Positions 1 to 64,000 of a stretch of DNA of 64,000 bases are shown in pieces (positions within the stretch are counted from its first letter, which is position 1; every line of letters starts with the position of its first letter). Source of the DNA: Gemmatimonadota bacterium. Its GTDB lineage: Bacteria; Gemmatimonadota; Gemmatimonadetes; Gemmatimonadales; Gemmatimonadaceae. A program made the position numbers and the translations under genes. The notes under the pieces are model-generated. The model was not told the DNA's origin. It did no database searches and saw only the letters and a list, made by a program, of their open reading frames with translations. The stretch is from the NCBI GenBank assembly GCA_027307165.1, contig DAHUXM010000034.1, forward strand, positions 62,001 to 126,000, in the 5' to 3' direction.

Positions 1-191
1 GACAGGCGATATTCGAGGCGCGCGCCGACGGGATCTATCCCTTCTGCCTGACCGTCGACGGCAACGATCCGGATCCATATCTCGCACGGGTGTTCGGTGC
101 TGCGGGACACACGATACTGCGTAATCCGGAACATCTCCCCCTCGCGCTTCTCGACCTGGTGCGCGATCTCCTGCGCGGCGGTGGCCGATAA
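1..191 (+). CDS. NorD/CoxE-like VWA-domain protein, C-terminal end
   Basis: Partial gene entering from the left edge; frame 3 is open from base 3 to a TAA at 189-191. The visible 62 residues include GIYPFCLTVDGNDPDPYLAR and later GAAGHTILRNPEHLP. This matches the end of von Willebrand factor A proteins of the NorD/CoxE type, where the last strand and helix of the VWA fold precede a conserved R-x-P-E-x-L-P segment. Such proteins usually work with a MoxR-type AAA ATPase in metalloenzyme maturation. The partner would lie outside the window, so the exact subfamily is uncertain. Confidence 0.7.
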   Translation, partial: QAIFEARADGIYPFCLTVDGNDPDPYLARVFGAAGHTILRNPEHLPLALLDLVRDLLRGGGR

Positions 192-266
192 GTGAGAAAG
201 CGGGACTGACGATCCAAACACCCGTGTGGGCGATGTGACGCCTGGGCTGGCGCCCTGGTCTTATCT

Positions 267-863
267 TTGAATGCCGTGCCGATGCCGATAACTGCTGAAA
301 CCGCCCAGGATCGTGCGTGGCACGCTGCGACAGTCGCACGGGTGCTGCGTGGTGACGTGGCGGCGTACGCCGAACTCGTGGCGCGACACCGGGACAGACT
401 CCTGCGATATGCGATGCGAATGTTGTGTGACGCCGACGAGGCTGATGACGTGACACAGGAAACGTTCGTGCGTGCGTACCGCTCGCTCGCGACGTGCGAC
501 GATCCGGCACGTTTCGGAGGATGGATCTTCAGTATTCTCGCGAATCGCTGCCGCACTGCCGGAGCCCGTCGCGCAAGACGGGAGGCGGTGTTTGTTTCGA
601 CGGGCACCGACGTGAACGATTGGCCGGACTATTCGGAGTCCGACAGTGTGGATACGACGACCCCGTCGTTCGAGCGGGTCGAGCAGGCATTGATGGGATT
701 GAATGCGGCGCATCGCGAAGCATTCCTTCTCAAGTACGTCGAGGACCTGAGTTATGACGAGATCGCCGTGCTCACTGGCGCTGGCGTCTCGGCGTTGAAG
801 ATGCGCGTGAGCAGGGCGCGGGAGTTTCTGCGTGCGGCTCTGCAGGAGGTAACGGATGGCTGA
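267..863 (+). CDS. ECF-type RNA polymerase sigma factor
   Basis: This 198-residue protein has the two-domain layout of extracytoplasmic-function sigma factors. Region 2 (about residues 35-100) contains DADEADDVTQETFVRAYRSL. Region 4 (about 140-195) contains AHREAFLLKYVEDLSYDEIA followed by a helix-turn-helix with SALKMRVSRAREFL. It would bind core RNA polymerase and direct it to a small regulon. The start shown is TTG at 267; ATG at 282 is an alternative that loses only five residues. The gene overlaps the next one by 8 bp, the usual arrangement for a sigma factor and its anti-sigma factor. Gene type is certain; the signal it answers is unknown. Confidence 0.95.
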   Translation: MNAVPMPITAETAQDRAWHAATVARVLRGDVAAYAELVARHRDRLLRYAMRMLCDADEADDVTQETFVRAYRSLATCDDPARFGGWIFSILANRCRTAGARRARREAVFVSTGTDVNDWPDYSESDSVDTTTPSFERVEQALMGLNAAHREAFLLKYVEDLSYDEIAVLTGAGVSALKMRVSRAREFLRAALQEVTDG

Positions 864-1422
864 AGATATGGACGACACAGAGGGGCTGGACGCAGCGGAG
901 CAGCAACTCGTTGCTCAGCTTCGTACGCCGATCGCCGTGGACACCGACGCATTCGATGGACGAGTGATGGCTGCGGTGCAGCGGGAGCGTGCATTCGGTC
1001 GCGCGGGCCGTCGCGCAAGCCATCGCATGGTTGCGGCTACCACAGTCGCTGGTGCCGCACTCGCCGCAGTGATCGCGTTCGTCATGATCGGCGGCGGTGT
1101 CGATCGTACGGCGCCCGAGCATCCGGCGAAGGTCGTACATTCCGCGCTCAGCACGGTTCGCTTCACACTTGTTGCATCGGGTGCGTCGCAGGTGGCAGTC
1201 GCTGGAAGCTTCAATGGATGGAATGCGACGGCGACACCTCTCCGCCGCATCGACAAGAACACCTGGGCCGCCGACATTCCGCTCGGCGCTGGACGATATG
1301 TGTATCAATTTGTAATTGATGGGCACCGCTGGGTTCCGGATCCGCAGGCGCCACGCGATCCCGGTGATGATTTCGGCGCGACTAATTCCGTAGTGACGGT
1401 AGCAGGATCGGGATCGGCATGA
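856..1422 (+). CDS. Probable membrane anti-sigma factor with outer CBM48-like domain
   Basis: This 188-residue protein overlaps the sigma-factor gene. Residues 1-55 are an acidic then basic cytoplasmic segment without an obvious zinc-binding H-x3-C-x2-C motif. A single membrane helix lies near residues 58-80 (VAATTVAGAALAAVIAFVMI). Residues about 95-185 form an early-set immunoglobulin-like fold of the CBM48/AMPK glycogen-binding type: VAVAGSFNGWN, then W-A-A-D-I-P-L-G-A-G-R-Y-x-Y-x-F-V-I-D-G and W-V-P-D-P. Position and topology suggest it holds the sigma factor at the membrane and senses something outside, possibly a glucan. The anti-sigma role is inferred from context because no classical anti-sigma domain is visible. 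Confidence 0.75.
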   Translation: MAEDMDDTEGLDAAEQQLVAQLRTPIAVDTDAFDGRVMAAVQRERAFGRAGRRASHRMVAATTVAGAALAAVIAFVMIGGGVDRTAPEHPAKVVHSALSTVRFTLVASGASQVAVAGSFNGWNATATPLRRIDKNTWAADIPLGAGRYVYQFVIDGHRWVPDPQAPRDPGDDFGATNSVVTVAGSGSA

Positions 1423-2102
1423 TGAGCAGATTCATTGATACGCTTGTCGCATCGCTCGCAGTCGTGGCCCTGGCGGTTTGCATTGGCAACGTTGCTGGCG
1501 CGCAGGGCGTTGCCGCGCTGCAACAGCTCGATGGCCGAGCGTCGGCCTCGCTCAAGGCTCAGGTGACTTCCGTCGCTGATTCGGTTGCGCACGCGGGTCT
1601 GCCCGTTGCGCCACTCGTGGACAAGGCTCTCGAAGGGATCAGCAAGGGCGCTGACGACAACAGAATCATGATCGCCGTTCGCGGAGTTGCGAACGACCTC
1701 GGCATCGCGCGTCGCGCTCTCGGCCCTTCATCGGATAACGAACTCGCGGCGGCAGTTGCGGCGCTGCGCGCGGGATCGACGCCGCCCGGACTCACTCGGC
1801 TGCGCAAGGAATTGCCGGGCCGCCAGCTCGTTGTCCCACTGTCAGTGCTGGCCTCGCTGATAGTTGACGGGGCACCCGCGCAATCGGCGATCGTTGCTGT
1901 CGTTGCCAACGCCAGGCAACGGGATGATTCCGGTCTGCTTGCATACGGTCGCAGTGTATCGCATGATATTGCCGGTGGCGTTGCACCGTTGACAGCGATT
2001 ACTGGCACGCAGGCAGCTCCACACGCCCTGAGCACATTCAAGCCGGCCTTCACTGGCGGCAAGACTGCGCCTCTACCCGCGCCCCCCAAGCCGAAGCCAT
2101 AA
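1419..2102 (+). CDS. Exported hypothetical protein
   Basis: This 227-residue protein starts at an ATG that overlaps the previous stop codon as ATGA, so translation is probably coupled to the anti-sigma gene. An N-terminal signal peptide is clear: a hydrophobic run followed by GNVAGAQG, with likely cleavage after A-G-A at about residue 28. The mature part is Ala/Leu-rich and mostly helical, and it ends in a Pro/Lys-rich tail (PLPAPPKPKP). No family is recognised. It lies inside the sigma-factor operon and probably acts in the periplasm as part of that envelope response. Confidence 0.75.
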   Translation: MMSRFIDTLVASLAVVALAVCIGNVAGAQGVAALQQLDGRASASLKAQVTSVADSVAHAGLPVAPLVDKALEGISKGADDNRIMIAVRGVANDLGIARRALGPSSDNELAAAVAALRAGSTPPGLTRLRKELPGRQLVVPLSVLASLIVDGAPAQSAIVAVVANARQRDDSGLLAYGRSVSHDIAGGVAPLTAITGTQAAPHALSTFKPAFTGGKTAPLPAPPKPKP

Positions 2103-2149
2103 AACATCGATTCATCCGGCCTGTTTTCGCCCGGGGTAACCGGGCGGGC

Positions 2150-3304
2150 GTGCGCAGCTGCGTTTACGCGGCTGCGCTGCTTGTATTGCTCGCAGGCGTC
2201 AGCGCGCCGGAGCCGCTCGCCGCACAACTGACCCCCCGGCCCGCCAGGAACGGCGCTTTGGTCGAGGGAGGAATTGCATCAATAAAAATTGATGGTTACG
2301 CACTGGCGACACTCGCGAATCTCGCCTCGTCCCTGTGGGGCGAGACCGGCCGGTTTTCCGGCGCTGGTACCGGCAACCTCGCGCGGTTCGAGACGGGTAG
2401 CACGTCGGGCTACGGCGAGTTGCACGGATCGTTCGCGCTGTCGTCGGACCGCCGCAACATCTCGGTGATCCGGGCCGATGCAGGCGGCGGCGCCTATCGC
2501 GGCGAGGCGTCGTCCCAATACGGGGAGGCTTCGTTGACGCTCGGAAGATCCTCTGCGACAGGAGCGGCGGCCGGATGGCTCGACGTGGGCGTCGGACGGG
2601 TGGATGCGACCTCGACACGGAACACCTCGCACGCACGGATCGCTGGATCCATACGATCGGGGTGGGCGATGGTCGGCGCCGACGCGGGCGTGCTCGCGAC
2701 CGGGTCGACCAGGTACAGCGAGGCGGCGATTCATGCTCAGCTCGCACCATTTGGAAGCGATGCGTCCGGCATTACCAGAGTTGTGATCGGCGGGGATGGC
2801 GGTATTCGCTCCTCGGCGGAGTCGAAAGGTCGGCGTGCGTGGGCGATGGCTGTGGCCACGGTGCGGCTCGTCGGACCGGTGTCGATGGTTGGATACGCAG
2901 GTGCGCAGCCCCCCGATCCAACGCGAGGCACGTTGGGTGCTGCTTTCACTTCCATTGGATTGCGGGTCGCGCTGGGACCGTCGGGCGCTACTCGCGCGTC
3001 CCCGGTGATACCGGCCGTGTCGGAGGCGACGTCGGTGAGCGCCGTTGCTGACGATGGCCGGCGCATGATCAGCGTCGTACTCGCAAATGCCCGGACCGTG
3101 GACATCATGGGCGACTTCACGTCATGGCTCCCGGTCCCGATGACGCGTTCCACGAGCGGGAAGTGGCAGCTTCGCATTCCTCTGGACGAGGGAAGCCATC
3201 GTCTGGAGGTGCGGGCCGATTCAGGCAGTTGGGTTCCAGCACCGGGGCTTCCAGTGGCGGCCGATGAGTTCGGCGGCAGCGTGGGAATCCTGGTGGTGCA
3301 GTAA
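2150..3304 (+). CDS. Exported, probably outer-membrane protein ending in CBM48-like domain
   Basis: This 384-residue protein starts at GTG 2150. The signal peptide runs to about residue 25 (LLVLLAGVSAPEPLAAQ). Residues about 40-300 are rich in Gly, Ser and alternating hydrophobic/polar strands (for example GYGELHGSFALSSDRRN), as in transmembrane beta barrels. Residues about 305-384 are a second CBM48-like domain: VDIMGDFTSWLPVPM, then W-Q-L-R-I-P-L-D-E-G-S-H-R-L-E-V-R. It lies 47 bp after the previous gene and probably belongs to the sigma-factor operon. Two proteins of this operon therefore carry the same kind of domain outside the inner membrane. Confidence 0.75.
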   Translation: MRSCVYAAALLVLLAGVSAPEPLAAQLTPRPARNGALVEGGIASIKIDGYALATLANLASSLWGETGRFSGAGTGNLARFETGSTSGYGELHGSFALSSDRRNISVIRADAGGGAYRGEASSQYGEASLTLGRSSATGAAAGWLDVGVGRVDATSTRNTSHARIAGSIRSGWAMVGADAGVLATGSTRYSEAAIHAQLAPFGSDASGITRVVIGGDGGIRSSAESKGRRAWAMAVATVRLVGPVSMVGYAGAQPPDPTRGTLGAAFTSIGLRVALGPSGATRASPVIPAVSEATSVSAVADDGRRMISVVLANARTVDIMGDFTSWLPVPMTRSTSGKWQLRIPLDEGSHRLEVRADSGSWVPAPGLPVAADEFGGSVGILVVQ

Positions 3305-3461
3305 CCTTCGCTCGTACCATGGTGACCCCGCGCTCGCCGGGCCGAGTCACATCCGGGGACTCGTTACGGGGCGCTCCCTTGCGCGTTGCCCGCGTCTAGA
3401 TTTATGAGTCATATGGGACGATGGACCTGATCGATCTATGACTCCTCAACACGGCGGGAAA

Positions 3462-3653
3462 ATGGACAAGCGGCAGCTGGAAGCTCTGGTGAAGAAGAAC
3501 GCTGCAAAGGCGGCGTCAGCGACTTCAACGCGCAAGGGTTTCGGCAAGAAGTACGACGTTAACCTCGCGGACGATCCCATCGATGAGGCGAGTCTCAAGG
3601 AACGCGAGCGTGGTGAGATGTTCTTCAAGGAAATGCGCAAGCGCGAATTCTGA
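3462..3653 (+). CDS. Small basic hypothetical protein
   Basis: A 63-residue Lys-rich protein starting at ATG 3462 with a GGCGGGAAA ribosome-binding stretch just upstream; ATG 3438 would add eight residues. It has an Ala/Lys helix (AKAASATSTRKGFGKK) followed by an acidic middle and a charged end (EMFFKEMRKREF). There is no signal peptide, membrane helix or recognised domain. Codon use is like its neighbours, which supports it as real. Function unknown. Confidence 0.5.
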   Translation: MDKRQLEALVKKNAAKAASATSTRKGFGKKYDVNLADDPIDEASLKERERGEMFFKEMRKREF

Positions 3654-3873
3654 TCGCGCCGCGGCGCGCGTGGCTCTACGCGCGGAGGACGTACATACCA
3701 GGGGCGTACCACTGCTGCCATGATGCCGACGGCAGGTACGCTCCGCCCGATTACATCGACCCCGCGACTCGCGTTCGTGAGTCGGCGTTTGCGACGCTGC
3801 TGTCTCTGCCGCGTCCGATCCCTGGAGGACCGGGCGCTCCAGCGTCGCCCGCGTCCCCCGTTCGGTTTCGTCC

Positions 3874-4101
3874 CTAGCTCTTCTTCTTGTTCTTTCGATT
3901 CGGCTCGCTGTCGCCCGGCGGTAGTGCGCCCCTTCCTGCCGCTCTGGGATCGACCTCGCCTGTGCTTGCGTCGAGGACAGCTTCCCTTGAATCGGGCGAT
4001 GTCATCCCGCGGCCGAAGCTTCGGCCGCTGACCTTGTCGGTACGGTTTTCCTTGCTCGAGTCGGCTTGACTCACCTTGCCGCCTTTGTTCTTGTCCGCCA
4101 T
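3874..4101 (-). CDS. Small charged, probably disordered protein
   Basis: A 75-residue protein starting with MADKNKGGKVSQADSSKEN. The start at 4101 is chosen because GGAGG lies seven bases upstream on the minus strand; a longer reading to 4152 would add an unlikely leader. The protein is Gly/Lys/Asp-rich, without hydrophobic core segments, and ends in NRKNKKKS. It is divergent to the amidase gene. No family is recognised; it resembles small general-stress or DNA-binding tail-like proteins only in composition. Confidence 0.5.
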   Translation of the reverse strand: MADKNKGGKVSQADSSKENRTDKVSGRSFGRGMTSPDSREAVLDASTGEVDPRAAGRGALPPGDSEPNRKNKKKS

Positions 4102-4198
4102 TGCATCCTCCGGGAATTTGGGCAGAATAGTACTATCCGAAAACGCATCCATCGTGCCCGCGCTCGGGATGTGGCTTGCGCTTCCTCAACAGCGACCC

Positions 4199-5854
4199 AT
4201 GACTGCATCCTCATCCGACGACGGCGTTTCCTCCAAACTCAGCCGGCGGGCATTCGTCGGCGTTGGGATCGCCGGCGCACTTGCCGCGGCCACTGGCGCG
4301 AGTGCATCTCCCGTGATCGACGGCGTACTTGCGCGCCATCAAAGCCCGCCGTCGTTCGAGCTGGACGAAGCAACCATCGCGCAGCTGCAGGGCTGGATGA
4401 CGTCCGGACGATACACTTCTCGTGCGTTGTGCGAGATGTACGTCAAGCGTATCTCGGAGATCGATCGAACCGGACCGGCGCTCCGAAGCGTCCTCCAGCT
4501 CAATCCGGATGCACTCGAAATCGCAGCCGCGCTCGATGCGGAGCGCAAATCGGGGCACGTGCGCGGGCCCATGCACGGTATTCCAGTGCTCATCAAGGAC
4601 AACATCGGAACGCACGACCGCATGACGACTGCGGGCGGCTCGCTGGCACTTGCGCACTCGATTCCGTTGCGTGATTCGTTTGTTGCGGCGCGACTCCGCG
4701 CTGCGGGAGCAGTGATACTGGGCAAGACGAATCTAAGTGAGTGGGCGAATTATCGTTCCACTCATTCGTCCAGCGGCTGGAGCGGAATGGGCGGCCAGAC
4801 TCACAATCCGTACGCCCTTGACCGCACGCCATCCGGATCCAGCTCAGGCTCCGGTGCGGCGGCGGCAGCCAGTCTGTGCGCGGTCGCTGTCGGCACGGAG
4901 ACCGATGGTTCGATAACGTCGCCATCGTCCGTGCAATCACTCGTCGGGCTCAAGCCGACGGTTGGTCTGGTCAGCCGCTCCGGAATAATCCCGATCTCAC
5001 ATTCGCAGGACACCGCTGGGCCGATGGCGCGCACCGTGACAGATGCAGCAATCCTGCTCGGTGCACTTGCCGGAGTGGACTCCGCGGACAGCGCGACCGC
5101 CCCCAGTGCCGGTCACGCCCACAACGATTACACGACGTTTCTCGATGTGAACGGATTGAAGGGTGCGCGAATCGGAATTCCACGCAACCGTTACTTCGGG
5201 TACAGCGTTGCAACGGACGCGATCGTGAACGAAGCAATCGAGCTCATGCGATCGGCTGGCGCAATCATCATCGATCCGATCGAACTCGGCAATTCGGGCG
5301 ACGGTGAGGGCGACGTTCTGTCGTACGAATTCAAGGCGGACGTCAACGCGTATCTCGCATCGCTTGGCCCATCATCTCCGATGAAGACGCTCGCCGATCT
5401 CATCGCCTTCAACAACGCTCACCGCGCCGAGGAAATGCCGTACTTCGGTCAGGAGATCTTCGAGGCCTCCGAGGCACGCGGTCCGCTGACCGAGAAGAAG
5501 TATCTCGACGCACTTGCGTCGGGCCACGAGCATTCGCGTACTCAGGGCATCGACGCCGCGGTCGCCAGATACCGGCTCGACGCGATAGCCGCACCCACTC
5601 AGGGGCCGCCGAACCTCATCGACCTGGTGAAGGGAGATCCGCGTGGCGGTGGCAGCGCGACCGGGCTTCCGGCGGTAGCCGGCTATCCGCACATCACCGT
5701 ACCGGCGGGATATTCGTTCGGACTTCCCGTGGGCCTCTCGTTCTTTGGTCCCGCGTGGAGCGAGCCAATGTTGCTCAAGCTGGCTTATGCATTCGAGCAA
5801 AGGAGCAAGGTGCGGCGTGCTCCACGATTCCTTGCTACTGCGGAATTGACGTGA
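4199..5854 (+). CDS. Amidase-signature hydrolase with Tat signal
   Basis: From ATG 4199 the protein has 551 residues. It begins with a twin-arginine signal (KLSRRAFVGVGIAGALAA, cleavage near ASASP), so it is exported folded. The amidase-signature fold is clear. The catalytic Lys lies in HGIPVLIKDNI. The Gly/Ser-rich signature runs through PSGSSSGSGAAAAASLCAVA, followed by GTETDGSITSPSS, giving the cis-Ser/Ser/Lys triad. Family members hydrolyse amide bonds, including peptide amides and the Gln substrate of GatA. The export signal argues against the tRNA-linked GatA role and for a periplasmic peptide or amide hydrolase. The stop overlaps the homoserine kinase start. Confidence 0.9.
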   Translation: MTASSSDDGVSSKLSRRAFVGVGIAGALAAATGASASPVIDGVLARHQSPPSFELDEATIAQLQGWMTSGRYTSRALCEMYVKRISEIDRTGPALRSVLQLNPDALEIAAALDAERKSGHVRGPMHGIPVLIKDNIGTHDRMTTAGGSLALAHSIPLRDSFVAARLRAAGAVILGKTNLSEWANYRSTHSSSGWSGMGGQTHNPYALDRTPSGSSSGSGAAAAASLCAVAVGTETDGSITSPSSVQSLVGLKPTVGLVSRSGIIPISHSQDTAGPMARTVTDAAILLGALAGVDSADSATAPSAGHAHNDYTTFLDVNGLKGARIGIPRNRYFGYSVATDAIVNEAIELMRSAGAIIIDPIELGNSGDGEGDVLSYEFKADVNAYLASLGPSSPMKTLADLIAFNNAHRAEEMPYFGQEIFEASEARGPLTEKKYLDALASGHEHSRTQGIDAAVARYRLDAIAAPTQGPPNLIDLVKGDPRGGGSATGLPAVAGYPHITVPAGYSFGLPVGLSFFGPAWSEPMLLKLAYAFEQRSKVRRAPRFLATAELT

Positions 5855-6825
5855 CGAATCGTATGCGTGGATTCAGCGTGCGCGAATTCAGCGTGCGAGT
5901 TCCCGCATCGACTTCGAATCTCGGCGCCGGCTTCGACGCGGTCGGGATGGCAATCGACAGATGGTTGACAGTCGGCGCGCGTATCCATTCGGACGAGTCG
6001 CCCGTCGTCGTCACGCGTGAAGGTACTCTCGCGCGATTGAATTGCGCGTACGCGGACGATCTCATCTGGCGCGGATTCGTTGCGACGTGCGGTGCGCTGG
6101 ATCGCCCGGTGCCGAATGGTGTCGAGATATTCGCTAGCTCCGACATACCTGTTGCACGCGGATTGGGATCGTCGGCCGCGGCCGCTGTCGCCGGCGCGTT
6201 GCTCGCGAATGCGGTTCTGGACCGCGATCTGGATCATGCCGCAATCATCGATATTGCGGCATCGCTCGAGGGGCATCCGGACAACGTCGCGCCGTCGACG
6301 CTCGGCGGCGCAGTGCTCAGCGTGCGTACCGCGCCGCATCACTACCGCTCGACTCCGATCGCCGTGCATCCTTCGCTGCGGTTCGTCTTTCTGGTACCCG
6401 ATTTCGAAGTGCGGACGTCTGTCGCACGCGCCGTACTTCCAGCGACGGTTCCATACGACGTGGCGGTGAACGCCGCTGGCCGCGCAGCTGCGCTGATTGC
6501 GGGGCTCCAGACGGCGGACGCTGCGATCCTCGGTCCGGCGCTGGACGACGTGCTGCACGTCCCGTTCAGGCGTTCGCTGATTGGTGGATACGATATAGTC
6601 ACGACCGCGGCGATCGACGCGGGTGCGATCGGCGCGACACTCAGCGGGTCCGGCTCGTCGATCGTCGCCGTTGCGCGCCGGGATATAGCAGAAAGGGTTC
6701 GCGATGCTGCACAGCAGGCGTGGCGATCGGCGGGCGTGATCGCCGATGCCTTTGTGACGGCAGCTGAGCCGCGCGGCGCAACAATTGGCACGGCGCAGCT
6801 GTACAACGAGAGGGTGCACACCTGA
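5851..6825 (+). CDS. thrB: Homoserine kinase (GHMP family)
   Basis: This 324-residue protein is read from GTG 5851, which overlaps the amidase stop as GTGA; ATG 5863 is the alternative. It has the GHMP kinase motifs: N-terminal VRVPASTSNLGAGFDAVG, the ATP-binding loop PVARGLGSSAAAAVAGALLA (motif 2), and C-terminal GATLSGSGSSIVAVAR (motif 3). It phosphorylates L-homoserine to O-phosphohomoserine in the threonine branch of the aspartate pathway. ThrA and ThrC are not in the window. Length matches the bacterial family (about 300-330). Confidence 0.93.
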   Translation: MTNRMRGFSVREFSVRVPASTSNLGAGFDAVGMAIDRWLTVGARIHSDESPVVVTREGTLARLNCAYADDLIWRGFVATCGALDRPVPNGVEIFASSDIPVARGLGSSAAAAVAGALLANAVLDRDLDHAAIIDIAASLEGHPDNVAPSTLGGAVLSVRTAPHHYRSTPIAVHPSLRFVFLVPDFEVRTSVARAVLPATVPYDVAVNAAGRAAALIAGLQTADAAILGPALDDVLHVPFRRSLIGGYDIVTTAAIDAGAIGATLSGSGSSIVAVARRDIAERVRDAAQQAWRSAGVIADAFVTAAEPRGATIGTAQLYNERVHT

Positions 6826-6847
6826 TCACCATTGCCGGGATGTCATC

Positions 6848-8053
6848 GTGGAAATGACAAGCAGCGACGCACTTCCAACGCTCGGCTCGGAAGAAATTCT
6901 GCGCTATTCGCGCCATCTCATCCTGGACGAGATCGGCGTGGAGGGGCAGCGCCGTATCAAGAACGCTCGCGTTCTGCTGATCGGCGCCGGCGGTCTGGGC
7001 TCACCAAGTGCGTTGTATCTTGCCGCGGCGGGCGTCGGCACACTCGGCATGGTCGACTTCGACGTCGTGGACGCGTCCAATCTTCATCGCCAGATTCTTC
7101 ACGGTACGTCCGACGTCGGACGCTCCAAGCTCGACTCCGCGCGCGATCGTATTCGCGACGTGAATCCGCATGTACATGTAGAGCCGTTCGACACGCGATT
7201 CGACGCGCGGAACGCGCTGGAGATTTTACGCGACTTCGACATCGTCGTCGATGGAACTGACAACTTTGCGACGCGCTACCTGACCAATGACGCTGCGGTA
7301 TTGCTCGGCAAGCCGAACGCCTTCGGGTGCATCTTTCGCTTCGAGGGCCAGGCCTCGGTCTTCGGCGCGCAGAACGGACCATGCTACCGTTGCCTCTTTC
7401 GTGATCCGCCGCCCGCCGGTCTCATTCCAAATTGCGCCGAAGCGGGAGTGCTCGGCGTGCTGCCCGGCCTGGTCGGAACCATCCAGGCAGTGGAGACGCT
7501 CAAGCTGATTCTCGGCGTCGGTGATTCTCTGGTGGGACGTCTGCTCCTGATCGAAACGCTCGGCATGACATTTCGCTCGATTACCGTCCGCAGCGACCCC
7601 GCGTGTCCCGCCTGCGGCGAAGCGGCAGCCGGCGGCGCGACGATTCGGAGCCTCGACGACCGTGCATTCGACTACGATGACATCTCGTGCGCCACGCCAA
7701 CCACAAGTGCCGATTCCAGTAATGGAGCAACGATGATTCGAGAGATATCCGCGACCGAGCTCGCTGCGCGAATCACGCGTGGCGACGAATTCGACCTCGT
7801 CGATGTCAGAGAACCAGCCGAATGGGCGATAGCGCATATCGAAGGAGCACGGCTGGTACCGCTGGCAACCATCGGCGCTGCGAGCCGCGACTGGGATCGC
7901 TCGCGCGAAGTCGTGCTGTACTGCAAGGCGGGCGTCCGCAGCATGCGCGCCGCCGAGGAGCTGGTACGGCAGGGATTCACACACCTGACCAATGTTGCGG
8001 GCGGAATCGTAAGCTGGACCAACGACGTCGATCCGTCGTTACCGCGCTACTAG
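6848..8053 (+). CDS. MoeB/ThiF-type adenylyltransferase fused to rhodanese domain
   Basis: About 401 residues from GTG 6848 (GGGA seven bases upstream); ATG 6854 is possible. Residues 1-255 are the E1-like domain with the nucleotide loop GAGGLGSPSALYLAAAGVG, the catalytic-site segment DASNLHRQILHG, and zinc cysteines in PCYRCLF and DPACPACGE. Residues about 300-400 are a rhodanese domain with active-site Cys in YCKAGVRSMRAA. This is the MoeZ/Uba4 architecture: it adenylates the C-terminal Gly-Gly of ThiS, MoaD or similar carriers and passes sulfur from the rhodanese cysteine. Which carrier it serves cannot be told from the window. Confidence 0.93.
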   Translation: MEMTSSDALPTLGSEEILRYSRHLILDEIGVEGQRRIKNARVLLIGAGGLGSPSALYLAAAGVGTLGMVDFDVVDASNLHRQILHGTSDVGRSKLDSARDRIRDVNPHVHVEPFDTRFDARNALEILRDFDIVVDGTDNFATRYLTNDAAVLLGKPNAFGCIFRFEGQASVFGAQNGPCYRCLFRDPPPAGLIPNCAEAGVLGVLPGLVGTIQAVETLKLILGVGDSLVGRLLLIETLGMTFRSITVRSDPACPACGEAAAGGATIRSLDDRAFDYDDISCATPTTSADSSNGATMIREISATELAARITRGDEFDLVDVREPAEWAIAHIEGARLVPLATIGAASRDWDRSREVVLYCKAGVRSMRAAEELVRQGFTHLTNVAGGIVSWTNDVDPSLPRY

Positions 8054-8165
8054 AACTCGGCCACACCGCGGGGTAACGCCCCTTGCGCCCGGCTGGCATA
8101 TTTGAGCCGATGTCAAAGCGTGGTCAGCGCCTCTTTTCAAACACTTTGTCGAACGATCGTTCGAA

Positions 8166-9224
8166 TTGACCTACGGCTTCGTTGGAGTCGTGATCGGCCT
8201 CTCGCAGATCGGTTTGGCCACGCTGGCCGGCGCGCTGGACTATGCGCGGCGATCGCGGGCGAGCATGGCCGGTACCGGAGCTCACGAGGGCGCTGGCAAT
8301 GCACGCCGGCTGCTCTCGGGCGAATTCGGTGCGCCTGAAGTCCTCGTCGCGCTTCGAAGTGCATCGACCGCCGATACCGCGCAGGCTCTGGTCTGGCTCG
8401 GACTGGAGCGCGTGCATCCCGCCGAGCGTGACGCGCTTGTGGAGATGCTCCGCCAGGAGCCGTGGGTGCGTCAGGCGATCGACGGCGCTCGCTCGCTGAT
8501 GTGGTGGAAACGACTGGCTGCGGCACGCACGCTCGCGCTTCTCGCGAGCGCGCAGGATCGTGCTACGATCCTGCAGTTGCTGTCGGATTTCCACCCTGCA
8601 GTACAGAGCGCAGCGACTACGTGCCTGAATCGCTACGCCGATGAGGAGCTGCTCACTGCCGTCATCGACGGTCTCTCGTCGGCATCTTCGGCCGTGCGTG
8701 AATATCAACTCAGCGTACTGCGGGGCTACCAGTCGTTGGCCGGCCCGATGCTGCTCGCGCGGATCCGCGCAGACGCGCCGCCGCACAAACTGTATGCGTA
8801 TATCCACGCCGCGGCGGTACTGGACGACGCGGAATGCATGGCGCGCATCGCGACTCTTTCGACGCATCCGCATCCGGAAGTGCGCGTTGCCGTCGCGCGC
8901 GTGCTGCGTCGCAGATCGGGAGACACGGTTCAGGTGAAGTTGCTCTCGATGCTCCGCGACTCGGATTGGCGCGTGCGCGCGCAGGCGGCGCGTGCACTGT
9001 CAGGGTCGACCGATGAGCGCACGGTGCAGGAGCTGTCTCGCGCGCTGACCGACAGCAACTGGTGGGTCCGATTCCGTGCCGGGCTTTCACTGGCTTCGAT
9101 GGGCCCTCGCGGGAAGCAGGCGCTTTCAGAAGCGCTCAACAATGCCGACAGGTATGCGCGCGACATGGCGATGCTGGTGATCGGACTGTCGGAAGCCAGC
9201 GTCGCGGAGTTGTCAGCGGGATGA
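8166..9224 (+). CDS. HEAT-repeat protein with N-terminal membrane anchor
   Basis: A 352-residue protein read from TTG 8166; GTG 8190 is the next choice. Residues about 3-25 form one membrane helix (FVGVVIGLSQIGLATLAGAL). The rest is a ladder of about 30-residue helical pairs of HEAT/PBS-lyase type, such as DWRVRAQAARALSGSTDERT and NWWVRFRAGLSLASMGPRGK, spaced as expected. HEAT arrays act as protein-protein scaffolds. Its stop overlaps the start of the next gene (ATGA), so it very likely partners the glycosyltransferase-like membrane protein. Confidence 0.85.
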   Translation: MTYGFVGVVIGLSQIGLATLAGALDYARRSRASMAGTGAHEGAGNARRLLSGEFGAPEVLVALRSASTADTAQALVWLGLERVHPAERDALVEMLRQEPWVRQAIDGARSLMWWKRLAAARTLALLASAQDRATILQLLSDFHPAVQSAATTCLNRYADEELLTAVIDGLSSASSAVREYQLSVLRGYQSLAGPMLLARIRADAPPHKLYAYIHAAAVLDDAECMARIATLSTHPHPEVRVAVARVLRRRSGDTVQVKLLSMLRDSDWRVRAQAARALSGSTDERTVQELSRALTDSNWWVRFRAGLSLASMGPRGKQALSEALNNADRYARDMAMLVIGLSEASVAELSAG

Positions 9225-10615
9225 CGATAGCCGGCATTCTGTTCGCGGTGATGATGACAATCATGATTTTCTTTCTCGTCATCAACTCGTTTCATTCGAT
9301 TCTGCTGATGTGCGCGGTTCCCGAATTGTGGTCGCACTGGCAGCTGGCCGACGACGAATATTTCCATGCACTGGTCGGGACCGACGCGCTCCCTCCGATT
9401 TCCGTTATAGCGTCGCTGCAACATTCGCCGCTGCCGCCGGTCGAAATCGCGGCGATGCTGCTCGGGCTCGACTATCCGCGTTTCGAGGTAGTTCTCGTCG
9501 TCGACGGCGCGGCGGAGAATTCGCTCGGCAATCTCGTTACCGCGCTTGAACTCTACGAGGTTCCTCCGGCCTTCACCATCAACGTGCGGACTCGGCCGGT
9601 GCGCGCCTACTACCGGTCGCGCACGTATCCGCGATTGCTCTGCATCGACATGCCGGACACATCGATCGGTGACGCCTTGAACGCTGCGACCAATGCCGCG
9701 CGATATCCGCATGCGGTCGCAGCCGGTCCGAACGTGGTCTTCGAGCGTGACGCGTTGCTGAGACTGTCGCGCCCGTTTCTGCTGGATCGGTCCGTGGCGT
9801 GCGCGAGCGGCATCCTCCGGCCGGTGAGTGGCGCGGAGCTGCGGGACGGGAAAATCACACTCAGACGTGGCCGCGGCTGGGTGGACGGGTGCCAGACTAT
9901 TGAATTTCTGCGCAATTTCGTGTATCTGCGATTGGGCTGGAATCGCGTCGCAAGCAACATCGTGGTGCCAAGCAATCCGGTGATGTTCAAGCGCGAGCAC
10001 ATCTTCGGAATGGGTGGCTTCGACGCGACTGTGGAGGTGCCGGCGGTCGACATCGCCATGCGGATGGCGCGATATCTGACCGACAACGGCATCAACGCCA
10101 TGATGCCGGTCGTCCCCGACCCGGTTGCCTGGTTCGTCGTTTCGGGCGATCTGACGACCATCGGCCGAACGCGCAGAGCCTGGATGCGGGGCTTGCGCCG
10201 CGCACTCGTCCACAACTCGGTAATGCTGCTCAACCCGGAATACGGGATGTTCGGGCTCGTTGCAATGCCGTATTTCTGGCTCGGAGTGGTTATTGCTCCG
10301 CTTCTGGAGCTGCTGGGCTATTTTGGCCTCGTCGCAGGGCTCGCAACAGGCGTGCTCGATTCGTCATTTGCCTGGGCCTACTTGGCGTCCGTGGTCGGAT
10401 ACGGCATACTCCTATCTATATGGAGCGTGGTGTTCCAGGTCACGTTCCTTCCCGGTAACGACGGACGAAGCAACGCCGTGAGGCTGCTCGCGTACGCCGT
10501 GATCGAATCGCTGGGATACCGTCAGATTCTCCTGCTTTTTCGTGCCGCTGCGTATTTTCTCGACCGTCAACCCAAACATTCAAATGGACAACCATCGCCT
10601 TCAGGCGTTACATGA
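9221..10615 (+). CDS. Glycosyltransferase-2-like membrane protein without catalytic motifs
   Basis: A 464-residue protein with an N-terminal membrane helix (4-33), a central domain (about 58-325) collinear with processive GT2 synthases of the PgaC/HmsR type, and three or four C-terminal membrane helices (about 343-445). The fold landmarks are kept: PVRAYYRS, GDALNAATNA, RRGRGWVDG, the RLGWNR helix and PDPVAWF. The catalytic sites are not. The nucleotide-sugar site reads VVDGAAEN (93-100). The DxD position reads AGPN (168-171). The general-base region reads VPAVDIAMR instead of G-E-D. The QxxRW site reads TRRAWMRG (317-324). It looks like a pseudo-enzyme or a strongly divergent synthase. It is coupled to the HEAT gene upstream and overlaps transaldolase downstream by 32 bp. 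Confidence 0.8.
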   Translation: MTIAGILFAVMMTIMIFFLVINSFHSILLMCAVPELWSHWQLADDEYFHALVGTDALPPISVIASLQHSPLPPVEIAAMLLGLDYPRFEVVLVVDGAAENSLGNLVTALELYEVPPAFTINVRTRPVRAYYRSRTYPRLLCIDMPDTSIGDALNAATNAARYPHAVAAGPNVVFERDALLRLSRPFLLDRSVACASGILRPVSGAELRDGKITLRRGRGWVDGCQTIEFLRNFVYLRLGWNRVASNIVVPSNPVMFKREHIFGMGGFDATVEVPAVDIAMRMARYLTDNGINAMMPVVPDPVAWFVVSGDLTTIGRTRRAWMRGLRRALVHNSVMLLNPEYGMFGLVAMPYFWLGVVIAPLLELLGYFGLVAGLATGVLDSSFAWAYLASVVGYGILLSIWSVVFQVTFLPGNDGRSNAVRLLAYAVIESLGYRQILLLFRAAAYFLDRQPKHSNGQPSPSGVT

Positions 10616-11696
10616 CGCGGGCCAGTCGATCTGGCTCGATTACATAGATCGTACCATGCTGCACAACGGTGACCTCGAGCGCCGCCTCACGGACGACGTG
10701 CTCACCGGCATGACCTCGAATCCGACCATCTTTCAGAAGGCGCTCGCCGAAGGCACTGCGTACGACGATCAGCTTCGCGCAGCGCCGGCGTCGCTCGACG
10801 TCAAGCAGCTGTTCGAGCTGGTCGAGACGCAGGACGTTCGCGACGCGTGCGACGTGTTCGCGGATGTCTACCACCGCACCAACGGTGACGACGGCTACGT
10901 CTCGATCGAAGTCTCCGCCAATCTGGCGAACGATGCGGCAGCAACGATCGAGGAAGCGCACCGGCTCTGGGCAACGGTCAACCGTCCCAATCTTCTCGTC
11001 AAGGTCCCTGGAACGGTGGAAGGTGCCAAGGCGGTGAGGCAACTCATCACTGATGGCGTCAATGTGAACATCACGCTGCTTTTCGCGGTAAAGGCGCACG
11101 AGCGTGTGATCGACGCATACATCGATGGACTCGAAGCGCGCGTGTCGAAGGGATTGCCGATCGACAAAATCGCATCCGTGGCAAGTTTCTTCGTCAGTCG
11201 CGTGGATACGGAGGTCGACAAACGACTCGAGGTCATCGGCGGCAGCGCGCGCCAGTACGAGGGGAAGGCCGCCATCGCCAACGCCAAGATGGCCTATCAG
11301 CTCTTCGTGACGAAGTTCGGCGGAGCACGTTGGAACGCGCTCGAGGCAAAAGGTGCGCGCGTCCAGCGTCCGCTGTGGGCGAGCACCAGTACCAAGAATC
11401 CCGCATACCGTGACGTGCTCTACGTCGAGAACCTGATCGGCCCCGACACGGTGAACACCATGCCGCCAAAGACGATCGAGGATTTCCGCGACCACGGAAT
11501 AGTTGCACGCACGGTAGATGCCGACATGGACCGGGCGCGCGGGGAGCTCGCAGCGATAGCTCAGGCAGGTGTCAGCCTCGACGACGTGACGGATACGCTC
11601 TTGCGCGAAGGCATCGCGAGCTTCGAAAAATCGTTCGAGACTATGACCGCCGGCATCAAGGCCAAGGTCGCGCAGCTCCACTCCAGCAAGATCTGA
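10584..11696 (+). CDS. tal: Transaldolase
   Basis: From ATG 10584 the protein has 370 residues, the longer form of transaldolase found in actinobacteria and similar groups. Signature segments are DDVLTGMTSNPTIFQKAL near the N-terminus and the Schiff-base lysine in RPNLLVKVPGTVEGAKAV. It moves a dihydroxyacetone unit between sugar phosphates in the non-oxidative pentose phosphate pathway. It sits directly ahead of pyruvate kinase (1-nt overlap) in a central-carbon cluster. The start lies inside the end of the membrane protein gene. Confidence 0.95.
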   Translation: MDNHRLQALHDAGQSIWLDYIDRTMLHNGDLERRLTDDVLTGMTSNPTIFQKALAEGTAYDDQLRAAPASLDVKQLFELVETQDVRDACDVFADVYHRTNGDDGYVSIEVSANLANDAAATIEEAHRLWATVNRPNLLVKVPGTVEGAKAVRQLITDGVNVNITLLFAVKAHERVIDAYIDGLEARVSKGLPIDKIASVASFFVSRVDTEVDKRLEVIGGSARQYEGKAAIANAKMAYQLFVTKFGGARWNALEAKGARVQRPLWASTSTKNPAYRDVLYVENLIGPDTVNTMPPKTIEDFRDHGIVARTVDADMDRARGELAAIAQAGVSLDDVTDTLLREGIASFEKSFETMTAGIKAKVAQLHSSKI

Positions 11697-13105
11697 TGCC
11701 GTATATTCGCCGCACCAAAATAGTCTGCACGCTCGGTCCCTCGACTGCAACGCACGACACGATCATGGCGATCGCGGAAGCAGGCATGAACGTCGCGCGC
11801 CTGAATTTCTCACACGGTACCCACGCCGACCACGCCGAGCGCATCCGCACGGTCCGCCAGATCGCCGACGAGCTGGATCAGCCAATCGCGATACTCGGCG
11901 ATCTCCAGGGGCCGCGCATCCGTATCGGCGAACTGGCGTTGAGCCTCCCCCTCAAGCCGGGCGACGATGTAACACTGGTGCACGAAGGCGAGGAGAGGGG
12001 CGGCGAAATACCGGTCACGTATACAGAGCTCGCCAACGACGTGAAGGTCGGTGACCGCATTCTCGTCGACGATGGACTGATCGAGCTCGTAGCGCTCGAC
12101 GTACGGGCGCCGCGCGTACACGCGCGTGTGATTCACGGAGGTGTCCTCCGGAGTCACAAGGGATTGAATCTGCCCGGTGTGCAGGTGTCCGCTCCATCGC
12201 TCACTGAGAAGGACATCGCAGACGTCAAATTCGCGATCGAGCAGGAGCTGGACTATCTCGCCCTCAGCTTCGTGCGTCGCGCCGAGGACATAACGTCACT
12301 GCGTGCGCTGCTGCCGCCGTGGATGAACATAGTCGCCAAGATCGAGAAGGACGCCGCACTGGCCAACATCGAATCCATCATCCGTGCTTCGGATGGCGTC
12401 ATGGTCGCGCGCGGCGATCTGGGCGTGGAGCTGCCGTTTGAAGAAGTGCCCGTCGCACAGAAGATGATCATCGCACTCTCCAATCAGATCGGCCGTCCCG
12501 TGATTACGGCGACGCAGATGCTGGAGTCGATGGTGACGAATCCTCGACCGACGCGTGCCGAGGCGAGCGATGTGGCGAATGCAATTCTCGATGGTACCGA
12601 CGCCGTGATGCTCTCCGCGGAAACCGCCGCGGGAAGTTATCCGCGACTGGCCGTCGAGGCGATGAGTCGCATCATCGCGGAGATCGAGCAACATCCGCCG
12701 TCACATCACTTTCGCGATTCACGCAATCGGCAGATCGGAATCGTGACGACGGAAGTCGCGATCGCGGCTGCGACTGTTGCCGCCGTCAGAATGCTCGGCG
12801 CGCCACTCGTCGTCGTGATCACCAAGAGCGGCTTTTCGGCCCGCATCGTCTCGTCGCATCGGCCGCCCGTTCCCGTCCTCGCGCTCACCGACAACACGCG
12901 CACTCGCAATCAGCTGGCGTTGTTGTGGGGCGTGATTCCGCACGTCGCCGAATCGCGCCCGACCTACACCGAGATGGCCGAAGTCGGCAAGCTGGTAGTG
13001 CGCGATCTGAACCTTGCTGCTGCGGGAGACCGCGTGATCTTCACTGCGGGACATCCATTCGGAATTCCAGGCACGACCAATCTGCTCAAAGTGGAGGTCG
13101 TGTGA
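11696..13105 (+). CDS. pyk: Pyruvate kinase
   Basis: A 469-residue enzyme that begins with PYIRRTKIVCTLGPST and carries the family hallmarks MNVARLNFSHGTH, the metal/substrate lysine in NIVAKIEKDAAL, VARGDLGVELP and RPVITATQMLESMV. It converts phosphoenolpyruvate and ADP to pyruvate and ATP. The length includes the A, B and C domains, with no extra C-terminal PEP-utiliser domain. The ATG overlaps the transaldolase stop by one base, so the two are co-translated. Confidence 0.97.
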   Translation: MPYIRRTKIVCTLGPSTATHDTIMAIAEAGMNVARLNFSHGTHADHAERIRTVRQIADELDQPIAILGDLQGPRIRIGELALSLPLKPGDDVTLVHEGEERGGEIPVTYTELANDVKVGDRILVDDGLIELVALDVRAPRVHARVIHGGVLRSHKGLNLPGVQVSAPSLTEKDIADVKFAIEQELDYLALSFVRRAEDITSLRALLPPWMNIVAKIEKDAALANIESIIRASDGVMVARGDLGVELPFEEVPVAQKMIIALSNQIGRPVITATQMLESMVTNPRPTRAEASDVANAILDGTDAVMLSAETAAGSYPRLAVEAMSRIIAEIEQHPPSHHFRDSRNRQIGIVTTEVAIAAATVAAVRMLGAPLVVVITKSGFSARIVSSHRPPVPVLALTDNTRTRNQLALLWGVIPHVAESRPTYTEMAEVGKLVVRDLNLAAAGDRVIFTAGHPFGIPGTTNLLKVEVV

Positions 13106-13159
13106 TTCAACACCGGAGCTCGAGCGGAGCGCCGCGCAAAGCGCTTCCGTGAGGTCGTC

Positions 13160-13936
13160 GTGAAGCTCACGTTTCTGGGCACCGGCACGAGCTTCGGCGT
13201 GCCCCAGATCGGCTGCGGCTGCGCCGTGTGCAGGTCACCCGATCCGCGCGACAAGCGCGGCAGGGTAGGGGCGCTGGTCGAGACAAACGGCGGAACACGG
13301 CTCCTGATCGACACGCCGCCGGAACTGCGACTCCAGCTGATCGCAAACGGTATCGATCGCGTGGATGCGGTTCTGTTCACGCACGAGCACGCCGATCACA
13401 CGCACGGGTTGGACGACATTCGTGCGATCACGAATCGCCGGGCAGCGCCGCTGACGATGTATGGACCGCCCACGACGCTCGACAGCCTGCGCCAGCGCTT
13501 CCCGTACATCTTCGATGACAGCATGCGCGTGTTGCCCGGCACGAGCAAGCCGGAAGGGCGGGCCGAAGCCCTCCTTCCGGGTGTACCAATATCGATTGGC
13601 GACGCCATTGTCACCCCGGTCGCTGTGCCACATGGCCTTGTCACGGTTTTTGCATACCGTATTGGCGATCTGGCATACGTGACCGACGCCAAGAGCATCC
13701 CACCCGAAGCGGCCGCAGTACTCCGTGGCGCGAAGGTGCTTGTCATCAACGCGTTGTTCCGAACCGACCATCCGAGCCACCTGAGCCTGCCTGAAGCGAT
13801 CAGCGCGGCAAGGGAGCTGGGCGCCGAGCGCACGTACCTGACTCATCTCACACACGACAACTTTCACGCCGATCTCGAGGCTGAGCTGCCGCGCGACATA
13901 CAACCAGCTTTCGACGGATTGACGGTACGGATATGA
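13160..13936 (+). CDS. Metallo-beta-lactamase-fold hydrolase, PhnP-like
   Basis: A 258-residue protein starting at GTG 13160. It has the binuclear-metal motif HEHADHTHGLDDIR (about 75-88), an N-terminal FLGTGTSFGVPQIGCGC strand-loop with paired Cys, and the later metal ligand histidines in VPHGL, YVTDAK and LTHLTHDN. Cys13/15/18-type residues plus GTGTSFGVP are typical of the PhnP / phosphoribosyl cyclic phosphodiesterase-like subgroup. It probably cleaves a phosphodiester, but the substrate is unknown. It lies between pyk and pgi, and the stop overlaps the pgi start. Confidence 0.85.
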   Translation: MKLTFLGTGTSFGVPQIGCGCAVCRSPDPRDKRGRVGALVETNGGTRLLIDTPPELRLQLIANGIDRVDAVLFTHEHADHTHGLDDIRAITNRRAAPLTMYGPPTTLDSLRQRFPYIFDDSMRVLPGTSKPEGRAEALLPGVPISIGDAIVTPVAVPHGLVTVFAYRIGDLAYVTDAKSIPPEAAAVLRGAKVLVINALFRTDHPSHLSLPEAISAARELGAERTYLTHLTHDNFHADLEAELPRDIQPAFDGLTVRI

Positions 13937-15318
13937 TTTCGATCGACTTTACAAACATGATGGCAAGCGCCGTCGACAACGGTGTGACGGACGAGGAATG
14001 GGAAGAGGCGTACGGCGCATTCGCCACGGTCCACAAGGGAGTCGAGACGCTGCGAAGCGAGGGCGTCGCGGATTTCATGAATCTCCCGCGCAACGCACCG
14101 CTGCTGCAACAGGCAATCGATTTCGCGGGACGTGCTCGCGGACGCTACGACGACGCGATCATACTCGGAATCGGCGGATCTGCGCTCGGTCCGATCGCGC
14201 TCAAGACTGCTCTGTGCCGCTCTGGTTGGAACGAGCTGTCCAGCGACGCGCGATCGGGCCATCCGCGCCTGCACGTGCTCGACAACATCGATCCGGTGAC
14301 CATCACGGCGGTGCTCGACAGACTCGCGCTGGAGCGCACGCTGTTCATCGTCACTTCGAAATCCGGCGGCACTGCGGAAACGATGTCGCAGTTTCTCATC
14401 GCTCACGAGCGCGTGGCGAACGCCGGGCTCAAGATTGCGGATCACTTCGTTTTCGTCACCGATCCCACGACAGGCGCGCTCAGACCGCTCGCCGGTGAGC
14501 TCGGAGTGCCGGCGCTCGACATTCCTCCCGGCGTGGGGGGGCGTTACAGCGTGCTCACTCCGGTGGGAACGCTTCCGGCGGCATTGCTCGGAATTAACGT
14601 GGCCGACCTCCTCGTGGGCGCCGGTGAGATGCTCGACAGGTGCGCGACGACCGACCTGTCGCAGAATCCCGCGGGCATAATCGGCTCGCTCTTCTACATG
14701 AGCGACGTGCGTCATGGACGCGTGGTCGACGTGCTCATGCCCTACGCCGATCCGTTGCGTGATTTCGCCGCGTGGTTCGTTCAGCTGTGGGCGGAGTCAC
14801 TCGGCAAGCATCGCGACGACGGGAAATCGGTTGGAAGCACGCCGCTTCCCGCGCTCGGCGCTACCGATCAGCACAGCCAGGTTCAATCGTTCATGGAAGG
14901 ACCGGCCAACAAGGTGATAGCGTTCATCGCCGTCAAGGATCACGGGAGCGACATCGTCATCCCATCGGCGTTCGAGCACGTCACCGAGCTCGGCTATCTC
15001 GGAGGCCACACGCTTGGCGAGCTGCTCGACATCGAGCAGCGCGCGACGGCTGGTGCCCTGGCAAAGCGCGGTCGGAGCAACCTCACGATCCGGATGGAGA
15101 AGGTCGATGCCCGGGGCGTGGGCGCGCTAATGATGATGTTCGAGCTCGCCACCGCGTATGCCGGCCAGATGTACGGAGTAAACGCATTCAACCAGCCCGG
15201 CGTCGAGCTGGGCAAGCAATTCGCATATGCGCTGCTGGGCAGGCCGGGCGCCGAGGCGGCGAAGGCACAGTGGGACGCTCTCCCCAAGCCAGACCCGCGC
15301 TGGTCGCAGGGAGACTAA
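13933..15318 (+). CDS. pgi: Glucose-6-phosphate isomerase
   Basis: A 461-residue enzyme, close to the short bacterial form of about 450. Double SIS fold: first domain GIGGSALGPIALKTAL, then VTSKSGGTAETMSQFLIAHE that binds the sugar phosphate, and the second half ATDQHSQVQSFMEGPANK with the catalytic Glu/His region. The C-terminal INAFNQPGVELGK equivalent is VNAFNQPGVELGKQ. It interconverts glucose-6-phosphate and fructose-6-phosphate. ATGA overlap with the hydrolase gene and an 8-bp gap to the aldolase gene indicate one operon. Confidence 0.96.
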   Translation: MISIDFTNMMASAVDNGVTDEEWEEAYGAFATVHKGVETLRSEGVADFMNLPRNAPLLQQAIDFAGRARGRYDDAIILGIGGSALGPIALKTALCRSGWNELSSDARSGHPRLHVLDNIDPVTITAVLDRLALERTLFIVTSKSGGTAETMSQFLIAHERVANAGLKIADHFVFVTDPTTGALRPLAGELGVPALDIPPGVGGRYSVLTPVGTLPAALLGINVADLLVGAGEMLDRCATTDLSQNPAGIIGSLFYMSDVRHGRVVDVLMPYADPLRDFAAWFVQLWAESLGKHRDDGKSVGSTPLPALGATDQHSQVQSFMEGPANKVIAFIAVKDHGSDIVIPSAFEHVTELGYLGGHTLGELLDIEQRATAGALAKRGRSNLTIRMEKVDARGVGALMMMFELATAYAGQMYGVNAFNQPGVELGKQFAYALLGRPGAEAAKAQWDALPKPDPRWSQGD

Positions 15319-15326
15319 ATTCAACG

Positions 15327-16742
15327 ATGACTCAGACGAAGACCGAACAGTTGTTCGAAGGCGCCGTCACTGTCAGGAATGGTGCCATATCGATAAGCGA
15401 TGCGTCCCGCGTTGCCGGGCCTTACATGGATACGCTCGTGCGCCAGGCGGTATTCGGCAACGAGGACCAGAAGACCGATGCGCGCTGGCTGATCTGGGAG
15501 ATAGCCCAGGCCGTGGGAATTCATCCCGCGTCGATCCACGACCTCTACATGGCGCGCGGCAAGGGTGCGTACGACGACGTCACCGTTCCTGCGATCAATG
15601 TGCGCGGAATGGCGTACGACACGGCGCGCGCGGTGTTCCGTGCCGCCAACAAGCTGAACGCTGGCGCATTCGTGCTCGAGATCGCGCGCTCCGAAATTGC
15701 GTACACCGACCAGCGGCCGGGTGAGTACGCATCGGTAATGCTCGCGGCCGCGATTCGCGAGGGCTTCCGCGGCCCGCTCTTCATTCAAGGCGACCATTTT
15801 CAGATCAGCGCGAAGAAGTTCGCGACCAATCCGGACCAGGAAGCGGGTGCGGTCAAGCAGCTTGCGGTGGAAGCCGTTGCAGCGGGCTTCTACAACATCG
15901 ATATCGACACGTCCACGCTCGTCGATCTCTCCAGGCCGACGCTCGCTGAGCAACAGCGCGTCAATGTCGAGCAGTGCGCGGACATCGCCGCATTCATTCG
16001 CGGTCTTCAGCCGGCGGGGATCACCATCTCGCTCGGCGGCGAGATCGGCGAAGTCGGAACCGAGAACTCGACGCCCGAGGAGCTGCGTGCCTACATGGAC
16101 GGCTTCAACAGTCTTCTTGGTCGCGAATCACCCGGCACGGAAGGTCTGTCCAAGGTCAGCGTGCAGTCGGGCACCTCGCACGGTGGTATAGTTCTTCCCG
16201 ACGGATCGATCAAGGAAGTCGCGATCGACTTCGGCACGCTCACCACATTGTCCGACATCGCGCGCAAGGAATACGGCCTCGCCGGCGCAGTGCAACATGG
16301 CGCCTCGACGCTTCCGGACGAGCTGTTCCACAAGTTCCCCGGCACCGGCACGTGCGAGATTCATCTCGCGACGAATTTTCAGAACATGCTGTTCGACCAC
16401 ATGCATGAATCGTTGCGCAGGGAGATCTACGCGTGGCTGGACGTGAACACGAAGGACGAGCGCAAGCCCACGGACACGGACGAGCAATTCTATTACAAGA
16501 CCCGCAAGAAAGCGCTGGGTCCGTTCAAGCGTAAGATCTGGGACATGCCGGCCGACGTGAAGGAGACGATGGCCAGGGCATACGATGAGAAGTTCGGTTT
16601 CCTTTTCAGGCAGCTGAACATCCACGACACGCGTGACCTGGTAGCGAAGTACGTTCATACTCCCGCGGAACATCGTCCCATGCCGCACCCCGATCTTGCA
16701 GTGGTCGAAGCGGCACCTGACGACGCGGATCTGAGCGACTGA
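15327..16742 (+). CDS. Class II fructose-bisphosphate aldolase-like protein, long form
   Basis: From ATG 15327 the protein has 471 residues, longer than the usual 300-360. The zinc-aldolase core is visible in the middle: FIQGDHFQIS with the Asp-His pair, NIDIDTSTLVD, GGEIGEVGTENS with the metal-region Glu, QSGTSHGG with a zinc-ligand-type His, and QHGASTLPDELFHKFP. The C-terminal 100 residues (KRKIWDMPADVKET onward) are an extension outside the classical domain. The likely role is fructose-1,6-bisphosphate cleavage, given pgi and pyk beside it. The exact substrate is inferred; a tagatose-type or other bisphosphate is possible. Confidence 0.85.
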   Translation: MTQTKTEQLFEGAVTVRNGAISISDASRVAGPYMDTLVRQAVFGNEDQKTDARWLIWEIAQAVGIHPASIHDLYMARGKGAYDDVTVPAINVRGMAYDTARAVFRAANKLNAGAFVLEIARSEIAYTDQRPGEYASVMLAAAIREGFRGPLFIQGDHFQISAKKFATNPDQEAGAVKQLAVEAVAAGFYNIDIDTSTLVDLSRPTLAEQQRVNVEQCADIAAFIRGLQPAGITISLGGEIGEVGTENSTPEELRAYMDGFNSLLGRESPGTEGLSKVSVQSGTSHGGIVLPDGSIKEVAIDFGTLTTLSDIARKEYGLAGAVQHGASTLPDELFHKFPGTGTCEIHLATNFQNMLFDHMHESLRREIYAWLDVNTKDERKPTDTDEQFYYKTRKKALGPFKRKIWDMPADVKETMARAYDEKFGFLFRQLNIHDTRDLVAKYVHTPAEHRPMPHPDLAVVEAAPDDADLSD

Positions 16743-16748
16743 GTTCTT

Positions 16749-17039
16749 GTGAATGAGCGTGACAAGTCGGCCGAGCTCAGACAGCTGGGCCACGATGTTC
16801 GGAACGCGCTTAACGGCGTAGCTGTCAACCTCGAGGTTGCACGCAGCCGCGCCGCGCGCGGCGCCGATGCCACGCAGGTAGCACCGTTTATCGAAACAGC
16901 CGTGCAGCAGCTGGACGCTGCAACGCGACTGCACAAGCGTTACGCTGATCTTGTCGCTGATGTCGCGGAGTCTGCGGGCTCGCGCCACAATGCGCGTTCC
17001 GCGGGATCTGCTCCGGCCGATTCCAACCCACATTCCTGA
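16749..17039 (+). CDS. Stand-alone histidine-kinase phosphoacceptor (DHp)-like protein
   Basis: A 96-residue protein from GTG 16749. Residues 8-35 read as an H-box: ELRQLGHDVRNALNGVAVNL, where His15-Asp-x-Arg-Asn matches the phosphoacceptor helix of HisKA kinases (H-D/E-L-R-N/T-P-L). A second helix follows (FIETAVQQLDAATRLHKRYA), then a short disordered tail. There is no HATPase domain. It could be a phosphotransfer dimer or a decoy for the response regulator encoded 15 bp downstream. Reading frame and spacing argue that it is a real gene and not a broken kinase. Confidence 0.7.
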   Translation: MNERDKSAELRQLGHDVRNALNGVAVNLEVARSRAARGADATQVAPFIETAVQQLDAATRLHKRYADLVADVAESAGSRHNARSAGSAPADSNPHS

Positions 17040-17053
17040 GAACACACCGACGC

Positions 17054-18373
17054 ATGGCAGCTAGCACGAAGCACAGAATCATCGTCGCGGATGACGAACA
17101 CGCGATAACACAGGGCCTGAGCGCGATACTTTCGGACGAAGGCTACGACGTGTCGATCTGCGCCGATGGCCAGAAAGCGCTGGATGAGCTTCAGAGTGGC
17201 GATTACGGTGTAGTACTCGCTGACCTGATGATGCCCAAGGTCGATGGTCTTTCGTTGCTGAAGGCTCTCCAGGACAAGGGCATTCCCACGGAGTGCATCA
17301 TCATCACCGGACAGGCGACCGTCGACTCTGCGGTTCAGGCGATGCGCGAGGGTGCATACGACTACATCGAGAAGCCTCTCAATTCGGAGAAGCTCAACCG
17401 TCTCAAGGCGCTGATTCCGAAAGCGCTCGAGAAGTACGCCATCGGCCAGAAGAACCGCGAGCTTGCGTCCAGGCTGGAGACGCTCACGCACTACGGTGAG
17501 CTGACCGGCCAGTCCGAAGAGATGCGCGCAGTCTACCAGATCATCGATGCGGTCGCACCGTCGAGCGCATCGGTCTTGATCCTCGGCGAATCCGGTACGG
17601 GAAAGGAGCTGGTCGCTCGCGCGGTGCACTCCAAGAGCGATCGGGCCAAGGGTCCGTTCTTCGCGCTCAACTGTGCTGCACTGCCCAAGGACATTCTCGA
17701 GAATGAATTGTTCGGCCATGAAAAGGGCGCCTTCACCGGCTCGATCAACGAGAAGCCGGGCGCATTTGAGATGGCCGACGGCGGCACGATCTTCCTCGAC
17801 GAAGTCGCCGAGATGCCCACCGACATCCAGGTGAAGCTGCTGCGCGCCATCGAGAGTCGCAGCGTGCGCAGACTGGGCGGCAAGAAGGAGATTGCGGTCG
17901 ACATTCGCATTGTTGCAGCGACCAACATGGATCTGCAGAAGGCGCTCGAAGAGGGCGAGCTGCGAGAGGATCTCTACTATCGTCTCGCGGTGGTGGAACT
18001 GTTTCTGCCGGCGCTGCGCGAGCGCGTGAGCGACATCCAGCTGCTCGCGAACGAATTCCTGCTGCGCTTCTCGCGCCAGAACAGCAAGCAGCTCACCGGT
18101 TTCGACGAGGATGCGTGGGCCTGGATCCACGCGTACCACTGGCCCGGCAACGTTCGCGAACTGAAGAATGCAGTCGAGCGCGCGGTGATCATGGCGCGCG
18201 GGACGGTGGTGACAGCTCAGGACATAATGCCTCGACATCTTCGGCTCGCCGCGGCCGCGGCCGCGGTTGCCGCAGCAGCGCCTGCGAGCGACAAGGCCGC
18301 GCCCGGGAAGACTGCGGCTGGCAAGACGGCCGCAAAACCGAAATCCAAAACGACCCGCACCGGGAAGAGGTAA
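17054..18373 (+). CDS. NtrC-family response regulator lacking Fis-type HTH
   Basis: A 439-residue protein. The receiver domain (8-125) has Asp57 in VVLADLMMPKVDG, Thr in IIITGQA and Lys107 in IEKPL. The AAA+ domain (about 150-390) has Walker A GESGTGKE (178-185), Walker B GGTIFLDE, the sigma54-contact loop GAFTGS (225-230, normally GAFTGA) and the R-finger region HWPGNVRELKNAVERAV. After residue 395 the expected Fis helix-turn-helix is absent. Instead there is an Ala stretch and a Lys/Pro/Thr tail (AKPKSKTTRTGKR). It may activate sigma54 promoters from solution or bind DNA non-specifically through the basic tail. Confidence 0.92.
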   Translation: MAASTKHRIIVADDEHAITQGLSAILSDEGYDVSICADGQKALDELQSGDYGVVLADLMMPKVDGLSLLKALQDKGIPTECIIITGQATVDSAVQAMREGAYDYIEKPLNSEKLNRLKALIPKALEKYAIGQKNRELASRLETLTHYGELTGQSEEMRAVYQIIDAVAPSSASVLILGESGTGKELVARAVHSKSDRAKGPFFALNCAALPKDILENELFGHEKGAFTGSINEKPGAFEMADGGTIFLDEVAEMPTDIQVKLLRAIESRSVRRLGGKKEIAVDIRIVAATNMDLQKALEEGELREDLYYRLAVVELFLPALRERVSDIQLLANEFLLRFSRQNSKQLTGFDEDAWAWIHAYHWPGNVRELKNAVERAVIMARGTVVTAQDIMPRHLRLAAAAAAVAAAAPASDKAAPGKTAAGKTAAKPKSKTTRTGKR

Positions 18374-18375
18374 TC

Positions 18376-18780
18376 ATGCGTGACTTCGAACGTGAGCCCT
18401 TCGTAGTGATCGAGCGAGACGAACCCGGTATCGGTACGTTGCTGCTCGGCATGGCGATCGGTGCTGGAATCGCGCTGTTGCTCGCGCCTCGCAGTGGAGC
18501 CGAAACCCGGCGCATGATCGAGTCTCGCGCGCGACGTGCTGGCGAGCGCGTGCGGAACGCAGCAACGGACGTCGCCGACAACGTGACGTCACGGGTGAAC
18601 GAGGTGCGCGATCGTGTCACCGAGCGCGTCGGTGCAGCCCGCAGGGCGGTCCGGCGTGGACAGGACCAGGTGCTCGACGCAGTGGATGCCGGCCGCTATG
18701 CCGCGAGCGAAGCGCGTTCTGATCTCGAGCGCAGAATCGCCGAGAACAAGGCGGCGCGACGCGAAGCGAACAACCTGTAA
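18376..18780 (+). CDS. YtxH-like membrane-anchored coiled protein
   Basis: A 134-residue protein starting two bases after the previous stop. Residues about 20-40 are a glycine-zipper-type membrane helix (LLLGMAIGAGIALLLAPRSG), the typical opening of YtxH/gas-vesicle-like small stress proteins. The rest is a long amphipathic Arg/Glu/Ala helix with repeated RAGERVRNAATDVADNV-like heptads. Such proteins are often induced by general stress; the exact role is unknown. It precedes the YihY gene by 10 bp. Confidence 0.75.
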   Translation: MRDFEREPFVVIERDEPGIGTLLLGMAIGAGIALLLAPRSGAETRRMIESRARRAGERVRNAATDVADNVTSRVNEVRDRVTERVGAARRAVRRGQDQVLDAVDAGRYAASEARSDLERRIAENKAARREANNL

Positions 18781-18790
18781 GGCCGCGCCG

Positions 18791-19693
18791 GTGGGCCAGG
18801 AGCGCCCGTGGATCAAGCGATTTTGGGTAGGCTTCGCTGACTACGTACGGCGCGTGTGGGACAATAGCGGTGATGACAACATCTTTTTTCTCGCGGGCGG
18901 AATCTCGTTCAACATTCTGATCGCGATCGTTCCATTCCTGCTGCTGTTCGCCACGTCGCTTACGTATCTGCTGAATCAGTCAACGCTCTCCGCGACGGAC
19001 GAGATCGTTGCTCTCGTCAACCGCTTTCTGCCACCGAGTACGAGCGATCCGGTGACGAGCGTGGTTGCAAAGATCATTGCGGCGCGTGGCACGGTGGGTC
19101 TGTACTCCGCAATCGGATTCATCTGGTTCTCCACGCGACTGTTCGGATCGTTGCGCTCGATACTGAACGCGATATTCGACATCGAGGTGGATCGCGGCAT
19201 CATCGACGGCAAGGTGTACGACGTGAAGGTTACCGTCGTGTCGTCGCTCCTGTTCGTTGCCTATACGGGACTATCCGCCTATATCGCGATAGCGTCGTCA
19301 CGCGGCGTCGCGGTTCTGGCGGCGCTCGGCATTCGTCAGGACGTGATGGGCACGCTCGAATACACGATTGGACGAATCGTGGCGTTCGTGTTCATCGCAG
19401 CGCTCTTCTTCGGCCTCTACAAATATCTTCCCTACAAGAAGATGCGCTGGCAGACCGCGCTCGTTGCCTGCACCTTTACCGCCGTGATGTTCGAGATCGC
19501 GAAATCCGTGTTTGCATACTACGTCACGTCGTTCAAGCCCGGCTCGCTCTACACCGGCACCATAGCGGCGCTCGTGATCGTCGTGTTGTGGGTGTACTAC
19601 GCGTCGATGGTCTTCATACTGGGCGGCGAGGTGGCGCAGGTTTACGAGCTGCGCCACATGCGCAAGCGGCAGCACGAAGCATTCGAGGATTGA
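18791..19693 (+). CDS. YihY/BrkB family inner-membrane protein
   Basis: A 300-residue protein read from GTG 18791. It has about six membrane helices: FFLAGGISFNILIAIVPFLL near residue 35, then segments at about 95, 140, 185, 215 and 250 (YTGTIAALVIVVLWVYYASM). The conserved helix-1 motif A-x-x-I-(S/A)-F-x-x-x-x-x-x-x-P and C-terminal GGEVAQVYE fit the YihY family, once mis-called ribonuclease BN. It was once thought to be a tRNA nuclease; transport or envelope roles are now favoured. It ends an apparent operon. Confidence 0.85.
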   Translation: MGQERPWIKRFWVGFADYVRRVWDNSGDDNIFFLAGGISFNILIAIVPFLLLFATSLTYLLNQSTLSATDEIVALVNRFLPPSTSDPVTSVVAKIIAARGTVGLYSAIGFIWFSTRLFGSLRSILNAIFDIEVDRGIIDGKVYDVKVTVVSSLLFVAYTGLSAYIAIASSRGVAVLAALGIRQDVMGTLEYTIGRIVAFVFIAALFFGLYKYLPYKKMRWQTALVACTFTAVMFEIAKSVFAYYVTSFKPGSLYTGTIAALVIVVLWVYYASMVFILGGEVAQVYELRHMRKRQHEAFED

Positions 19694-19723
19694 TGATCGT
19701 ACGGACAGGCCACGGTCCCTGTC

Positions 19724-20149
19724 CTACGGTTTCGATATCTCCTTGATCGCACGATCCGCCGCAATCGCATTGTCGGCGCGCCTGAGGATATCCGCCTGCG
19801 CTATGACGCCTACGAGCATGTCACGCTCATCGACTACGGGAATGCGTCGAATCTGCTCCTTTCCCATCGTATTCATCACATCTGAAACGTCGTCATCCAT
19901 ACGGCACGTAGTTACGGAGTCGCTCATTGCTTCGCGTACCTTGCATGCGGATCCCTTATGGCCCTTTGCCACGTGACGCACCGTGATGTCCCGATCGGTA
20001 ATGAGACCGACGAGTTTCGCCGAACCGTCGCCTTCGACGACCGGCAGCATTCCGACGTCCCGATCATGCATCAGTTGCGCTGCTCGATTGAGCGTAGTGT
20101 CCGGCGTCACGCATACCGGATCGTTGCTCATGATGTCCTGTGCCTTCAT
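19724..20149 (-). CDS. Tandem CBS-domain protein
   Basis: A 141-residue protein on the minus strand. ATG at 20149 has GGAGG upstream (minus strand), so longer readings are rejected. It consists of two CBS motifs only: residues 5-60 (DIMSNDPVCVTPDTTL ... GLITDRDITVR) and 75-130 (EAMSDSVTTCRMDDDV ... GVIAQADILRRA). CBS pairs bind adenosine nucleotides and act as energy sensors or regulators. No partner is fused, so it acts in trans. It faces the YihY gene convergently across 30 bp. Confidence 0.9.
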   Translation of the reverse strand: MKAQDIMSNDPVCVTPDTTLNRAAQLMHDRDVGMLPVVEGDGSAKLVGLITDRDITVRHVAKGHKGSACKVREAMSDSVTTCRMDDDVSDVMNTMGKEQIRRIPVVDERDMLVGVIAQADILRRADNAIAADRAIKEISKP

Positions 20150-20356
20150 TTCGCGTCCTCCGTCATTGTGAACGATTGTGGTGCTTTCACGGTCGCATAA
20201 CATGTGCCCCCGATCGCACCCTCCGTGGAGTCGCATGGCGACGAAACCTGCAACTTTCAACGCGATCACCAGCCAATTCGAGCTCTCGCGGCGCGATCCG
20301 TGCGCTCCTTCACTGGCGCAACGTGGCGAAACGCTGCACCAGATAACGGAGAACGA

Positions 20357-20716
20357 ATGGCTGATTCCAGGCAAAACAGGCCCCCGAAAACTCCAGCCGC
20401 GTCTCGCGCGCCGACGGGACCTGCGCCGCCTCTGCCGCCGCCTGCAGCCGCAGCATCCGCGCAGCCACACGCCGTGGCGGAACCGCATCCGGTGAGCGGT
20501 CATCGGACTCCGCGCGAGATAGCGAAGGAAGAAGCGGGACCGGGCGGTCCATTGACCGAGCCGCAACCGAACGGGCCGTTTTCGCACGCTGCAAAGGCAC
20601 CGCGCAAGGAGGAGGAGCACATCCGCGCGGCAGTGCAGCGTAGCGCACATCCGAGTACCACAACGAGGCCGCGCCGCGCCGCGGACGACCCCAACCATCG
20701 CACGGGGAAACGGTGA
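20357..20716 (+). CDS. Pro/Ala-rich disordered hypothetical protein
   Basis: A 119-residue protein from ATG 20357, with GGAGAACG directly upstream. Composition is dominated by Pro, Ala, His and Arg (PAPPLPPPAAAASAQPHAV), with no signal peptide and no membrane helix, so it is probably disordered. It is followed two bases later by the phosphoribosyltransferase gene and is probably co-transcribed with it. No family is recognised. Confidence 0.55.
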   Translation: MADSRQNRPPKTPAASRAPTGPAPPLPPPAAAASAQPHAVAEPHPVSGHRTPREIAKEEAGPGGPLTEPQPNGPFSHAAKAPRKEEEHIRAAVQRSAHPSTTTRPRRAADDPNHRTGKR

Positions 20717-20717
20717 C

Positions 20718-21398
20718 GTGACGCCCCCGTTTCACGACCGCGCCGATGCCGGACGCAAGCTTGCGACAGTGCTGCATGAGTACGCCGGACGTCCGGACCT
20801 TCGTGTGCTTGCACTTCCGCGCGGCGGAGTGCCAGTTGCGTTCGAAGTTGCCCGTGCGCTCGGTGCACCGCTCGACATATTTCTTGTCCGCAAGCTCGGC
20901 CTTCCGGGCCATGAAGAGTTCGCGATGGGCGCGATCGCGAGCGACGGTGTGGTCGTGCTCGACGATGACGTGATCCGCGCACTGCACGTGGACCGGGCCT
21001 CGCTCGATTCTGTCATCGCTCGCGAGCGGCGTGAGCTCGATCGTCGCGAAATTGCCTACCGCGGCGTGAGGCCCAGGACGGACATTCGTGGTTGCATCGT
21101 GATTGTGGTCGACGACGGGCTCGCTACCGGATCGACCATGCGTGCAGCAGTGCTCGCTCTCAGACGCGAAGAGCCCCGGCGCATCGTCGTCGCGGTTCCT
21201 GTCGCCGCAGCCGAAACGTGCCGATCGTTTCGCCAGGGTGAAGACGCCGCTGATGAAGTGGTCTGCCTGGTAACCCCGGAGCCATTTCAGGCTGTCGGGC
21301 TCTGGTATTCCGTGTTCGACCAGACGAGCGACGACGAAGTCCGCGCGCTACTCTCGCGATCTGTCTCGAACGACCGTTCGAATATGGCTGCAAATTAG
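20718..21398 (+). CDS. Phosphoribosyltransferase-fold protein
   Basis: A 226-residue protein from GTG 20718. It has the type I PRTase PRPP-binding loop CIVIVVDDGLATGSTMRAAV (about 120-140) and N-terminal LALPRGGVPVAFEVARALG, DIFLVRKLGLPGHEEFAMGA. This family (often labelled erythromycin-esterase-linked or Pribosyltran) lacks a defined base specificity. It may act in salvage or be a regulator. The end has no extra domain. Confidence 0.85.
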   Translation: MTPPFHDRADAGRKLATVLHEYAGRPDLRVLALPRGGVPVAFEVARALGAPLDIFLVRKLGLPGHEEFAMGAIASDGVVVLDDDVIRALHVDRASLDSVIARERRELDRREIAYRGVRPRTDIRGCIVIVVDDGLATGSTMRAAVLALRREEPRRIVVAVPVAAAETCRSFRQGEDAADEVVCLVTPEPFQAVGLWYSVFDQTSDDEVRALLSRSVSNDRSNMAAN

Positions 21399-21559
21399 AA
21401 AATCGGTGCGAAGATCGGCTGGCGTATTCGGCGCATAAGCTCCGTCGCGGGCCCCGCACAGAACTCGCCAGTTCAGGCAGGAAATTGTTCCGGCGCCAGG
21501 ACGGCGCCGTTTTTGCCATTTGGGCTGTCGAACACCACACACACGTAAGGGAGGCTTGG

Positions 21560-21796
21560 ATGAAAAAGGTGATTTTTGCCGCCGCTGTAATTGCTCTCGC
21601 CGCAACTGGGTGCAAGAAGACCGGAGAAGGGGAGTACGAGGTGCAGAAGCCGGTCGTTGGCACTGTCACCGATACGGTGCACACGCCGGTAGTCGAGACT
21701 GGCGTCGATAGCACCAAGGTCGCGGTCCCGAAGGTCGAGGTGAAGAAGGATTCCGCCACGATCAAGGTTCCCACGGTCAAGATCAAGAAGCCCTGA
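21560..21796 (+). CDS. Small lipoprotein
   Basis: A 78-residue protein with GGAGG eight bases before ATG 21560. The N-terminus MKKVIFAAAVIALAATGCKK is a lipoprotein signal with lipobox A-T-G-C, Cys18 being acylated. The mature part is Val/Lys/Thr-rich with repeats of (V/I)-K-V-P-x-V (VAVPKVEVKK, IKVPTVKIKK), a likely extended beta or wall-binding stretch. A strong hairpin follows the stop codon. Function unknown. Confidence 0.75.
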   Translation: MKKVIFAAAVIALAATGCKKTGEGEYEVQKPVVGTVTDTVHTPVVETGVDSTKVAVPKVEVKKDSATIKVPTVKIKKP

Positions 21797-21812
21797 TAAG
21801 CCTTTGCTGCAC

Positions 21813-21839
21813 ACACCGGCCCGCCTCGCGGGCCGGTGT
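21813..21839 (+). terminator. Hairpin terminator after the lipoprotein gene
   Basis: A 12-bp perfect stem (21813-21824 with 21828-21839, core ACACCGGCCCGC) around a CTC loop, 16 bp after the stop codon. It is followed by TATCTG instead of a long T run, so termination may be leaky or factor-assisted. It insulates the SRP RNA gene that follows. Confidence 0.75.
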
Positions 21840-21885
21840 TATCTGCAACCTGTGAGTGGTTGCGAGGGTTATATTTCAGAACATT

Positions 21886-21979
21886 CCAGGGATTTCCGGG
21901 GGGCGCGAGCCCACTAACCCCGTCAGGACCCCGAAGGTAGCAGCGGCATGCGGTGTCTTGCGTTGCCCCGATCCCCTGG
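21886..21979 (+). ncRNA. ffs: Signal recognition particle RNA (small bacterial type)
   Basis: About 94 nt. The universally conserved apical loop is present: GTCAGG at about 21924, then CCGAAGG and AGCAGC, the SRP54/Ffh M-domain binding site. The ends pair (CCAGGGAT with ATCCCCTGG), giving the long hairpin of a 4.5S-type RNA. A TATATT box lies about 10 bp before the proposed 5' end. It sits directly upstream of dnaX, a place where ffs occurs in several bacteria. The ends are estimated from pairing. It guides Ffh in co-translational targeting. Confidence 0.9.
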
Positions 21980-22050
21980 AGCCCCCCTTCATCCCCGCCT
22001 CGCTCGCGGGGACCTTCCGAAGGGCGGGTGTCGCCCCGCATACCAGACGC

Positions 22051-23508
22051 ATGGCCCTCGCGCTAGCAAGGAAATACCGCCCGCGCTCGTTCGCCGAGGT
22101 GGCCGTTCAGGGCCACGTGTCGAACACGCTGAGAGGCGCGATCGCGCGCGATCGCGTGGCACATGGATACCTGTTCTGCGGACCCCGCGGAACGGGCAAG
22201 ACCACGCTCGCTCGCGTGCTCGCCATGGCGCTCAACTGCGAGAACAAGCAACCCGACGGCGAACCGTGCGGCGTGTGCACCAGCTGCCAGCGCATCTGGA
22301 GCGGCTCGTCCAGTCTCGACGTCGTCGAGATAGACGCAGCATCCAACCGTGGCGTCGACGACGCGCGTGATCTGCGCGAGCGCGCGATGTACGCGCCCTC
22401 CGGCGACGATCGCTACAAGGTCTACATAGTCGACGAAGCGCACATGCTCACGCGCGAAGCGTGGAACGCGCTGCTCAAAGTTCTCGAAGAACCGCCCGCA
22501 CGTGTCGTCTTCGTCTTCGCGACTACCGAGCCGCAGAAGATCGCACAGACGGCCGCACCCGTGCTCAGCCGACTGCAGCGCTTCGATCTCAAGCGCATCG
22601 GACGAAGCGATATCGTCGCCCGCCTCGAGTACATCCTGGAGGAAGAGAAGATTCCGCGCGAGCCTGAAGCGCTGATGATGATCTCGCGCGCAGCTGACGG
22701 TTCCATGCGCGACGCGCTATCGCTCACCGATCAGGTGACGTCACTCGGCGAGGGAAGCATCACCGCGGAAGCCGTTCGCGCCGCGCTCGGTCTCGTTCCG
22801 GAAGACGAATACCTCGACATTCTGGACATAATCGTTCAGCGCCGCGCCGCAGACGTGTTCACTGCTGTGCGACGTCTCGCCGACGAAGGCGTCGACTTCG
22901 GGATCTTTCTCGCAGGATTCTCCGACGTCCTGCGCGCGCAGCTCGCTGTTCTGCTCGGCGGAAGTGTTCCCGACGTCTCCGCAGCAGCGACTGAGCGTCT
23001 CCGCGCCAATTCAGAGCGGCTGGCATCGGGAGATGTACTTCGCATGCTCAACGTGCTGAGCGATCTCGAGCCGCGCTTCCGGAAAAGCGGGCAGCAGCAA
23101 TTGTTGATCGAGTTGCTGCTCGTCCGGTTCGCCTTGCTGGATCACACATTGTCGCTCGAAGAAGTACTGCGCGGCATCGGTTCGGGCGGGACTTCGCCCG
23201 GGGCTGCTCAATCGGATTGGCGCGCGAAGATCGCGGCGCCAGAGCCGGCGCCCCCCGTCCGTGCGGCATCGGCGGCGCCTGCGCCTGCCGTCGTCCCCGC
23301 TCCGGCGCCGGCCCACGTGCGTCGAGCGGCGGGCGGCGCCAGTCCGCTCTCTGCGATGCGCTCGGCCATGGAGGCTTCGTCGCAGGGCGAGCCGCCCCAG
23401 CGGCTGAGCGATGACCAGCTGCGGTCGGAGCGTGCCCAGATGCTGCGTGCGAAAGATCCTGTACTCGGCGCGGCAATCGACGCGCTCGACCTCGAATTGC
23501 TCGACTGA
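22051..23508 (+). CDS. dnaX: DNA polymerase III gamma/tau subunit
   Basis: 485 residues from ATG 22051; a longer in-frame reading would run back into the SRP RNA and is rejected. AAA+ clamp-loader signatures: ARKYRPRSFAEV, Walker A GPRGTGKTTLARVLA, the four-Cys zinc module (C-x8-C-G-V-C-T-S-C), Walker B VYIVDEAHMLT, and sensor 1 ATTEPQKI. After residue 370 a Pro/Ala linker precedes a short C-terminus. No obvious programmed frameshift site (A-rich slippery stretch) is seen, so it may make only one product. It loads the sliding clamp. Confidence 0.95.
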   Translation: MALALARKYRPRSFAEVAVQGHVSNTLRGAIARDRVAHGYLFCGPRGTGKTTLARVLAMALNCENKQPDGEPCGVCTSCQRIWSGSSSLDVVEIDAASNRGVDDARDLRERAMYAPSGDDRYKVYIVDEAHMLTREAWNALLKVLEEPPARVVFVFATTEPQKIAQTAAPVLSRLQRFDLKRIGRSDIVARLEYILEEEKIPREPEALMMISRAADGSMRDALSLTDQVTSLGEGSITAEAVRAALGLVPEDEYLDILDIIVQRRAADVFTAVRRLADEGVDFGIFLAGFSDVLRAQLAVLLGGSVPDVSAAATERLRANSERLASGDVLRMLNVLSDLEPRFRKSGQQQLLIELLLVRFALLDHTLSLEEVLRGIGSGGTSPGAAQSDWRAKIAAPEPAPPVRAASAAPAPAVVPAPAPAHVRRAAGGASPLSAMRSAMEASSQGEPPQRLSDDQLRSERAQMLRAKDPVLGAAIDALDLELLD

Positions 23509-23532
23509 GAGTACAACTCTTTAGATTCCTAT

Positions 23533-23850
23533 ATGGCTGACTTCATGAAGTTGATGCAGCAGGCGCAACAGATGCAGAGCCGCTTGCAGGAGATCCAGGA
23601 GGAGCTGGAGAAGCAGACCGTTTCTGCAACCGCTGGCGGCGGCATGGTGACCGTGACAGCCGATGGAAAGGGACAGGTCACGACGGTCAAGATCGATCCC
23701 AGCGTCGTGAGTCCCGCCGACGTGGAGATGCTCGAAGATCTCGTAATGGTCGCCGTTCGCGACGCGCAGAAAAAGGCTGCCGAACTGGCAAAGTCCGAGA
23801 TGGGCAAGCTGACCGGCGGCATGGATCTACCGTTCAAGCTCCCATTCTGA
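23533..23850 (+). CDS. YbaB/EbfC nucleoid-associated protein
   Basis: A 105-residue protein between dnaX and recR, as in many bacteria. It starts with a helical Gln/Met segment ([20 protein letters not shown]), followed by the beta-sheet core with [19 protein letters not shown]. YbaB dimers bind DNA without strong sequence preference. Its stop is adjacent to the recR GTG start. Confidence 0.93.
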
Positions 23851-24441
23851 GTGTCAGCGATAGAAGATCTCGCCACCGAGCTGTCGAAGTTGCCCGGAAT
23901 TGGCCGCAAGACGGCGATGCGGCTCACGTATCACCTGCTCAAGCAGCCCGCCGGACAGACCCGCAGACTCGCCGAAGCGCTGCTGACGATCTCCGAGCGC
24001 GTACATCCGTGTGCCCGCTGCCATAACCTCACCGAGAACGAGCTGTGTTCGATATGTGCCGATACGCGCCGAGATCCGGCGCTTGTCTGCGCGGTGGAAG
24101 AGGCGTCGGATATCGGTGCGATAGAGCGGGCTGGGGAGTTTCGTGGCACGTACCATGTTCTGGGCGGCCGCCTGTCCCCGCTCGACGGTATCGGACCTGA
24201 GGATCTGGCCGTCGGCGATTTGGAGGCCCGCGTGGCCGCTGGCGGGGTGCGGGAGCTGATAATTGCGACCAATCCCAGCATCGAGGGAGAGGCGACGGCG
24301 TTATATCTTCAGCGACGGCTGGCTGGCTATCCTTTGACCGTTTCACGGATCGCCCGCGGCCTCCCGGTTGGTGGCGATCTGGAGTACGCTGACGGGGTGA
24401 CGATAGCCCAGGCTCTGTCGGCCCGAAGAGTCATGCAATGA
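23851..24441 (+). CDS. recR: Recombination mediator protein RecR
   Basis: A 196-residue protein from GTG 23851, normal length. N-terminal helix-hairpin-helix (LSKLPGIGRKTAMRLTYHLL), a four-Cys zinc finger (C-A-R-C-x6-N-E-L-C-S-I-C), and a TOPRIM domain with VCAVEEASDIGAIERAG and VGDLEAR. RecR with RecO/RecF loads RecA at gaps. Position after dnaX-ybaB is classical. Confidence 0.96.
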   Translation: MSAIEDLATELSKLPGIGRKTAMRLTYHLLKQPAGQTRRLAEALLTISERVHPCARCHNLTENELCSICADTRRDPALVCAVEEASDIGAIERAGEFRGTYHVLGGRLSPLDGIGPEDLAVGDLEARVAAGGVRELIIATNPSIEGEATALYLQRRLAGYPLTVSRIARGLPVGGDLEYADGVTIAQALSARRVMQ

Positions 24442-24450
24442 TGGTGTCAA

Positions 24451-24720
24451 ATGAGTAAGAATCGTGATTGGTTTGTCGCCGGACTGCTCGGCGGCCTCGT
24501 GGCAGGTCTCGCGACCTGGTCCGGCGCACAGCACGCGTACCGAAGAGACCTGTTCAGTCGTCATCCTGTGAGGCGACTCGCTGCTCTCGGGCACCTATCC
24601 GGGCAACCGACTGTCGCCACAGCCCACCTACTGCGCGAATACATCGCCTGGGAGCCCCGCCCGATGCTTCGGGGACGGGCGGTGCGGCTACTCAAGCACG
24701 TTGAAAGGGCTCTCGCCTAG
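24451..24720 (+). CDS. Small membrane-anchored hypothetical protein
   Basis: An 89-residue protein starting 9 bp after recR. One N-terminal membrane helix (WFVAGLLGGLVAGLATWSG), then a helical basic segment with a HEAT-like character (HPVRRLAALGHLSG ... TAHLLREYIAWEPRPMLRGR). It sits directly ahead of mglB and mglA. It could be a partner of the Mgl pair or a passenger; no family is recognised. Confidence 0.65.
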   Translation: MSKNRDWFVAGLLGGLVAGLATWSGAQHAYRRDLFSRHPVRRLAALGHLSGQPTVATAHLLREYIAWEPRPMLRGRAVRLLKHVERALA

Positions 24721-24731
24721 ATGGAGATAGA

Positions 24732-25244
24732 ATGATGGCAGGTGGCAGCGCGAAGTCAGGCGGGTCGGGCACATGGTCGTTCACGGAAGATGACTCCGTC
24801 GCCATTACCCATTCGCTTCAGAGGTTCCTGGCCGATACCAACTCCCGCTCCGCGCTGTTGGTCGATCGGTCGGGCCAGCTCGTGGCGACCGTTGGCGAGC
24901 AGCCGACCTTCGATCCGACGACATTCGCGACCCTCACAGCGGCCGATTTCAGTGCCAACGATCAGCTAGCGAAACTTGTTGGAGAGAGCGACTTCAGCAC
25001 CTTGTTTCATCAGGGCGAAAAGGAATCCATCTACCTCGCGGATGTTGCACGCCGGCTCATCCTCGTGGTCCTTTTCGACAACCGTACAACCCTGGGGCTC
25101 GTACGACTACGAATGAAACAGGCCGTTCAGGAATTGACCGTGGTGATTGACGCGATCTTCTCGCGTTCGCGCGAAGAGAAGCCGTCTCGGCCGAATCTGC
25201 TACATGGGGCAGATGCGGAAATCGACGAGCTCTTCAACTGGTAG
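24732..25244 (+). CDS. Roadblock/LC7 protein, MglB-like
   Basis: A 170-residue protein (ATG 24732 or 24735). The Roadblock/LC7 fold spans about 20-140: AITHSLQRFLADTNSRSALL, VDRSGQLVATVGEQP, and LIVVLFDNRTTLGLVRLRMK-like strands. The end is ADAEIDELFNW. MglB is the GTPase-activating partner of MglA that fixes cell polarity and motility direction. Its neighbour, 7 bp downstream, is an MglA-type GTPase, which makes the call firm. Confidence 0.87.
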   Translation: MMAGGSAKSGGSGTWSFTEDDSVAITHSLQRFLADTNSRSALLVDRSGQLVATVGEQPTFDPTTFATLTAADFSANDQLAKLVGESDFSTLFHQGEKESIYLADVARRLILVVLFDNRTTLGLVRLRMKQAVQELTVVIDAIFSRSREEKPSRPNLLHGADAEIDELFNW

Positions 25245-25250
25245 CGCGCG

Positions 25251-25928
25251 ATGTCGATGATCAACTATGCGTCCCGCGAGATCAACTGCAAGATCGTGTA
25301 CTACGGCCCGGGACTGGGCGGCAAGACGACCAACCTCGAGTTCATCTACGGCAAGGTCAAGCCGGATACTCGGGGCAAGCTCATCTCGCTCGCGACCGAA
25401 ACCGAGCGCACCCTCTTCTTCGACTTTCTCCCAGTCGACCTCGGCACCATCCGCGGCTTCAAGACAAGGTTCCATCTCTACACGGTTCCGGGCCAGGTGT
25501 ATTACAACGCCAGCCGGAAGCTGATCCTCAAGAACGTCGACGGAGTCGTCTTCGTCGCCGATTCGCAGCTGGATCGGACCGAGGCCAACCTCGAGTCGAT
25601 GCAGAATCTGTACGACAACATGGCGGAATACGGCTACGATCTCACCAAGATGCCGTTCGTCATCCAGTACAACAAACGTGATCTGTCGAATGCCGCGCCG
25701 CTGCAGCAGCTCCAGGAAAATCTGAATCCCGGCTGGGAAGTCGACGACTCGAGTCGCCAGATTCTCACCCCCGACCCCTATCACGCCAACGAGAATCTGA
25801 CCGAACAGATCTCCACCGGAGAATGGGTCGGGCGGGCGCCGTACTTCGAGGCGGTCGCCGTTCAGGGCGACGGCGTGTTCGATACACTAAAGGCAGTTAG
25901 CAAAATGGTGCTGAAGTCGCTAGCGTAA
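25251..25928 (+). CDS. mglA: MglA-type small Ras-like GTPase
   Basis: A 225-residue protein, slightly longer than Myxococcus MglA (195). P-loop [16 protein letters not shown] (19-34), switch region [21 protein letters not shown]3-like [13 protein letters not shown] and the G4 motif QYNKRDLSN. The G3 segment is VPGQ in place of D-x-x-G, which is typical for MglA. It is the polarity switch acting with MglB. Together with MglB this indicates a surface-motile or polarised cell. Confidence 0.93.
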
Positions 25929-25933
25929 GGGAA

Positions 25934-26614
25934 ATGAATCTTCCGAATGCCATAACCGTGGGACGAATCGCGGCGGCTCCTTTCATAGGGGTGCTTCCGT
26001 TCTTTCCATCGTCCACGATTCGGTACTCGGCGTTCGCGCTCTACGTCATCGCGGCGGTAACGGACTACGTGGACGGCCATCTCGCCCGGACCCGGAACAG
26101 CGTGACCGACACGGGCCGCCTCCTCGATCCGCTCGCCGACAAGCTGCTCCTGTTCGCGACCCTGATTCCCATGAGCATCCTCATGGCGGGGCGTGCCAAC
26201 TGGATGGCGCCGCTGCTCGACCGCAGCGGCGAGGCGTCCCACTTTGCCTTCATGACGCCCGTCGGATCAGTCCCGCTGCCGTGGTGGGTGGTGCTCATCA
26301 TCGTGAGCCGCGAGGTCTTCATGATGCTCTTCCGCCAGGCCGCCGCGCGCCGGGGCCACGTGATCTCGGCAATCGGTCCCGCCAAGTGGAAGACGGCGTT
26401 CCAGTCGCTCTGGGTCGGCAGCGCATTCTTCTGGTTCGGCGCGCAGACCATCGCCAACGAGCGCGGATGGGATTCCACGGCGTGGCACGCATTCGCCGAG
26501 TTCAATGGAACCGTCGGGGCACTCGCCATGGTCACCGCCGTAGTGCTTACATTGTACTCATTGTGGCTCTACGTGCGGCAGTACGCGCGCGTCTTCGCGG
26601 GCCAGACACGCTGA
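25934..26614 (+). CDS. pgsA: CDP-alcohol phosphatidyltransferase, PgsA-like
   Basis: A 226-residue inner-membrane enzyme. The CDP-alcohol motif D-x2-D-G-x2-A-R-x8-G-x3-D-x3-D is seen as DYVDGHLARTRNSVTDTGRL followed by LDPLADK. Several membrane helices flank it, with NLPNAITVGRIAAAPFIG at the start. It most likely makes phosphatidylglycerol phosphate from CDP-diacylglycerol and glycerol-3-phosphate. Its place ahead of cinA matches the pgsA-cinA order in many bacteria, which favours pgsA over other family members. Confidence 0.85.
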   Translation: MNLPNAITVGRIAAAPFIGVLPFFPSSTIRYSAFALYVIAAVTDYVDGHLARTRNSVTDTGRLLDPLADKLLLFATLIPMSILMAGRANWMAPLLDRSGEASHFAFMTPVGSVPLPWWVVLIIVSREVFMMLFRQAAARRGHVISAIGPAKWKTAFQSLWVGSAFFWFGAQTIANERGWDSTAWHAFAEFNGTVGALAMVTAVVLTLYSLWLYVRQYARVFAGQTR

Positions 26615-26674
26615 CGAGTACGCCACACCGTATGGCGATCGGGCGACACAATTTACGATTGACCGGTCCTGCAA

Positions 26675-27991
26675 TTGAACGTCGAAATCGTAACAATCGG
26701 TGACGAGCTCCTGCTTGGCTTCACCATCGATACGAACAGCGGCTTCCTCGGCCGCGAGCTCGCAAGTCTCGGAGTAACCGTCGCGCGCCACACCACGTGT
26801 GGCGATGACGTCGGCATCATTGTCGAGACGCTCCGTGAGGCAATCAATCGCACGGGTGCGGTCATTACTACAGGCGGACTCGGCCCGACCGCCGACGACA
26901 TGACGGTCGAAGCGGTTGCGAAGTTGTTCGACCGCGAGCTGGTGCGTGACGACTCGATTGCACAGTGGCTCGAGCAGCGCTGGATCGCGTACGCGCGCAA
27001 GGGGCCGATGCCGGTGAGCAACTACAAGCAGGCGATGATTCCACGTGGCGCGGAGATCATTGCGAATCCCGTGGGCTCCGCGCCAGGCGTGCTGGTTACC
27101 GATGAGCGCGGACGCTGGGTGGCGACACTGCCCGGCGTTCCACGTGAGGCGCGCACGATGTTCACGGAATCGCTGCGTCCGCGCATTGCCGCTCTTGCAG
27201 GCGAAGGTACCGTCGTAAGATCGATGACGTTGCACACTATCGGCGTCGGCGAATCGTCGATCGCCGACAAGCTCGGCGAACTTGGAAAGGGCGTCAACGG
27301 ATTGTCCCTCGCCTTCATTCCTGGAATCGCCGGTGTGGACCTGCGCCTGACGTCCAGAGACCGCTCTTCTGTCGATACCGACGCGGCACTCGCGGAAGGC
27401 GCGCGGATCCTCCGCGACAACCTGGGAGATGTGATTTACGGCGAGGGCAGCACGAATCTCGCATCGATTGTGGTCGACGCTTGTCGCGATTCGAAACTGC
27501 GCATTGCAGTGGCAGAAAGCTGCACCGGTGGAATGCTTGGTGAGCACATCACCGCCGTAGCCGGCGCGAGCGATGTTTTTCACGGCGGAATCATCGCCTA
27601 CGACAATCGTGTCAAGCGGCAGCTGCTCGGCGTCCTGGAGTCGGACCTGGCGGAGCAGGGTGCCGTGAGCGAGCCTGTGGCGTTGCAGATGGCCAAGGGA
27701 GTCCGGCTGCGACTCGGAACGGAGATCGGGGTATCAATCACCGGAATTGCGGGGCCCGGCGGCGGAACTCCTGAAAAACCAGTAGGAACCGTCTGGATAG
27801 CTGTGGATGTCTCAGAAGGGCGGCCGCCGATTCCACGTCCGGATGGCGAGCCCCCTATCACTCCGTACGCCAAGGCACGAGTTTTCCACTTCATTGGGAA
27901 TCGCGACGAGATTCGCTACCGGGCCGCGCAGGCGGCACTCGATATGATACGCCGTACAGTTCGGGATCTGCCCAAAACGTCAGCAATCTGA
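26675..27991 (+). CDS. cinA: CinA: competence/damage-inducible protein, nicotinamide-nucleotide amidase
   Basis: A 438-residue protein read from TTG 26675. Residues 1-170 are the MoCF-like (COG1058) domain (VEIVTIGDELLLGFTIDTNS, TTGGLGPTADDMTVEAV). Residues about 265-425 are the PncC-type amidase domain with catalytic AVAESCTGGMLGEHITAVAG, FHGGIIAYDNRVK and GIAGPGGGTPEKPVGTVW. It recycles NMN and acts in pyridine-nucleotide salvage. Full-length two-domain form. Confidence 0.95.
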   Translation: MNVEIVTIGDELLLGFTIDTNSGFLGRELASLGVTVARHTTCGDDVGIIVETLREAINRTGAVITTGGLGPTADDMTVEAVAKLFDRELVRDDSIAQWLEQRWIAYARKGPMPVSNYKQAMIPRGAEIIANPVGSAPGVLVTDERGRWVATLPGVPREARTMFTESLRPRIAALAGEGTVVRSMTLHTIGVGESSIADKLGELGKGVNGLSLAFIPGIAGVDLRLTSRDRSSVDTDAALAEGARILRDNLGDVIYGEGSTNLASIVVDACRDSKLRIAVAESCTGGMLGEHITAVAGASDVFHGGIIAYDNRVKRQLLGVLESDLAEQGAVSEPVALQMAKGVRLRLGTEIGVSITGIAGPGGGTPEKPVGTVWIAVDVSEGRPPIPRPDGEPPITPYAKARVFHFIGNRDEIRYRAAQAALDMIRRTVRDLPKTSAI

Positions 27992-27992
27992 A

Positions 27993-28550
27993 ATGCAAAA
28001 CGAAAATCCGTCTGAAAACGAGTCCGACAATTTCCAGTCAGAAGATGCCGGCCAGCAGCCTTCGGCGTCGACCGAACAGCGCGATGCGCGGCCACGCGGT
28101 GACGTCGAAGAGATCGGCGCGCTCGAGGCTCAGCGCGACCGCTACCTGCGTCTCGCCGCGGAGTACGACAACTACCGCAAGCGCACGGCCAAGGAAGCAC
28201 AGCAGGCGCGCGCGCGGGGCCAGGGCGATCTGATCAAGATGCTGCTCGACTCGCTGGACGACCTGTCGCGCTTCGCGCACGTGGACCCGGCGGTGACTGA
28301 CTGCGCGACGCTGGTCACGGGGGTGGAAATGGTCGAGCGGAACATCCTCAAGGCGCTCACGAGTGTCGGCGTCGAGGTGATCGATCCGCTGGAGCTGCCG
28401 TTCGATCCCAATCTGCACGAGGCGGTCTCGACGCAGGCGGCGGACACTCCGGATGAAGACCACATGGTCGCGCAGGTCTTTCAGCGTGGCTACCTGCTCA
28501 ATGGCCAGCTGATCCGGCCGGCGCGCGTAGTCGTCAAGCAGTACCAGTAA
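27993..28550 (+). CDS. grpE: GrpE nucleotide-exchange factor
   Basis: A 185-residue protein starting one base after the cinA stop. The N-terminal 45 residues are acidic and disordered; the long helix contains [20 protein letters not shown], and the C-terminal beta domain carries NPNLHEA-type [20 protein letters not shown]. It releases ADP from DnaK. dnaJ follows immediately; dnaK itself is not in the window. Confidence 0.95.
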
Positions 28551-28554
28551 GCAC

Positions 28555-29703
28555 GTGGCCCAGACGAAGGATTTCTACGGTGTGCTTGGCGTCTCGTCGA
28601 GCGCCTCGCAGGACGAGATCAAGAAGGCGTATCGGAAGCTCGCCAAGCAATACCATCCCGACGCGAACGCCAACGATCCGAAAGCTGCCGAGCGCTTCAA
28701 GGAGATCTCCGAGGCGAACAACGTCCTCAGCGACGTCGAGAAGCGGAAGCAATACGACGAGATGCGCCGTCTCGGCGCGTTTGAAGGCTTCAGTGGAGCC
28801 CGGGGCGGCTCCCCTGGCGGCTTCTCGGGCGGTCGCCCAGGGGCAGGGCCCGGCGCGGCAGGCTTCGACTTCAGCAACGTCGACATCGGTGGCCTGGGTG
28901 GCCTGGGCGATCTGTTCAGCTCGATCTTCAATCAGTCGGGGCGAGGACCGGCCGGTGCCGGCGGTCGCGGTCGCGCGCCCGAGCGCGGGCAGAGCGTCGA
29001 GACCCAGGTCGAGGTGCCGTTTCGAACCGCTGTGATCGGTGGCAGGATTCCGGTGACGCTCGAGGTTACGGAAGAATGCCAGACGTGTCACGGCAGCGGC
29101 GCTGCGCCGGGCGCATCGATGCGCATCTGTCCCGAGTGCTCCGGTCGCGGCACCGTTTCGTTCGGTCAAGGCGGTTTTGCGGTGAATCGGCCGTGTCCTG
29201 TCTGTCTGGGTCGTGGGCAGGTGCCGTCGCAGCCATGTCCGACGTGCAACGGGAGTGGCGAGGTTCGCACTCGAAAGAAGGTGATGATCACCGTACCTCC
29301 CGGTTCCGACAGCGGCACCAAGGTGCGGCTCAAGGGTCAGGGCGGCCGCGGCGCAAATGGCGGCCCGGCCGGAGATCTCATCGTCGAATTCGTCGTGCAG
29401 CCCGATCGTTTCTTCAAACGCGAAGGACTCGACCTCATCGCGTCCGTTCCGCTCAACATCGCGCAGGCAACGCTGGGATCGCGCATCAGTGTGCGCACGA
29501 TCGATGACAGAAAGGTCGCGATCAAGATCCCGTCAGGCACGCCGAGCGGCAAGCGGTTTCGCGTGCGCGGTCAGGGTGTGCAGAAAGGCGGTGAGAAAGG
29601 CGATCTGATCGTCGAGGTAACGATTGCCACGCCCGAGAACCTGACGGAAGAGCAGGCGAAAATGATGCGCGAATTCGCAGAGGCCGGCGGCCTAAAATAT
29701 TAA
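28555..29703 (+). CDS. dnaJ: DnaJ co-chaperone
   Basis: A 382-residue protein from GTG 28555. J domain with [16 protein letters not shown], a Gly/Phe-rich linker ([15 protein letters not shown]), and four zinc repeats C-x2-C-x-G-x-G ([33 protein letters not shown]). The C-terminal substrate domains follow. It stimulates DnaK ATPase and delivers substrates. A tandem repeat stretch with a hairpin follows the gene. Confidence 0.96.
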
Positions 29704-29729
29704 CCAGCCACGCGCCGAATGGCGGTCAT

Positions 29730-29859
29730 GCGTAGGGCGCGGATTCTTCCGCGCCTGGCCCCTGTAGGCGCAATCGGATTTGGATGTTCGCCGGATGCAT
29801 CCGCGCCCGGCCCCGTTACGCGCAATCGGATTTGGATATCCGCCCGATAAACTCGCGCC
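29730..29859 (+). repeat. Tandem about 52-bp intergenic repeat with hairpin
   Basis: Between dnaJ and mnmA the 18-base word GCGCAATCGGATTTGGAT occurs at 29768-29785 and 29820-29837, exactly 52 bp apart. The flanks (CCGCGCCTGGCCCC / CCGCGCCCGGCCCC) show about 2.5 imperfect units. The first unit has a perfect stem GGCGCGGA-TTCT-TCCGCGCC at 29736-29755. This may terminate both converging transcripts. Related words (GGATGCATCC) recur at 44568-44587. Confidence 0.8.
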
Positions 29860-30966
29860 CTATCCCACCAGCAGCGGCAATTCCGTCCGTGCGCGCCGTG
29901 GCGATGCGATGAATCCGCCGCCGAGCAGTCGATCCCCGCTGTAGATCACGAGCGACTGACCGGGCGATATCGCGACGACAGCCTCATCGAGAGCGATCTC
30001 GACTTCGCCGCCTTCCGCGCGCAGCACGACCCCCTGTGCGAGCGGCGAGTGATGACGGATGCGCACCTGCACCGGATCGCCGGGAACGGGCGGCGTCTCG
30101 ACAAGCCAGTTCACTTCAGTTGCCGCTACGCCTGTGCCAAGCAGCTCCTCGCGCGGTCCCACGATCACGGCGCGATCCTCAGGCCGTATCGCCACGACGA
30201 ATAGCGGGTCTGCAAATCCGCCCGGCAGACCGCGCCGCTGTCCAACGGTGAACCGCGCATATCCATCGTGCTCGCCGAGCACGCGGCCGTCGCTGTGCAC
30301 GACGGGGCCGCGCTGCAACGCGGGAGAATCAGCGCCGGCACGTTGCGCGATCACCTTCACGTAGTCACCGTCGGGGACGAAGCAGATCTCCTGACTGTCG
30401 GCCTTGTTCGCAACCATCGTGAGACCCAGCCGCGTCGCGATCGAGCGCGTCTCGCTCTTGGTCATGTCACCAACCGGGAGAATCATGCGCGAGATCACCG
30501 CACGATCGATCCCCCAGAGAAAGTAGGTCTGATCCTTCGCGTCATCGCTTCCGCGCAGCAGTTCACCATCACGCACGCGCGCGTAGTGACCGGTCGCTAT
30601 CCACTGTGCGTCGATGCTGTCGGCTGTATGCAGCAGGTCGCGGAACTTGGTGAACGTGTTGCAGCGCACGCATGGAATCGGAGTGCGACCTGCAACGTAT
30701 TCCGCGACGAAGTCATCCATGACGTCGTGGCCGAATCGGCTCTCCATATTCAGCACGTAGTGCGGAATTCCAAGCCGCTCGCAAACGCGCCGGGCATCGT
30801 TGACGGAATCGAGGGAGCAGCACGGACGATCGGGAACCTCCGACCCGTCCGAGAACAGCTTCATGGTGACGCCGACGACGTCATAGCCATGCTCCACCAG
30901 CAGCGCGGCGGCGACGGAGGAGTCCACGCCGCCCGACATCGCGACGAGGACACGATTCGGTAGCAT
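29860..30966 (-). CDS. mnmA: tRNA-specific 2-thiouridylase MnmA
   Basis: 368 residues from ATG 30966, overlapping the desulfurase stop by 1 base; longer readings run into that gene and are rejected. PP-loop VAMSGGVDSSVAAALLVEHG near residue 10; catalytic Cys in PCVRCNTFTKF (about 100); second Cys in SQEICFVPDGDY (about 190). Conserved IATGHYAR and DQTYFLWGI. It makes 2-thiouridine at the wobble base of tRNA for Lys, Glu and Gln, taking sulfur from a desulfurase that is encoded next door. Confidence 0.95.
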   Translation of the reverse strand: MLPNRVLVAMSGGVDSSVAAALLVEHGYDVVGVTMKLFSDGSEVPDRPCCSLDSVNDARRVCERLGIPHYVLNMESRFGHDVMDDFVAEYVAGRTPIPCVRCNTFTKFRDLLHTADSIDAQWIATGHYARVRDGELLRGSDDAKDQTYFLWGIDRAVISRMILPVGDMTKSETRSIATRLGLTMVANKADSQEICFVPDGDYVKVIAQRAGADSPALQRGPVVHSDGRVLGEHDGYARFTVGQRRGLPGGFADPLFVVAIRPEDRAVIVGPREELLGTGVAATEVNWLVETPPVPGDPVQVRIRHHSPLAQGVVLRAEGGEVEIALDEAVVAISPGQSLVIYSGDRLLGGGFIASPRRARTELPLLVG

Positions 30967-32132
30967 CAGGCCGCGGCCATCGACCTGGCTTTCGCCACAA
31001 GCTTTGGAAACACCTCGGCCACTCGATCGACGTCGGCCTCTGTGTTGATCGGCCCGAAGCTCATCCGCACGGCGGCATTTGCAAGCGCAGGAGCGACGCC
31101 CAGCGCGGATAGTACATGGCTCGGCGTGACGCTGCCACTCTGACACGCACTGCCGCCCGAGCACGCGATGCCGCGCAGATCGAGCGCCATCAGCATCGAC
31201 TCGTTATCGGTACCCGGAACGGAGATGTTCAGCACGTGCGGGGCGCGTCGCGCTCCACGGCTGTGCACTACTGCATCGGGAATGGCCGCCAGCAGCAACG
31301 CCTGCAGGCGATCGCGCATGTGTTCCGTCTCCTTCCAGTGCTGCTCGCGCTCCGCCACAGCCAATTCCGCGGCCGTCGCCAGACCGACAACGTATGCGAG
31401 GTTCTCCGTACCGGCTCTGCGGCCGCGGTCCTGCGAACCACCTCGAATGAGCGGCTCGAACGCGGTACCGCGGCGAATGAACAGAGCGCCGATGCCCTTG
31501 GGCGCGCCAATCTTGTGTCCGGAGATCGAGAGCAGATCGAACGGTTGCGTGCGAGCGTCGATGGCGACTTTGCCGAATGCCTGCACAGCGTCCGTGTGAA
31601 ACGCGACGCCACGTTGCTTTGCGCGCTGCGCGAGAGCAGGGATGTCCTGAATGACACCAGTCTCGTTGTTGACCCACATCACGCTCGTTACCGCAACGTC
31701 GTCCCGAACGTGCTCGTCGAACGACTCATCGACGACGACTCCATCCGAATCGACGTCGAGAATGCGCTCCTCGCCGCCTTCGTGCGCTACTTCGTGCGCG
31801 GCGGCAAGCACGGCCTTGTGCTCGATCGGCGTTGTGACGACTGCGTTGCGTCCCGAGTCGCGCATCGCGCGCCACAGGCAGAGGACCGCGGTGTTGTCGC
31901 CTTCGGTGCCGCACGAGTTGAACGACACCTCGTCCGGGTGCGCACCAAGACAGGTGGCCAGGCGCTCCCGCGCCTCATCCAGCGCGGCACGCGCTTCGCG
32001 GCCGAAGCTGTGGATCGAGGACGGATTACCGAACTTCGGTCCAAAGAACGGACGCATCGCCTCGAAGACCTCCTCACGTACGGGAGTGGTCGCGGCGTTG
32101 TCGAGGTAGATAGGAGGCTGTGCCATCACCAT
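30966..32132 (-). CDS. Cysteine desulfurase (IscS/NifS-type)
   Basis: 388 residues from ATG 32132 (ATG 32126 is a near alternative). PLP lysine in SGHKIGAPKGIGALF, N-terminal IYLDNAATTPVREEV, and the mobile catalytic Cys in IACSGGSACQSGSVTPS, near the C-terminus. It removes sulfur from cysteine as a persulfide for Fe-S clusters and tRNA thiolation. Its gene is co-transcribed with mnmA, which probably receives the sulfur. Confidence 0.93.
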   Translation of the reverse strand: MVMAQPPIYLDNAATTPVREEVFEAMRPFFGPKFGNPSSIHSFGREARAALDEARERLATCLGAHPDEVSFNSCGTEGDNTAVLCLWRAMRDSGRNAVVTTPIEHKAVLAAAHEVAHEGGEERILDVDSDGVVVDESFDEHVRDDVAVTSVMWVNNETGVIQDIPALAQRAKQRGVAFHTDAVQAFGKVAIDARTQPFDLLSISGHKIGAPKGIGALFIRRGTAFEPLIRGGSQDRGRRAGTENLAYVVGLATAAELAVAEREQHWKETEHMRDRLQALLLAAIPDAVVHSRGARRAPHVLNISVPGTDNESMLMALDLRGIACSGGSACQSGSVTPSHVLSALGVAPALANAAVRMSFGPINTEADVDRVAEVFPKLVAKARSMAAA

Positions 32133-32137
32133 GAAAG

Positions 32138-32872
32138 CTAATAAAACTCCGCCCGGACCGCCCAAAGCTCCGGGAAGAAGCGGTTGCCGAGCGTGTCGCG
32201 GAGAGCCTTGGCGCCGAGCGACCCGCCGGTGCCGGGAGTGCCAGGACCGATGACGCGCTCGATAACCTCGACATGGAGGAAGCGCCACATCGCGAACTCC
32301 TGTTCGTACGACAACAGACCCTCGGCCAGTAGTCGAAGCTCGCGCTCGTCATCGGTCGCGTACAGGGTACGTGCTGCAAGGTTGCGCTGCGACAGCAACT
32401 GCGCGAACAGCTCGGGGAGTGACGCCTGCGACAGTGCGCGCTCGACGATCGGATCCAGTGGTTGCTGCGACTTGAGATATTCCAGATAGTCAGGGTCGCG
32501 CAACCCCGAAATCAGCTCGATCGCGCGGAACTGCGCACTCTGGCCACCGGTGGACGTCCCGAGGTTGCGCCGGAACTGCGAAAACCCCTGCGGCGATAAT
32601 GTGTCGAGCGCATGAAGCTGTGCAGTGACGATCCGCATGAGCCCGTTCACTCTGCCAACGGATTCAACTGCTTCGAGAACGCGCCCGTTCGCGATCGAGT
32701 CCCGCAGCTTGCCAAGCTCGTGCAATATCAGCTTGAACCACAATTCACTCGATTGGTGCACCGTGATGAACAGCAATTCGTCCGGATGCTCGGGCGAGCT
32801 GCGCGGAACCTGTAGTGAGAGCAGCTCTGCGAGCTTCAGATACGTCGGGTAGGTTGGCTCATCATCCGTCAA
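32138..32872 (-). CDS. kynA: Tryptophan 2,3-dioxygenase
   Basis: A 244-residue heme enzyme. Conserved ELLFITVHQSSELWFKLILH includes the active-site His; HALDTLSPQGFSQFRRNLGT and the end helices MWRFLHVEVIERVIG and GTGGSLGAK also match. It opens tryptophan to N-formylkynurenine. The start overlaps the bshB1 stop (ATGA). Slightly short against the 270-280-residue norm, lacking some N-terminal residues. Confidence 0.93.
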   Translation of the reverse strand: MTDDEPTYPTYLKLAELLSLQVPRSSPEHPDELLFITVHQSSELWFKLILHELGKLRDSIANGRVLEAVESVGRVNGLMRIVTAQLHALDTLSPQGFSQFRRNLGTSTGGQSAQFRAIELISGLRDPDYLEYLKSQQPLDPIVERALSQASLPELFAQLLSQRNLAARTLYATDDERELRLLAEGLLSYEQEFAMWRFLHVEVIERVIGPGTPGTGGSLGAKALRDTLGNRFFPELWAVRAEFY

Positions 32873-33594
32873 AATGTCGCTACCTCCAGCGCGCCGATGT
32901 CGTCGACTCGCATGGTTTCAGTGGTGTAGAAGGGCTCGCCAGAGCGAGTCCGGATCAGCGACCCGTAATGCGCCGACTGATGTCGGATCACATCGTACAA
33001 TGGCTCACCCGTGGGATACACCTCGCCTGCCTGAATCGCGCCGTCGAATTGCGACGCGTAGCAGCGGATCGCGCGCATCTTATCCTCGAACACGTCACTT
33101 ATGTCCACGACGAACGTCGGCTTGACGTGATCCTCACGGAAGGCGATCGCGTGAATCACTTTCCTGGGCCGATACGGCGGCGTCTCGGGCGCGATCTTCG
33201 CGAGACCGGCAATGAAACACGCGTCACGCACCAGTTGTCCGGCCACGATGTGGTCAGGATGGCGTCCCTGCAGGGGCGGTGCGATGACGATGCGCGGACG
33301 CAGTTTACGAATCGCGATCGCGAGCAGCGCGCGCGTTTCCGGCGCGTTCACCAGACCGGCGTCCGGAAGTCCCAGATTTATGCGTTGAGCGACGCCCATG
33401 ATCCCGGCGGCGGCCTCGGCTTCCTGTGCTCTGAGCGCGGCCGAGCCGCGCGTGCCGGTCTCGCCTGCGGTGAGATCTATTATTGCGGTGGTGTGGCCCT
33501 GACGCGCGGACTTGATGAGAGTGCCGCCGCACGTGAGCTCGATGTCGTCGCGGTGCGCCGCAATCGCAAGTATTTCCACATCTGCCATGCGCAT
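32869..33594 (-). CDS. bshB1: Bacillithiol biosynthesis deacetylase BshB1 (PIG-L family)
   Basis: A 241-residue PIG-L-type zinc deacetylase. Metal site AIAAHRDDIELTCGGTL (the common H-P-D-D reads H-R-D-D) and GRHPDHIVAGQLVRDAC. The C-terminal SQFDGAIQAGEVYPTGEPLY segment fits BshB1. It deacetylates GlcNAc-malate in bacillithiol synthesis. BshA and BshC are not visible. First gene of a four-gene run with kynA, desulfurase and mnmA. Confidence 0.88.
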   Translation of the reverse strand: MRMADVEILAIAAHRDDIELTCGGTLIKSARQGHTTAIIDLTAGETGTRGSAALRAQEAEAAAGIMGVAQRINLGLPDAGLVNAPETRALLAIAIRKLRPRIVIAPPLQGRHPDHIVAGQLVRDACFIAGLAKIAPETPPYRPRKVIHAIAFREDHVKPTFVVDISDVFEDKMRAIRCYASQFDGAIQAGEVYPTGEPLYDVIRHQSAHYGSLIRTRSGEPFYTTETMRVDDIGALEVATF

Positions 33595-33626
33595 GAAATT
33601 ACGGCGCCGGCGCGGGTTGCGTCATT

Positions 33627-33667
33627 CGGTTTATGCTCGGTGCCAGGGCGACACCGAGCATAAACCG
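33627..33667 (-). terminator. Long hairpin after the exporter operon
   Basis: A perfect 16-bp inverted repeat: 33627-33642 and 33652-33667 around a 9-base loop (arm CGGTTTATGCTCGGTG). It begins 6 bp past the stop codon of the last exporter gene on the minus strand. The T run is missing, so it is a candidate intrinsic or RNA-end-stabilising hairpin. It could also separate the two minus-strand operons. Confidence 0.7.
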
Positions 33668-33673
33668 GAAGAT

Positions 33674-34924
33674 CTACTCGTAGCGCAGAGCTTCGACGGG
33701 ATCGAGACGCGAGGCCCGAAGCGCTGGCAGCATGCCGAAGACGATTCCCGTCACGACGCTGGCTCCGACCGCCGTTCCGATGGACCAGAGCGGAATGCTG
33801 GCTGCGATCGGCGTTGCCGCGCGTAGAGCCAGCGTGCCTAGCCAGCCGACGAACATGCCCACGAACGCACCGATTCCGGTGAGCGTCACCGCCTCGATCA
33901 GGAACTGCCACAGAATCGTCCTGCGAGTCGCGCCGAGTGCCTTGCGCACGCCGATCTCGCGCGTGCGCTCCGTGACGCTGATCATCATGATGGCGATCAC
34001 ACCCACGCCACCGACCAGCGTGCCGACGGCGGACAACGCGATCATTACGATGAAGAACATGCCGAAGACCTTGTTGTAAGTCTCGAACAGCTTGTCCTGC
34101 GTGATGATCGCAAACGTGTTGTCGACGCCGGGCTTGAGGCCGCGCGATACGCGAAGTGAGGAGACTACCTCGTCTATCGCGTCGTCGCGCTCGACTCCGG
34201 CTTCCGGCTTGACCGTCACCTGGATGTTACGTACCCCTGTTCCGAGGTGCCGGCGTGCGGCCTCGATCGGGACGATGGCCTTCGCTCCGTTTCCGCCACC
34301 GAGGAAGCTCGCAATGTAGTGATAGACTCCGATCACCTGGAATGGCTCGCCCTTGATCGATATCTGTTTGCCGATTGGATCGATGTCACCAAAGAGGTCC
34401 TTTGCCATCTCGTCATTGATCAGCGCCACCCGTGCACCGGACGAATTTTCCGCCGTCGTGAACGTGCGGCCCGGATAAATGTCGCCGCCGTCGACGTCGG
34501 TCCAGTTCGCCGTGTATGCCGTTATGTTCGGCGAAGGAATGGTCTGCTGGCGGTAGGTTACGGGACCCTGATCGTTGATGCGTGCAGCGACGGTGCGAAT
34601 GCCGGGCAGCGCCGCGAGTCGCTCGATCTCGGTGTTGGAGATCGGCGGATTCCTGAGCCACTTGCAGGTGTCGTCAGTGCCGTCACACGCTTCGAAGGTG
34701 ATCGGGAACCGTGAAATGAAGAATGTCGACGGACCTGCCTTCTCGAAGTCCTTTGCGACGCTCGCATTGATTCCGTGAATCGCTCCGGAGATCACGACGA
34801 CGACGAACACGCCGACAGCAACACCGAGGATCGTGAGCGCGGCACGAACCCGGTTCGCCCTCAAAGCGTCCAGTGCGATAGTGACGCCCTGGAAAATTGC
34901 ATATACCCGCGTCGCGAGACTCAT
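33674..34924 (-). CDS. ABC exporter permease, MacB/FtsX type
   Basis: 416 residues from ATG 34924. One N-terminal helix (AALTILGVAVGVFVVVVIS), a large periplasmic MacB core (about 55-290, including a Cys-x6-Cys pair in FEACDGTDDTCKW), then three C-terminal helices with the FtsX motif ERTREIGVRKALGATRRTILWQ and the terminal ASRLDPVEALRYE. It lies downstream of a second permease with 4-bp overlap, so two half-permeases form a heterodimer. Confidence 0.92.
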   Translation of the reverse strand: MSLATRVYAIFQGVTIALDALRANRVRAALTILGVAVGVFVVVVISGAIHGINASVAKDFEKAGPSTFFISRFPITFEACDGTDDTCKWLRNPPISNTEIERLAALPGIRTVAARINDQGPVTYRQQTIPSPNITAYTANWTDVDGGDIYPGRTFTTAENSSGARVALINDEMAKDLFGDIDPIGKQISIKGEPFQVIGVYHYIASFLGGGNGAKAIVPIEAARRHLGTGVRNIQVTVKPEAGVERDDAIDEVVSSLRVSRGLKPGVDNTFAIITQDKLFETYNKVFGMFFIVMIALSAVGTLVGGVGVIAIMMISVTERTREIGVRKALGATRRTILWQFLIEAVTLTGIGAFVGMFVGWLGTLALRAATPIAASIPLWSIGTAVGASVVTGIVFGMLPALRASRLDPVEALRYE

Positions 34925-36165
34925 TCTGCTCTCAGGGCTGTGATCGGATCGAGCAACGCAGCGCGGCTCGCTGGATAGACACCGGCCGCGATGCCAACGC
35001 CGGCTCCAAGCATAACGGAGACGACGATCGACCAGAGGGCGACGTGTGTCGGCAATGGCGACACCGACGCAATTATTGCCGAGATCCCAATCCCGCACAC
35101 CACGCCGATTGCGGAGCCGAGGGTGCTGAGCGTCGCCGACTCGACCAGAAACTGCGCCAGAATATCCTGCCGGCGCGCTCCGAGCGCCTTGCGCACGCCG
35201 ATCTCGGCGGTGCGCTCCGCGACCGCGACAAGCATGATGTTCATGATGACAATGGCGCCCACCACCAGCCCGATCGCGGGAAGCGCGATTCCGGCCACGA
35301 CGAGGTATCCCTTGATCTTGTTCCAGAACTCGAGATCCTGATCCGAGGTCTCGAGTACGAAGTTGTCCTTCTGCTGCGGCAGTAGTTTGCGACGCGTACG
35401 CATGACCGAGCGCACCGCGTCTTCATTCGCCAGCATCGTTGTTTCATCCGACGATTGAATCATGATGCCGTCGATGACGCCGTGCCGGTTTGTCAGGCGC
35501 TTGAGCGGTGAGTTGTAGGGTGCCACGATGAACTTGTCCAGCGATATGCCAAAAACGCTGCCCTGACTTTCCGCGATGCCGATGACGGTATACGGAATGT
35601 GGCCCACCTTGAGCTCGCGCCCGATCGGATCGACGCTCGGGAAGAAGTATGACGCGACGTCCGTACCGATCACCACCACCGGCGCGCCCAGCGCGTCTTC
35701 CTGCGCAGTGAAGACACGTCCTTCGGTCACGCCCATCTTCTTGATGTCAAACCACGGTGCCGTGACGTTCGATGCATCGACCTGCTTGGGCTTGGGCACG
35801 TAGCGCGATTCGACCATCAGATTGTCCTGGCTGACGACCGCCGCTCTGGTGCCGGGCGAAAGCGCAGCCAGCACCGGCGCGATGTCCTCCTCCTTGATGC
35901 GAGGGCGGCGCTGCCATTCCTGCCACGTGGCCCGATCGACGCCACCGAGTGTCACGTTGGGGGTCTGGCGCAGGTTGAACGTGTTGATGGGTATGAGCTT
36001 TCCCATCAGGTCGTCCTGCATGTAGTGCCCCATTCCCTCGACGATCGAGACGACGGCGATCAGGAACATCACACCAATCATGACTCCCAGCAGAGTGAAG
36101 AAGCTCTTCAGCTTCTGCACTCTGATCATGGACAGCGCGAGACGAACGGCTTCGTAGAAGCGCAC
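34921..36165 (-). CDS. ABC exporter permease, MacB/FtsX type (second subunit)
   Basis: 414 residues; same architecture as its neighbour: helix 1 (FFTLLGVMIGVMFLIAVVSI), a periplasmic core and three C-terminal helices with ERTAEIGVRKALGARRQDIL and the SRAALLDPITALRAE ending. Cores differ clearly, so the two genes are old paralogues forming an asymmetric pair. It starts 5 bp after the ATPase stop. Confidence 0.92.
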   Translation of the reverse strand: MRFYEAVRLALSMIRVQKLKSFFTLLGVMIGVMFLIAVVSIVEGMGHYMQDDLMGKLIPINTFNLRQTPNVTLGGVDRATWQEWQRRPRIKEEDIAPVLAALSPGTRAAVVSQDNLMVESRYVPKPKQVDASNVTAPWFDIKKMGVTEGRVFTAQEDALGAPVVVIGTDVASYFFPSVDPIGRELKVGHIPYTVIGIAESQGSVFGISLDKFIVAPYNSPLKRLTNRHGVIDGIMIQSSDETTMLANEDAVRSVMRTRRKLLPQQKDNFVLETSDQDLEFWNKIKGYLVVAGIALPAIGLVVGAIVIMNIMLVAVAERTAEIGVRKALGARRQDILAQFLVESATLSTLGSAIGVVCGIGISAIIASVSPLPTHVALWSIVVSVMLGAGVGIAAGVYPASRAALLDPITALRAE

Positions 36166-36170
36166 GTGGC

Positions 36171-36986
36171 CTAGCCGACCACCGAGGAGCCGAACGCGGT
36201 GAGGCGCTCGTGGAACGTCTCCTTGCGCTCGTCCGTCTCGACGACACCGTCACGCAGCACGATCACGCGACGCGCATGCGCGGCGATGTCCGGCTCGTGC
36301 GTTACCATGATTACCGTCTGTCCATGATCGGACAGTCCGCTGAATACGCGCATGATGTCTTCCGAGGTGCGCGAATCGAGGTTTCCCGTCGGCTCGTCGG
36401 CGAGCAGGATCGCGGGGCGGTTCACCAGCGCACGCGCAATTGCGACGCGCTGGCGCTGTCCGCCGGAGAGTTCATTCGGTCTGTGATCCATGCGTTCGCC
36501 GAGCTCGACTCGCTCCAGCGCTTCCTTTGCGCGTGCGCGTCGCTCTTCGCTGCCAACGCCCGCGTATACGAGCGGCAACTCCACGTTCTGGAGTGCAGTG
36601 GAGCGGGGAAGAAGGTTGAACGTCTGGAAGACGAAACCGATTTCCTTGTTCCTCACGTGCGCCAGCTGATCGTCCGACATGTCGGAGACGAGCGTGCCGT
36701 TGAGCCAGTATTCGCCCGCGTCAGGCGTGTCGAGGCAGCCGATGAGATTCATCAGAGTCGACTTGCCCGATCCCGACGGTCCCATGATTGCGACGTATTC
36801 GTTGCGGCGCACTGCGATATCCACGCCGCGCAGCGCACGCACGATTTCACCACCCATGTCGTACTCGCGCTTGAGACCGCGGGCGACGATCGCCCATTCC
36901 TGCCCCGGCGCAACGCCGGCTACTTGCGTGACCGCTCTGCGTTCCGCAGTGGTGCTGAGCGGTGCTTCTTCTATTTCATTGTTCAT
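36171..36986 (-). CDS. ABC exporter ATPase, MacB/LolD type
   Basis: A 271-residue ATPase. Walker [18 protein letters not shown]-loop [11 protein letters not shown], signature [19 protein letters not shown], Walker [13 protein letters not shown] and H-loop VMVTHEPD. An N-terminal extension of about 30 residues precedes the core. ATP hydrolysis drives the mechanotransmission type of export through the MFP and TolC partners. It overlaps the adaptor gene by 4 bp. Confidence 0.95.
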
Positions 36987-38275
36987 GACGATTTCGTTGA
37001 GTCGCCCTTCTTCGCGGGCTTTGCCGCGCGCACGACAGTGCCGTCCTTTAGATCGCGGATAGCCTGGTACGTGCCTGCGACGATCTTCTCGCCCGGCTTG
37101 AGGCCGCTCAGGACCTCGAAGTACTGCTCTCCCGCGATACCTACCTTTACGGGCCGGAAGGTGACCTTGTTGTCCGCGCCCACCACGAATACCCCGTCTG
37201 CGTCCTTTTTGCCGACTTCCTTGACGGGAGTCTTGCCGACCGCGGTCGCCGAGTCTCCACCGCTGGTAACCGGCCCGTTCTCGCGGATCGTGAGGGCAAT
37301 GATCGGGATCGCCAGCGCGTGTGGCCTGGTGTCGGTGATGATCTTGGCCGTGGCCGAGAAGTCAGGGCGAGTCTGCGGCGGCGGGTTCAGCAGCTGTACG
37401 GTGACGTAGTAATCCACCGCCTGGTCGGCCTGGGAGCTGGTCCCGGTCGTCGCCGCGGCGGTGAGCGAGCTGTTCGATATCTCGGTCACCTTGCCCCGGA
37501 ACGTGGTGTCAGGAAAGGCGTCGATCTGGACGATGGCGGAGTCGCCCACCTTGACGTGGGCAACGTCGGTCTCGTTCACCTTGACCTTGGTTTCCAGGTT
37601 GCTCATGTCGCTCACGGTGAGCAGCGTTGCGGCGTCCTTGTTGAGCGTGCCCTGGATCGCCGTCTCGCCCTGCTCGACGTTGAGACGCGTGACCTGGCCG
37701 TCGATCGGCGACACGATGGTCGTCTTGTCGAGCGAGCTCTGTGCATCGCGAAGCGCCGCTTCCGCCTGGGCTACCCCGTGCGTCGCGTTGTCCACCAGCG
37801 CCTGGTTCACCTTGACCGCGGTGAGAAGCTGGTCGATCTGATCCGCCGAAACCAGTTTGGGATTGCGCTTCTGGAGATCGGCGGTGCGTTGATAGGTGCT
37901 CTGTGCCTGCGCCAGTGTGGCCTTGGCCTGCTCAACCTGCGCGCGGCTGCTCGCTACCGCCGCCACGTTGCGGCCGACAGCGGCCTGATACTGCGACGGA
38001 TCGATCTCCAGGAGGAACTGACCCTTCTTCACCATGTCGCCTTCCTTGACCGCGAGGCGCGTGATGCGGCCAGAGACGTCGGAAGCGACATCCACTTTCG
38101 TGTGTGAAGCAACCTGCCCGCTCGCCGTGACCGACGCAACGAGGTCGCGTGTGCCGACCGCTTCGATCTTCACCTCGACTGCCTTCGTGCGTCCCTTGGT
38201 GGCTGCCACGACTCCGATCAGCACGACGGCGGCCAGCGCTGCGACCGCGACGATTGACTTGGTGCGTTTCTTCAT
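36983..38275 (-). CDS. Periplasmic adaptor (HlyD/MacA family)
   Basis: A 430-residue protein with an N-terminal membrane anchor ([19 protein letters not shown]), a lipoyl-type half motif ([20 protein letters not shown]), a long alpha-hairpin (about 95-200, [20 protein letters not shown]) and the second lipoyl half ([20 protein letters not shown]). It bridges the ABC pump and the TolC channel. Confidence 0.94.
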
Positions 38276-38286
38276 TGAGATGTCCG

Positions 38287-39795
38287 TTAACGTAGAGGGC
38301 GGCCAACCGCGCTCTCCAGCGCGGCGACAGCCTTGTGGTAGTTGTAGATCGCGTTGATCCGGTCGTTCTCCGCCTGTGCGTAAGCCGCGCGGGAAGTGGT
38401 GAGGTCAACGAATGTCGCGAGCCCGACCGCGTACTGGTCCTGAACGAACTGGAGCTCCTGCCGGGCCTTGGCTGCGTTCTGCTCCTGGAGCGCGACTGTC
38501 TGCTTCGCGGTCTGGAGTGAAAGGTATGCAGCACTGACGTCTGCCTGCAGCGCCAGCTCGCGAGAGCGCACGTTGTAGCGTGCATTCTCGCGTGATACGA
38601 CGGCTTCCTGCACGCGTTGTTCGCGTGCGAATCCATCGAACAGGGGGAGCGATATCTGCGCAGAGATGCTGCGCGGAGACGGCGTGAACGAGAATGGGAA
38701 CTGCGAGTTTGAAGCCCGCAGGTTGCTCGCCATCGCAGGCGTGAAGGTGATGTTCGCGCACTGCGCGAGAGTGTTCGGCAGACCCACTGCCTGCCGTACT
38801 TCCTGCGTGGCGACGCAGGAGGAGTGCGCCGCATTGGTCTGCGCCTCCGCCTGGTTGATCAGGAAACCCGCGTCACGATACTGATACGTATAGCCGCCGA
38901 TTCCGGTGGACAGTGTCAGCGTCGGCGTGTACTCGGTGCGCTCGCTCTTTACCGTCAGGTTTGCGACATCCTCGCGCGAACGCAGCGCTACGATTCCGGG
39001 GTTCTGGCGCCGCGCCATCTCGAGCAGATCTGCGAGCGGCGGCAGCGTGTCGCCGACGCTGAATGTCGTCACGAGCTCGACGTTCGCCGGTTGCGCCACG
39101 CCCATCTGCTGAAACAGGCGCAGCTTGTCGATGTCGTTCTGATTACGGGCCTGAAGCAATGCCACCTGCTGCTGGCCGAGCGCGACTTCCGCGCGCTGCA
39201 CGTCGAGCAGTGTTCCCGTGCCGACCTGCGCTTTGGCGCGCGCAAGCTCCAGCTGAACCTGCGCGTTCGCAACGAGCGAATCGTTGAGCTGCGTCAGCGC
39301 GAGACTCTGCAGTGCCGTCAGGTAATCCTGCCGCACGGCCGCCGCGAGCGCTTCCTTCGCGCCGGCAATATCGGCGTTCACCGCAGCGACGTTCGCGCGC
39401 TGCACCTTTGGCGCGATGAACGTCGCCCCATTGATGCGATAGTTGAGGCCGATGTTGTACTGCGACTGCATGACGTCGCTGTTGGCGCTCAGCGATACAC
39501 CATTGAAGAACTGCTGTCCGCCCTGTTGGTACTGCCCGGTTAGCGACGCGTTGAGCTGCGGCAGGAGACCGCCGTAGGCGCTCCTCAGCGCTAGCGACGC
39601 ATTGCGTGCGTTGTTGCGCGTCGTGAGGAAATCCGGATTGTTGTGCTGTGCCAGCGCCACCGCCTCGTCGATCGTCAGCGCGGTCGGAGATGCGTCGGGC
39701 AACGTCGCTCCGCCTGTGACCTGCGCGCGTGCGGAACCGGGATTGGCGACCAGCGCAGCAACAGCTGCGATGCCCCAAATCAGTCTGGGCTTCAT
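38287..39795 (-). CDS. TolC-family outer-membrane channel protein
   Basis: 502 residues from ATG 39795. Signal peptide PRLIWGIAAVAALVANPGSA, cleavage at SARAQ. Two OEP repeats: LTIDEAVALAQHNNPDF at the start, LRSAYGGLLPQLNASL, and again ISLPLFDGFAREQRVQEA, then YAVGLATFVDLTTSRAAYAQ. Trimer forms the outer-membrane tunnel. It is the first gene of the exporter operon, 80 bp after the operator/promoter. Confidence 0.94.
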   Translation of the reverse strand: MKPRLIWGIAAVAALVANPGSARAQVTGGATLPDASPTALTIDEAVALAQHNNPDFLTTRNNARNASLALRSAYGGLLPQLNASLTGQYQQGGQQFFNGVSLSANSDVMQSQYNIGLNYRINGATFIAPKVQRANVAAVNADIAGAKEALAAAVRQDYLTALQSLALTQLNDSLVANAQVQLELARAKAQVGTGTLLDVQRAEVALGQQQVALLQARNQNDIDKLRLFQQMGVAQPANVELVTTFSVGDTLPPLADLLEMARRQNPGIVALRSREDVANLTVKSERTEYTPTLTLSTGIGGYTYQYRDAGFLINQAEAQTNAAHSSCVATQEVRQAVGLPNTLAQCANITFTPAMASNLRASNSQFPFSFTPSPRSISAQISLPLFDGFAREQRVQEAVVSRENARYNVRSRELALQADVSAAYLSLQTAKQTVALQEQNAAKARQELQFVQDQYAVGLATFVDLTTSRAAYAQAENDRINAIYNYHKAVAALESAVGRPLR

Positions 39796-39855
39796 GTATG
39801 AATGCGTGAGAGATTCGTTGTTGGACGGCGCCAGTACCGAAAGCCGTTTACTCTT

Positions 39856-39904
39856 TAGTGTATCAGTCAACTAATACACTATGTCTGTCCGGTGTTGCTG
39901 TCAA
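39856..39904 (-). promoter_or_regulatory. Promoter with overlapping palindromic operator for the exporter operon
   Basis: Read on the minus strand: TTGACA (39904-39899), a 17-base spacer, then TAGTGT (39881-39876) as the -10 box, a close match to the sigma70 consensus. A 26-bp near-perfect palindrome (39856-39881: TAGTGTATCAGT, CA, ACTAATACACTA, one mismatch) starts with the -10 box. This is the kind of operator used by TetR- or MarR-family repressors, but no such gene lies nearby. Confidence 0.8.
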
Positions 39905-39985
39905 GCAATTTCTTCAACCATTCTCGCATGGCGGCGCTTCATCATGGAGACCTGCCGCATCGTCATGTCAAGCCGCCCTTCGACG

Positions 39986-40648
39986 CTATTCGGACGGGAC
40001 CGGTGCGAGGAAGATCCGCTCGCTTACCCGCGCGCGGATTCGCTCATAAAGGGCACGCCCTTGTTCCGCCGAGGCGCCTGGATCGGCTTCCTCGACGCGG
40101 ACGAGCGATGGGGTGAGGTACAACAGGAGCGACGCGTAAATACCCCCACGATCGTGTTCGCTCCGTCTGACACCGGTAAGATTGGAAAGGTTTACAGCGA
40201 ACAGATCCACGACGCGCACGCGGGCGCGGGCCGTCCCTACGGTCGAGATCGCCTCGAGGTGCGGGTCGTAGCCGTGCGCGGTAAGGAGGACGAATTCGTT
40301 GATGCCGTTGCATTCCCAGGATGTGACCAGATCGTTGAGCATCCGGTGAAGTGTCTTCTTTCGGAGCGTCACGCTCGCCGGATACTCCGGCTCCGGTGCC
40401 GCGTTCACCCCGTACTCGACCGTCGGCGCCCGGAGAACGCCGAATTCGGCCGACAGCGCGTCTGCAACGTGGTCCACGACGATGGTGGACGCGCCCATCG
40501 GCAGACCGGAGTGGGTTTTTTCAATGGTGCCGACCGGGAGAATCAGTCGCGGGTCGCGCGCGAGCGTCTCCGCCACGTCGCCTGGCGTCATCTGCTTCAG
40601 TAGCTTGGGAAGCAGTTTCGGGTCGGCGTTTTGCGGTTCTGGGGGCAC
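39986..40648 (-). CDS. Creatininase-family-like protein with altered metal site
   Basis: About 220 residues from GTG 40648 (ATG 40591 is the alternative). The order of motifs follows creatininase/MftE amidohydrolases: LILPVGTIEKTHSGLPMGAS, then VLLTAHGYDPHLEA, then SEHDRGGIYASLLLYLTP. The usual ligands differ: P-V-G-S-x-E-Q-H reads P-V-G-T-I-E-K-T-H, and N-G-H-G-G-N reads T-A-H-G-Y-D. Some metal ligands (Glu, His, Asp) may be kept in shifted places. The function is uncertain; divergent to a kinase gene. Confidence 0.7.
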   Translation of the reverse strand: MPPEPQNADPKLLPKLLKQMTPGDVAETLARDPRLILPVGTIEKTHSGLPMGASTIVVDHVADALSAEFGVLRAPTVEYGVNAAPEPEYPASVTLRKKTLHRMLNDLVTSWECNGINEFVLLTAHGYDPHLEAISTVGTARARVRVVDLFAVNLSNLTGVRRSEHDRGGIYASLLLYLTPSLVRVEEADPGASAEQGRALYERIRARVSERIFLAPVPSE

Positions 40649-40696
40649 GATACTACGCTCATTATGTGAAGGCAGTCCTATATTAACAGCAACCTG

Positions 40697-42442
40697 ATGA
40701 CCGCGCCCGCACCCCGCTCGATCGCCCGCCAGCGTCGCGTCACCCGCACGCTGCCCCCGCACGTGGCGGGGTGGGAGCTCCCGCCCGGCTGGCGTTGGGG
40801 CGCGGAAGGAATTGCCGGCGATTTTCGCCACTACCAGGAAGTAATCGACGGCCTGGGGCGCGCGCTCGCCCTGGTTACTGCGCCCGATCCGGCGCACCAT
40901 CGGTGGCTTCACGCCGAGGCGATCGGCCTTGCGCACAGAAGCCATCCATCGATTCCCACCACGTACCACTACTGGACCAATCAGCGCGACCGTGGACCTG
41001 GATATCTACGCCGCTGGGTTTCCGGTGAGAGCGCAGGCGCCCGCTTCGAGGGGATGGGTGCGGCCGACGTGCCGTACGTGTTGCGCATTCTGCGCGAAGC
41101 GGGATCGGTCCTGGCATATCTGCACACCACCGGCGCGGTGCACGGCGCATTGAGTGCCGATGCGCTGTGGATCACGCCGACGGGCCGTTTCTGGATGCTC
41201 GAGTGGCAGTGGGCCGTGCCGCGCGAAGAGCTCCCGCCGGGTCTGCATCCGCCGCTCGATTTCGCAGCGGTTCCGCCGGAATGGGCGGAGCGCGGCTGGG
41301 AGCCCACCCCCGAGAGTGATCAGTGGCAGCTTGCGGCGATGTGCTTCGCCATGCTCACAGGTGAACCGGCTCCGGTGCACGACACCCCACCCGTAAAGCT
41401 GCTACGGCCGGAAACCCCCGAGTCCGTCGCACTGGCGCTGGATCGCGCGCTGCTGCCGGATCCGGCTCACAGATTCGAGTCGATGGCGGCGCTCATTCGC
41501 GCTGCTGAGCGAGGCTACGGCGCAGACCCCGGCGGCGCGCCGAACCGTCGCAAGACGCAGGTTGCCGTTCCAGAGGACGCGAACGAGCGTGCGGTGCGCG
41601 ACGCCGTTGGATACGACTACGAAATCCTTTCCAAGCTCGGCAGCGGCGGGTTTGGGACGGTCTGGCGCGCACGCGACCTGGCTCTCGAGCGCGAGATCGC
41701 TCTGAAGGTTCTCCATCCCTACATCGCGCGCGACGCCGAGGCGGTCGGTGCCTTCTGGCAGGAGGCTCGGCTCGCAGCGCAGCTTGCACATCCGGCGATC
41801 GTTCCGATCTACGACTGGGACGGACGGCAGGGACTGTCGTGGTACACGATGGAGCTCGCCGAAGGCGGGTCGGTTGCGCAGCTGATCGCGCGTCGGGGGG
41901 CCCGCACCCTGGAGGAGATTGCGCCTCACGTCGATCTGATACTCGACGGCCTGAGCGCGGCGCATGCGATTGGTGTTGTGCACCGCGATCTCAAGCCGGA
42001 AAACGTTCTGATCGACAGATATCATCGCTGGCGTCTGACTGATTTCGGAATCGCGCACGTGACTGGCGAGGGCAGGATGTCGGGTGGCGGATCGCTCGAT
42101 TTTGCCGCTCCGGAGCAACTGCTTGGCGAGGCCCAGACCGCAGCAGTGGATTGCTTTTCGCTTGCAGCGGTGGTGGCGTTCGTACTTACGGGAGAGCTTC
42201 CATTTCGCGGCAGTGATGTTCAGGCCATTCTTGCACAGCAGCTTGGCGAGCGCACCGAGTTGTCGGAGCTTCCGACGCCGATCGAGGACTGGCTGCGCAC
42301 GGGACTGTCGCCGCGGCCGGCGAGCCGCTTCGCGGATGCCGCGGAGATGCGATCAGCCTGGCGGGCCGCTGCGTCGGCGGCGCTCAAACGAGAGCGCGCA
42401 TTGCGATGGTGGCGGAGATTGCTTCCGATCAGGGGTCGATGA
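40697..42442 (+). CDS. Tandem pseudokinase plus active Ser/Thr protein kinase
   Basis: A 581-residue protein with two kinase-like lobes. Residues 303-565 are a PknB-type kinase with all motifs: LGSGGFGTVWRARD (glycine loop), ALKV (Lys), EARLA (Glu), VVHRDLKPENVLID (catalytic loop) and LTDFGIAH. Residues about 25-275 match a kinase fold in layout, but HRD reads AVHGALSADALWI (148-160) and DFG reads LEW (168-170), so this half is a pseudokinase. No membrane helix or PASTA domain follows. The first half may control the second. Confidence 0.87.
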   Translation: MTAPAPRSIARQRRVTRTLPPHVAGWELPPGWRWGAEGIAGDFRHYQEVIDGLGRALALVTAPDPAHHRWLHAEAIGLAHRSHPSIPTTYHYWTNQRDRGPGYLRRWVSGESAGARFEGMGAADVPYVLRILREAGSVLAYLHTTGAVHGALSADALWITPTGRFWMLEWQWAVPREELPPGLHPPLDFAAVPPEWAERGWEPTPESDQWQLAAMCFAMLTGEPAPVHDTPPVKLLRPETPESVALALDRALLPDPAHRFESMAALIRAAERGYGADPGGAPNRRKTQVAVPEDANERAVRDAVGYDYEILSKLGSGGFGTVWRARDLALEREIALKVLHPYIARDAEAVGAFWQEARLAAQLAHPAIVPIYDWDGRQGLSWYTMELAEGGSVAQLIARRGARTLEEIAPHVDLILDGLSAAHAIGVVHRDLKPENVLIDRYHRWRLTDFGIAHVTGEGRMSGGGSLDFAAPEQLLGEAQTAAVDCFSLAAVVAFVLTGELPFRGSDVQAILAQQLGERTELSELPTPIEDWLRTGLSPRPASRFADAAEMRSAWRAAASAALKRERALRWWRRLLPIRGR

Positions 42443-42776
42443 CCTGCAGGATTGCTCCGAGCGTTGCTCCGAGCGTTGCTCCAAGCTTTGCCGACATGTT
42501 TGATGGAGCGAACGTGGCGCCAGACTTGCACTCTCGCGACCAAACGACGTGTGATTTCTGCGAAGATTCTGAATTCAAGTGTTTACAACGGTATTGTATC
42601 ACCATGTGCGCTAGCATTCTGTAACATGATCAAGCAAATTGAGCGCGTTGTAAGCAGGCCGCGAATCGGACCTGCGCGTGGCGTCCACATGGGACGGCAT
42701 GCATCCTGCCGGGTAGGCGCGCGACGAGCGCAACTGGCTCCGATTCAGTCCTTCCTCCATCCCAAGGAGATTCAAG
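42443..42776. other. 334-bp gap with a 12-bp tandem repeat and AT-rich promoter-like stretch
   Basis: No protein gene is supported here. Positions 42452-42487 hold three copies of a 12-base unit (TTGCTCCGAGCG, the third with changes). Bases about 42545-42640 are more AT-rich (TTTACAACGGTATTGTATC), which suits the ompA promoter region. A clear ribosome-binding site AAGGAG lies at 42762-42767 before the ATG. Confidence 0.65.
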
Positions 42777-44387
<1,611 letters not shown>

Positions 44388-44401
44388 GCGGCACTCCTTG
44401 G

Positions 44402-44443
44402 GCTCAACGGGCGGGGCGGCGAAAGCTGCTCCGCCCGTTGAGC
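44402..44443 (+). terminator. Terminator of the ompA-like gene
   Basis: A 13-bp perfect stem (44402-44414 with 44431-44443, arm GCTCAACGGGCGG) closing a 16-nt loop, beginning 15 bp after the stop codon, followed by TTTATGG. Good intrinsic-terminator candidate. Confidence 0.82.
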
Positions 44444-44447
44444 TTTA

Positions 44448-44587
44448 TGGGGATGAAAGTTCTTGCAGGAGCCAGGGCAGGTTTGGCCTCGGCATCGCTT
44501 TGGGGATGAAAGTTCTTGCAGGCATCAAGGCCGCACTGGCCTCAGCACCGATTTGGATCGGGTGACAGGCACGGATGCATCCGTGCC
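44448..44587. repeat. 53-bp duplicated unit and 20-bp perfect palindrome
   Basis: The word TGGGGATGAAAGTTCTTGCA occurs at 44448 and again at 44501, 53 bp apart, and the rest of both units is similar (GGCCTCGGCATCGCTT / GGCCTCAGCACCGATT). Just after it, 44568-44587 is the perfect palindrome GGCACGGATGCATCCGTGCC. The remaining gap to 44692 shows no gene. The layout resembles the 52-bp tandem unit at 29730-29859, suggesting a family of intergenic repeats. Confidence 0.75.
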
Positions 44588-44692
44588 CCACATTCGCGTG
44601 GCTTCGGTTACGCCTGCAACGCGGGGTGTTGAATTCAGTCGTCGTCCGGGGACCGCGCTTTCGCGTCGGTGCGGCGCGATCCGCACAGATTC

Positions 44693-47269
44693 CTAAACGA
44701 TGTCCGCCGCTTCCACGTTCTCGAACTCTGGCGGTGCGGAGTGCAGCACGAACGCAGGAATGCTGGTGTTGATCACCGTGTAGAGAACCAGCGCGCCGAG
44801 AATGTATTGCTCGACACCGAAGTTGAGGTTCAGTATGTCAACGATGACGAGCGTGAATACCAGTGTGGGGATGAGCGCGACACCGATCCTGCGTGCGGCC
44901 GCAGTTGAATCCTTGAGAAAGGATCGGCGCTGAAGCATCGTGATCCCGACGCGAACTGGAATGAGCAGCACTATCAGGAGAAGGCCCACGAGAATCGCGC
45001 GCACCGTGATCTGCTCACGCACTATCTCCGTACCGGCGTGAAAGAAGTAGAACGGGATGAACACCGATCCGAACGACTCGAGTGCATCCACCATCTTCTC
45101 CGACGACATGGCCGGCAGCTCCGATCGGAACCGCTGCGCTGCGATACCGACGAGAAATGCGCCTACCAGATAGTAGACGCCCAATCGCGTCGTCGCGTAC
45201 GCGCACACGATCGCGACCATCAGCAGGAACGCGAACTCCGAGCGCGGAGCGTGCGGCGCGACCAACCGCGCGAAAAGCCGGAACATCAATGGGATGATCG
45301 TCACCACGACGATCATCGCCGCAACGGCGAACGCCAGCCTCCCTATCGAGGTCGACTGGAGCACGAAGAAAAGCACTGTCAGTGCAAGCAGCTCCGACGC
45401 GATGACGTAGGTCTTAACGGCAAACCGCTCGCCCTCCAGCAGGCCAAAGCCGGACAGCGACGAGAGTATGAAGCCGGTCGATGGCGTGAGCAGCGCGAGT
45501 GCGATCAACACCGCCGGACGAGTGGCGAAGCCGAATCCGAACGCGATGATTGCAGACCCGAGCGCGAGAATCACCGACCAGACTATACCGTGCACGACGA
45601 GCGGTGCCGCCTGTCGCTTGAGCTCGTGACCATCGATCTCGAGTCCTGCGAACAGGAACAGCGCGACGATTCCGAACGTCGACAGGAGGTGAAGTGTCGG
45701 ATCGTTGTGAAACAGTCCGAGTGCTGTCGCGCCGGCGCCCATGAGCAGGCTGGTGATCGCGCTCGGCAGGCGGTACCGTTGCAGCGCTTTTGGCACGACG
45801 AACAGCGCAAACAGCAGAGCAACGAAGGCGATGTCGCCCGGCACCTTGCTCACCGGTGACGGTGCTCCCACGGTGCCCGTCGGGTAGACGATCTTCGGCA
45901 GCACCGGCGTCTGCGCTGGGTCGCGCAGGCGTAGCGTCATCGCCGAAAAGTCGAGCGTCACACGATCGGCGGTTTGCAGTGCGTCCTGACCCAGCGTACC
46001 CGCATAGAATTGCGCGCGCGAGTCAACGTCGCGCATAAGTGCGTGCACCGAACCGATCCTGATCGGACGGCCGTTGACGCCAAGCGTGATCCCGGGGATC
46101 ATGTACGACGGCATTGACGTAACGCCGCCACCCAGCTCGGCACCGACGTACGTCGTCAAGGTGGCAGACCTGGTCGCTTTCGGGAATTCACGCACGAAGG
46201 ACGGATACAGCAGTGTCCTGGGCGCACGCGAGTCGAGCAGGAGCGCGATCCGGCTGGTGTCGTACGACGCCTCGACGACAGCCGCACCATCTGCAAGCGC
46301 CATGTTCGGTGCGGCAGACGAGTCATTGTCCGCACCTGGCGACGACAGCGCGATGTGTCCGTCGCGCATGAAGCTAACGCTGCCGAGTGCAGACAGAACC
46401 GGCAGCCCGATGATGCCGCTTACCGGATAGCGCATGTAGCTCAACTGCAGCGAGTCGTCTGGTGCCACGACTACGACAACATTGGCGAGCCGCGCCGTGC
46501 CTATGTTCATGGTGCGAACGACGCCGATTCGCGCCGTGATCGTTCGGCCTCCGACGGTGGTGCGCACAGAGTCCTTGAGAATCTGAACATTGTGCGACGC
46601 CGCGGTGGTCGAATCGATGATCGTGAACGGGGCGCCGGCGTCAACGCCGAGGCGCACGCGTGGCGCGGTACCGTTGATGAGCGCAACCGCCGCGAATGGG
46701 ACACTGTCGTTTGGAACCGGCGACGTATTCGATTCCGCTGTCCACCTGATGCGTTGCGGAGGTACACTCGCCAGCGCGTCCGCGCGACGGGCCCGACGCG
46801 TAAAAAGCGACCGGGTGGCGGTGTCGAGGGCGCCCCTTCCGACGCGCAGTGCGCGCCGGTACGTCGCGGCCGATTCGCGATAGCGAAAGACGCGCGCATA
46901 GCTATCGGCAAGGGCATCGGCAGCGTCTGCCAGATGTGATCGGCTGAAGCCGCGCGGCATGCTGTCGATGAGCGGCGCGAGCGATTCGATTGCGCCGTCA
47001 TTGTCGTTGAACGCGTGAGCGACGATGCCCCGGTAGAACTGCGCGTCCGGACCAGTTGCACCAACGGGGGTCCTGACCGCATCGCGCAGCTCGAAGAAGC
47101 GATGCTGGCTGTAGAGTGTGTCCCACGAGGCGGGCGCGGTCGGCAGGGTGGCCGGCGGCGCAGGTCGTTGAGCGTTCGCACTTCCGGAGCCAAGTGCTAA
47201 CGCGACGATGAACAGACCGCGGGCGAGCGACGTACCGGGGATGGCGGTGGCGAGGGCTGTCGGCGTCAT
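44693..47269 (-). CDS. Two retropepsin-like domains fused to a Kef-type cation/proton antiporter
   Basis: An 858-residue protein. Signal peptide to about residue 33 (LALGSGSANAQ). A helical TPR-like segment (50-165) follows. Residues about 185-300 and 325-445 are two retropepsin-type lobes, each with an Asp motif and a later G-x-x-G-x-x-x-L: VDAGAPFTIID (209-219) with GIIGLPVL, and LDSRAPRTLL (345-354) with GTLGQDAL. The D-T-G triad reads D-A-G and D-S-R. Residues 480-845 are about 12 membrane helices of the CPA2 antiporter class (LFLFAGLEIDG, TPSTGFILS, YLVGAFLVGIAAQ). No TrkA/RCK domain is present. Confidence 0.88.
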   Translation of the reverse strand: MTPTALATAIPGTSLARGLFIVALALGSGSANAQRPAPPATLPTAPASWDTLYSQHRFFELRDAVRTPVGATGPDAQFYRGIVAHAFNDNDGAIESLAPLIDSMPRGFSRSHLADAADALADSYARVFRYRESAATYRRALRVGRGALDTATRSLFTRRARRADALASVPPQRIRWTAESNTSPVPNDSVPFAAVALINGTAPRVRLGVDAGAPFTIIDSTTAASHNVQILKDSVRTTVGGRTITARIGVVRTMNIGTARLANVVVVVAPDDSLQLSYMRYPVSGIIGLPVLSALGSVSFMRDGHIALSSPGADNDSSAAPNMALADGAAVVEASYDTSRIALLLDSRAPRTLLYPSFVREFPKATRSATLTTYVGAELGGGVTSMPSYMIPGITLGVNGRPIRIGSVHALMRDVDSRAQFYAGTLGQDALQTADRVTLDFSAMTLRLRDPAQTPVLPKIVYPTGTVGAPSPVSKVPGDIAFVALLFALFVVPKALQRYRLPSAITSLLMGAGATALGLFHNDPTLHLLSTFGIVALFLFAGLEIDGHELKRQAAPLVVHGIVWSVILALGSAIIAFGFGFATRPAVLIALALLTPSTGFILSSLSGFGLLEGERFAVKTYVIASELLALTVLFFVLQSTSIGRLAFAVAAMIVVVTIIPLMFRLFARLVAPHAPRSEFAFLLMVAIVCAYATTRLGVYYLVGAFLVGIAAQRFRSELPAMSSEKMVDALESFGSVFIPFYFFHAGTEIVREQITVRAILVGLLLIVLLIPVRVGITMLQRRSFLKDSTAAARRIGVALIPTLVFTLVIVDILNLNFGVEQYILGALVLYTVINTSIPAFVLHSAPPEFENVEAADIV

Positions 47270-47372
47270 GAATTCAAGCTAATCCGGGAATCGGTGAAAT
47301 GACTCTCCGCAAGCAAATCCGATTCAGCTCATTGTCGTGAAATGAGCGAGGTTAATCGGACATGGAGAGCAC

Positions 47373-47603
47373 ATGCTAGCAGCGATAAGATCAGCCGCCG
47401 TCATCGGTATCGATGCCTACAACGTGACAGTCGAGGTTGACGCAGCGCAAGGCTTGCCGCAATGGACCATTGTGGGCCTTCCAGCCGGCGCTGTCAAGGA
47501 AAGCAGAGAACGCGTCGGAGCCGCGATAGTGAATTCTGGGTTCACGCTTCCGCCTCGACGCATAACTGTCAACCTTGCTCCGGCGGGCTTGGCTTTTGGA
47601 TGA
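47373..47603 (+). pseudogene. comM: comM (YifB) cut by prophage insertion, 5' fragment
   Basis: Codes for the first about 73 residues of the Mg-chelatase-like helicase Com[53 protein letters not shown]. In intact ComM this is followed by P-K-E-G and the AAA domain; here it reads A-F-G-stop, because foreign DNA starts at about 47590-47600. ComM promotes branch migration during natural transformation. GGAGAG lies seven bases before the ATG. The rest of comM must be beyond the right edge. Confidence 0.88.
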
Positions 47604-49207
47604 TCCATATGTCCTACCTCTGGTACGCGGTTGATTACGATCGTGAGACTGCGGGTGTTCTTGTCAATCGTGAGACTCTCGACCCAGGGATTGATGAGCC
47701 GTCTCAGTACTGCGGGTGGAAGGGATTTCGCCACCGTTGGGAATTCCAATGCTTGAGCGATGAGCTGCTCGGCTTCGGCTTCGATTGCCGCCGATGATTT
47801 CCTTGCGCTTTTCGTGCGTACCTGCTCTGCCTCTATCGACGCGATACGTGATCTGATCTCGGAGAGTGACGCGGACGCTTCCGATTCCTGTATGAGATCG
47901 CGCGCGATGGAATCGATGATCCGTTTCCGCTGCGCCTCGAGACGGTCACGCTCTTTCGTCAGGGCTTGCGCGTTCGATCTACTGCCATCCTTGGCCCCGC
48001 GTGACGACTGGTAAGCCGTCTCGCGGATCATGTCGATCGTTGTCGGGTGCGTGATTACGTCTGACAGCGTTTCGATGACGACCCCTTCGATCCAACGCTT
48101 GTTGGCGCAGACCAAGGGAGGTTTGCAAGTACCAATCTGCCTGTCGGCTCCAGCGCATCGGTAGAAGAGCCATCTGCCCGGATCTGACGCCGGTCCGTTG
48201 CTCCCACCCCCGCCGTGGTACGGCTGACCACACGAGCAACGGAGCAACCCGGTCAGCATGTACTGACCGTTTGATCCGCGGGTAAGCGTCCTGTGCTCGC
48301 CCATGATCTTCCCGACAGTGTGGAAGAGCTCGCGCGAGATCAAGGCGGGATGCGCATCGCGCACGATGAGCCATTCGTCAGGATTCCGTACGACCCTCTG
48401 GCTTCCGTCGTCCGCAATCGGTCGCCTTCCGTGAGCCAGGTCGCCCACGTATGCCGGGTTGACAAGGATGTGACGGACGACCGGAGTTGACCACGTTCTG
48501 ACCGGCGCGCGCTCCTTCAACGTGATCGCCATCTCGTAGAGAGACACCCCGCCAAAGGCATACGTCTCGAACATCCATCGCACCAATTCCTGCTCTTCCA
48601 ATGGGCCGGGGGTCAGTCGGACGATCTCATCTTGAGACTTACGCTGTCCCACTTCGAGCACTCGCTGAGAGCCATCCTTGCGAGTGGCGAGCCTCCGGTA
48701 GCCCAACGGTGCTTCGCATCTCCAGCGGCCCGTTTCCGCCACAGCGCGGGATGCTCTACGCTGTGTCTGGCGAAGGTTCTCTCGGTACTCGGTTGATTGC
48801 GCGCTACCGATCACGCGCATGACCATCCGCGCCGTGCCATCCGGCAGCTCGTCGCCTTCGACGAAGCGGACGATCCATCCGAGCTTTTTGAGCGTGACGC
48901 GCCAGTATGTGGCGTCCTCCGGATCCTTGAACCGTCCGAACCGGGAATCGTTCAACGCGATCACAACGCCATCGGCCGCCGGCAGACGGGGGTGAGCCTC
49001 GCAGTACGCGAGCAATCCCATGAATCCGGGACGCCCTTCGGCCGTGTATCCTGACACGCCCGGATCGCTGAATATTCCCCCATCAACGATCACTCGCCCC
49101 AATTTCTTCGCGTGTGCACGGATCGCTCGATGTTGCTCCGAAAGCGACGTCCGATCTTCGCCGGACTGCTGTTCGGTCGAGACTCTTACGTATCCCAAAG
49201 TGTCCAT
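47417..49207 (-). CDS. Large serine recombinase (phage integrase) reading out into comM
   Basis: A 596-residue protein. Resolvase catalytic domain 1-150: [11 protein letters not shown] with Ser10, then [10 protein letters not shown]. The recombinase domain (about 170-300) has [13 protein letters not shown]; a zinc ribbon (about 325-375) has [13 protein letters not shown] and FYRCAG; and a coiled coil spans 405-490 ([20 protein letters not shown]). After about residue 540 the codons are antisense to comM, so the stop codon at 47417 belongs to the host. In the free phage the C-terminus must differ. It performs integration and, with a directionality factor, excision. Confidence 0.92.
47575..47600. 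other. Left prophage-chromosome junction (attL region)
   Basis: Identity to the expected ComM codons (VNLAPAGL) stops around 47590-47597. The chromosome side reads CTCCGGCGGGCTTGG. Serine integrases cross over at a 2-bp core, so the exact site must be within a few bases of the end of this match; the right junction needed to fix it is outside the window. Confidence 0.65.
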
Positions 49208-49216
49208 TTGGAAAAG

Positions 49217-49399
49217 CTAGCTCGCCTTGGGAAGATGGTGGATCGGCTGAATGTCGAGCGCATCCGGTTTGCAGTACGTTGCAACAGCGTGCACGTAGTC
49301 ACTCACCCATGAACGCAGATCCACGACGGACGTCCCCGCTTCGCGCCGGACTGCTATTTCTCCACGCTTCTTGCCGGGAGTCTTGTTCGTTCTGTTCAT
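49217..49399 (-). CDS. Small phage protein ahead of the integrase
   Basis: A 60-residue protein starting at ATG 49399, with GGGAGAAG upstream on the minus strand. Starts MNRTNKTPGKKRGEIAVRRE and ends DALDIQPIHHLPKAS. Nine bases separate it from the integrase start. Small genes beside serine integrases are sometimes recombination directionality factors; here that is only a positional guess. Confidence 0.55.
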   Translation of the reverse strand: MNRTNKTPGKKRGEIAVRREAGTSVVDLRSWVSDYVHAVATYCKPDALDIQPIHHLPKAS

Positions 49400-49400
49400 C

Positions 49401-49637
49401 CTATCTTCTCCCTCTACAACGTGGAAGATGAGCAACGCCCAAACCTTGACGTTGCGTCGCTGCCGTGACATGTGATGGAGCTACGGTATCCGAATGACCG
49501 TCAACTTCTACCGGCATCCTGACGCCTGAATCGCGGGTCACGTAGTAGATCGCCTTACCGCATCCGGGACAGTTGTCACGAGGTGTCCCGGATGGGATAG
49601 CGATGGTGATGATCTGAGTACGGGTGTAGATGGACAT
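49401..49637 (-). CDS. Small phage protein with zinc-ribbon-like motif
   Basis: A 78-residue protein. The C-P-G-C-G of PRDNCPGCGKAIYYVTRDSG and a later HLPRC suggest metal binding (C-x2-C ... H/C). The segment GVRMPVEVDGHSDTVAPSH resembles small phage proteins in which a Cys pair is followed by M-P-V. Overlaps the gene upstream by one base. Confidence 0.65.
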   Translation of the reverse strand: MSIYTRTQIITIAIPSGTPRDNCPGCGKAIYYVTRDSGVRMPVEVDGHSDTVAPSHVTAATQRQGLGVAHLPRCRGRR

Positions 49638-49960
49638 CAGATACCGTTTCTGCTGTTGCGCAATTCGGCTTCGTAGATCTGCCGACCGCGAAGGTTGTAA
49701 GCCAGGTAATCGAGGTACGTCTTTTCCTGTCGTGCCAGATCGTCAATACGTGCTTCGGAGATCGTTGCTTCGACCAGCGCCGCACGCGCGCGGATCAATT
49801 CACGGGCGTTGGCGAGCCTGACCTTCCTGAATTTCTCGTCGTACCCGAAGTTGCCGTACCATGCTGCAAGGTCGCCGGGGTTCGTGAAATCGCACTCGGG
49901 GAGACTCAGAATCTCCCCGGTTGGTGCGAGCCGCTTGCGTGGCTGTTTTGCTTCCGGCAT
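49637..49960 (-). CDS. Hypothetical phage protein
   Basis: A 107-residue protein, charged and probably helical after residue 45 (KVRLANARELIRARAALVEA). N-terminal half has CDFTNPGDLAAWYGNFGYDE. It overlaps both neighbouring genes by one base (ATG to TGA). Not recognised. Confidence 0.6.
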   Translation of the reverse strand: MPEAKQPRKRLAPTGEILSLPECDFTNPGDLAAWYGNFGYDEKFRKVRLANARELIRARAALVEATISEARIDDLARQEKTYLDYLAYNLRGRQIYEAELRNSRNGI

Positions 49961-51024
49961 CAGAAAGGAATCTCCCCGTCAGTCGCCGGCCGCGTCGTGC
50001 GGCGTGTTGGGCGCGGCGCTGCCGGAACGTCGTTCGCATCCATCGCATTGCCGCGGATGGGATCCCTCGCGGGCCATACCACCCCGTCACATGTGCGCGA
50101 GCGGCACTTGAAGTCGGGCGCATTCGCGGTGCGCTTCGTCAATCTGTTGTCCCACATCCTCCCGCCGCATTTCGGGCAGGTCGCTGAATCGGCGTCCATC
50201 GGCGCTGCATTCGCCTCCGCGTCGTCGTCGTCGCGCATCATCTCCTTCGCTGCATCCGAGTGTGGTACCGGCTCGGCGCTTTCGTATTCCTTGGGGTCGA
50301 CCGATTGCGCGGGTTGAGCAACCGCAGGAGCCGCAGACGCGAGCCAATCGGAAATCTCTTGCGCGACTGCCGAATCGCTCAGATCGACTTGCCGTCCGTC
50401 GAACAGTCCGGTGCGATCCTTGGACGTTCCCGCGATGTGATCCATCTGCAACTCGAACACGATGGACAGCTCGTACTCCATGCCTTCACGCTGCACAGCT
50501 GCGGTGCCAACCTTCCGAGGAGTCTGCTTACCTTTGGCATTTTCCTCGACTACGTATTCCTGCTTCGTGCGCAGCGTGCAGATAATGTGAATGTCCGCAG
50601 CTAAGAGAAACGCCTTGAACGCTTCGTGCTCCTTGGTGAAGATCGCCCAGTTCGCGAAGCTGTTACCGCCGCGCGCGTCCATGTCTTCCTTACGCGAGAG
50701 GATACCGCCCTTGCCGACCCACTGATGCGAGAGTGAGTCTATTACGAGCACTTTGTAGCCGGCATCGACAGCCGCCTTGATCGCCTCGACATATGCGAGC
50801 GACGTGTACGGTGGCCCGACGTTGAGAGTGTCGAAATCGAATCGGTCAGCGTAGAGGGAAGCCGAACCGTTCTCGGTGTCGATCACGGCGAACCGATCCT
50901 TGCCGGCCATCGTCGCAGCCATCGCAAGCGCGCCCAACGTCTTACCCGATCCGGACGGTCCTTGGATGCCGAGCTTGAGCTTGACGGCAGATCGCGTCGC
51001 TTTCTGAAATAAAGGCTTCGCCAT
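49960..51024 (-). CDS. Sak4-like phage ATPase with zinc ribbon and SSB-like tail
   Basis: A 354-residue protein. RecA-fold ATPase (1-215): Walker A GIQGPSGSGKTLGALAMA (Lys28), then FAVIDTENGSAS and Walker B YKVLVIDSLSH. Sak4 proteins (AAA_24) help single-strand annealing in phage recombination. After a Pro/Ala/Asp-rich linker, residues about 285-315 form a zinc ribbon (CPKCGGRMWDN ... CRSRTCDGVVW). The very end is DGEIPF, like the acidic tip of SSB proteins (D-D-D-I-P-F), which recruits repair partners. Confidence 0.87.
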   Translation of the reverse strand: MAKPLFQKATRSAVKLKLGIQGPSGSGKTLGALAMAATMAGKDRFAVIDTENGSASLYADRFDFDTLNVGPPYTSLAYVEAIKAAVDAGYKVLVIDSLSHQWVGKGGILSRKEDMDARGGNSFANWAIFTKEHEAFKAFLLAADIHIICTLRTKQEYVVEENAKGKQTPRKVGTAAVQREGMEYELSIVFELQMDHIAGTSKDRTGLFDGRQVDLSDSAVAQEISDWLASAAPAVAQPAQSVDPKEYESAEPVPHSDAAKEMMRDDDDAEANAAPMDADSATCPKCGGRMWDNRLTKRTANAPDFKCRSRTCDGVVWPARDPIRGNAMDANDVPAAPRPTRRTTRPATDGEIPF

Positions 51025-51025
51025 C

Positions 51026-51595
51026 TTATGCCTCCGCCTTGGCGTAGTACGTTTCAGATTCGGCGTGATGCTCGAATCCTGCCGGCAATTCGCCGGTCTT
51101 ATGCAGCTCGCTGAGCACGTAGGGCGCGACTACCGAGTGCACCGCGCTTTCCTTCACCTTCACCGCACCTTCGACGGGTAGCATCTTGGCGTAGGCGAGC
51201 GCGGCATCAGCGTCCACGATCTCGACCTTCTCGGCTTGCTTTCGCGCGCCGTACTTCCCGAATCCGACAACGCGCGACTTGGCCTTTCCGGCCTTCCAGT
51301 CGATCGAGGATGCAATGTCCACGACTAGCGCTTCGTACCGTGCAGCTCTTGCCTTCGCGGCATCAATGCGTGTCGAGTAGCGCATCTGGATTCGTGCGAT
51401 CTCGGCGTCTCTGGACTCTGCGAGTTGCTTCGCTTCCGCCTCCGACTCTCCCATCCTCCGGAGGCAGTCCGACGCGATTACATCGAGCTCGACCTGGCTC
51501 ATCCCTTTGATCTCGCCCGGAGTGATCAGCGTCATCAATGCGAGCTCTTCATCTTCCTCGGCGTCCACGTCCATCAGAAATGCGGGCTGTGTCAT
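51026..51595 (-). CDS. Gam/Gp157-like phage protein
   Basis: A 189-residue protein, one base from the ATPase gene. Central coiled coil (about 45-100: LRRMGESEAEAKQLAESRDA and RIQMRYSTRIDAAKARAARY), then a basic KSRVVGFGKYGARKQ strand and a C-terminal domain. Layout matches the Gam family (RecBCD-end protection) or Gp157 (siphophage); the pair with a Sak4-like ATPase favours a recombination role. Not certain which family. Confidence 0.6.
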   Translation of the reverse strand: MTQPAFLMDVDAEEDEELALMTLITPGEIKGMSQVELDVIASDCLRRMGESEAEAKQLAESRDAEIARIQMRYSTRIDAAKARAARYEALVVDIASSIDWKAGKAKSRVVGFGKYGARKQAEKVEIVDADAALAYAKMLPVEGAVKVKESAVHSVVAPYVLSELHKTGELPAGFEHHAESETYYAKAEA

Positions 51596-51598
51596 CGC

Positions 51599-51808
51599 TT
51601 ATGCCTCCACTGGAATGAGTGCGTTACGGGTTACAGGATGCAACTTCATCAGTCGGAACTTGACGACCTTGCCATCTACTACCGCGTTGAATCGGGTTAG
51701 TACTACGTTCAGATCGCGGACGAATGGAAGCGGTGCCTTCACTACTCCAGCGCATAACGGGCGACGCTTGGAGGGGATTGCGCGGAGGGCCTTGGCTGTG
51801 GCGATCAC
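51599..51808 (-). CDS. Small hypothetical phage protein
   Basis: A 69-residue basic protein (pI high) starting MIATAKALRAIPSKRRP and containing PLPFVRDLNVVLTRFNAVVD. Overlaps the upstream gene by 4 bp. No motif recognised. Confidence 0.55.
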   Translation of the reverse strand: MIATAKALRAIPSKRRPLCAGVVKAPLPFVRDLNVVLTRFNAVVDGKVVKFRLMKLHPVTRNALIPVEA

Positions 51809-52038
51809 TTCTCCACCTCTCCCGTATCCTGGTTGATCCGAGCGTGCAATACCTTGGCGTTCGGGAACATCGCCATCACTGCCCGTTGAGCTTTGAGGCT
51901 TCCCGTACCGATGTTGTTCGCCATCACGAGCGTGTCTTCGATCTCCTGCTCTTCCTCGACCTGTTGGGTCGCTTCCCGCAAACGCTCTTCTTCTACGTCT
52001 GCCGGAATGCCTTGATCGTCACTGTATGCCTGTCGCAT
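51805..52038 (-). CDS. Small acidic hypothetical phage protein
   Basis: A 77-residue protein with good GAGGGAAG ribosome-binding site before ATG 52038 (minus). N-terminal half acidic and helical (DVEEERLREATQQVEEEQEI). Not recognised. It is the first protein gene after the tRNA. Confidence 0.6.
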   Translation of the reverse strand: MRQAYSDDQGIPADVEEERLREATQQVEEEQEIEDTLVMANNIGTGSLKAQRAVMAMFPNAKVLHARINQDTGEVEK

Positions 52039-52167
52039 CGCTTCCCTCGATTACCGATTCCGTGTTAACTTTCTGGCGTTGGCCGCGGGAATCGCATCGC
52101 GCCAATACCTCCGAGAGCGCAGCGTCTAGACCACGCTGCGTTTCTCGTTTCCATAACTGCCCTGCAA

Positions 52168-52239
52168 CCTCCCGGGATGGATTCGAACCACCGCCGCGCT
52201 GCGCTTCAAGCAGCCGCTCTACCCCTGAGCTACCGAGAG
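52168..52239 (-). tRNA. tRNA with GAA anticodon (Phe by anticodon), unusual acceptor
   Basis: 72 nt with a complete cloverleaf on the minus strand. Acceptor CTCTCGG/CCGGGAG (7 bp, one G-U), U8-A9, D-arm GCTC-AGGGGTA-GAGC, anticodon arm GCTGC-TTGAAGC-GCAGC, variable loop of 5, T-arm GGTGG-TTCGAAT-CCATC, discriminator G73, no encoded CCA. The anticodon GAA means Phe, but base 37 is G not A, and pair 1-72 is C-G (most bacterial tRNAs have G1), so identity could differ. Located inside the phage early operon. Confidence 0.88.
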
Positions 52240-52248
52240 CAACTACGC

Positions 52249-52392
52249 CTACCTCACCAATCGCGGGATACGTCCAGACGGATTGAACAGCTTCGCCAAT
52301 TCCAAGAGACATCCCACAATTACAACACCGATCACCACTCCTAATACTCCGACGTTTACAACGAATCCCTTCGCCAGAGCGCGGGCGTTCAC
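52249..52392 (-). CDS. 47-residue single-helix membrane protein
   Basis: GTG start at 52392 overlaps the upstream stop as GTGA. Sequence begins VNARALAKGFVVNVGVLGVV, with a strong membrane helix (VGVLGVVIGVVIVGCLLELA) and ends with a basic tail GRIPRLVR. Stop TAG lies 10 bp before the tRNA. Coupled start and clear helix support it as a genuine small gene. Confidence 0.65.
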   Translation of the reverse strand: MNARALAKGFVVNVGVLGVVIGVVIVGCLLELAKLFNPSGRIPRLVR

Positions 52393-52619
52393 AGGTAGTG
52401 CTCCCTCAATTCGTCCCGCTCTACACCGCGACGATCCTCTTCATCGTCCTCGCGCCGCATCGCTCTTTTCTCGACTTCCGTGAGAGGCTTGGGCTCGACT
52501 TCCGTCGTGACCGCTGACCTCGTTCGGATGCCATAGCCACAGTCCGCGCAAGGGGAGCCATTCGGAGAGCCACACCCGACGCAGTAATTGTCGACGTTGC
52601 CGAATACGTCGCGGCTCAC
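52389..52619 (-). CDS. Small zinc-ribbon phage protein
   Basis: A 76-residue protein from GTG 52619, overlapping the upstream stop (GTGA). Two Cys pairs in NYCVGCGSPNGSPCADCGYG form a zinc ribbon; an acidic-basic helix follows (EKRAMRREDDEEDRRGVERD). Longer in-frame readings would lie inside the upstream gene and are rejected. Confidence 0.68.
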   Translation of the reverse strand: MSRDVFGNVDNYCVGCGSPNGSPCADCGYGIRTRSAVTTEVEPKPLTEVEKRAMRREDDEEDRRGVERDELREHYL

Positions 52620-52954
52620 TTTGCCACCTCGTATGGATTGTCGATCAGATCGGCAAGCACCCTCACGGCTTCGGGCGTGATCGCTGTTGCTGGTATCCAT
52701 TCGCGCCGATTGACAGCACCCGAGTGGATTTCGATCACCTTGCCGTTCACGCGGTATTCCATGCCGTTGATCGTGACATGACGGAGAGCTCGACCCGGGA
52801 AGCGCTCGCACGCCTTGTTCATCACTTCGCGTGATGGGAAGGGATGTACTGTCGTGAAATGCTCGTTGTAGAGGTATTGCGCGCCCTCGTAGAACGAATT
52901 GCGCATCACGGTTAGCATCTCACCCTGTGCGAACGTCTCGCTCGATTCGCTCAT
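52616..52954 (-). CDS. Hypothetical phage protein
   Basis: A 112-residue protein with a mixed fold: helix (EGAQYLYNEHFTTVHPFPSR), beta-rich middle (RHVTINGMEYRVNGKVIEIH) and a C-terminal helix. Not recognised. Overlaps both neighbours by 4 bases. Confidence 0.65.
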   Translation of the reverse strand: MSESSETFAQGEMLTVMRNSFYEGAQYLYNEHFTTVHPFPSREVMNKACERFPGRALRHVTINGMEYRVNGKVIEIHSGAVNRREWIPATAITPEAVRVLADLIDNPYEVAK

Positions 52955-53172
52955 GCGACCTTCTTCGGCTTCATCGCCGGTATCATCTGGTGATAGTCTG
53001 GCGTGTCGTCCTCAACGAATCCGCGATGCTCACGGTCACGCTGCAATGCACGCTCTTCCATGTCGCAGTAAACCGCGAACTCGATCAGCTTGCCCGTTAT
53101 GACTTTGAGCGCGACAAGCGAGAGCACGACAACCGTCGTGACCTGCCCCGCGTAGGCGTAGTCGACATACAT
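52951..53172 (-). CDS. Small membrane phage protein
   Basis: A 73-residue protein starting MYVDYAYAGQVTTVVVLSLV. One membrane helix (VTTVVVLSLVALKVI) and a charged tail (CDMEERALQRDREHRGF). Overlaps the upstream gene by one base. Not recognised. Confidence 0.6.
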   Translation of the reverse strand: MYVDYAYAGQVTTVVVLSLVALKVITGKLIEFAVYCDMEERALQRDREHRGFVEDDTPDYHQMIPAMKPKKVA

Positions 53173-53699
53173 CAGGCCGTCACTCCGCCACGCAACAGGC
53201 GCAGCTTCTGACGGGTTGCGACTTTGATTGCAGTCGCGATTCTGTCACGGTGGCGACGGAATCCAGAGATCAGCCGGTCGTAATCCGTAATTGACTCCGA
53301 TCCGTTCCACGCTCTTGCGCGGACTTCGATCGGATCGGACTCGCACTGAGCTTGTGTTTCCTGGTCGATCGCATCGGCCAGTGTATCCGGCAGCGAAATG
53401 ACCTCTGGCGCGAACAGATCCGCGAACATTGCCGACGTACCTGAGAGATCAGCACCTGCACTACGCGCCAGCATTGCGAGCCGAACGATACGCTCAAGTG
53501 TTACCGGCTTCTCATCCTCGACATCCCGGAGTAGTCGGGTTTCCATGTCACGGAGAGAGCCCGATCGTGATCCCCTCGGAGCGTTCCGGCAATCGGATAC
53601 CAGCTGCATGCAGATTGCCGCAACGTCATCCGAAACAGACACCGAAAGGACGGAGTAACGCGAGACGACTGAACCTGAGCGCGTTAGCATGGCTTTCAT
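53172..53699 (-). CDS. Hypothetical phage early protein
   Basis: A 175-residue protein from ATG 53699, right after the Cro-like gene. It is helical and ends in a Arg/Lys-rich stretch (FRRHRDRIATAIKVATRQKL). A middle part reads SLPDTLADAIDQETQAQCES. No domain recognised. A role in replication or recombination is only suggested by position. Confidence 0.6.
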   Translation of the reverse strand: MKAMLTRSGSVVSRYSVLSVSVSDDVAAICMQLVSDCRNAPRGSRSGSLRDMETRLLRDVEDEKPVTLERIVRLAMLARSAGADLSGTSAMFADLFAPEVISLPDTLADAIDQETQAQCESDPIEVRARAWNGSESITDYDRLISGFRRHRDRIATAIKVATRQKLRLLRGGVTA

Positions 53700-53701
53700 G
53701 A

Positions 53702-53929
53702 CTAAGCCGTCCTCTGCCGTTGAGCTACGTCCGGCCCGAAAACTTCCTCGACCGTCATCCCGATCGCCGAGGCAATTGCCTCACGGGCACGGGACGAGCT
53801 CTTGCCCCTCACCTTCAACACGTTTGCGCCTATCGTGGAGACATTCATCCCCGCCGCGTCGGCAACGTTTTGATAGGTGAGGTTCCGATCCTTCAGAGCC
53901 TTCTTGATTTGCGGGATGGAAAGTGCCAT
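53702..53929 (-). CDS. Cro-like helix-turn-helix regulator
   Basis: A 75-residue protein from ATG 53929 with GAGG upstream on the minus strand. The HTH is clear: IPQIKKALKDRNLTYQNVAD, AGMNVSTIGANVLKVRGKSS, EAIASAIGMTVEEVFG (XRE/Cro/CI family). The first gene of the early operon and divergent to a second HTH gene, so it plays the Cro role. Its C-terminal codons (PDVAQRQRTA) coincide with a tRNA-like word GACGTAGCTCAACGGCAGAG. Confidence 0.82.
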   Translation of the reverse strand: MALSIPQIKKALKDRNLTYQNVADAAGMNVSTIGANVLKVRGKSSSRAREAIASAIGMTVEEVFGPDVAQRQRTA

Positions 53930-53945
53930 ATGTTGTGTGCCTCTT

Positions 53946-54000
53946 TTGGCTACGTTATTGGCTACGGGCTTATGATACAATCCGACGGATTGATTGTCAA
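53946..54000. promoter_or_regulatory. Divergent immunity promoter/operator region
   Basis: On the minus strand, TTGACA (54000-53995), 17 bases, and TATCAT (53977-53972) make a near-consensus promoter for the early operon. The spacer is a perfect 15-bp palindrome (53978-53992, CAATCCGACGGATTG), an obvious repressor operator. On the plus strand TATGAT (53971-53976) overlaps the same box. Two direct copies of TTGGCTACG lie at 53946-53954 and 53958-53966, 12 bp apart, and may be a second operator type. Confidence 0.8.
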
Positions 54001-54034
54001 GCCTACAAATCGACTTTCTTTCTGGCGGCATGGA

Positions 54035-54418
54035 ATGGCGGGTGTCCGCGACTTTGGCAGGCGGGTATTTCAGGCGCGGAAGGCGCTCGAGCAGCGCCTA
54101 GGGCGCACTGTGCCGCAAACCGAGATCGCGGAGCGCATGGGCGTCCACGGCGTCACGGTGGGATCGTGGGAGAAGGGCGCCAAGGAGCCGGGGTTGGACA
54201 CGATCGAGAAGCTGGCCGGCGTGCTCGGGGTGAGCCCGGCGTGGCTCGCGTGGGGCGAGAGGTTCGACCAAGCGCCGCCAGCGGACTCACCCGCGAGCTC
54301 AGAGGATCAGCCCGTCGAGGGAACGTCGCGGCTCCGCTCCCACGGCCCGCTCAAAACCCCAGAGGAGGTATTCGGCGACGCCGCCCGGAAGCGGGGGAGC
54401 GGCCCTAAATCAGCGTGA
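54035..54418 (+). CDS. CI-like helix-turn-helix repressor
   Basis: A 127-residue protein from ATG 54035; ATG 53972 would start inside the promoter box and is less likely. HTH: KALEQRLGRTVPQTEIAERM, GVHGVTVGSWEKGAKEPGLD, LAGVLGVSPAWLAWGERF (XRE). The C-terminal 60 residues are disordered (PPADSPASSEDQPVEGTSRL) without a LexA-like peptidase, so SOS-type self-cleavage is not expected. Divergent to the Cro-like gene; it probably keeps lysogeny. Confidence 0.82.
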   Translation: MAGVRDFGRRVFQARKALEQRLGRTVPQTEIAERMGVHGVTVGSWEKGAKEPGLDTIEKLAGVLGVSPAWLAWGERFDQAPPADSPASSEDQPVEGTSRLRSHGPLKTPEEVFGDAARKRGSGPKSA

Positions 54419-54749
54419 GCCCCGGGTCGAGTTCCTCCAGTGTCGCCACTGCGGTGCGGTGGAATTCGACCCATCTCTCCGGGTCAGCTACCACCACCTG
54501 CGCAACATGACGACCGCGGCGGTCGATGCAGTTGAGGACGTAGTTGCCCTTGGGCGAGAGGTAGCGGGCGACGTACACGCCGCGCGGTTCGATCGGGTAG
54601 CCCGGGGCGGGTGAACGGTCGCAGACATAGACGGACATTCCCACGCGGGCCCGGCGCAGCATACTTTCCATGCGCCGTTCTTCGGCCTCAAGGTTCGCCC
54701 GCCAAGCCAGTCCCTCGTCATGGATCGAGATCAAGTAAGGTGCGCTCAT
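54405..54749 (-). CDS. Hypothetical phage protein, convergent with the repressor
   Basis: A 114-residue protein from ATG 54749. Contains VYVCDRSPAPGYPIEPRGVY and YLSPKGNYVLNCIDRRGRH, probably beta-rich. Its last 14 bases overlap the repressor gene on the other strand. Not recognised; codon use fits coding. Confidence 0.55.
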   Translation of the reverse strand: MSAPYLISIHDEGLAWRANLEAEERRMESMLRRARVGMSVYVCDRSPAPGYPIEPRGVYVARYLSPKGNYVLNCIDRRGRHVAQVVVADPERWVEFHRTAVATLEELDPGLTLI

Positions 54750-54807
54750 ATGGCTATTTTCGGTTTCTTTGCGGGTTTCGGCAAGTACCTCAACAGGGAG
54801 TAGACGG

Positions 54808-55026
54808 ATGTCGGTGACACGAACGGTTGTTCTAGGGACAGCACTCATACTGATCAGCTGCGAATCGGCAACGGACAAGGCCGCCCGGCTACGCGAGGAC
54901 ATGACGACGAAGTGCTCTCGTATCATGCCAGGGATGGCAGAGGCGGAAGACGTGAGCTTGCCACAGAAGCAGGCCGATTGTGATGTGGCAACCCGCGACT
55001 TCAACGCGTTCATGGCGGGGAAATGA
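54808..55026 (+). CDS. Small lipoprotein of the prophage
   Basis: A 72-residue protein from ATG 54808 with AGGGAG upstream. N-terminus VTRTVVLGTALILISCESAT carries a lipobox L-I-S-C (Cys18). Mature part has three further Cys. In a lysogeny region this may be a conversion gene, for example superinfection exclusion, but that is a guess. Confidence 0.6.
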   Translation: MSVTRTVVLGTALILISCESATDKAARLREDMTTKCSRIMPGMAEAEDVSLPQKQADCDVATRDFNAFMAGK

Positions 55027-55081
55027 AGCGACCGCTCCCTGAGACCGACCGCGCGACGGTGCCAGTGTACGGAGCGCGCGC

Positions 55082-55297
55082 GTGACAGAGCCTACCCAAT
55101 GCGCCTACTGCTTTGGAGATATCGACGCGAGGGCAAAACGCTGCCCCCACTGTACCGAGTGGATCGGGGAAGGGAATGACCCGAATGGAATCGGGGTCCA
55201 GAGGGTCAAATTCCAGTGGTTTCTCTTTCTATTGCCGCTCTTGTACGCGGTGACCTACGGGCTGGCGTGGGGAATCCTCTACGCGGTCCTGCATTGA
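55082..55297 (+). CDS. Zinc-ribbon plus membrane-helix small protein
   Basis: A 71-residue protein from GTG 55082. A four-Cys zinc ribbon (CAYCFGDIDARAKRCPHC) is followed by one membrane segment (FQWFLFLLPLLYAVTYGLAW). This layout is common in small proteins of unknown function in bacteria and prophages. Last gene of the plus-strand lysogeny block. Confidence 0.65.
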   Translation: MTEPTQCAYCFGDIDARAKRCPHCTEWIGEGNDPNGIGVQRVKFQWFLFLLPLLYAVTYGLAWGILYAVLH

Positions 55298-55313
55298 TTT
55301 GTGGAACGTGGAA

Positions 55314-55424
55314 TTAGTATCGGTTTGGGGTTACTTCGGGGAGCGGTGCGGCCGGGTCGTGATCCAATAACGGCCCGACCGAATACCGCATGATCTCGAT
55401 GCGTGCGCGACGGGCCTTACTCAT
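55314..55424 (-). CDS. 36-residue protein at the end of the late operon
   Basis: ATG 55424 overlaps the upstream stop as ATGA. Begins MSKARRARIEIMRYSVGPLL and ends PEVTPNRY. Translational coupling supports it; nothing else is known. Confidence 0.5.
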   Translation of the reverse strand: MSKARRARIEIMRYSVGPLLDHDPAAPLPEVTPNRY

Positions 55425-55747
55425 CCGGCTGGCGCGGACGCACTGAATACGCACGCGTCGTGCGACAGTACCTTGGCGCCTTGCAGCACGCAGAGGTAAC
55501 CACTCGCACCTTCCCGCTGAGTGATGTTGGCGAGTGAGGCCGCAGCGGCGAACACCGCCGTGTAAGTCCCCGGTGTCGCGGTCTCGGCTGCCGATTGCGC
55601 CGTCATGCTGCCGATCACGGCACCTGAGGTTGCGTCCGAGATCGTGCACGTTACCGCCTGACCCGTATACGGCGTGCCGTCAGGCTGCGTGAGTTTGAAT
55701 GTGTACGTGAAATCCGCGTCGGTTGGGAATATGAATCGTGCTGGCAT
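55421..55747 (-). CDS. Small beta-rich phage structural protein
   Basis: A 108-residue protein from ATG 55747. Ig-like beta pattern (ADFTYTFKLTQPDGTPYTGQ, VTCTISDATSGAVIGS) like phage baseplate or tail-fibre accessory domains. 14 bp after the fibre gene. Not further assigned. Confidence 0.65.
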   Translation of the reverse strand: MPARFIFPTDADFTYTFKLTQPDGTPYTGQAVTCTISDATSGAVIGSMTAQSAAETATPGTYTAVFAAAASLANITQREGASGYLCVLQGAKVLSHDACVFSASAPAG

Positions 55748-55760
55748 TTTGAAAGCCTCT

Positions 55761-57557
55761 CTATGATGGAAATGCGCTGACTCGTGTAACGCGAACCGAT
55801 GGAATCGCTTGCACGCGGGTGACGCGAACAGTGGGGCCAGCGTAGACGCGGGTGACGCGAACGGGAGTCGGCGCACCTGGCTGCGTCTGTCCAGCCGCAC
55901 CGGCGGCAGACTCTACCTCTCCAGCTGATCCCGTTGCCGCGATCGACTCACCAGCACTGCCGGCCGCTGACTCCTGTTCGGCGCCCGACCCGCTGGCTGC
56001 GATCTGTTCGCCGGCGTTGCCAGATGCGCCTGCGGCCGACGCACCGCTACCGGTCGCTGCGATCCGCTCGCCCGCAGATCCTTGCGCGGACTCTGACTGT
56101 CCAGCTGCGCCAGTCGCGGGGATCTGTTCACCCGCAGATCCTTGCGCGCCTTCTTCCTGCCCCGCAGATCCGACGATCGACGCGCCGCCGGATGATCCGG
56201 CGGTGCCCTGCGCACCTTCTTCCTGGCCCGCGCTTCCCGTCGCCGCGATGCTCTCGCCGGCGTTGCCGGCAGCTCCTTCAGCTTCGCCCGCGCTTCCCGT
56301 CGCGGCTATCGCCTCACCAGCTGCACCGCTCGCGCCCGCCTGCTCGCCAGCTGATCCGGTCGCTGCTACTTGCTCGCCGGCATTACCGGACGCACCCTCT
56401 TGCTCGCCAGCTGAGCCGGTCGCCGCAACCTTCTCGCCAGCAGTGCCGGCAGCACCGGCAGCGGAACCGGCCGATCCGGTAACTGCGATCGACTCGCCCG
56501 CCGACCCGGATGCACCCTCTTGCTGGCCGGCGGTGCCTGTTGCAGCGACGCCGCTCGCCGCGGCCGCGATGAATGCACCAATATCCCATGGCGTCGTGCG
56601 CGCCGTGCCGGTGATGTCTGTGCTGTAAGGATCTGTCGCGTCTGCGCTCAGATCTTCACCGTACGCCTTGGCGCCAGTGTCCCCAGATGCAAGCTGGTAC
56701 TTCTTTGTCGCGGCGTCAACGAAGGTAAACGTCTGTGATACACGATCGTGCGCGCCGCCGAACGCGACTGACCTGTCGCTTGCGTTGTAGTCGCTCGTGC
56801 CGTGCGTACCGTTCGCGGCCCAGTTGTAGACGAGCGTATTCCGAACTTTGATGCGTGTGTAGCCATCCACGACCGGCGCGCACGTCGAGTCCGCCGCTGA
56901 CCCAGGGCCGATCAAAGTGCAGTTGTCGACCAGGACGTTGCCATTGACTGACGTAATCGCGCAGACGCCCTTGTTCGTGTTCGTGAAGACGTCGTAGAAC
57001 AGACAATTGCGGACGATCGACGGATCTCCGGTCTGGTCGGTGCCGCCATGGAAAATCGTCGACGTATTTCCAAACGATCTCGCCATCACCTTGAATCGAG
57101 CGATGCAGGAATCGACTACGACACCCTGCGCGCCCATCAACCCGGTACCCCATACCGATAGGGTGTTGTCATCCGCGCCGTTCACGACCTGCAGCCTGAC
57201 GAAACGCGTGTACGCCGGGTAGTTCGTGAAGGTGGTGATCGAGTTGTTTTCTACGCGATACTTGGACGTGTCGTAGATGCCGGTGAGTGCGGAGTCGTCC
57301 TTGATCGTTAGATAGTACGTCGAGCTCGACGTGAAGCTCGGAAACGATATGTTGGTCGTGTCCGCCGCGCCGCCACTCGCGGCGCAGTGGATAACCGGGT
57401 TGACGGCCGAGGTTACGAAATTGGGATATGCTGTGTTGAGCGCGGCGAGCGCAGCGTTGAGGTTGGCGAACGCTCGGTGGATCCCGGTCGTCGCCGCGGT
57501 TGTCCCATCGCCGCCGCTACTCGATGCCGTGTCTACGTAGTAGTCGACGACGGCCAT
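55761..57557 (-). CDS. Tail-fibre-like protein with beta-helix and long Gly/Ala/Ser repeat region
   Basis: A 598-residue protein. Residues 1-330 look like a parallel beta-helix with N/G turns (VVDSCIARFKVMARS, NCLFYDVFTNTNKG, VDNCTLIGPGSAAD), as in tailspikes. About 340-555 consist of about 13 Gly/Ala-rich repeats of some 16 residues, consensus SAGExEGAxGxAGExIAATG. The end has three copies of a 12-14-residue unit with VRVTRV. The repeats may form a trimeric stalk, like collagen-like phage proteins, though Gly-X-Y phase is not kept. Confidence 0.75.
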   Translation of the reverse strand: MAVVDYYVDTASSSGGDGTTAATTGIHRAFANLNAALAALNTAYPNFVTSAVNPVIHCAASGGAADTTNISFPSFTSSSTYYLTIKDDSALTGIYDTSKYRVENNSITTFTNYPAYTRFVRLQVVNGADDNTLSVWGTGLMGAQGVVVDSCIARFKVMARSFGNTSTIFHGGTDQTGDPSIVRNCLFYDVFTNTNKGVCAITSVNGNVLVDNCTLIGPGSAADSTCAPVVDGYTRIKVRNTLVYNWAANGTHGTSDYNASDRSVAFGGAHDRVSQTFTFVDAATKKYQLASGDTGAKAYGEDLSADATDPYSTDITGTARTTPWDIGAFIAAAASGVAATGTAGQQEGASGSAGESIAVTGSAGSAAGAAGTAGEKVAATGSAGEQEGASGNAGEQVAATGSAGEQAGASGAAGEAIAATGSAGEAEGAAGNAGESIAATGSAGQEEGAQGTAGSSGGASIVGSAGQEEGAQGSAGEQIPATGAAGQSESAQGSAGERIAATGSGASAAGASGNAGEQIAASGSGAEQESAAGSAGESIAATGSAGEVESAAGAAGQTQPGAPTPVRVTRVYAGPTVRVTRVQAIPSVRVTRVSAFPS

Positions 57558-57558
57558 A

Positions 57559-57867
57559 CTATTGCCCCGCTACGCTACTGAAAGCAAGCTGGGCGCTTCC
57601 ATTGGCCGCGAGTCCGTCGAGTGCCGCCGCGGAGATCGCGTAGAGATGGGAAGTGCAACCCGATGCAGCGAGCGACGCGGCGAGCCAAGCAAGGCCAGCG
57701 GCGCCGCCTGCGTCGATCGACTCGACCGCGGAGCAGTCGATCACGACCGCCGTATGTCCTGCAGCGATCTCGTTGGTTGCGGACGCCAGAAGCGCGGACG
57801 CCTCCGTCGTGCCGATGCTACTCGGCGCAACGATGACGCCCGCGTTGGGCGGGAGCGGCGTGTCCAC
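57559..57867 (-). CDS. STAS-domain protein in the late operon
   Basis: A 102-residue protein from GTG 57867. The STAS fold of anti-sigma antagonists spans 15-100: GHTAVVIDCSAVESIDAGGA, then GLAWLAASLAASGCTSHLYA. The phospho-Ser site (D-S/T-S/A-G) reads D-A-G-G, so it cannot be switched by phosphorylation in the usual way. It may be a structural or host-directed regulator. A STAS gene among tail genes is unexpected. Confidence 0.65.
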   Translation of the reverse strand: MDTPLPPNAGVIVAPSSIGTTEASALLASATNEIAAGHTAVVIDCSAVESIDAGGAAGLAWLAASLAASGCTSHLYAISAAALDGLAANGSAQLAFSSVAGQ

Positions 57868-57885
57868 GGTTGGGCCGTTCGCTAC

Positions 57886-58479
57886 TTACAGTCCGGACGG
57901 AGCCGCTACGTCAGATAGTACGAACGCCGCGTCGGCGAGCGTGAGCACGACGCCTGACGTAATCGACGTGGTGACGAGATTGAGGTTCGCGCCCGACGTA
58001 CCTATCGATCCCATCCACAAGACCGTGGTGTGATTCGATTTGTAAAGAACGGCGTAACCCGCTGTACCCGTGTTGCCAGCGGTACAGGATAGCGCGCCGT
58101 TGCTCGTCATCGTACCAGATGACGGCGGGTGGAATGCAGTCGCGCCGAGCGTCCACGAGCAAAGGAGAGTGCCGGTTACAGTTGCGTTGCCGTTGGCCGG
58201 CTGCGCACCCGTGTACACGTCCAAAAACCCGCTCGCGGCGTCGGTGTTGATCGCGGAGAGTCGGTCATTCTGCGCGGTCGTGCTCCACTGGGAGTTGAGC
58301 GCGAAGTACGCGCGGCCGGTAGAGCTGGTGCGCGTTGATGGTGTCGCGCTGGCAACCGCATGCGCTACAGCAACATCGTGAAGTGAGATCGCGGCGACGC
58401 TGCCGGTGATCGGGATGGCGACGAGCAGCGCGAGCGCCAGCGCGAGATTACTGCGGAGAGATCGGAAGAGGGATCGCAT
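57886..58479 (-). CDS. Exported phage protein, unknown
   Basis: A 197-residue protein with a signal peptide or membrane anchor (LALALALLVAIPITGSVAAI) and a Thr/Ser/Gly-rich beta domain (SGTMTSNGALSCTAGNTGTA). Might be decoration or tail-associated. Not recognised. Confidence 0.62.
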   Translation of the reverse strand: MRSLFRSLRSNLALALALLVAIPITGSVAAISLHDVAVAHAVASATPSTRTSSTGRAYFALNSQWSTTAQNDRLSAINTDAASGFLDVYTGAQPANGNATVTGTLLCSWTLGATAFHPPSSGTMTSNGALSCTAGNTGTAGYAVLYKSNHTTVLWMGSIGTSGANLNLVTTSITSGVVLTLADAAFVLSDVAAPSGL

Positions 58480-58560
58480 TGCGGTTTACCTGGTTGGATG
58501 GGAGTTGAGCTGCGATACTGCGGTGATCCGCGCGAAAGCCGCGGGAGGTGAGCAGGGTAA

Positions 58561-59283
58561 TTACGACGAGTCCGGCGCGCTCCGCGTGAGCGTCATGTTG
58601 AGGGCGGAGTCCGCGGTCGTGATTGCCGGATTGACCGAAAGTTGCGTACGCGACATTGCACCCTTGACCGGCACGTACGACCACCACCCGATGATTGGCA
58701 CGGGGGTCGGGTCTTTAACGCCCGGCACCCGCGCTTGACCCATCACCGTGTAGAGCATTCCGCCCAAGAGTTTCCATCGGATACGTGCGGAGTCAGGCAA
58801 CGTCCAGTGCGTGGAGTCGCGTCGCGCGACCATCGAGTCCAACGGACCGAACGCGCTTGCGGAGGTGTCGGCTGGCGAGAGGAAGACCTTGTCGAACGGA
58901 TTCGTCGTCGTGTCGCGCACCGGCCCGTTGCTGCACGGGCACGGTCCGGCCGCCACCCATTGCACATACGTCTGCATCGCGTACGCGATCGGCTTGGCAC
59001 CGCAGATAATCAGCGGCGTGATGTCCGCACGTGGTACAACCCCCGACGTCGTTGCGTCCGCAAATCGGATGACGACCGCACCAGGCGTTGAGGCTGGGCA
59101 GCCTGTGGCACTCGCAACGTGTGTCGTGTCCACGGGAGGAGTCGTACTGCCGCCGCCGGTGCCCGATTGCTTGACCGTCACTGCGACGACGGTCGCAATG
59201 ACCGCCGCGAGCGCCGCGAGTTTCCCGGCGAGCTTCCGGTTGCCCGGGCGATTTGGGTCGCCCGGGCTGTACGGCGCCGTCAT
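58561..59283 (-). CDS. Membrane-anchored phage protein, unknown
   Basis: A 240-residue protein with an N-terminal helix (LAALAAVIATVVAVTV) then a long Thr/Ser/Pro-rich outer domain with Cys residues (ATGCPASTPG, CGAKPIAYAMQT, GPCPCSNGPV). Overlaps the upstream gene start by 4 bp. Not recognised; perhaps a host-entry or exclusion factor. An 81-bp gap separates it from the next gene and shows no signal. Confidence 0.6.
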   Translation of the reverse strand: MTAPYSPGDPNRPGNRKLAGKLAALAAVIATVVAVTVKQSGTGGGSTTPPVDTTHVASATGCPASTPGAVVIRFADATTSGVVPRADITPLIICGAKPIAYAMQTYVQWVAAGPCPCSNGPVRDTTTNPFDKVFLSPADTSASAFGPLDSMVARRDSTHWTLPDSARIRWKLLGGMLYTVMGQARVPGVKDPTPVPIIGWWSYVPVKGAMSRTQLSVNPAITTADSALNMTLTRSAPDSS

Positions 59284-59660
59284 GCAGCTGGTGTTGCGGC
59301 CGGAGTAGCAGCTGCGTTGATCGCAGCGACAGTGGCGTCGATCTGGTTCTCTGCGGCCGCTACGGTCGCCGAGTCGGGCAGCGCGTCAAGCTGTGCCTGT
59401 AGTGCCGCAGCGGCGTCTTCAGCGGTCTTCTGCGCGGCTTCCGCCGTCTGTTGCGCAGCGAGCGCCGAGGCTGCCTGCGCCTGCGCGGTCGCTGTTGCGG
59501 CGTTCGCTGCGGAGAGTTCGGATTGCAGCGTGGCAATCTTGCCGGTTGCCGTTGAGAGCGCGGCGGTTGCGTCTGCGAGCTTCGTGTTGTCTGGCATTGA
59601 TGGGATTACCTGTAGGTGGATGGCGCGCAGGATTGCGTCGCGGATGGTGGAGAGACTCAT
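59280..59660 (-). CDS. Ala-rich coiled-coil phage protein
   Basis: A 126-residue protein. Residues 25-100 are an Ala/Gln heptad coil (KIATLQSELSAANAATATAQ). It ends in Ala/Pro repeats (AATPAATPAA). Possible scaffold or spanin-like helper. Overlaps neighbours by 4 bases. Confidence 0.62.
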   Translation of the reverse strand: MSLSTIRDAILRAIHLQVIPSMPDNTKLADATAALSTATGKIATLQSELSAANAATATAQAQAASALAAQQTAEAAQKTAEDAAAALQAQLDALPDSATVAAAENQIDATVAAINAAATPAATPAA

Positions 59661-60058
59661 GCGGCATTGCTCCTTCGTTTCCTGCGGGAGGTGATCGCGT
59701 GTCCGTAGACGTCATTGCCGTAGTAGGCAGGCAGCGTGTCGGACGCGCGATCTGCGTCGAGATCCGACGCGGCGGATTGCGGGCGCGCGGTGATACCTCC
59801 CTCGTACTGCTCGCGCACAACGCCAATGTTACCGCTCCGGTGTCCGGCCCGCGCCTTGATCTTCCAGCGGCCAGAGCGCAACACCTTGCCGGTGACATTC
59901 CATCCGCTGAGCAGCTCGACGCACCGCACGATCCGGAGCTGTACGTCGCCCTTGTCGAGCCGTTTTAAGACCCGCACGTCCGCGAACCACTCCGTAGGCG
60001 AGTCCCACAGCGCGATCGTGGCACCAACAGGCGGGTACGGTGCGAAGTGGCGCGACAT
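59657..60058 (-). CDS. Hypothetical phage protein
   Basis: A 133-residue protein; N-terminal half beta-rich (VGATIALWDSPTEWFADVRV, VLRSGRWKIKARAGHRSG), the end basic (ITSRRKRRSNAA). Overlaps the spanin-like gene by one base. Not recognised. Confidence 0.6.
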   Translation of the reverse strand: MSRHFAPYPPVGATIALWDSPTEWFADVRVLKRLDKGDVQLRIVRCVELLSGWNVTGKVLRSGRWKIKARAGHRSGNIGVVREQYEGGITARPQSAASDLDADRASDTLPAYYGNDVYGHAITSRRKRRSNAA

Positions 60059-60705
60059 CAGTGCACCACTACGAGAATGACGACGCCAGCGAGCGCGGTA
60101 CCCACGCCCACGAGGAACGCAACGACGCCCGAGTGCTTGGGCTTGGCCTCATCGGCCGCAAGCTCTGCCTCAACGCTCGCGAGTTGCTTTCGGTATTCCG
60201 TCTGAACGGCCGAGTCTACCGCGACCTGTTGCGTGAGCCCGCGTATCAAGGCCGTGTCGGCCTCGTGCTGCCGATCCATCGCGATAACGAGTGAGTCGTT
60301 GACCAACCGCATTGCCGCAAGCTGACGCGTCAACACGTCGGGGATCGGGATTGCAACGACGCCAGTATCGGTCGAGACCTTCGCCGTGTCACCGTGCAGC
60401 ACTAATCGCGAATTGACGAGGCTCGCGGCCGTGCGCTTCTTGGCAACCACAACGGGCAGCGAGTCCGCGCGCGTGCGAAGCGAATCGTTCTGCGCTTTGA
60501 CTGTCGCGAGTTGCCGGAAGTCCCACGCCATCGCGGAATCCGCGCGACGCTCCGCGACCTTGGCCGCCGCCTGATCTTTCGCGGACTGCGCATTCTCGCC
60601 CGCGCGATAGATGCCGATTCCTGCGAGCACCGTGAGCGCGACCAACAGCACGGTGATGACGGCCTTCGGATGGTCGACGAGTGCGGAGAGAATGGCGGCC
60701 CTCAC
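60058..60705 (-). CDS. Rz/i-spanin-like membrane protein with coiled coil
   Basis: 215 residues from GTG 60705, which overlaps the upstream stop (GTGA). An N-terminal membrane helix (VITVLLVALTVLAGIGIY), a long helical periplasmic part (AAAKVAERRADSAMAWDFRQ ... QTEYRKQLASVEAELAADEA) and a second helix at the very end (VVAFLVGVGTALAGVVILVV). It resembles phage lysis spanins in layout, but the second C-terminal helix is unusual. It lies next to holin-like and endolysin genes. Confidence 0.62.
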   Translation of the reverse strand: MRAAILSALVDHPKAVITVLLVALTVLAGIGIYRAGENAQSAKDQAAAKVAERRADSAMAWDFRQLATVKAQNDSLRTRADSLPVVVAKKRTAASLVNSRLVLHGDTAKVSTDTGVVAIPIPDVLTRQLAAMRLVNDSLVIAMDRQHEADTALIRGLTQQVAVDSAVQTEYRKQLASVEAELAADEAKPKHSGVVAFLVGVGTALAGVVILVVVH

Positions 60706-60950
60706 GTGATGATCCACCCATCCGTTGAAACACCCGAGCACGTACCGCCGCCCGTATAGCCGCCGGGAAACATTCCCGTCCGTGTCGGCTGATACGGTGG
60801 ATCACCGATGTACGGTGTGAACGGAGGCCACGGCGCCGGGCTCGGCTGTGGCTGTGGATACGGCAACGGTTGAACGGAGATCGGCGGCGCGAAACAGTTG
60901 CACGTTCCGGCGACGTGATAGTACGACGCACATCGAGTGCAGTAGTTCAT
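60702..60950 (-). CDS. Pro/Tyr-rich small phage protein with Cys motif
   Basis: An 82-residue protein from ATG 60950 (overlaps upstream stop). It starts MNYCTRCASYYHVAGTCNCF, with four Cys (C-x2-C ... C-x-C) for zinc, and continues with Pro/Gln/Tyr repeats (PLPYPQPQPSPAPWPPF). Not recognised. Confidence 0.6.
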   Translation of the reverse strand: MNYCTRCASYYHVAGTCNCFAPPISVQPLPYPQPQPSPAPWPPFTPYIGDPPYQPTRTGMFPGGYTGGGTCSGVSTDGWIIT

Positions 60951-61225
60951 TGCGTTGGCCTCTTGCGGAAGAAGGAGCGGACGAAGAACGCCGCATCCGA
61001 GATCGGTCCTTTGATCCACGCGGGAGGATGCGACAGCCACGCCCAGATACCACCGACCACGGTCAGGATTGGTGGGAGTATCTGCGCTAGTTCGTCCTTG
61101 TGCGAAGCCAAGGGCCCGAGCCACACGAGCGACGGCTTCATCACGCCGAGCAACCCGATGGCGGCGATGATCGCGGCGACGGTCGAGCTGGTGCCGTTGG
61201 TGCTGTTTCCGTTTGCGTCAGTCAC
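60947..61225 (-). CDS. Holin-like phage membrane protein
   Basis: 92 residues from GTG 61225, overlapping the endolysin stop; ATG 61249 is an alternative. Two hydrophobic segments (STVAAIIAAIGLLGV and ILPPILTVVGGIWAWLSHPP) and a basic C-terminus (FFVRSFFRKRPTQ), typical for class II holins. Gene order endolysin, then holin, supports it. It would form the membrane lesion that releases the endolysin. Confidence 0.68.
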   Translation of the reverse strand: MTDANGNSTNGTSSTVAAIIAAIGLLGVMKPSLVWLGPLASHKDELAQILPPILTVVGGIWAWLSHPPAWIKGPISDAAFFVRSFFRKRPTQ

Positions 61226-61764
61226 TTTGCCATCCCGGTTGCCTGCCATACCGCGGGGAGTCCACCCGACGCGTAGGCTTCGCGCGACAGGTGGCTCGGT
61301 GAAACGCGCACACCTGCCGGTTGCACGTGATCCATATCCTCGCGCTCCCAGTGGAGACCCGTCGTGCATCCGTTGTCCGTCGCGGCGTCGAACAGGATCG
61401 TCCACACGCCCGCACGCACGTCCCACGTGAAGTCACCCAAGCTGCCGTCCGCGAGGATGGGCCGCGGGACGCAATCGGCAGCGAGCCCAAAGAAATGCCA
61501 GCCGTATTCTGCCGATTGTGCGTTGGTCTTCCACGCGCCCTGATAGGTGCGACCCGAGCCGAACAGCCACTTCTGGCGCTCGTCTGATCTGAGTGCTTCG
61601 AACACTTCGAACCGGAATGCGTAGCCCTGGTCATGCAGCTTGGTATTCGCGTCGGCGAGCGTGCGATTCAGCCGCCAGAGGAATCCGGGTGCCAACTTCG
61701 AAACGTCCGCGTCGCGCGGGGGTTCCGGGGGCGCGGAAGGAAGTGTTGCTGCGGCCGTCGTCAT
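61222..61764 (-). CDS. Peptidase M15 (VanY-type) endolysin
   Basis: A 180-residue enzyme. Zinc-site motifs: GYAFRFEVFEALRSDERQKW, then WHFFGLAADCV (H-x2-G-x-A-x-D) and DMDHVQ with the second metal His. It cleaves D-Ala bonds or cross-links in peptidoglycan. No signal peptide or SAR helix, so it needs a holin, which the next gene likely supplies. Confidence 0.87.
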   Translation of the reverse strand: MTTAAATLPSAPPEPPRDADVSKLAPGFLWRLNRTLADANTKLHDQGYAFRFEVFEALRSDERQKWLFGSGRTYQGAWKTNAQSAEYGWHFFGLAADCVPRPILADGSLGDFTWDVRAGVWTILFDAATDNGCTTGLHWEREDMDHVQPAGVRVSPSHLSREAYASGGLPAVWQATGMAK

Positions 61765-62129
61765 CTGCAGCTCGCCGGCTTCCGGTCACACAGGACTTGC
61801 GTAAGTCTCAGGTTCACCGAATCCACGCTCGTCTGGAGATGATGTAGCTGATCCTGGTAGCCGTCGATTCGGAGCGCGTTGACGTTGATCCTTGCGTCGA
61901 ATCCCGCGTCCACTTTGATCTGGTCGATCTTGTCGACCTTGCTCGAGAGTGTAGATGTGGAAGTTGCCCACGATGCCGTAACCGAGATGAGGGCAGATCC
62001 AATCACGATCAGGAGGCCGACCAATGTGAGGATGGTCCGGTGACGGTGGCGATCTTCTTCGCGACGCTCTTCCATGCGCTGATCGATCTCGGCGCGCCAC
62101 GGCGTGGCATCCGACAAGAGATCGGTCAT
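61761..62129 (-). CDS. Single-helix membrane phage protein
   Basis: 122 residues from ATG 62129; a longer reading to GTG 62219 exists. One helix (ILTLVGLLIVIGSALISVTA) near residue 45, then a coil (SKVDKIDQIKVDAGFDARIN). N-terminal Arg/Glu-rich cytoplasmic part. Possibly a holin or antiholin. It overlaps the endolysin start by 4 bp. Confidence 0.62.
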   Translation of the reverse strand: MTDLLSDATPWRAEIDQRMEERREEDRHRHRTILTLVGLLIVIGSALISVTASWATSTSTLSSKVDKIDQIKVDAGFDARINVNALRIDGYQDQLHHLQTSVDSVNLRLTQVLCDRKPASCR

Positions 62130-62299
62130 TGGCCGAGCGCTCGGCAGAGATAAGACGAGGGTGTCCGCTTCGGCATATACTGTCTCTCCAGCATCTGTTC
62201 GATGCTTCGGGGGGATCACGAGTGAGATTCGTTATGGTCTTACGTCACCCGTGCATGATGCTGGAGAGTGCGCTCCGAACACAGATACAGGGTCCAGCT

Positions 62300-62584
62300 T
62301 TAGGTGTGAGATTTGCCCGTATTGCTGTCCTCTGCCGTCTCAGCCAGCAGCCGGGCCAGCACGTGAGGTGCGCAGGCGGCGTGCATCTCGATCCGGGAAA
62401 CCGGCATGTCCAGCATCCGGGCGACAAAGGGCGGGAGCTTGGATCGGTCCACTTCGCCGCCGCCGTTCACATGGCCGGCGACCAGGTACAGCACAATCGG
62501 TTCGTCGTGATCGTTGATCGACTTACCGGCGCAAGCGCAGTCGTCCGAGCCGCAGTCGCAGAAGTAGTGCATTCGTTGAGTCAT
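62300..62584 (-). CDS. Cys-rich small phage protein
   Basis: A 94-residue protein with Cys cluster HYFCDCGSDDCACAGKS near the start and a helix AACAPHVLARLLAETAED. Overlaps the upstream gene by 4 bp. Metal binding likely; function unknown. The 170 bp downstream to 62129 hold no supported gene. Confidence 0.6.
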   Translation of the reverse strand: MTQRMHYFCDCGSDDCACAGKSINDHDEPIVLYLVAGHVNGGGEVDRSKLPPFVARMLDMPVSRIEMHAACAPHVLARLLAETAEDSNTGKSHT

Positions 62585-63111
62585 GGCGTAACCCTTGTGG
62601 ATGCTGTCGCAGCAGCGGTTATAGCCGCCTGTTTGATCGCCTGCAATGACTGAGTAGCCGGGACCATTCCCGCCGACCGGGCAGTCGCCATATGGGCCAG
62701 TGCACGAGAGCGCGCCAGCACACGGTCACAGATCAAGCGCGCCACTTTGTCGTACTCGTCGGATAGCGTGACCTGACCCGTGGCGAGCGCTATGTCGCGG
62801 ATCGTGAGCTCGTGCGAGTCGGCTTCCGTGCCGGTCGCTACACCGTTGGCGTCTGTCTCGTGGCCCGCGATCGTGTACATCACGCCTTCGGTCAATGCGT
62901 GATCCCTCGGGTAGAGTCCCACGACCGCGTATGTAGTAGCGCCCCCGTCCTGTGGATCGCAGAGATACAGTCGCTCGTAGGGTTGGAGCGTGGCGGGGCG
63001 CTGTGCCCCTGTGATCTCAGTGTATGGTCCGGGCCATGTCTCGCCCGGCCCCGGATGCACGGTGAGCGGCGTCCATGTTTTGAGCGTTGGGATTTTTAGT
63101 GGACTTGTCAT
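62581..63111 (-). CDS. Hypothetical phage tail-region protein
   Basis: A 176-residue protein from ATG 63111, overlapping the Hint gene stop. Beta-rich N-terminal half (LQPYERLYLCDPQDGGATTY), helical C-terminal half (ICDRVLARSRALAHMATARS). Not recognised; co-expressed with the Hint protein. Confidence 0.6.
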   Translation of the reverse strand: MTSPLKIPTLKTWTPLTVHPGPGETWPGPYTEITGAQRPATLQPYERLYLCDPQDGGATTYAVVGLYPRDHALTEGVMYTIAGHETDANGVATGTEADSHELTIRDIALATGQVTLSDEYDKVARLICDRVLARSRALAHMATARSAGMVPATQSLQAIKQAAITAAATASTRVTP

Positions 63112-64000
63112 GCAGGCACCTTGTTGTGTGAGAGGATGCCGCGCAGCACGTAGGTGTGCGCGCCCTCGACTTCGATCACCATCACCGGCCCCATGCCCGC
63201 ATCCTCGATATGGCTCACGACGCCCGGAACCGTTCCGGCCAGCTTCATTCCTTGCCGCAAACTGAACACACACATCTTCACCACTTCGCGCGCGTTATCG
63301 GGATTCTGGACATACACCGGATGCGTGGGGCTTGCGATGATCTCGCGGCCATCGGTCAACACCAGTCGCGCGCGGCCGGTACGTGCAATCCGTTGAACGT
63401 GCGACACCTGATGCACACCCCACTCGCCCGTCGCTTCGTGCGCGGTCCGGACGAGATCGCCGACAGAGAGATCGCCTGCGCGCCGTTCCGTGCCGTCCGC
63501 AAGCAATATCGGCTCGTCGGGATCGGCGCATGTTGCACCGCCGCCACCACCAGATGACGCCGGCGTAACCTGTCCCGCGAAGTAGATCCGATCGTCGTTG
63601 ATCACATCATGGATCGAGTTGGACGCGAGCCAGCCAGACGACCCCGAGCCGCCCGCGAACGTGTCGTCGTAGCAATACACGTAGACCGGCTGACCCGCGG
63701 GCCACGTGCCGAGCGACCCCGAGTTATACGCGATGACGGACGATCCAATCTGCGCGTCGTGCTGTTGCACAGATACAGACGTACCGCTCGATGTAACGGG
63801 CATGATCGGCGTCGTCGTGCCGTGGGAGAATTGCAGCACCGTTCCGAACGGGCCGGCCGACGCGAGCATCTTGAGGTTCTTCTGGCCTTGGAGCCGCGCG
63901 TTCGAGTCGAGCGCGGAGTATCCGCGCGCGCCGCCCTGCGCCGTTGTCGGCGACATTTCCTGAATCGTCACGTCATCGAAGAACGCCTGTCCCGTGATAT
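63108..64000 (-). CDS. Phage tail-like protein with C-terminal Hint (intein-like) domain, 5' end outside
   Basis: At least 296 residues; the frame is open to the edge, where ITGQAFFDDVTIQE reads as the end of a carbohydrate-binding-type beta domain, so GTG 63971 is not the true start. After a Gly run, Cys (148 counted from 63971) begins a Hint fold: CADPDEPILLADGTERRAGD, SVGDLVRTAHEATGEWGV, the B-block ASPTHPVYV, and the terminal GILSHNK. Cys, THPV and His-Asn are the splicing residues. Only four residues (KVPA) follow the Asn, with Lys instead of Cys/Ser/Thr, which suggests cleavage and not classical splicing. Confidence 0.82.
   Translation of the reverse strand, partial: ITGQAFFDDVTIQEMSPTTAQGGARGYSALDSNARLQGQKNLKMLASAGPFGTVLQFSHGTTTPIMPVTSSGTSVSVQQHDAQIGSSVIAYNSGSLGTWPAGQPVYVYCYDDTFAGGSGSSGWLASNSIHDVINDDRIYFAGQVTPASSGGGGGATCADPDEPILLADGTERRAGDLSVGDLVRTAHEATGEWGVHQVSHVQRIARTGRARLVLTDGREIIASPTHPVYVQNPDNAREVVKMCVFSLRQGMKLAGTVPGVVSHIEDAGMGPVMVIEVEGAHTYVLRGILSHNKVPA

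Follow-up and report, generated by a model that had tools for sequence, protein, structure and literature searches.

The window analyzed here, a 64,000-nucleotide stretch of the 3.7-Mb genome (G000) of a Gemmatimonadota bacterium, encodes what is probably a maintained pseudo-synthase: a GT2-like membrane protein that would derive from a regulated operon and serve as a non-catalytic membrane platform for the HEAT-repeat protein encoded next to it. The HEAT-repeat gene (positions 8166 to 9224) has a TTG start, encodes 352 amino acids, matches PF13646 (3.9e-25), and aligns with the homologous HEAT partners at other loci. The GT2-like gene (9221 to 10615) encodes 464 amino acids. Both genes are on the plus strand, as are their motif sites and overlaps and the neighboring genes at 6854 to 8053 and 10584 to 15318. 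They overlap at an ATGA stop/start (9221 to 9224), and the same or a near overlap is found at most homologous loci. The first-pass annotation had described this pair and had concluded from the overlap that the two proteins are made together; the pair and its joint encoding were borne out. The HEAT protein has a single hydrophobic helix at its N terminus, with positive charges after it, and by the positive-inside rule, applied to aligned sequences, its HEAT domain is expected to be cytoplasmic. The 3' end of the GT2-like gene overlaps the transaldolase start (10584 to 10615) in the window species and in G022; this overlap is not present in G298 and G190. Promoter and terminator scans gave no result.

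Active processive GT2 synthases share the signature D, DxD, (T)ED, and QxxRW (PMC6821405), of which the first D and the Trp of QxxRW alone remain in the window protein. In an alignment with intact homologues, SLQHS (residues 65 to 69; 9413 to 9427) replaces PAYNE, and DGAAE (residues 95 to 99; 9503 to 9517) keeps D95-G96 of the DGSxD motif with S97 and D99 lost. Ile149 (9665 to 9667) stands in place of the Lys of GGKAD, with D151 kept. The DxD motif, DAD, has become GPN (residues 169 to 171; 9725 to 9733), the ED of the TED catalytic-base motif has become PA (residues 274 and 275; 10040 to 10045), and QRERW is replaced by TRRAW (residues 317 to 321; 10169 to 10183), losing Q and R and keeping the Trp. 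Read over slightly longer strings, NDGSxD corresponds to VDGAAE, GGKAD to TSIGD, DADT to GPNV, and TEDMD to VPAVD. A C-terminal WGxxxR motif that is conserved in intact homologues is absent at its site (10583 to 10600); a WGTR motif is presumably relevant to this loss. The strings quoted in the first-pass annotation (VVDGAAEN, AGPN, VPAVDIAMR, and TRRAWMRG) are exact. Its claim that every catalytic motif had been lost holds for seven of nine key residues and is slightly overstated, since D95-G96, D151, and W321 are kept; the loss of catalytic residues is near-complete, not total. R132-S133 and D143 are likewise retained. Because D95, D143, D151, and W321 (the Trp of QxxRW is the acceptor-stacking residue [PMC6821405]) remain, residual contact with a nucleotide or sugar is possible.

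A Pfam search with the GT2-like protein matched no family at an E value of ≤1, and its homologues score unmistakably as GT2 in profile searches. Against the PgaC_IcaA model (TIGR03937), the window protein scored 13.5 bits, far below the curated cutoff of 422.3; the intact homologue L053 also falls below this cutoff, at only 120.5 bits. The HEAT-GT2 gene pair is found phylum-wide, with HEAT directly upstream of GT2 at essentially all homologous loci that had enough sequence, and all nine key residues are present in 79 of the 85 aligned sequences, the window copy included. The exceptions are the four copies from the window genus, L084 from genus g6, and L106, which carries a single change; L130 is a second dead g6 copy outside these exceptions. 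All four genomes of the genus carry the gene with the loss, the other three proteins being 98, 69, and 62% identical to that of the window. A scan of named genome contigs returned one relative only, PMEM01000054.1 (Gemmatimonadetes bacterium isolate fen_1247), from the same genus. The first-pass annotation had named, as evidence against its own proposal, a lone decayed copy among intact homologues in the same position. Homologues with intact DxD and QxxRW do occupy the same position, but the window copy does not stand alone and is not decayed, and an isolated decayed copy or an assembly artifact was rejected because the loss is common to four separate genomes. A hidden intact paralogue was rejected as well: none of this family was found in the genus, and the sole other strong GT2 match is a GH18-deacetylase-GT2 protein.

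Among the intact copies, 108 alignment columns are at least 95% conserved. In 38 of these, all four genus members differ from the intact copies; N68, E69, S97, D99, K149, D169, D171, E274, D275, Q317, and the C-terminal W and R are among them. Fifty-two are kept throughout the four genus members, and 36 of the 52 are also kept in both dead g6 copies, which leaves 16 for which only the four genus members agree with the intact type without exception. The replacing residues vary among the four species (G, G, A, and S for D169; T, T, A, and A for Q317), which argues against a new fixed active site at these positions.

The predicted fold agrees with that of a membrane synthase. AlphaFold modeled the window protein with a pLDDT of 84.5 and a pTM of 0.84, placing one membrane helix at the N terminus, followed by a GT-A body, interface helices, and further membrane helices at the C terminus, in a layout identical to that of an intact homologue (pLDDT 90.4; pTM 0.88). 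The best match to a solved structure was PcManGT (Z 28.7). The comparison with BcsA/PgaC-type synthases that had been proposed gave a matching fold, with a VIA Z of 26.9 for the Chlorella virus hyaluronan synthase 8snc (382 residues aligned; rmsd 3.4) and of about 22 to 23 for BcsA. The GT-A fold with membrane helices expected of an active processive GT2 synthase is thus predicted here. The model was built from an alignment of 56 sequences, mostly intact homologues, and is therefore better taken to show that the sequence can accommodate the fold than as proof of it.

Rates of substitution were estimated by Nei-Gojobori counting, uncorrected for codon bias. In the comparison with G022, whose synonymous sites are unsaturated, the GT2-like gene showed 37 synonymous and 12 non-synonymous changes, a dN/dS of 0.108 (Fisher p 1.4e-13); the values for its neighbors were 0.109 (HEAT), 0.054 (tal), and 0.021 (pyk). 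Deeper pairs within the genus gave 0.15 to 0.21, with synonymous sites near saturation. No internal stop was found in the GT2-like gene of any of the four genomes, at a dS above 1.3; in neutral simulations at 0.11 substitutions per site, stops arose in 97% of runs (mean, 2.8). A decaying pseudogene is recognized by premature stops or frameshifts and a dN/dS near 1, and this gene is open in four genomes at 0.11 to 0.21. The ratio of dN in the catalytic region to dN in the membrane helices was 1.34 to 1.97 in this genus, 1.04 in g6, and 0.26 to 0.63 in intact pairs, in ten pairs compared over regions chosen after the motifs were seen. The low dN/dS together with the fast catalytic region indicates that selection keeps the protein and no longer the active site. 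The gene shows two of the traits that mark a pseudoenzyme (pseudo-glycosyltransferase), homology to intact enzyme-type proteins with catalytic residues lost, and maintenance by selection as a protein (dN/dS 0.108; p 1.4e-13). The proposal of a pseudo-enzyme selected for a non-catalytic job is supported by this ratio, the open frame, the predicted fold, and the loss in four genomes.

These data bear directly on whether the gene is a decaying relic, its regulator gone and the synthase becoming a pseudogene, with the frame left open by chance or by the polar effect that stops would have on the glycolytic genes downstream. Decay would account for the joint absence of regulator and catalytic residues and for a GT that evolves faster than in intact relatives, and the dead g6 pair, with a dN/dS of 0.50, suggests that the protein there may be fading. 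However, the youngest pair in the window genus has a ratio as low as that of its HEAT neighbor, the frame is free of stops in four genomes, the structural residues and membrane helices are kept, and avoidance of polarity bars stops, not amino acid changes. For the window genus, the relic reading is largely refuted, and we consider it improbable. Only slightly better placed is the possibility of continued enzymatic function, through an active site that has shifted or a transfer reaction of another kind, such as a metal-independent one. The retained D95-G96, D143, D151, R132-S133, and W321 and 48 fixed genus-specific changes fit such an enzyme, and GT-A families that work without DxD are known (PMC7185993). 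The catalytic-base (TED), metal (DxD), Lys, and Gln positions are nevertheless all lost and filled differently between the species of the genus, and the catalytic region is the fastest-changing part, so that continued catalysis appears unlikely; from the sequence, we infer that the window protein cannot transfer sugar.

A regulatory or assembly subunit of another synthase is a further candidate role, also with a low probability. In humans, CHPF acts in this way for CHSY in chondroitin polymerization and COSMC for T-synthase, each helping to stabilize or assemble its active partner (PMC12748766, PMC7185993). The candidate partner is the other PgaC-like protein of the genome, a 1,176-amino-acid protein with GH18, polysaccharide deacetylase, and GT2 parts (L149:4935-8465, minus strand). 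A similar long GT2 open reading frame is present in relatives with an intact HEAT-GT2 pair and hence is not specific to the genus, and its locus is unlinked to the HEAT-GT2 locus.

The surroundings of the gene pair place it among intact relatives. Downstream lies tal-pyk-metallo-hydrolase (mbl)-pgi (10584 to 15318), and several intact copies of the same family precede the same genes; we therefore regard the window gene as orthologous to them and its sugar-phosphate neighbors as inherited. A functional link to sugar-phosphate metabolism or carbon flux, which had been suggested, was rejected, since this synteny is common to intact copies and missing around others. In intact family members a third gene, upstream of HEAT, encodes an Hpt domain, one or more receiver domains, in some cases with GGDEF, and a final receiver. 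In the window, the HEAT gene is directly upstream of and overlapping the GT2-like gene as in these operons, and the place of the Hpt-REC-REC regulator is occupied, here as in the rest of the genus, by a ThiF/MoeB-like plus rhodanese gene (6854 to 8053). None of the six dead copies has the regulator at its locus, and searches of the four genus genomes and of G252 found no orthologue; the best matches were generic receiver domains. A few distant intact copies also lack it, so that loss of the regulator alone does not equate to loss of catalysis. Elsewhere in the window, two proteins (856 to 1422 and 2150 to 3304) that adjoin an ECF-type sigma factor (267 to 863) have C termini resembling glycogen-binding (CBM48/AMPK-type) domains, by eye only.

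The intact operon, seen at L053, L055, L066, and other loci as Hpt-REC(-GGDEF)-REC, HEAT, and GT2, is uncharacterized and resembles an exopolysaccharide synthase under phosphorelay control. In some relatives the operon also contains a YaiO barrel or a TPR protein that ends in a BcsC domain, which supports an exported polysaccharide as the probable ancestral product. In G064, for example, YaiO (C21:679792-680295) lies just upstream of the regulator, and at L065:3355-7800 (minus strand) a 1,482-amino-acid TPR protein with a BcsC C-terminal domain is directly downstream of an intact HEAT-GT2 pair. A missing exporter as the cause of the loss was rejected; many intact-type genomes also lack YaiO or BcsC matches. 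At five loci of family f2 (L021, L023, L026, L031, and L060), the GT2 open reading frame is about 711 amino acids long. The putative extension beyond the synthase has no Pfam match and appears outer-membrane-barrel-like by eye; if so read, an outer-membrane barrel and an inner-membrane synthase in one chain would be odd.

The catalytic residues were likely lost twice independently, in this genus and in g6. A concatenated tal+pyk+mbl+pgi tree places the dead g6 copy L130 beside the intact L054 (100/99) and rejects a single clade of dead copies (p-AU 0.0044), which implies two losses, and L130 retains the leading Asp of DxD, consistent with g6 having undergone its own, later loss. In contrast, the GT tree unites the dead copies (96% SH-aLRT), although a long-branch warning applies; the HEAT tree, which joins them in 14% of bootstraps, does not decide the matter. 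Also against two origins, the Glu of TED has become Pro in most copies of both dead groups. A single origin, followed by replacement in G212, is possible. Within g6, L132 (G300) is an intact regulator-HEAT-GT2 locus, the other full-length g6 copies being dead; its HEAT sequence groups with genus g8, so that transfer or misbinning is possible. The HEAT partners of the dead g6 copies L084 and L130 lack about 70 amino acids of the N-terminal HEAT region present in other aligned partners.

The sequences demonstrate homology, synteny, loss of motifs in four genomes, absence of the regulator, purifying selection, and a relaxed constraint on the catalytic region. On the reading of a maintained pseudo-synthase, the ancestor would have been a regulated membrane polysaccharide-synthase operon (Hpt-REC-REC regulator, HEAT, and GT2) before tal-pyk-pgi in this family. 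The window genus would have lost the regulator, and its GT2 the donor-sugar and catalytic residues, and purifying selection would have retained the HEAT partner along with the membrane helices and folded GT-A body of the synthase. Intact upkeep beside the HEAT partner despite the lost catalytic residues suggests a non-enzymatic job. Adjacency and shared constraint hint, more weakly, that this job is to provide a non-catalytic platform in the membrane, which anchors the cytoplasmic HEAT protein or is read by it, perhaps with some remaining glycan contact through the acceptor-side Trp. Glycan binding or export would be compatible with that Trp and with the well-kept membrane helices. It is conceivable, if rather doubtful, that the synthase became a non-catalytic membrane module on two occasions, once in each of two genera, with the regulator lost each time and the HEAT protein and dead body recruited, e.g., to sense, gate, or bind a glycan produced elsewhere.

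The window protein resembles processive membrane GT2 synthases (hyaluronan synthase, BcsA, and PgaC/IcaA) in its predicted GT-A fold and membrane helices over nearly the full length and differs in its replaced donor-binding and catalytic residues and in having no Pfam GT2 match. It resembles the regulator-HEAT-GT2 operons of Gemmatimonadota, some other members of which carry YaiO or TPR-BcsC-like exporters, in its orthologous site before tal-pyk-pgi, HEAT partner, and stop/start coupling; unlike them, it is without the regulator, and its GT2 looks inactive. The human COSMC and CHPF are likewise GT-A proteins without DxD and other donor-site residues (PMC7185993, PMC12748766), but they belong to other GT families and have a known active partner, whereas the window genome has no intact paralogue of the family. 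The dead glycosyltransferases documented in the papers cited here are animal proteins, and a limited search of the open-license literature found no bacterial membrane-synthase counterpart; a literature search for HEAT-GT2 operons gave no relevant match. The intact operon type, dead copies, and shared synteny coexist here in one family, so that one can ask of what use a synthase body is once catalysis is gone and what GT2 synthases gain from HEAT proteins. A GT2 annotation at this locus does not necessarily mean that a polymer is made.
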